From NCBI GenBank assembly GCA_017519685.1, contig JAFWRV010000360.1, positions 1-14,407 of the forward strand: a stretch of DNA of 14,407 nt, given 5' to 3'. Below are positions 1 through 14,407 of this stretch, piece after piece (position 1 is the first letter of the stretch; every line of letters starts with the position of its first letter). A program made the translations under genes and the position numbers. Below the pieces are notes generated by a model that did no database searches, was not told the DNA's origin, and saw only the letters and a program-made list of their open reading frames with translations. The stretch is from Clostridia bacterium (GTDB lineage: Bacteria > Bacillota > Clostridia > Oscillospirales > Acutalibacteraceae).

Positions 1-345
1 AAACGGTTTTGCGTTCCTTTCCCTTATTTCCCTGAGAGCGGCAACGGTATTTACATAGGAATCGCTTTCGTGGTGAACGGAAACAATATCTCCGCTGCCA
101 AACGGGAAAGCGTCTAGCTTTTTGAGCGGCTCAGTTACCATCAGATGAATATCAAGGGGAATTGACGTGCCCGCCTTCAGTCTGCGGCAATAATCCGTGC
201 CGAGGCAGAAATTCGGGACGAACACTCCGTCCATAACGTCAATATGAAGGTATTCAATATTGTTTTTTTCAAAATCGTCGATTATTTCCCTGAGCCGGAA
301 AATATCGGCGCACATCAGGGAAGGCGAAACAGAAGGACTTAACAT
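1..345 (-). CDS. Ribulose-phosphate 3-epimerase-family protein, N-terminal 115 residues (runs off left edge)
   Basis: This is the start of a TIM-barrel sugar-phosphate epimerase, the family that interconverts D-ribulose 5-phosphate and D-xylulose 5-phosphate or the analogous allulose/fructose 6-phosphates. The visible part holds an early SPSLMCAD segment (residues 7-14, family active-site serine), HIDVMDGVFVPN (34-45, metal-ligand His and catalytic Asp) and PLDIHLMV (63-70, second metal His). The SPSLMC motif also resembles allulose-6-phosphate 3-epimerase (AlsE), so the substrate cannot be fixed from half a protein. The ATG at 345 is supported by AAGGAGG about 8 bases upstream. The gene has its own near-consensus promoter just beyond the cdaR terminator, so it is a separate transcription unit. 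The family is clear; the exact substrate is not. Confidence 0.88.
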   Translation of the reverse strand, partial: MLSPSVSPSLMCADIFRLREIIDDFEKNNIEYLHIDVMDGVFVPNFCLGTDYCRRLKAGTSIPLDIHLMVTEPLKKLDAFPFGSGDIVSVHHESDSYVNTVAALREIRERNAKPF

Positions 346-351
346 AACAGC

Positions 352-358
352 GCCTCCT
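352..358 (-). promoter_or_regulatory. Ribosome binding site of the epimerase-family gene
   Basis: On the minus strand AAGGAGG stands about 8 bases before the ATG at 345. It fixes that start. Confidence 0.8.
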
Positions 359-381
359 TATATTTTTTAAATCACGAAAAA

Positions 382-410
382 ATTCTAACAAATAACGGTG
401 GGATTGTCAA
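382..410 (-). promoter_or_regulatory. Sigma-A-type promoter of the epimerase-family gene
   Basis: On the minus strand a perfect TTGACA -35 (405-410) is followed after exactly 17 bases by TAGAAT (382-387) as -10. Transcription would start near 375, giving a leader of about 30 bases with the Shine-Dalgarno sequence inside it. The promoter begins only about 13 bases after the U-tract of the cdaR terminator, so the two units are insulated but tightly packed. Confidence 0.85.
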
Positions 411-422
411 TGATACAGGCGG

Positions 423-459
423 AAAAAAGGTCCTCAGGTTTTTAATCCTGAAGACCTTT
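423..459 (-). terminator. Intrinsic terminator after cdaA-cdaR
   Basis: Read on the minus strand, AAGGTCTTCAGG pairs with CCTGAGGACCTT around an 8-base A/T loop with one mismatch, and the stem runs directly into a T-run. It lies about 33 bases past the cdaR stop and is a textbook Rho-independent terminator. Confidence 0.9.
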
Positions 460-491
460 ATATATTTGAAGATATTCGCTTTTGAGCCGTT

Positions 492-1838
492 TTAAGCTAT
501 TTCCACTTCCGTCATATAAGTACCCGTTGCCCAGTATGTCGTGTTTCCGATAATATTGACATAAACCGTGACCGTACCCTTGAAGCCGGGTTCAACGCTG
601 CTCAAATCGGCTTCAAAACGAAGTTCATCGGGATTGATGGCGTTGATATCCGCTTCGGGACCTATCAGCGTGACCTCATTGAATGCCGGGGTTATGGATT
701 TGACATTGAAGCCGCTGTTTTCCGGAACGATGACATTCGGAGTCAGCGAAACAACTTTTCTAATCAGATTTTCATCGTCTATCGTGATTGTGACGGTGAA
801 TTTTTCTGTTTCGTCAAGAATTACGCACTTGTTATCCGCTTCAACCTGAGCGGCGTCCGCGGTAAAAATGTTTTCACCGAGACGAAGGTCCGCGAAATTG
901 ACAGTCATTATATTGAGAACATCGGAAACCTCTTCAATTTCGGTATCCTTTGCCACAAATACGCTTTTCGGCTCATAGGTAATCTTGAAGCTGGCAAAAT
1001 CCTCCGATGAGGAGAAAGCGGAAGGTCTGTTTTTGAAATCTATACCTGATTTGAGAGTGGCTTCCCTGTAAACGGGAATTTTAACGGTAACAGCTCTGCT
1101 GAAATCGCTGCCGGTAACATACTGATTTCCCGCTTTGACATATTTAAGCAGCGATTCCTCCACCTCAATGCCGTTTTCGTCAAGGAAGGTAAATTCTCCG
1201 TCCACAGCCGTGCTGACATTAAGCGGCTGATCGGGATCGGGCCTTACGGTAACGCTGTTGATTTTATTGATAACGGTAGCCGGCCCGGTCAGCGAAAGCT
1301 TGGTTGTGTCGGACGCTATAAAAGCGCTGTTTTCCCTGTAATAAAAGCCGTTTTCCGTTTCTATCAGGGAGCTGTCAATATCAATGTTAAAATCGGCTCC
1401 CGCCGGCGTATCATAATAAACAAGAATATTTGTGGGCGTAATAGTCTGACCGATAGTGAAATTGTCATCATCTTCCTTCGGCTTGGCTTTGAGATTGAGA
1501 GTCATTTCACCTATATTCAGAACCGTATTTGTGTATGTCAGGTCGATGTCCGTGCTTTTGACGCTGTCAATATAATATCTCAGGCCGACAATTTCAACTT
1601 CGCCGACAAGTTTGTCTCCGTCTTCGTTTTTGTGGGATTCAAATGTCTTGCTGTCAACAAAAAACTGCCTGTCTTTTTCTTTTGTTTCCAGATTAATTCC
1701 GACGTTGGTAACGGTTCTGTTTATATTGCCCGTCTTTTCAGCAGTGATGAAAAGCCAGATAAACGAAGCCAGCAATACAGAAAAAACAATCAGGAAAATC
1801 TTATTGTTAAATAATTTTGATAATAAACTTTCTCTCAT
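492..1838 (-). CDS. cdaR: CdaR, YbbR-domain regulator of diadenylate cyclase
   Basis: This is a membrane-anchored extracytoplasmic protein of the CdaR/YbbR family, which binds the membrane cyclase CdaA and tunes c-di-AMP synthesis. Residues 13-32 form one hydrophobic helix after a basic start (type II anchor). The rest is beta-rich with about four YbbR repeats, near 40-140, 145-235, 245-350 and 360-447. The repeat signature of a V-x-LxGP strand followed by INxI is clear at residues 183-198 and 388-402. The start overlaps the cdaA stop by 4 bases (ATGA), implying translational coupling; the upstream GGGACGGA is a weak Shine-Dalgarno sequence. In many Firmicutes glmM follows, but here the unit ends in a terminator. 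The assignment rests on both repeats and neighbour. Confidence 0.9.
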   Translation of the reverse strand: MRESLLSKLFNNKIFLIVFSVLLASFIWLFITAEKTGNINRTVTNVGINLETKEKDRQFFVDSKTFESHKNEDGDKLVGEVEIVGLRYYIDSVKSTDIDLTYTNTVLNIGEMTLNLKAKPKEDDDNFTIGQTITPTNILVYYDTPAGADFNIDIDSSLIETENGFYYRENSAFIASDTTKLSLTGPATVINKINSVTVRPDPDQPLNVSTAVDGEFTFLDENGIEVEESLLKYVKAGNQYVTGSDFSRAVTVKIPVYREATLKSGIDFKNRPSAFSSSEDFASFKITYEPKSVFVAKDTEIEEVSDVLNIMTVNFADLRLGENIFTADAAQVEADNKCVILDETEKFTVTITIDDENLIRKVVSLTPNVIVPENSGFNVKSITPAFNEVTLIGPEADINAINPDELRFEADLSSVEPGFKGTVTVYVNIIGNTTYWATGTYMTEVEIA

Positions 1839-2737
1839 TTTTTCCGTCCCTTTTTGAAAAATCCGGAAATCTTATTATCCTTTTTCCCGGATGAATCTTC
1901 TGTCATATAATCGAGCATGGCGGCGCGCAGACTTGATTCATCATATCCGGACTGAAGTCTGCCGTTTACAACCACCGAAATATTGCCTGTTTCTTCGGAA
2001 ACGACAACTATCATCGCGTCGGAATATTCGCTCATACCGATTGCCGCTCTGTGACGCGTTCCGAGTTCGCTCGGAACATTGTTGCTGTGAGTCAGCGGAA
2101 GAACACATCCGGCCTTGAAAAGTCTGCCATCGCGAACTATCGCGGCGCCGTCGTGAAGAGGAGATTTCGGGTAAAAGATATTGCCGATAAGCTCATGGGA
2201 AATCTCGGCGTCCACCGATATACCCGATTCAACGACTTCAAGCGGCAGGGTTCCTTTTTCCATAACAATAAGCGCGCCGGTCTTGCTTTCGCTCATTCTC
2301 TGAACCGCCTTGCTGATTTCGATAATTGCCTTGGTAACGGTTTCGCTTTTTTCGGAAGCGAACAATTCAAAAAGACTGCCTCCGACAAATCTGCTTCTTC
2401 CTATTCTCTCGATAATCTGCCGTATTTCCTGCTGGAAAACAATAACAAGAATAATGAAGATATTTGAGAATACAAATTTAAGAATATATGTACTTACGGT
2501 GAAACCTAAAAGAGTAACCAGAGCATATCCCACACCGAGAATAATCAGTCCCGATATAAGATGCTTGAATTTATTGCTTTTAAGACGGGTCAGAAGATAA
2601 AAAATGGCAAGAGCAACAATGATAATATCTATCAGGTCGATGACGGTCGGTCTTATTGACTTGACTTTGTTGACAAATTCCTCAAAAGCCCCGAGCCATC
2701 CGTTGCTGCCCGCCGCAGTGTAAACATCAAGTAACAT
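1835..2737 (-). CDS. cdaA: CdaA (DacA) membrane diadenylate cyclase
   Basis: The enzyme condenses two ATP into cyclic di-AMP, a second messenger governing potassium and osmolyte uptake and cell-wall balance in Firmicutes. Three transmembrane helices lie at about residues 31-50, 59-78 and 84-103, followed by a DAC (DisA_N) domain at about 115-275. The two catalytic motifs are intact: DGA at 196-198 within PLHDGAAIVRDGRL and RHR at 228-230 within LGTRHRAAIGMSE. Its length of 300 residues is slightly above the usual 270-280 because of a longer N-terminus and a basic tail (KKGRKK). GAAAGG lies 8 bases before the ATG. It has its own promoter and is coupled to cdaR, forming the sensor/cyclase pair. 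Confidence 0.95.
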   Translation of the reverse strand: MLLDVYTAAGSNGWLGAFEEFVNKVKSIRPTVIDLIDIIIVALAIFYLLTRLKSNKFKHLISGLIILGVGYALVTLLGFTVSTYILKFVFSNIFIILVIVFQQEIRQIIERIGRSRFVGGSLFELFASEKSETVTKAIIEISKAVQRMSESKTGALIVMEKGTLPLEVVESGISVDAEISHELIGNIFYPKSPLHDGAAIVRDGRLFKAGCVLPLTHSNNVPSELGTRHRAAIGMSEYSDAMIVVVSEETGNISVVVNGRLQSGYDESSLRAAMLDYMTEDSSGKKDNKISGFFKKGRKK

Positions 2738-2767
2738 AAGCTTTGCCTTTCACACTTTATTGTTATT

Positions 2768-2796
2768 ATCTTATCACAGCGATTTTATATAATCAA
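2768..2796 (-). promoter_or_regulatory. Probable promoter of cdaA-cdaR
   Basis: In the 85-base gap upstream of cdaA the minus strand carries TTGATT (2791-2796), 17 bases, then TAAGAT (2768-2773). Transcription would start near 2761, about 24 bases before the ATG. I see no hairpin terminator between ispF and this promoter, so read-through from the upstream operon is also possible. Confidence 0.6.
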
Positions 2797-2822
2797 ACGA
2801 TAAATAAAGAATTTACAAAAAG

Positions 2823-3302
2823 TTAATCAGATGATTCTATGAGCGCGATTGCCTGCGCCGCCATACCGAGTCCTTCGCCGGTAAAGCCGAGTTTTTCCTC
2901 TGTTGTTGCCTTGACGCTGACGCAGGATTCGCTGATTCCGCAGGCTGACGCGATATTGGAAACCATTGCCGGAATATAAGATCTGAGCTTCGGCTCCTGC
3001 GCTATGACGGTTGAGTCTATATTGACGACACGAAAACCGTTTTTATTCAGATAAGCGTTGACTTTTTTAAGAAGTTCAAGACTGTCCGCCCCTTCAAATG
3101 CCGGGTCGCTGTCGGGAAACATTACTCCGATATCGCCGAGCGCCGCGGCGCCGAGGAGCGAATCGGATATCGCGTGAAGAAGCACATCGGCGTCGGAATG
3201 GCCGAGAAGACCTTTGTCATATCCGATTTCAACACCGCCGATAATGAGTTTCCTGCCCTCAGCCAGGCGGTGAACATCGTAACCCTGTCCTATTCGCAGC
3301 AT
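2823..3302 (-). CDS. ispF: 2-C-methyl-D-erythritol 2,4-cyclodiphosphate synthase (IspF)
   Basis: IspF converts CDP-methylerythritol 2-phosphate into the 2,4-cyclodiphosphate with release of CMP, the fifth step of the MEP isoprenoid pathway, as a cytosolic homotrimer. The metal ligands are seen as D9 and H11 in GYDVHRL and H43 in [14 protein letters not shown]. The substrate-loop signature [14 protein letters not shown] is at 131-144, and FPDSDP at 62-67 is also typical. At 159 residues it is full length. Its start lies 13 bases inside the end of rnmV, so translation is probably coupled. It is the last gene of the alaS run. ispD is not adjacent, although the two are often linked or fused. Confidence 0.97.
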
Positions 3303-3895
3303 ACCTGTGTTCCCTCCATTATTTTCATATCATCGAGCAGACAGTCATAATCGGTTATGGAATTAAGCACCGGTATCAATGAATTGCTTGTAAGCCGGGA
3401 AGGAAGCTTGTAATAATCAAGCAGTTTCTTCCGCTTTTCCACGCTTCCTTTCTTTCCGCTCAACCCGAGCTCGTAAAGGTCGTGTTTGGTAATCGGCCTT
3501 GCCGGAGCGTCCGTATTTTCACACAGCACTCCGGCTCTTTCAAGCGCCTGGGTGATAACTTTTTCCGAAACGCCCTCCACGCCTAATTTTCCTTCACGGG
3601 AAGGCGCGTCCTTACGCTTTTCCTTGCCGAATATATCGGGTATATAAGCGTTTACGATATATTTTTTATCAATCGTGGAGCCGATAAAATTTCTGATTAT
3701 GAAGCCTGCCGAGTCGCTGTCGGTCAAAACAACTATTCCCCTGCGCTCCGCGAGCATACGGATAAGATTCTGACGTTCCTTATCTTTGAAAATACCGAAA
3801 CCCTCGGTGCAGATTATGGGCGCGTCAACTATTGAAGAAAGCTTGATTTTATCATACTTTCCTTCAACGATTACCGCCTGTCTTATCTTTATCAT
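3290..3895 (-). CDS. rnmV: Ribonuclease M5-family TOPRIM protein
   Basis: RNase M5 carries out the final processing of 5S rRNA precursor in Firmicutes. The N-terminal TOPRIM fold is visible: VIVEGKYD at 8-15 with the catalytic Glu at 11, and [10 protein letters not shown] at 55-64 with Asp 59 and Asp 61 as metal ligands. GKLGVEGVS at 102-110 matches the GLGVEHAS-type motif between the TOPRIM and C-terminal domains. The C-terminal part (about 125-190) matches the DUF4093-type domain that contacts pre-5S rRNA with ribosomal protein L18. The ATG overlaps the holA stop (ATGA). The classical neighbour is rsmA/ksgA; here it sits between holA and ispF, which is less usual. A general TOPRIM nuclease is the alternative, but the two-domain match makes RNase M5 likely. 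Confidence 0.85.
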
Positions 3896-4929
3896 ACTTT
3901 TCTCCCGCCTGCCCTCGCAAGACGCACAAGCGTATATTCGAGGACCTGCTTTTTATCCTGTTGCGTACTTTTAAGCGCCCTGTCAGCGTCGGCAAGTATT
4001 TCAAGACAGCTGTCAAGCTGCTCAAAAGTCATTGTTGAGGCCGGTCTTACCGACCTTTTGAGTTTAAAATCCTTGCCCTTGTATAATGACGGATAGGCGG
4101 CCGCGACCTCAACGGCGTTTTTGCTGTTTTTTACCGCGGCTTTTGCTCTGTATATATCCGTGTACTGTGAAATCAGAGCGCCGAGAATCATATACTCGTC
4201 TTCCCTTTTTGCGAAAAGGTTGGACAGCATACGGAACGCTTTATCGAAGTTTCCGTTGACAAGCTCGCCTACCATATCGAACACCTTGGCTTCAAGCGTC
4301 TTTATGCATACGGCGTCAACATCGCCGCGCCTGACGGTTTCGCCGCAGTAGGCGCATACTTTTTCAAGCTCGTTTCCGAGCAGATTGAGATCGTTGCCTA
4401 CACAGCTGACCATATATTCGGCAACTCCGCGTTCAAATGTCTTTCCTCTCTTTTTCGCTCCGCTTTCAACTATTTTAACAAGGTCCGACATCTGTTTTTT
4501 TCCGAACTTGACAACAATTCCTTTTTCGTTAAAGAGCTTGACAATTTCGCCGATTTCACTCGCCGACGGCTGTAATGCCGGATAGGAAAAAATCAGGCAG
4601 TTGTCCGGCGGATTATCGGCAAGAAGCTCCTTTAGCAAAGCCAGATCGCTGTCTTCGGCTTCGGCTGCCGGATAGTTTCTGACAAGCACGCATTTTCCCT
4701 CCGCCATCATCGGAACGGCAAGCGCGCTGTCATAGATTTCATTGAGGTCGCAGTCATCATTTTCAAAAACACGGAGATTGAAATCGGAAAAAGCGTCGCC
4801 GACCGATGCTTTCACCAACTTGTCGGTATAAACTTTAACAAGAAAAGTTTCTTCTCCGTAGAGCAGATACGCGCCGAAGGGAGAAGACTTGATTTTCTCT
4901 TTTAACGCGTCTTCCGTCAGAGCAGACAT
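3892..4929 (-). CDS. holA: DNA polymerase III subunit delta (clamp-loader subunit)
   Basis: HolA is the clamp-loader subunit that opens the beta sliding clamp. The 345-residue length fits the family. The N-terminal segment YLLYGEETFLVKVYTDKL (21-38) is the delta signature, corresponding to a degenerate ATPase P-loop region. Further on, GNDLNLLGNELEK at 178-190 and AKVFDMVGELVNGNFDKA (about 214-231) match the lid and collar regions of bacterial delta. The start at 4929 lies 3 bases after the comEC stop, and AGAGGTTGAG inside the end of comEC acts as ribosome binding site. The comEC-holA order is widely conserved in Firmicutes and supports the call. The frequent next neighbour rpsT is absent. 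Confidence 0.92.
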   Translation of the reverse strand: MSALTEDALKEKIKSSPFGAYLLYGEETFLVKVYTDKLVKASVGDAFSDFNLRVFENDDCDLNEIYDSALAVPMMAEGKCVLVRNYPAAEAEDSDLALLKELLADNPPDNCLIFSYPALQPSASEIGEIVKLFNEKGIVVKFGKKQMSDLVKIVESGAKKRGKTFERGVAEYMVSCVGNDLNLLGNELEKVCAYCGETVRRGDVDAVCIKTLEAKVFDMVGELVNGNFDKAFRMLSNLFAKREDEYMILGALISQYTDIYRAKAAVKNSKNAVEVAAAYPSLYKGKDFKLKRSVRPASTMTFEQLDSCLEILADADRALKSTQQDKKQVLEYTLVRLARAGGRKV

Positions 4930-4932
4930 AAC

Positions 4933-7131
4933 TCAACCTCTTTCAAGCATTATTTTGCGGTTTTTCGAATGAATGATTATTTTTCCTCTGCCCGCTGTGG
5001 CCGCGGCTTCAATACCGCAAGAGGAAAGCTCGTTTTCAGCGGGTATTCCCCTGCTTTCATCCGCCTGTATCACGATTGCCGAGAGTGAAGTGAAAGCGGA
5101 ATTATCCGGATAATCCATACGGCAGACCAGTACATCCGCGTCGGATGGCAGTACGGACGAATCTATCGCCGGGTCGCAGACAACAAGCGCCGAGACATCG
5201 TCGGTATGAACAGAATACGCTTTGTTTCCCGACCCGTCTTTTATAACCTCCGCGGTAATATTCCCCGCGGTGATTTTTTCTTCATTTTTAATTATGCTTT
5301 TTCCGGGTATATACACGGGTATGTAACCGGAATCATCGCAGTAAACAGCCTGCGGCTGATAAAGCGGAACAATATCCTGAAGACAGGATATATAGTTCCT
5401 GTCGGCATAAGGCAAAACAATCGCGGAAAGTCCGCCTCCCGCCTTTCCGATACTCTCCGATATCTCATCCGCTCCGCGGAAGCCGTCTGCGCCGCAGCCT
5501 ATGAGCAGCGATTTGCCTTGTGTTGAAACAAGAACGGAACTGCTTTTCCCCGAGTCAAAAACGGTTATATGAGTCATTGCCCTGTCGGAAAGATTGCAGG
5601 TCAGCGCAGTCACGGCAAAAAGCCCCGCCGCGATAAAAACGGCAGACGGAAAAATCTTTTTTTCCGAGTAAGCGGTCAGCACGGCAAGCGCGCCGAACAT
5701 AAACAGACCGCAGAGAATCATATACGCGTCTTTTTCTCCGACTGTTATTTTGGAAAGCGGAAATTCGGGTATAACCCTTGTCAGATTGAGAACAGACTTT
5801 GCGCAGACGCCCGCAATCAATCCGGGTAAATTGAATACATAAGGTGAAATAAGCGCGACCGGAACGCTCAGCGCGGCGCTTATCATACAGATTTCAGCTA
5901 AGAAAACAATAATAATATTTGAAATAAATATGCTCAATTTGAATCCGCCGTATAATCCCAGAGTAAACGGCAGAGTAAAGCCGACGGCAGACGCCGTCAC
6001 CAGGAGCAGTTTCACGGGTTTTTCGATGACCCGGAACATTTTGTGTTTTGACGCAAATTCCTTTATAACCGGATTGAAATATTCGCCGCTCAGGATAATA
6101 CCCATGGTAGAGAACGCCGAGAGGCTAAGACTCAGCGAACCCGGTGAAAAAGGATTTATTATTGAAATAACAAGCAGGGATATTCCGAGAGAATTCAAAG
6201 GATCCCTGCGCTGCGACAGTATAACCGACAGAAGATAAAGAATCATCATTATACCGGCGCGCATAACGGAATATTTCATTCCGGCAATAAACATCAGAAG
6301 AATAACCGCGGGAATTGCCAGAGCGCACGCCGTTTTTTCACGCATACCGGCTTTTTTCAGCAGCCACAGAATTGCCGCCGACCACAGTGAAAGATGCAAT
6401 CCTGAAACACAGATAATATGCGTGACACCGCACTCTTTCAGACCGCGGTAAGCGGAATCCGATAGCATGCTTCTGTCCCCGAGCAATATCGCAAGTGACA
6501 GTCCGCCGTAATCATTCGGAAGAATTGTCATCAGCGATTTTTTCACCGCTCTGCGGACCGACATAACCGCTTTCCCGAAAAAATGGGAGCCGGCTGTATT
6601 TCCGTTGATTTTCAATGTTTCATCAACGGAGTAAGCGCCGAGAAACCTGTTTTCGGCTTTGTATGAGGAAAGCAAATCCTCCGATGAGCTGCCGAGTTTA
6701 TAGAATTTGAAATTACCCTGTATCTCATCGTAAGCCGACAGACCCGGAGCCGACTGAAAAACCAGACGGACATTGACATCGGCCCTGCCGGAATCAAGAG
6801 AGGTCATCTTCGCGTCGTAATAATAGTTTCCGTATGCCGTTTCGCCGTCACTAACAACAGTCATACTCGCTTCGTGAACGGTGCTATCCAGCGCGACAGC
6901 AGGATAATAAAGGAACTCGTTCACGCAAAGCAGCATAAGGCACGCCACCGCCGCGCCCGCAAAGGCAACCGGAAAGGCCGCCTGCCTGCGCAAGCTTTTA
7001 AACAATACGGAAGCAGTCAGAAGTGCCGTAAAAATAATGAAAAATACAAATACTCTTTTTGACGGCGCATCGTATAACGCCGAAAGAACGAGAAAAACCG
7101 TTATGCCGAGCACGGCAAACGGACGCGGCAT
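4933..7131 (-). CDS. comEC: ComEC/Rec2-type DNA-uptake channel protein with degenerate C-terminal MBL domain
   Basis: ComEC is the inner-membrane channel through which single-stranded DNA enters in natural transformation. The 732 residues show N-terminal membrane helices (about 5-20, 27-45, 52-72), a soluble DUF4131-like part (about 80-180) and the Competence domain core. That core has LGDRSMLSD (217-225), GVTHIICVSGLHLSL (235-249) and many helices to about 510. The C-terminal 518-725 keeps the metallo-beta-lactamase-like outline, but FDVGQGD is FDSGKSS (525-531), LIDGG is LIGCG (543-547) and the THxDxDH metal motif is LPYADRN (573-579), so nuclease or hydrolase activity is unlikely. A strong GGAGGTGA precedes the ATG. 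It is followed by holA after 3 bases. No other competence gene is in view. Confidence 0.9.
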   Translation of the reverse strand: MPRPFAVLGITVFLVLSALYDAPSKRVFVFFIIFTALLTASVLFKSLRRQAAFPVAFAGAAVACLMLLCVNEFLYYPAVALDSTVHEASMTVVSDGETAYGNYYYDAKMTSLDSGRADVNVRLVFQSAPGLSAYDEIQGNFKFYKLGSSSEDLLSSYKAENRFLGAYSVDETLKINGNTAGSHFFGKAVMSVRRAVKKSLMTILPNDYGGLSLAILLGDRSMLSDSAYRGLKECGVTHIICVSGLHLSLWSAAILWLLKKAGMREKTACALAIPAVILLMFIAGMKYSVMRAGIMMILYLLSVILSQRRDPLNSLGISLLVISIINPFSPGSLSLSLSAFSTMGIILSGEYFNPVIKEFASKHKMFRVIEKPVKLLLVTASAVGFTLPFTLGLYGGFKLSIFISNIIIVFLAEICMISAALSVPVALISPYVFNLPGLIAGVCAKSVLNLTRVIPEFPLSKITVGEKDAYMILCGLFMFGALAVLTAYSEKKIFPSAVFIAAGLFAVTALTCNLSDRAMTHITVFDSGKSSSVLVSTQGKSLLIGCGADGFRGADEISESIGKAGGGLSAIVLPYADRNYISCLQDIVPLYQPQAVYCDDSGYIPVYIPGKSIIKNEEKITAGNITAEVIKDGSGNKAYSVHTDDVSALVVCDPAIDSSVLPSDADVLVCRMDYPDNSAFTSLSAIVIQADESRGIPAENELSSCGIEAAATAGRGKIIIHSKNRKIMLERG

Positions 7132-7158
7132 AAGGTCACCTCCCGTAATTAAACGGTT

Positions 7159-7698
7159 TTATTTTTCAATGATGGGGATTTTGCCGAGGAAGATGATATC
7201 ATCTCTGTCAGCCGCGTCACCCTCCGCAAGGACAGCCGCCCTGGCAACTATGTCGCAGTTGAACTTTGAAAGAAGCTCTTCCATAGCTCTGATGGATTCG
7301 CCTGTTGAAATAACATCATCGAGTATTACCACTCTGCTGCCCTTGAGCTGTTTTCCGTCTATGCCGTCAAGGATGAGAGTCTGAATGGCGTCGGTTGTAA
7401 TCGATTTGACTTCAACCGTTACCGGCTTTTTCATATAGAGCTTTGCTCTTTTTCTCGCGACAAAATATTTTTTTCCGCTCTGCCTTGAAAGTTCATAGGC
7501 AAAGGGAATGCTCTTTGCTTCGGGAGTAACGATATAATCGAACTCGGGAAGGCGTTTGAGCATTTCCGCGGCGCAGTGAATTGTCAGTTCGACATCGCCG
7601 AACATGATAAAAGCCGCTATATCAAGATGCTCGTTGAGCGGGCAGCGCAGAAGGTCTCTTTTCATCCCCGCTATGTCAACGGTATAATATTTATCCAT
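7159..7698 (-). CDS. Purine phosphoribosyltransferase (adenine PRT-like)
   Basis: This is a type I phosphoribosyltransferase, which joins a free base (or a related substrate) to PRPP with loss of pyrophosphate in the cytosol. The PRPP-binding motif VVILDDVISTGES lies at residues 123-135. TPEAKSIPFAYELSR (58-72) and FVARKRAKLY (79-88) are typical of adenine PRT and its relatives, and VLAEGDAADRDDIIFLG (156-172) forms the C-terminal family signature. At 179 residues it is near apt length (about 170). Adenine is the likeliest substrate by resemblance, but xanthine or a regulatory PRT role cannot be excluded, so no symbol is given. AAGGAGG precedes the ATG, 11 bases separate it from the HIT gene and 27 from comEC. 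Confidence 0.85.
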   Translation of the reverse strand: MDKYYTVDIAGMKRDLLRCPLNEHLDIAAFIMFGDVELTIHCAAEMLKRLPEFDYIVTPEAKSIPFAYELSRQSGKKYFVARKRAKLYMKKPVTVEVKSITTDAIQTLILDGIDGKQLKGSRVVILDDVISTGESIRAMEELLSKFNCDIVARAAVLAEGDAADRDDIIFLGKIPIIEK

Positions 7699-7709
7699 TA
7701 TAATCCTCC

Positions 7710-8048
7710 TTAACCCGCCGGCCAGCCGAAATCTCTGCCTGCCATCATGTGGAAATGAAGATGCATGACAGTCTGACCCGCGCTTTCTCCGCAGTTGCTT
7801 ACAATACGGAATCCGTCGGAAAGTCCCTGTTCCGACGCTATCTTTGCCGCGACTTCAAAAATATGAGCAACTACCGCGGAATTGCTCTCATCAATCTGAG
7901 CCGCGGAAGCGATATGCTCCTTGGGAATAATAAGAACATGGAACGGCGCCTGGGGGTCAAGGTCATTGAACGCGATTACCTTATCGTCTTCATAAACCTT
8001 TGTCGAGGGGATTTCTCCCGCCGCTATTTTACAGAAAATGCAGTCCAT
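7710..8048 (-). CDS. HIT-family (Hint/PKCI-type) nucleotide hydrolase
   Basis: Histidine-triad proteins of the Hint branch hydrolyse nucleoside phosphoramidates and aminoacyl-adenylates, which makes the position beside an aminoacyl-tRNA synthetase gene suggestive. The catalytic triad HLHFH is at residues 96-100, preceded by the family segment GQTVMH. The N-terminal DCIFCKIAAGEIPS (2-15) with Cys3 and Cys6 and the IIPKEHI segment (40-46) are typical. The 112-residue length is standard. AAGGAGA precedes the ATG by about 8 bases. The gene starts 17 bases after alaS ends with no terminator between them, so it is probably co-transcribed. The family is certain; the in vivo substrate is not known from sequence. 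Confidence 0.95.
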   Translation of the reverse strand: MDCIFCKIAAGEIPSTKVYEDDKVIAFNDLDPQAPFHVLIIPKEHIASAAQIDESNSAVVAHIFEVAAKIASEQGLSDGFRIVSNCGESAGQTVMHLHFHMMAGRDFGWPAG

Positions 8049-8065
8049 AACAGTTCTCCTTCCGT

Positions 8066-10702
8066 TTACTTTAAAAAGCTTTTAAGGGCATCTGCCACCG
8101 CGGACATTGCCTCATCGATTTTTGAAACATCTTTTGTACCCGCCATCGCGCTGTCGGGTCTTCCTCCGCCGGAACCGCCCGCAATCGCGGCTATCTGTTT
8201 AACGAGATTACCGGAATGCGCTCCTCTCGCTACGGCGTTTTTGCCGCAGGCGCAGGCAAAGTTCGCGGATGATTTATCATCACTTACGCCGCAGATGAAT
8301 ATTACAAGGTCGTCGTTTTCCTTTGCCTTATCGCACATACCTCTGAGTTCACCCGCGCCGATTCCGTCAAATTTCGCAGTGACGAGTTTTAATCCGTCAA
8401 CGTCAACGGCGTTGCTCATAAGGTCGCCCGTCTTCATTGAGGAAATCTCCTCACGCAGTTTTTCGCACTCTTTTTCAGCCGCTTTGAGTTCGCTCATAAG
8501 AGCCGCCGCTCTCTTGTCGATTTCAGAAACATTGGCAAGCTTCATTGAAACCGCGGTATTGCGGATAAGTTCGTTTTCGGCTGCTATATAATCCATAACT
8601 CCGAAGCCGGTAACGCCTTCGATACGGCGTACTCCGGCAGCAACGGAGGATTCAGATACGATTTTGAAAAGGCCGAGCTTTCCGGTATTGTCAACATGGG
8701 TACCGCCGCAGAGTTCGGTTGAAAAATCTCCCGCTCTGACTACTCTGACAACATCGCCGTACTTCTCTCCGAAAAGAGCCATCGCTCCGAGTTTCTTCGC
8801 TTCGTCTATGGGCATTTCCGATGTTGTTACCGGAATCGCGGAGAGGATAACCTCATTAACACGGCGCTCTATCGCGGCTATTTCCTCTGCTGTGAGCGCG
8901 GAAAAATGAGTAAAGTCAAATCTTACCGCGCCTGAATTTACAAGCTGACCCGCCTGCTCGACATGGGTGCCGAGTTTCTCGCGCAGCGCCGCCTGCAGAA
9001 GATGGGCGGCAGTGTGATTTCTCATCGTTGCCTGTCTTACGGCAACATCTATGCACGCCTTTGCCTTATCGCCGACCGCGATACTTTCGCCGGATGAAAT
9101 TCTGCCGATATGCAGAACAATTCCGTCCGCGGTCTTTCCTGTCGCGGTAACCTCAAATACGGCAGAGCCGAAATCGAGCGCTCCGGTGTCACCGACCTGT
9201 CCTCCGCTTTCGCCGTAAAATACCGTTTTATCAAGAACTATCGCCGCTTCGCTGTCCGCCGAAACGAAATCGCTTCTTTCGCCGTTGACGATAATTGCCT
9301 TTACTTCACTGTCGCACGTATTCTGAGTGTAACCGAGAAATTCCGTCGCGGGGATATCCTTGAGAGAAACGCTTCCGTCTTTCCATGCTTCCGCTCCCGC
9401 GTCTTTTCTCGCGGCTCTCGCAGCCGCTCTGCTTTCATCATAAAGGCGGTGATACTCGTCTGTATCGACGCTCATTCCTCTTTCGGCGAGAAGTTCCTGA
9501 GTCAGGTCAATCGGGAAGCCGAAAGTATCCTGAAGGCGGAACGCGTCCGCGCCGGAGAGAACCTTTGAATCGCTCTTTGAAATGATATCCTCAAGCAGAG
9601 TAAGACCCGTATCAATGGTCTTGTTGAAGCTTTCCTCCTCTGCCTTGATGACTTTGACGATAAGGTCGTGCTTCTCAACAAGATTGGGATAAGCGCTCGC
9701 GTTTTCTTTTATAACGGTTTCGCAGACTTTATAGAGGAAGGTGCCTTGTATTCCGAGCAGTCTGCCGTGGCGCGCCGCTCTTCTGAGAAGTCTGCGCAAA
9801 ACATATCCGCGGCCTTCGTTTGAGGGCATTACGCCGTCGCCTATCATAAATGTCGTGCTGCGGATATGGTCCGTGATAACTCTGAGAGAAACATCATTCT
9901 TTTCATTGTCGTGATATCTGACTCCGGCAATGTCAATGACGTGCTTCATTATATTCTGAACCGTATCAACCTCAAAGAGATTGTCAACGCCCTGCATTAT
10001 GCAGGCAAGACGCTCGAGGCCCATACCGGTATCAATATTGCAGCTCTTGAGTTTTGTGTAATTGTTGTTTCCGTCATTTTCAAACTGAGTGAAAACGAGG
10101 TTCCAGAATTCGGTATATCTGTCGCAGTCACAACCGACTTTGCAATCGGGCTTGCCGCAGCCGTATTTTTCGCCTCTGTCAAAGTAAATCTCGGAGCAGG
10201 GACCGCAGGGACCCGCGCCGTGCTCCCAGAAATTGTCTTCCTTGCCGAGACGTGACATATGATCGGGAGCAACGCCTATCTCTTTTGTCCAGATATCATA
10301 CGCCTCGTCGTCATCCTGATAGACCGTCACATGCAGACGGTCAACAGGCATCTTCATAACCTCTGTGCAGAATTCCCACGCCCAGCGGGTTGCCTCGTGT
10401 TTGAAATAATCACCGAAAGAGAAATTGCCGAGCATCTCAAAATAAGTTCCGTGACGCGCGGTGATTCCGACTCTCTCAATATCGGGAGTCCTGATACACT
10501 TCTGACAGGTTGTGACTCTCGTGCGGGGAGGTGTGAGTTCACCCGTAAAATATTTTTTCATCGGCGCCATACCGGCGTTGATAAGGAGCAGACTCCTGTC
10601 GCCCTGAGGGACAAGTGAAAAGCTCGGCAGTCTGAGATGACCTTTGGATTCAAAAAACTCAAGATATTTTTCTCTTATTTCGTTGAGACCCATCCATTCC
10701 AT
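8066..10702 (-). CDS. alaS: Alanyl-tRNA synthetase
   Basis: AlaRS is the class II synthetase that charges tRNA-Ala and edits mischarged Ser and Gly. The 878 residues match the family (E. coli about 876). In order: catalytic core with TRVTTCQKCIRTPD and GTYFEMLGNFSFGDYF (near residues 61-100), editing domain with HTAAHLL (563-569) and CGGTHV (665-670), then a coiled C-terminal part and the DHHA1 glycine-rich GGSGGGRPDSAMAG (842-855). I start it at the ATG at 10702 (MEWMGLNEIR) because GGAGGT is 9 bases upstream; the reading frame stays open for 18 more codons to an ATG at 10756, but those lie in the T-box terminator. A Cys-rich insert at 182-193 adds four cysteines. It is the first gene behind the alanine T-box and heads a seven-gene run. 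Confidence 0.97.
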   Translation of the reverse strand: MEWMGLNEIREKYLEFFESKGHLRLPSFSLVPQGDRSLLLINAGMAPMKKYFTGELTPPRTRVTTCQKCIRTPDIERVGITARHGTYFEMLGNFSFGDYFKHEATRWAWEFCTEVMKMPVDRLHVTVYQDDDEAYDIWTKEIGVAPDHMSRLGKEDNFWEHGAGPCGPCSEIYFDRGEKYGCGKPDCKVGCDCDRYTEFWNLVFTQFENDGNNNYTKLKSCNIDTGMGLERLACIMQGVDNLFEVDTVQNIMKHVIDIAGVRYHDNEKNDVSLRVITDHIRSTTFMIGDGVMPSNEGRGYVLRRLLRRAARHGRLLGIQGTFLYKVCETVIKENASAYPNLVEKHDLIVKVIKAEEESFNKTIDTGLTLLEDIISKSDSKVLSGADAFRLQDTFGFPIDLTQELLAERGMSVDTDEYHRLYDESRAAARAARKDAGAEAWKDGSVSLKDIPATEFLGYTQNTCDSEVKAIIVNGERSDFVSADSEAAIVLDKTVFYGESGGQVGDTGALDFGSAVFEVTATGKTADGIVLHIGRISSGESIAVGDKAKACIDVAVRQATMRNHTAAHLLQAALREKLGTHVEQAGQLVNSGAVRFDFTHFSALTAEEIAAIERRVNEVILSAIPVTTSEMPIDEAKKLGAMALFGEKYGDVVRVVRAGDFSTELCGGTHVDNTGKLGLFKIVSESSVAAGVRRIEGVTGFGVMDYIAAENELIRNTAVSMKLANVSEIDKRAAALMSELKAAEKECEKLREEISSMKTGDLMSNAVDVDGLKLVTAKFDGIGAGELRGMCDKAKENDDLVIFICGVSDDKSSANFACACGKNAVARGAHSGNLVKQIAAIAGGSGGGRPDSAMAGTKDVSKIDEAMSAVADALKSFLK

Positions 10703-10711
10703 AATAACATT

Positions 10712-10717
10712 ACCTCC
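10712..10717 (-). promoter_or_regulatory. Ribosome binding site that fixes the alaS start
   Basis: On the minus strand GGAGGT lies 9 bases upstream of the ATG at 10702. No comparable site precedes the more distal in-frame ATG at 10756, which falls inside the T-box terminator region. The shorter protein is therefore the right one. Confidence 0.88.
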
Positions 10718-10735
10718 AAATGTATGTGAAAATTG

Positions 10736-10782
10736 AAAAAAGGTGCAGTTTGCCAATCAGACGGGACGATTCATTGAACCGC
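10736..10782 (-). terminator. T-box regulated terminator of alaS
   Basis: A run of six T (10741-10736) follows AACTGCACC (10750-10742). In the form that excludes the antiterminator, GCGGTT (10782-10777) pairs with AACTGC (10750-10745) and CAAT (10776-10773) with ATTG (10757-10754), leaving GCA bulged. An alternative perfect 8-bp pairing joins GGTGCAGT (10812-10805) to ACTGCACC (10749-10742). Either places a stem at the T-run. Confidence 0.75.
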
Positions 10783-10957
10783 GGTACCACCCGAATTGCA
10801 CATCACTGCACCACTCTGTTGATTTTTAACGCAATCGGCGCCGCGCCTCGTCAGCGCGGAACTCAGAAGCGGCACTCCGTTTTCCGTTTCACAGTCCTCC
10901 TCTCAGCAGGCGGGGACCTCTCTGTGTGATGAAAACGGATTATTCTTCTTCAAAGTT
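10736..10957 (-). promoter_or_regulatory. Alanine T-box riboswitch in the alaS leader
   Basis: The RNA senses uncharged tRNA-Ala and lets transcription continue into alaS. Stem I spans about 10957-10860. AACT-TT-GAAG (10957-10948) pairs with CTTC-TG-AGTT (10869-10860), and a 9-bp upper helix pairs 10939-10931 with 10884-10876. The specifier loop between them carries GCC (10873-10871), an alanine codon. A GC-rich hairpin (10859-10841, CCGCGC/GCGCGG) follows, with no recognisable Stem II. The antiterminator reads CGGG (10793-10790), bulge TGGTACC, GCGGTTC, loop AAT, GAATCGT, CCCG (to 10762). The bulge TGGT matches the ACCA end of tRNA-Ala. The core CGGGTGGTACCGCGG fits the T-box consensus in all but its first base. 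Confidence 0.95.
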
Positions 10958-10962
10958 TTTTG

Positions 10963-12963
10963 TTATTCTGCCTCTTTTACAAGGGTCATTGAAATATAGG
11001 CGTATGTGTTGTTATATTCGATACGGAGCCATTCTTTACCCGTTGAGGAAAGTTTGGTGCCGCAGCCCTTGACTCTTTCTCCGGAAGGAAGCTCGCCGAC
11101 CTTCTCGGCGTTCGCGTCCGCGTCGGCTCTGACGTTGATACCGCCGCTGCCCGTAACGATATAATACTTGTCTTCTCCTGCGGGATCTGTTGTAATATCA
11201 TCCGGTGAAGCATCAATAATGAGATTGACTCCGGGGAAGGTTGTGATGGCGCTGCCTGTCAGTATAACGCCCCAGGTGTTGTCTTTCTTCGCGATGAACA
11301 CGCCGTTGAGACCCGGCATAATGACGCTGTATTCAAACGGAACGATAACCTCATCCTCAAGATTGATTATTCCCATACTGCCGTTCTTCTTGACGGCAAT
11401 AAGTCCGCCCGTAACAGGTCTGCAGTAATCGCAGTTGTAAGCGTTGAGCGTGTCGGAACCTGAGCCGGTATCAAAGTTGACGGCATCGTATTTGTAAGGA
11501 ATAACCTTCTTGCCGTCCATATCGACATATCCCCATTTGCCGTTCTTTCTCGCGGCGGCGTAACCTTCAAAGAATCTGTCACGCTCATCATACTTTACGC
11601 CTTCGGGGAACTCGTCATCCTGGAACGCGTGGCTCTGATGCTCCTGACCTGTTATCTCGGCTTTTCCGCCGGAATAGGTTACATAGTGTTTAACACCGTC
11701 TATATCGACAACAACATGATATTTATTGCTGTTTGTGTAATCTCTTCCCGAGCCGCAGGCAAGGAAAGGATTGTCATAATGCGGCTGGATAAGAATATTT
11801 CCCTGGTAGTCAAGCAGACCGTATTTATTTGTGGTTGCTGACTTGAAACAGCAGAAATACTCGTTGAGGTAATTGATTTCGGAGCAATCGGCAAAACCGG
11901 TGTTTTTCCACTGATATTCGACATCGGAAGTATTCGCCGTGCTGACCTGTGCATCGGGATTGTCTTTCTTTTTGCCCGCCGCCTTGGCTATGCCTGTGAT
12001 AATAAGAATAATCGCAATCAGCGCAACAAGGATAATTCCCGCTTTTTTCAAATCAATCTTTTTGAAATCGAAGTTTTTGAAGAAATCAAGAACACCTGCG
12101 ACACTGAAGCCTTTGCCGGATGAAGCCGGTTTTTCTACCGGAGTATCGACAAACCTGTCAAAATCTATTTCCTCATCCGACGGAGTTTTGTCCGCGGCGG
12201 AATTTGTGTTTACGGGAACGGACGGCTCGGAGCTGATGTTTTTGAAAAACTCTCCCTTCGAGGCGGGAACCGTTACCGGAGCTCTGCTGTTTTCTACCTC
12301 TTTGAAGGTGTTGTACTTATCGATAACATAAGAGAAGATTTCTCTTACCGCAGACGGATCGATTGCGGTGGTCTCCATCTCTCTCTTGAAAATCCTGTTA
12401 AGAACGGGATAAGGACTCTCGGGATTTTCCGAAGGTTCTCCGCTGCCGCATTTTGAGAAAATGATTTCCTTTGCCTTGGCAAGAACGGCATTGGCTGAAC
12501 TCTCAGAAATATTGAGATATCTTGAAAGAGGCCCGATAGGCATTCCGCTGTAATAGTGAAGAATAACCGTGCTGCGAAGCTCGGGGCTCAGCTCGGAAAC
12601 GGCGTCGAGAGCGGCGGCTGTCTTTCTGACATCGGTGTAAACATCCTCCGACAGGAATTCAAGCGTGCTTTCGGGAACATCCGCAACCGCGTCGCCGAAT
12701 GTGAACTTGCGTCCTTCCTTATATACTGCGGCAATATTCTGCCTCATAAATATTTCAAAAGCGTCGGGCTTCTTCAGGCGAGCGATTGTGCAGAACACTC
12801 TTGCATAAGCGTTTTTGGTAATGTCAACTGCTTCGTCCGCATCGCCGCAGAGTTTCAAGGCAAGATAATAGGATGACTTCAGCGTTTTGGCATAAAGCTT
12901 ACCCATGGCATCCGTATCGCCCTGAGAGGCGGCATTGACATAGCGAATCATATCTTCGCTCAC
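10963..12963 (-). CDS. ECF-sigma-like/transmembrane/WG-repeat/SH3b fusion protein
   Basis: I do not know a characterised homologue. Residues 1-172 resemble an ECF sigma factor: a region-2-like helical part (about 8-85) and a region-4-like helix-turn-helix (about 121-170, ELSPELRSTVILHYYSG then LSRYLNISESSANAVLAKAK). Residues 173-305 are a Ser/Pro/acidic linker. A single transmembrane helix lies at about 309-327, flanked by lysines. Outside follow WG-type repeats (379-395, 464-492, 518-545, 554-568; motifs NGKWGYVDMDGKKVIP and NTWGVI) and an SH3b-like domain at 599-662 (GGINVRADADANAEKVGEL). It probably links an envelope signal to a cytoplasmic DNA-binding or sigma-like head. Region 2 lacks the usual acidic-Gln core-binding pattern (VDITKNAY), so real sigma activity is uncertain. 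The start is GTG, supported by GGAGTGA. It has its own promoter and its transcript runs into the alaS T-box. Confidence 0.88.
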   Translation of the reverse strand: MSEDMIRYVNAASQGDTDAMGKLYAKTLKSSYYLALKLCGDADEAVDITKNAYARVFCTIARLKKPDAFEIFMRQNIAAVYKEGRKFTFGDAVADVPESTLEFLSEDVYTDVRKTAAALDAVSELSPELRSTVILHYYSGMPIGPLSRYLNISESSANAVLAKAKEIIFSKCGSGEPSENPESPYPVLNRIFKREMETTAIDPSAVREIFSYVIDKYNTFKEVENSRAPVTVPASKGEFFKNISSEPSVPVNTNSAADKTPSDEEIDFDRFVDTPVEKPASSGKGFSVAGVLDFFKNFDFKKIDLKKAGIILVALIAIILIITGIAKAAGKKKDNPDAQVSTANTSDVEYQWKNTGFADCSEINYLNEYFCCFKSATTNKYGLLDYQGNILIQPHYDNPFLACGSGRDYTNSNKYHVVVDIDGVKHYVTYSGGKAEITGQEHQSHAFQDDEFPEGVKYDERDRFFEGYAAARKNGKWGYVDMDGKKVIPYKYDAVNFDTGSGSDTLNAYNCDYCRPVTGGLIAVKKNGSMGIINLEDEVIVPFEYSVIMPGLNGVFIAKKDNTWGVILTGSAITTFPGVNLIIDASPDDITTDPAGEDKYYIVTGSGGINVRADADANAEKVGELPSGERVKGCGTKLSSTGKEWLRIEYNNTYAYISMTLVKEAE

Positions 12964-12970
12964 AGTACAT

Positions 12971-12977
12971 TCACTCC
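12971..12977 (-). promoter_or_regulatory. Ribosome binding site deciding a GTG start
   Basis: GGAGTGA on the minus strand ends 7 bases before the GTG at 12963. The closest ATG just upstream (at 12970) is out of frame, and the next in-frame ATG (residue 5) has no Shine-Dalgarno sequence at proper distance, so GTG is preferred. Confidence 0.75.
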
Positions 12978-13013
12978 AATCTTATAAATATAATAATTAA
13001 TTAATGACAATTG

Positions 13014-13042
13014 ATTTTAAACTATATTTTGGGTTTTGTCAA
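13014..13042 (-). promoter_or_regulatory. Strong promoter of the sigma-like/WG-repeat gene
   Basis: The minus strand has TTGACA (13037-13042), 17 bases, then TAAAAT (13014-13019). The expected start near 13007 leaves an AT-rich leader of about 44 bases. It is a housekeeping-type promoter, so a self-dedicated ECF promoter is not evident here. Confidence 0.82.
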
Positions 13043-13049
13043 GACTTTA

Positions 13050-13062
13050 CAACAATATGTTG
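13050..13062. promoter_or_regulatory. Small palindrome between divergent promoters, candidate operator
   Basis: CAACA-ATA-TGTTG is a perfect 5-bp inverted repeat around 3 bases. It lies 7 bases from the -35 of the leftward promoter and overlaps the -35 of the rightward PHP promoter, a position suited to a repressor or shared regulator. No regulator is identified and such short AT-rich repeats occur by chance. Confidence 0.35.
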
Positions 13063-13088
13063 ATTTTTTTAAAAGTTTGTTATAAAAT
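13060..13088 (+). promoter_or_regulatory. Promoter of the PHP-domain gene
   Basis: TTGATT (13060-13065), 17 bases, then TAAAAT (13083-13088). Transcription would start near 13095, about 28 bases ahead of the ATG at 13123. This also excludes the more distal in-frame ATGs at 13036 and 13057, which lie upstream of the transcript start. Confidence 0.75.
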
Positions 13089-13122
13089 AGTACACAAATA
13101 CATCGAGGAAAAGAGAATTGAT

Positions 13123-13791
13123 ATGAGTTATCTGTTTGATATTCACGTTCACACAAAAGAATCAAGCTGCTGCGGCGAGGTTCCCGCCGCGCAGGTTGTT
13201 GAGAGATATAAGAAGCTCGGATATGACGGAATATGCGTCACCGACCACATGAACCTTCACAATATCAGAAAACACGGCAGCACTTACGAAGAAGGCGCGC
13301 GTGTTTTTCTCAGCGGATACCGCGCGGCAAAAGCCGCGGCAGGCGACAGTTTCAAGGTTCTGCTCGGTATGGAGATAAGATTTCTCGACTATGACAACGA
13401 CTATCTTGTGTTCGGTTTTGACGAGGATTTCATATTCACAAGGAATTTTGCCGAATTCAGTGAGCTTGAGGAATTCCGTCCTTTTGCTCTCGAAAATCAT
13501 CTGACCGTGTTTCAGGCGCATCCTTTCCGCAACAACATCGCCGTCGTCAGTCCTTCCCTGCTCGACGGTATGGAAGTCTATAACGGGCACGGCGGTCACG
13601 ACTCAAGAAACGATATTGCGTACCGGTGGGCGGAAAAATACGGTCTGCGCATGTCTTCGGCTTCGGATTTTCACCGCGAAACCGGAATGGAGCCGGGCGG
13701 AATCTATCTGGACAGGATGCCCGGGGACTCGGCCGACCTCGCAAAAATGCTGCTGAATAAAGAATATAAACTCAAGACATTTGTTAAATAA
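13123..13791 (+). CDS. PHP-domain metal-dependent phosphoesterase
   Basis: The PHP fold is a trinuclear metal phosphoesterase found free-standing and in DNA polymerases. In the 222 residues the metal motifs are in order: HVH (8-10), TDH (40-42), GMEI with Glu84, AHPF with His133, and SDFH (181-184). GHGGHDSRND (155-164) fits the usual loop before the last motif. Free-standing members hydrolyse nucleoside 3',5'-bisphosphates, histidinol phosphate or short oligonucleotides, and I cannot choose among them. I start it at 13123 because GAGGAAAAG lies 10-14 bases upstream and the promoter lies between this ATG and earlier in-frame ones. It is the only plus-strand gene, divergent from the sigma-like fusion gene and closed by its own terminator. 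Confidence 0.9.
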   Translation: MSYLFDIHVHTKESSCCGEVPAAQVVERYKKLGYDGICVTDHMNLHNIRKHGSTYEEGARVFLSGYRAAKAAAGDSFKVLLGMEIRFLDYDNDYLVFGFDEDFIFTRNFAEFSELEEFRPFALENHLTVFQAHPFRNNIAVVSPSLLDGMEVYNGHGGHDSRNDIAYRWAEKYGLRMSSASDFHRETGMEPGGIYLDRMPGDSADLAKMLLNKEYKLKTFVK

Positions 13792-13798
13792 GAAAACC

Positions 13799-13827
13799 GG
13801 GACTTGCCTGCGGGCAAGTCCCTTATT
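13799..13827 (+). terminator. Bidirectional terminator between the PHP gene and the DUF2804 gene
   Basis: GGGACTTGCC (13799-13808), loop TGCG, GGCAAGTCCC (13813-13822) form a perfect 10-bp stem followed by TTATTTTT on the plus strand, 7 bases after the PHP stop. On the minus strand the same stem is followed by GGTTTTCTT, so it probably also ends the converging DUF2804 transcript. Confidence 0.92.
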
Positions 13828-13865
13828 TTTGGGGCATTATTGTATTGCGGCCATCCGCCCTTACT

Positions 13866-14407
13866 TTACCATCTGTTTTCAACGTACTCGCAAAACGCGT
13901 ACATATCCTTGATTTCAAGAACGGTTCCGTCTTCAAGCGTTGCGGTGCCGCTCCAGATTCCGTGAACCTGATGACTGTGCATTCTCATGGCGAGAACATT
14001 CAGATCGGAATGATGATCGAAGAACGGTTTCATAGTCATATCGAATTTTCCGTCTTCTGAAACAAAATGCCACGGCTCCATATATTTGTCGGGTTTCGGG
14101 AAAGTCTCAACGTCAATCGCCCCGAATTTATGTGCCTTTCCGTCATAGAAAATGCAGGTTTCGGTGGCGTTGCTCTCATTGCCGATACCCCAGGTTATTT
14201 CAAAACCGAAAATATGCTTCTGACCGTCGGGGCCGGTGATATAAGCGGAACCGTTGCCCCAATACCAGACAAGACTGTAAGGAGTGTCAACCCTGCCCCA
14301 GTCAAGCACGCAGAAAGTATCTTCCTTTGAAAGCTCTATTTTTTCGTTTCCGAATTTGAAATATCCCTCGCAAGGCATTGAATTCTGCTTTGTGGTCATA
14401 AAGTATC
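13866..14407 (-). CDS. DUF2804-family protein, C-terminal part (runs off right edge)
   Basis: The frame is open to the window end, so the ATG at 14399 is internal and the start lies outside. The visible 180 residues match the C-terminal half of DUF2804 proteins, about 330 residues long and of unknown function. The signature positions, counted from that internal ATG, are TFCVLDWGR (28-36), WYWGNGSAY (45-53), a glycine-rich FGFEITWGIGNESNATET stretch, IFYDGKAHKFG and a C-terminal YAFCEYVENRW. Its beta-rich, aromatic-rich character suggests a beta-sandwich or lipocalin-like fold, which is an inference. There is no signal peptide in the visible part. It converges on the PHP gene and shares its terminator. 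Confidence 0.82.
   Translation of the reverse strand, partial: YFMTTKQNSMPCEGYFKFGNEKIELSKEDTFCVLDWGRVDTPYSLVWYWGNGSAYITGPDGQKHIFGFEITWGIGNESNATETCIFYDGKAHKFGAIDVETFPKPDKYMEPWHFVSEDGKFDMTMKPFFDHHSDLNVLAMRMHSHQVHGIWSGTATLEDGTVLEIKDMYAFCEYVENRW

Follow-up and report, generated by a model that had tools for sequence, protein, structure and literature searches.

A membrane-tethered protein of Clostridia with an ECF-sigma-derived head and WG/SH3b domains, a candidate sigma mimic

Introduction

In the usual description, an ECF sigma factor forms a two-protein device with a membrane anti-sigma factor. The window analyzed here, a stretch of 14,407 nucleotides from a Clostridia bacterium of the family Acutalibacteraceae (GenBank assembly GCA_017519685.1, contig JAFWRV010000360.1), carries a gene for a protein with a sigma-like head and a putative sensor on one chain. 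An earlier note on this DNA had read the protein as a membrane-tethered transcription regulator, perhaps released by proteolysis, and kept a DNA-binding protein in reserve since region 2 looked degenerate. The locus raises the questions of whether this fusion is genuine, whether it stands alone, and whether its head still acts as a sigma factor.

Results

Integrity of the gene and domain layout

The gene and its 666-residue product lie where the earlier note had placed them (Table 1). The fusion protein is real and is not an assembly artefact. The best 120 of 212 database relatives are 649 to 753 aa long, with a WG domain in all and region 4 and SH3 in most, and 98 of the 120 listed could be aligned along their length with the query. 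The same fusion occurs in independent assemblies, with alaS downstream in all four relatives examined (L005, L006, L121, and L122), and within the genus 42 of the 45 genomes had a match at an E value of 1e-20, among them all 15 genomes with a completeness of 90% or more and a contamination of 5% or less. A frameshift or assembly error, named beforehand as the outcome that would undo the reading, was not found; the lengths of the relatives that carry the fusion, the independent assemblies, and the 42 genus genomes rule out a frameshift, a chimera, or an assembly join.

Table 1. Features of the sigma-WG locus, in positions of the window
Feature	Residues	Position	Strand	Basis
Promoter TTGACA-17-TAAAAT		13014..13042	-	Housekeeping-type; -35 starts 13042, -10 ends 13014
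Sigma-WG gene	666 aa	10963..12963	-	ORF; GTG start at 12963-12961, stop 10965-10963
Sigma region 2-like domain	1-90	12694..12963	-	hhalign, VIA-align to SigW; Pfam Sigma70_r2 12.9 bits
Sigma2-sigma4 connector	91-111	12631..12693	-	AlphaFold pLDDT 81-97 in blocks of ten
Sigma region 4-like HTH	112-172	12448..12630	-	Sigma70_r4_2 27.5 bits; recognition helix non-canonical
Two-helix cap behind sigma4 (helices 187-198, 203-227)	183-227	12283..12417	-	pLDDT about 93-97, conservation, dN/dS
Acidic disordered linker	229-289	12097..12279	-	pLDDT mostly <50, net charge, dN/dS
Single TM helix	305-328	11980..12051	-	Hydropathy, AlphaFold
WG-repeat beta domain, putatively extracytoplasmic	350-575	11239..11916	-	
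SH3b domain	599-664	10972..11169	-	
T-box leader of alaS		10759-10962	-	RF00230, 102.3 bits; starts directly behind the sigma-WG stop codon

Pfam recognized the WG repeats and the SH3b domain that had been read from the sequence (WG_beta_rep, 70.8 bits in five stretches; SH3_3, 32.4 bits), and the SH3b domain is similar to wall-binding domains such as that of lysostaphin. In the head, Sigma70_r4_2 scored 24.5 bits within the whole protein, not reaching its cut-off of 25.7, and 27.5 bits with residues 1 to 172 alone; Sigma70_r2 scored 12.9 bits against a cut-off of 24. With residues 1 to 172 as the query, NCBIfam full-length ECF models covered residues 5 to 166 (best, TIGR02954, E value of 2e-15), and none of the models listed reached its curated cut-off. 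Profile-profile comparison with stand-alone ECFs by hhalign gave a probability of 98.8 (E value of 1e-16) for region 2 in a single comparison, for which swapped-domain controls gave 0.9 and 0.2, and a probability of 99.1 for sigma4. Both sigma regions expected in residues 1 to 172 were thus recovered, region 4 by Pfam and region 2 by profile-profile comparison, and, judged by the homology of sigma2 and sigma4, the head is derived from an ECF sigma factor. The Pfam matches of the window protein included no zinc finger or FecR-type anti-sigma domain (both at E values of up to 1) and no receiver domain.

An AlphaFold model built with 99 relatives (mean pLDDT, 84.6; pTM, 0.47) predicts a confident unit from residue 1 to about residue 228, including both helices after sigma4, and confident, beta-rich WG and SH3b domains. 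The canonical relative P0122 was predicted with far less certainty (connector pLDDT of about 42 to 54, post-sigma4 helix about 65 to 70). In the cap, P186 is conserved in 100%, V187 in 99%, and F210 in 98% of the relatives sharing the window type of head (the window group). The long disordered acidic linker of the earlier note held up for its acidity, with a net charge of -7 over residues 173 to 304 (mean of -23, and negative in 117 of 121 relatives), but its disorder did not extend beyond about residues 229 to 289, as the two cap helices, which the earlier note had missed, are confidently folded.

Membrane topology

The best hydropathy window spans residues 308 to 326, and a transmembrane helix was found in all 121 relatives at a hydropathy of at least 2.75. 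The flank on the N-terminal side of this helix is the more positive one in 111 of the 121, with the reverse in 1. WG/SH3 relatives without a sigma head include exported types: L010, from another genus of the family, is an apparent lipoprotein, and L002, a 402-aa protein on contig C474 of the same genome, has an N-terminal transmembrane segment followed by WG and SH3b. L002 is 35% identical to the window ectodomain over residues 457 to 661, and similar matches are present in other genomes of the genus. The charge bias and these headless relatives point to an N-in/C-out topology, in which the sigma part would lie inside and WG/SH3b would be extracytoplasmic. Hydropathy, the model, and the charge bias thus agree with the proposal that a single transmembrane helix joins head and sensor in one chain. 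Like ECF52, the protein has a transmembrane helix after the sigma domain and, given the topology suggested by the charge bias and the exported-type relatives, an extracytoplasmic C terminus.

Neighboring genes and promoter

An adjacent same-strand ORF with a single transmembrane segment, taken as the usual sign of an anti-sigma gene, followed 30 of the 37 stand-alone ECFs and was rare behind fused genes (2 of 58). For the other seven stand-alone ECFs, the neighbor had an early and a second transmembrane segment in four cases and a segment at residue 310 in one, and in two no neighbor was found. In the window's own genome, an anti-sigma-type neighbor was seen at 10 of the 11 ECF loci inspected (one of the 10, L077, with a partial head only); the exception was C253. 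No anti-sigma-type gene adjoins the window gene, next to which comes alaS. This matches the earlier view that sensor and head are one chain with no separate anti-sigma factor, and 56 of the 58 fused genes are alike in this respect.

Because the gap to alaS holds a T-box leader (Table 1), alaS has its own control; coregulation with the sigma-WG gene had been considered. In L005 and L006 the gap is, by its coordinates, apparently too short for such a leader. Upstream of the sigma-WG gene, TTGACA with a 17-bp spacer and a -10 element matching at least 4 of 6 positions was present in 29 of 31 window-group regions, a set that includes a few near-duplicate loci, against 0.63 expected from shuffles. 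Positive autoregulation is common among ECFs (PMC5826349); set against this, the housekeeping-type promoter makes the window gene look constitutive, and its product is probably made constitutively. M50 site-2 proteases are encoded in the genome, but also in 14 of 14 control genomes, and so do not discriminate.

Distribution of one-chain sigma-TM proteins

In a search of 200 family genomes, the genus alone yielded close relatives of the window head, but similar heads turned up in long ORFs of many genomes elsewhere. When a profile of 21 fused heads (A2) was searched against 100 family genomes, 19 heads from 13 genomes scored above 160 bits, all 19 in frames of 489 to 1,303 aa, with the next best match at 111.6 bits; this search is partly circular, since several of the heads found had gone into the profile itself. 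A search of 293 genomes of the class, which scored no more than 11 candidates in each, had 16 of its 18 top rows (at least 140.8 bits) in frames of 396 aa or longer; these came from 13 genomes, one of them the window's own. The rows listed from outside the class in 299 genomes of the phylum were stand-alone, with the exception of G549 (541 aa). A protein search with one canonical head, with candidate lengths limited to 313 to 996 aa, gave 556 relatives; names among the best 120 included Blautia, Ruminococcus, Eubacterium, and Oscillospiraceae.

Pfam on 60 long proteins (A3) found Sigma70_r4_2 in 60, Sigma70_r2 in 52, LRR_5 in 14, WG in 5, and SH3_3 in 4. Rarer, among the 25 of 30 families listed, were DUF3108-like and zinc ribbon domains (3 each), DUF5050 (2), and CAP, DUF3298, and lipocalin (1 each). 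A transmembrane segment lies behind the head in 53 of 61 fused proteins, with the N-terminal side the more positive in 42 of the 53 and the less positive in 5. One-chain proteins of the sigma-TM-ectodomain type occur here and there across the class, and their ectodomains are swapped, with BspA-LRR and WG/SH3b among the kinds seen. The survey of domain order suggested earlier therefore places window-type heads in a broad setting of fusions, with close relatives only in the genus, and the similar fusions in other genomes rule out a lone oddity. We found no published description of the many one-chain membrane sigma relatives.

Three side observations concern this family. In genome G290, three consecutive ORFs of 540, 1,055, and 548 aa (L157:2033-8774) each have a sigma-like head and no transmembrane segment over the threshold. 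A zinc ribbon lies N-terminal of the sigma domain in L108 (Pfam), in L113 (Cys pattern), and in Blautia-type relatives of about 806 aa (precomputed Pfam). L118 combines a canonical-type sigma head, a transmembrane segment, and an apparent CAP-like ectodomain, and its genome, G015, has four fused sigma proteins.

Altered residues and selection on the head

Core RNA polymerase and the promoter are contacted by nine canonical ECF positions, which we scored in each head: D/E at 47, Q at 50, D/E at 51, W at 72, N at 79, V/I at 157, K/R at 158, S at 159, and R/K at 160. These positions were chosen after inspection of a residue table, and most of the same residues are present in SigW. All 121 heads of the window group scored 1 to 4 of 9, whereas stand-alone ECFs scored 5 to 9 (n = 38) and the other fused heads had a mean of 7.86 (range, 3 to 9; 67 of 79 at 7 to 9). 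The replacements in the window group are themselves recurrent, with K50 in 111, K51 in 105, N158 in 118, and L160 in 102 of 121. Q50 is kept in 8 and D/E51 in 2, and K/R is gone at both 158 and 160 in all 121; W72 is retained in 108 and D/E47 in 118. The window protein thus has the sigma2/sigma4 homology of an ECF sigma factor and lacks most of the canonical contact residues, as well as a Pfam Sigma70_r2 match.

The degeneracy of region 2 suspected earlier is evident in the window group, where Pfam at an E value of 1e-3 found Sigma70_r2 in 0 of 60 members and Sigma70_r4_2 in 59 of 60. In the wider fused set, Sigma70_r2 was found in 52 of 60 (4 of those 60 are window-group members). The net charge of the DNA-facing helix (residues 69 to 88) is +0.9 in the window group, +3.5 in other fused heads, and +4.4 in stand-alone ECFs; that of the HTH is +1.3, +2.1, and +3.1, and that of the whole of sigma2 is +3.9, +0.7, and +3.4, respectively. 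Pooled dN/dS, from six non-independent pairs, was 0.030 for sigma2, 0.047 for sigma4, 0.046 for the cap (residues 183 to 217), 0.059 for the WG region, 0.168 for SH3, and 0.203 for the linker (residues 233 to 300). The values of 0.03 to 0.05 in the head indicate strong purifying selection and rule out a decaying pseudo-domain.

A quick tree of 117 heads placed the window branch within the main fused clade, as a strongly supported clade of its own on a long stem (1.04). Twelve other fused heads fall, weakly, among the stand-alone side, and a single origin of all fusions is for this reason not established. In a careful tree of 51 heads, which leaves out part of the fused heads, the window clade has support of 100/100, and fused and window heads share one side of a branch at 91/81. 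Placement with stand-alone ECFs was not rejected (p-AU of 0.247); grouping of the window branch with the fused proteins is the placement favored by this tree. Of 42 relatives with the window-type head, 40 also have WG; the other two are short proteins, one of 395 aa that is marked partial and one of 409 aa. Fused heads L019, L024, L033, L051, L086, L150, and L162 also score only 3 to 4 of 9, which suggests that the head changed possibly more than once and that similar residue loss may have arisen repeatedly.

Discussion

The family has the layout of known single-chain membrane ECFs, but the relatives that carry names belong to the Clostridia, the ectodomains are swapped, and the window protein has no detectable zinc-finger or FecR-type domain. 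The anti-sigma part of one such protein, IutY, is of the FecR type, which Pfam at E values of up to 1 did not detect in the window protein. ECF48, ECF52, ECF53, and IutY are described as single-chain membrane ECFs (PMC8999054, section 3.5.3, and PMC5826349). ECF52 (SCO4117 of Streptomyces coelicolor) likewise has an ECF domain, a transmembrane segment, and an extracytoplasmic domain on one chain; it carries a carbohydrate-binding module outside, and release by proteolysis has been proposed (PMC5826349). ECF52 differs in having a zinc-finger domain between its sigma domain and transmembrane segment and in being reported, in that paper, from Actinobacteria only, whereas the window protein has no detected zinc finger, a two-helix cap, putatively external WG/SH3b domains, and a degenerate head. 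IutY (ECF243 of Pseudomonas putida) also joins sigma and membrane anti-sigma in one chain, but its fused anti-sigma serves iron cell-surface signaling and truncated IutY is active (PMC8999054). Clostridial SigI/RsgI similarly uses a membrane sensor and proteolysis to control a sigma factor (PMC12203970). However, SigI and RsgI are two separate proteins, and the window protein is one chain with an ECF-type head, encoded as one ORF that has matches in 42 of 45 genus genomes. Bacillus subtilis SigW, the closest solved relative of both the fused-head profile (5wuq, E value of 5e-36) and the window model, differs in its separate anti-sigma RsiW, its canonical residues, and its lack of a transmembrane segment.

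Our preferred reading of the window protein, with a little less than even confidence, is that of a membrane-bound sigma mimic with another protein as its binding partner, and not that of an active sigma factor or a DNA binder. It would probably be a constitutive, single-pass N-in/C-out envelope-signaling protein, with an ECF domain at the cytoplasmic end that would no longer work as a sigma factor, keeping the sigma2-sigma4 fold and the cap with contact residues replaced. The WG-repeat and SH3b domains outside would read the cell wall or envelope. Like PhyR, the head would bind a protein partner, the simplest one being a membrane anti-sigma of the same cell, bound at its cytoplasmic domain; the genome has about ten candidates for this role, and the outside signal would change how much real ECF sigma is free. 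For a conserved sigma fold short of contact residues behind an exported wall-type sensor, a protein-binding adaptor is the simplest account. The sequences show the domain order, the charge bias at the transmembrane helix, the family context, the replaced residues, the strong selection, and the promoter; the topology, the loss of sigma activity, the partner, the signal, and any role of proteolysis are inferred, and the closed state of the head is a model prediction.

PhyR is not known to be membrane-tethered, and its sigma-like domain is not known to have the canonical sigma residues. The window protein too has a sigma-like domain without canonical residues, and anti-sigma binding is proposed for it by analogy. 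This anti-sigma antagonist of Alphaproteobacteria is the precedent for a sigma-like domain binding an anti-sigma (title of entry 4qic); it differs in its response-regulator domain, and no receiver domain is among the Pfam matches of the window protein.

Several points weigh against a sigma mimic. W72 and acidic 47 are largely kept, Q50 persists in eight heads, Sigma70_r4_2 is still found in 59 of 60, and the overall charge of sigma2 is close to that of stand-alone ECFs, with which a grouping of the window branch was not rejected. The closed state is an AlphaFold prediction with a pTM of 0.47, unlike some anti-sigma-bound ECFs: the window model fits SigK with its anti-sigma at 8.1 A, sigmaE-RseA at 12.5 A, and AlgU-MucA at 13.8 A, and it fits SigG1, an ECF with no anti-sigma named in its entry, at 4.7 A. 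Foldseek TMt values were 0.67 to 0.68 for SigW, 0.56 for RpoE-NepR, 0.42 to 0.46 for SigK/AlgU/sigmaE, and 0.34 to 0.39 for RNA polymerase-bound forms; the structural alignments cover residues 2 to 175 only, so the position of the cap relative to an anti-sigma lies outside them. A narrower form of the mimic reading, possible but on balance doubtful, is that of a genus-core membrane pseudo-sigma, an adaptor off RNA polymerase and DNA that would steer a real ECF pathway on a cell wall cue, for instance by capturing an anti-sigma or letting it go; Clostridia would then have independently evolved their own membrane-bound equivalent of PhyR.

We consider it unlikely, though worth weighing, that the protein is an active sigma with altered promoter specificity, held at the membrane, maybe closed by the cap, and freed when an envelope signal sets off regulated intramembrane proteolysis, comparable to IutY and to the proposal for ECF52. 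Homology over the full ECF length, the strongly conserved head with its low dN/dS, the canonical state of most other fused heads, and the known single-chain membrane ECFs all fit, as do the site-2 proteases, which the controls have as well. It is opposed by the K-K pair that mostly replaces Q50 and D/E51, the loss of K/R at 158 and 160 throughout the group, the missing Sigma70_r2 in 60 of 60, and the housekeeping-type promoter. With the canonical residues replaced, the plain form of the earlier reading, a membrane-held sigma awaiting release, is unsupported.

A membrane-tethered one-component DNA-binding regulator, in which the sigma4 HTH would have a new specificity and RNA polymerase would not be used as by a sigma, appears improbable. 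ToxR and CadC are parallels for such a layout, and the region 4 HTH is still recognized, with conserved replacements in its -35 recognition helix such as N158. That helix, however, has lost K/R at 158 and 160 in every member, the DNA-facing helix of region 2 is altered as well, with its charge down to +0.9, and the conservation of sigma2 (dN/dS of 0.030) would be left without a reason; the DNA-binding fallback of the earlier note is weakened accordingly. Least probable is a wall-binding or structural envelope protein with the former sigma head as a mere anchor or scaffold without a signal, which the lysostaphin-like SH3b and the headless WG/SH3 protein of the same genome, with its matches across the genus, would suit, but which sits poorly with a head constrained like the WG ectodomain and with relatives that have canonical heads.

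The Clostridia set unites both ends of the two-protein device in one chain, with the sensor freely swapped as in one-component receptors. If the canonical members act as sigma factors, each would be a self-contained surface-to-promoter switch whose ectodomain points to its signal. If the window branch, possibly with a new function, acts without RNA polymerase, it would show the passage of a sigma fold to a signaling adaptor, with canonical relatives at hand for comparison.

The ectodomain has near-invariant Cys and His residues: C360 in 113, C403 in 120, H416 in 120, H442 in 121, H445 in 120, and C514 in 121 of 121 relatives. They possibly form a metal or disulfide site, which could name the signal.
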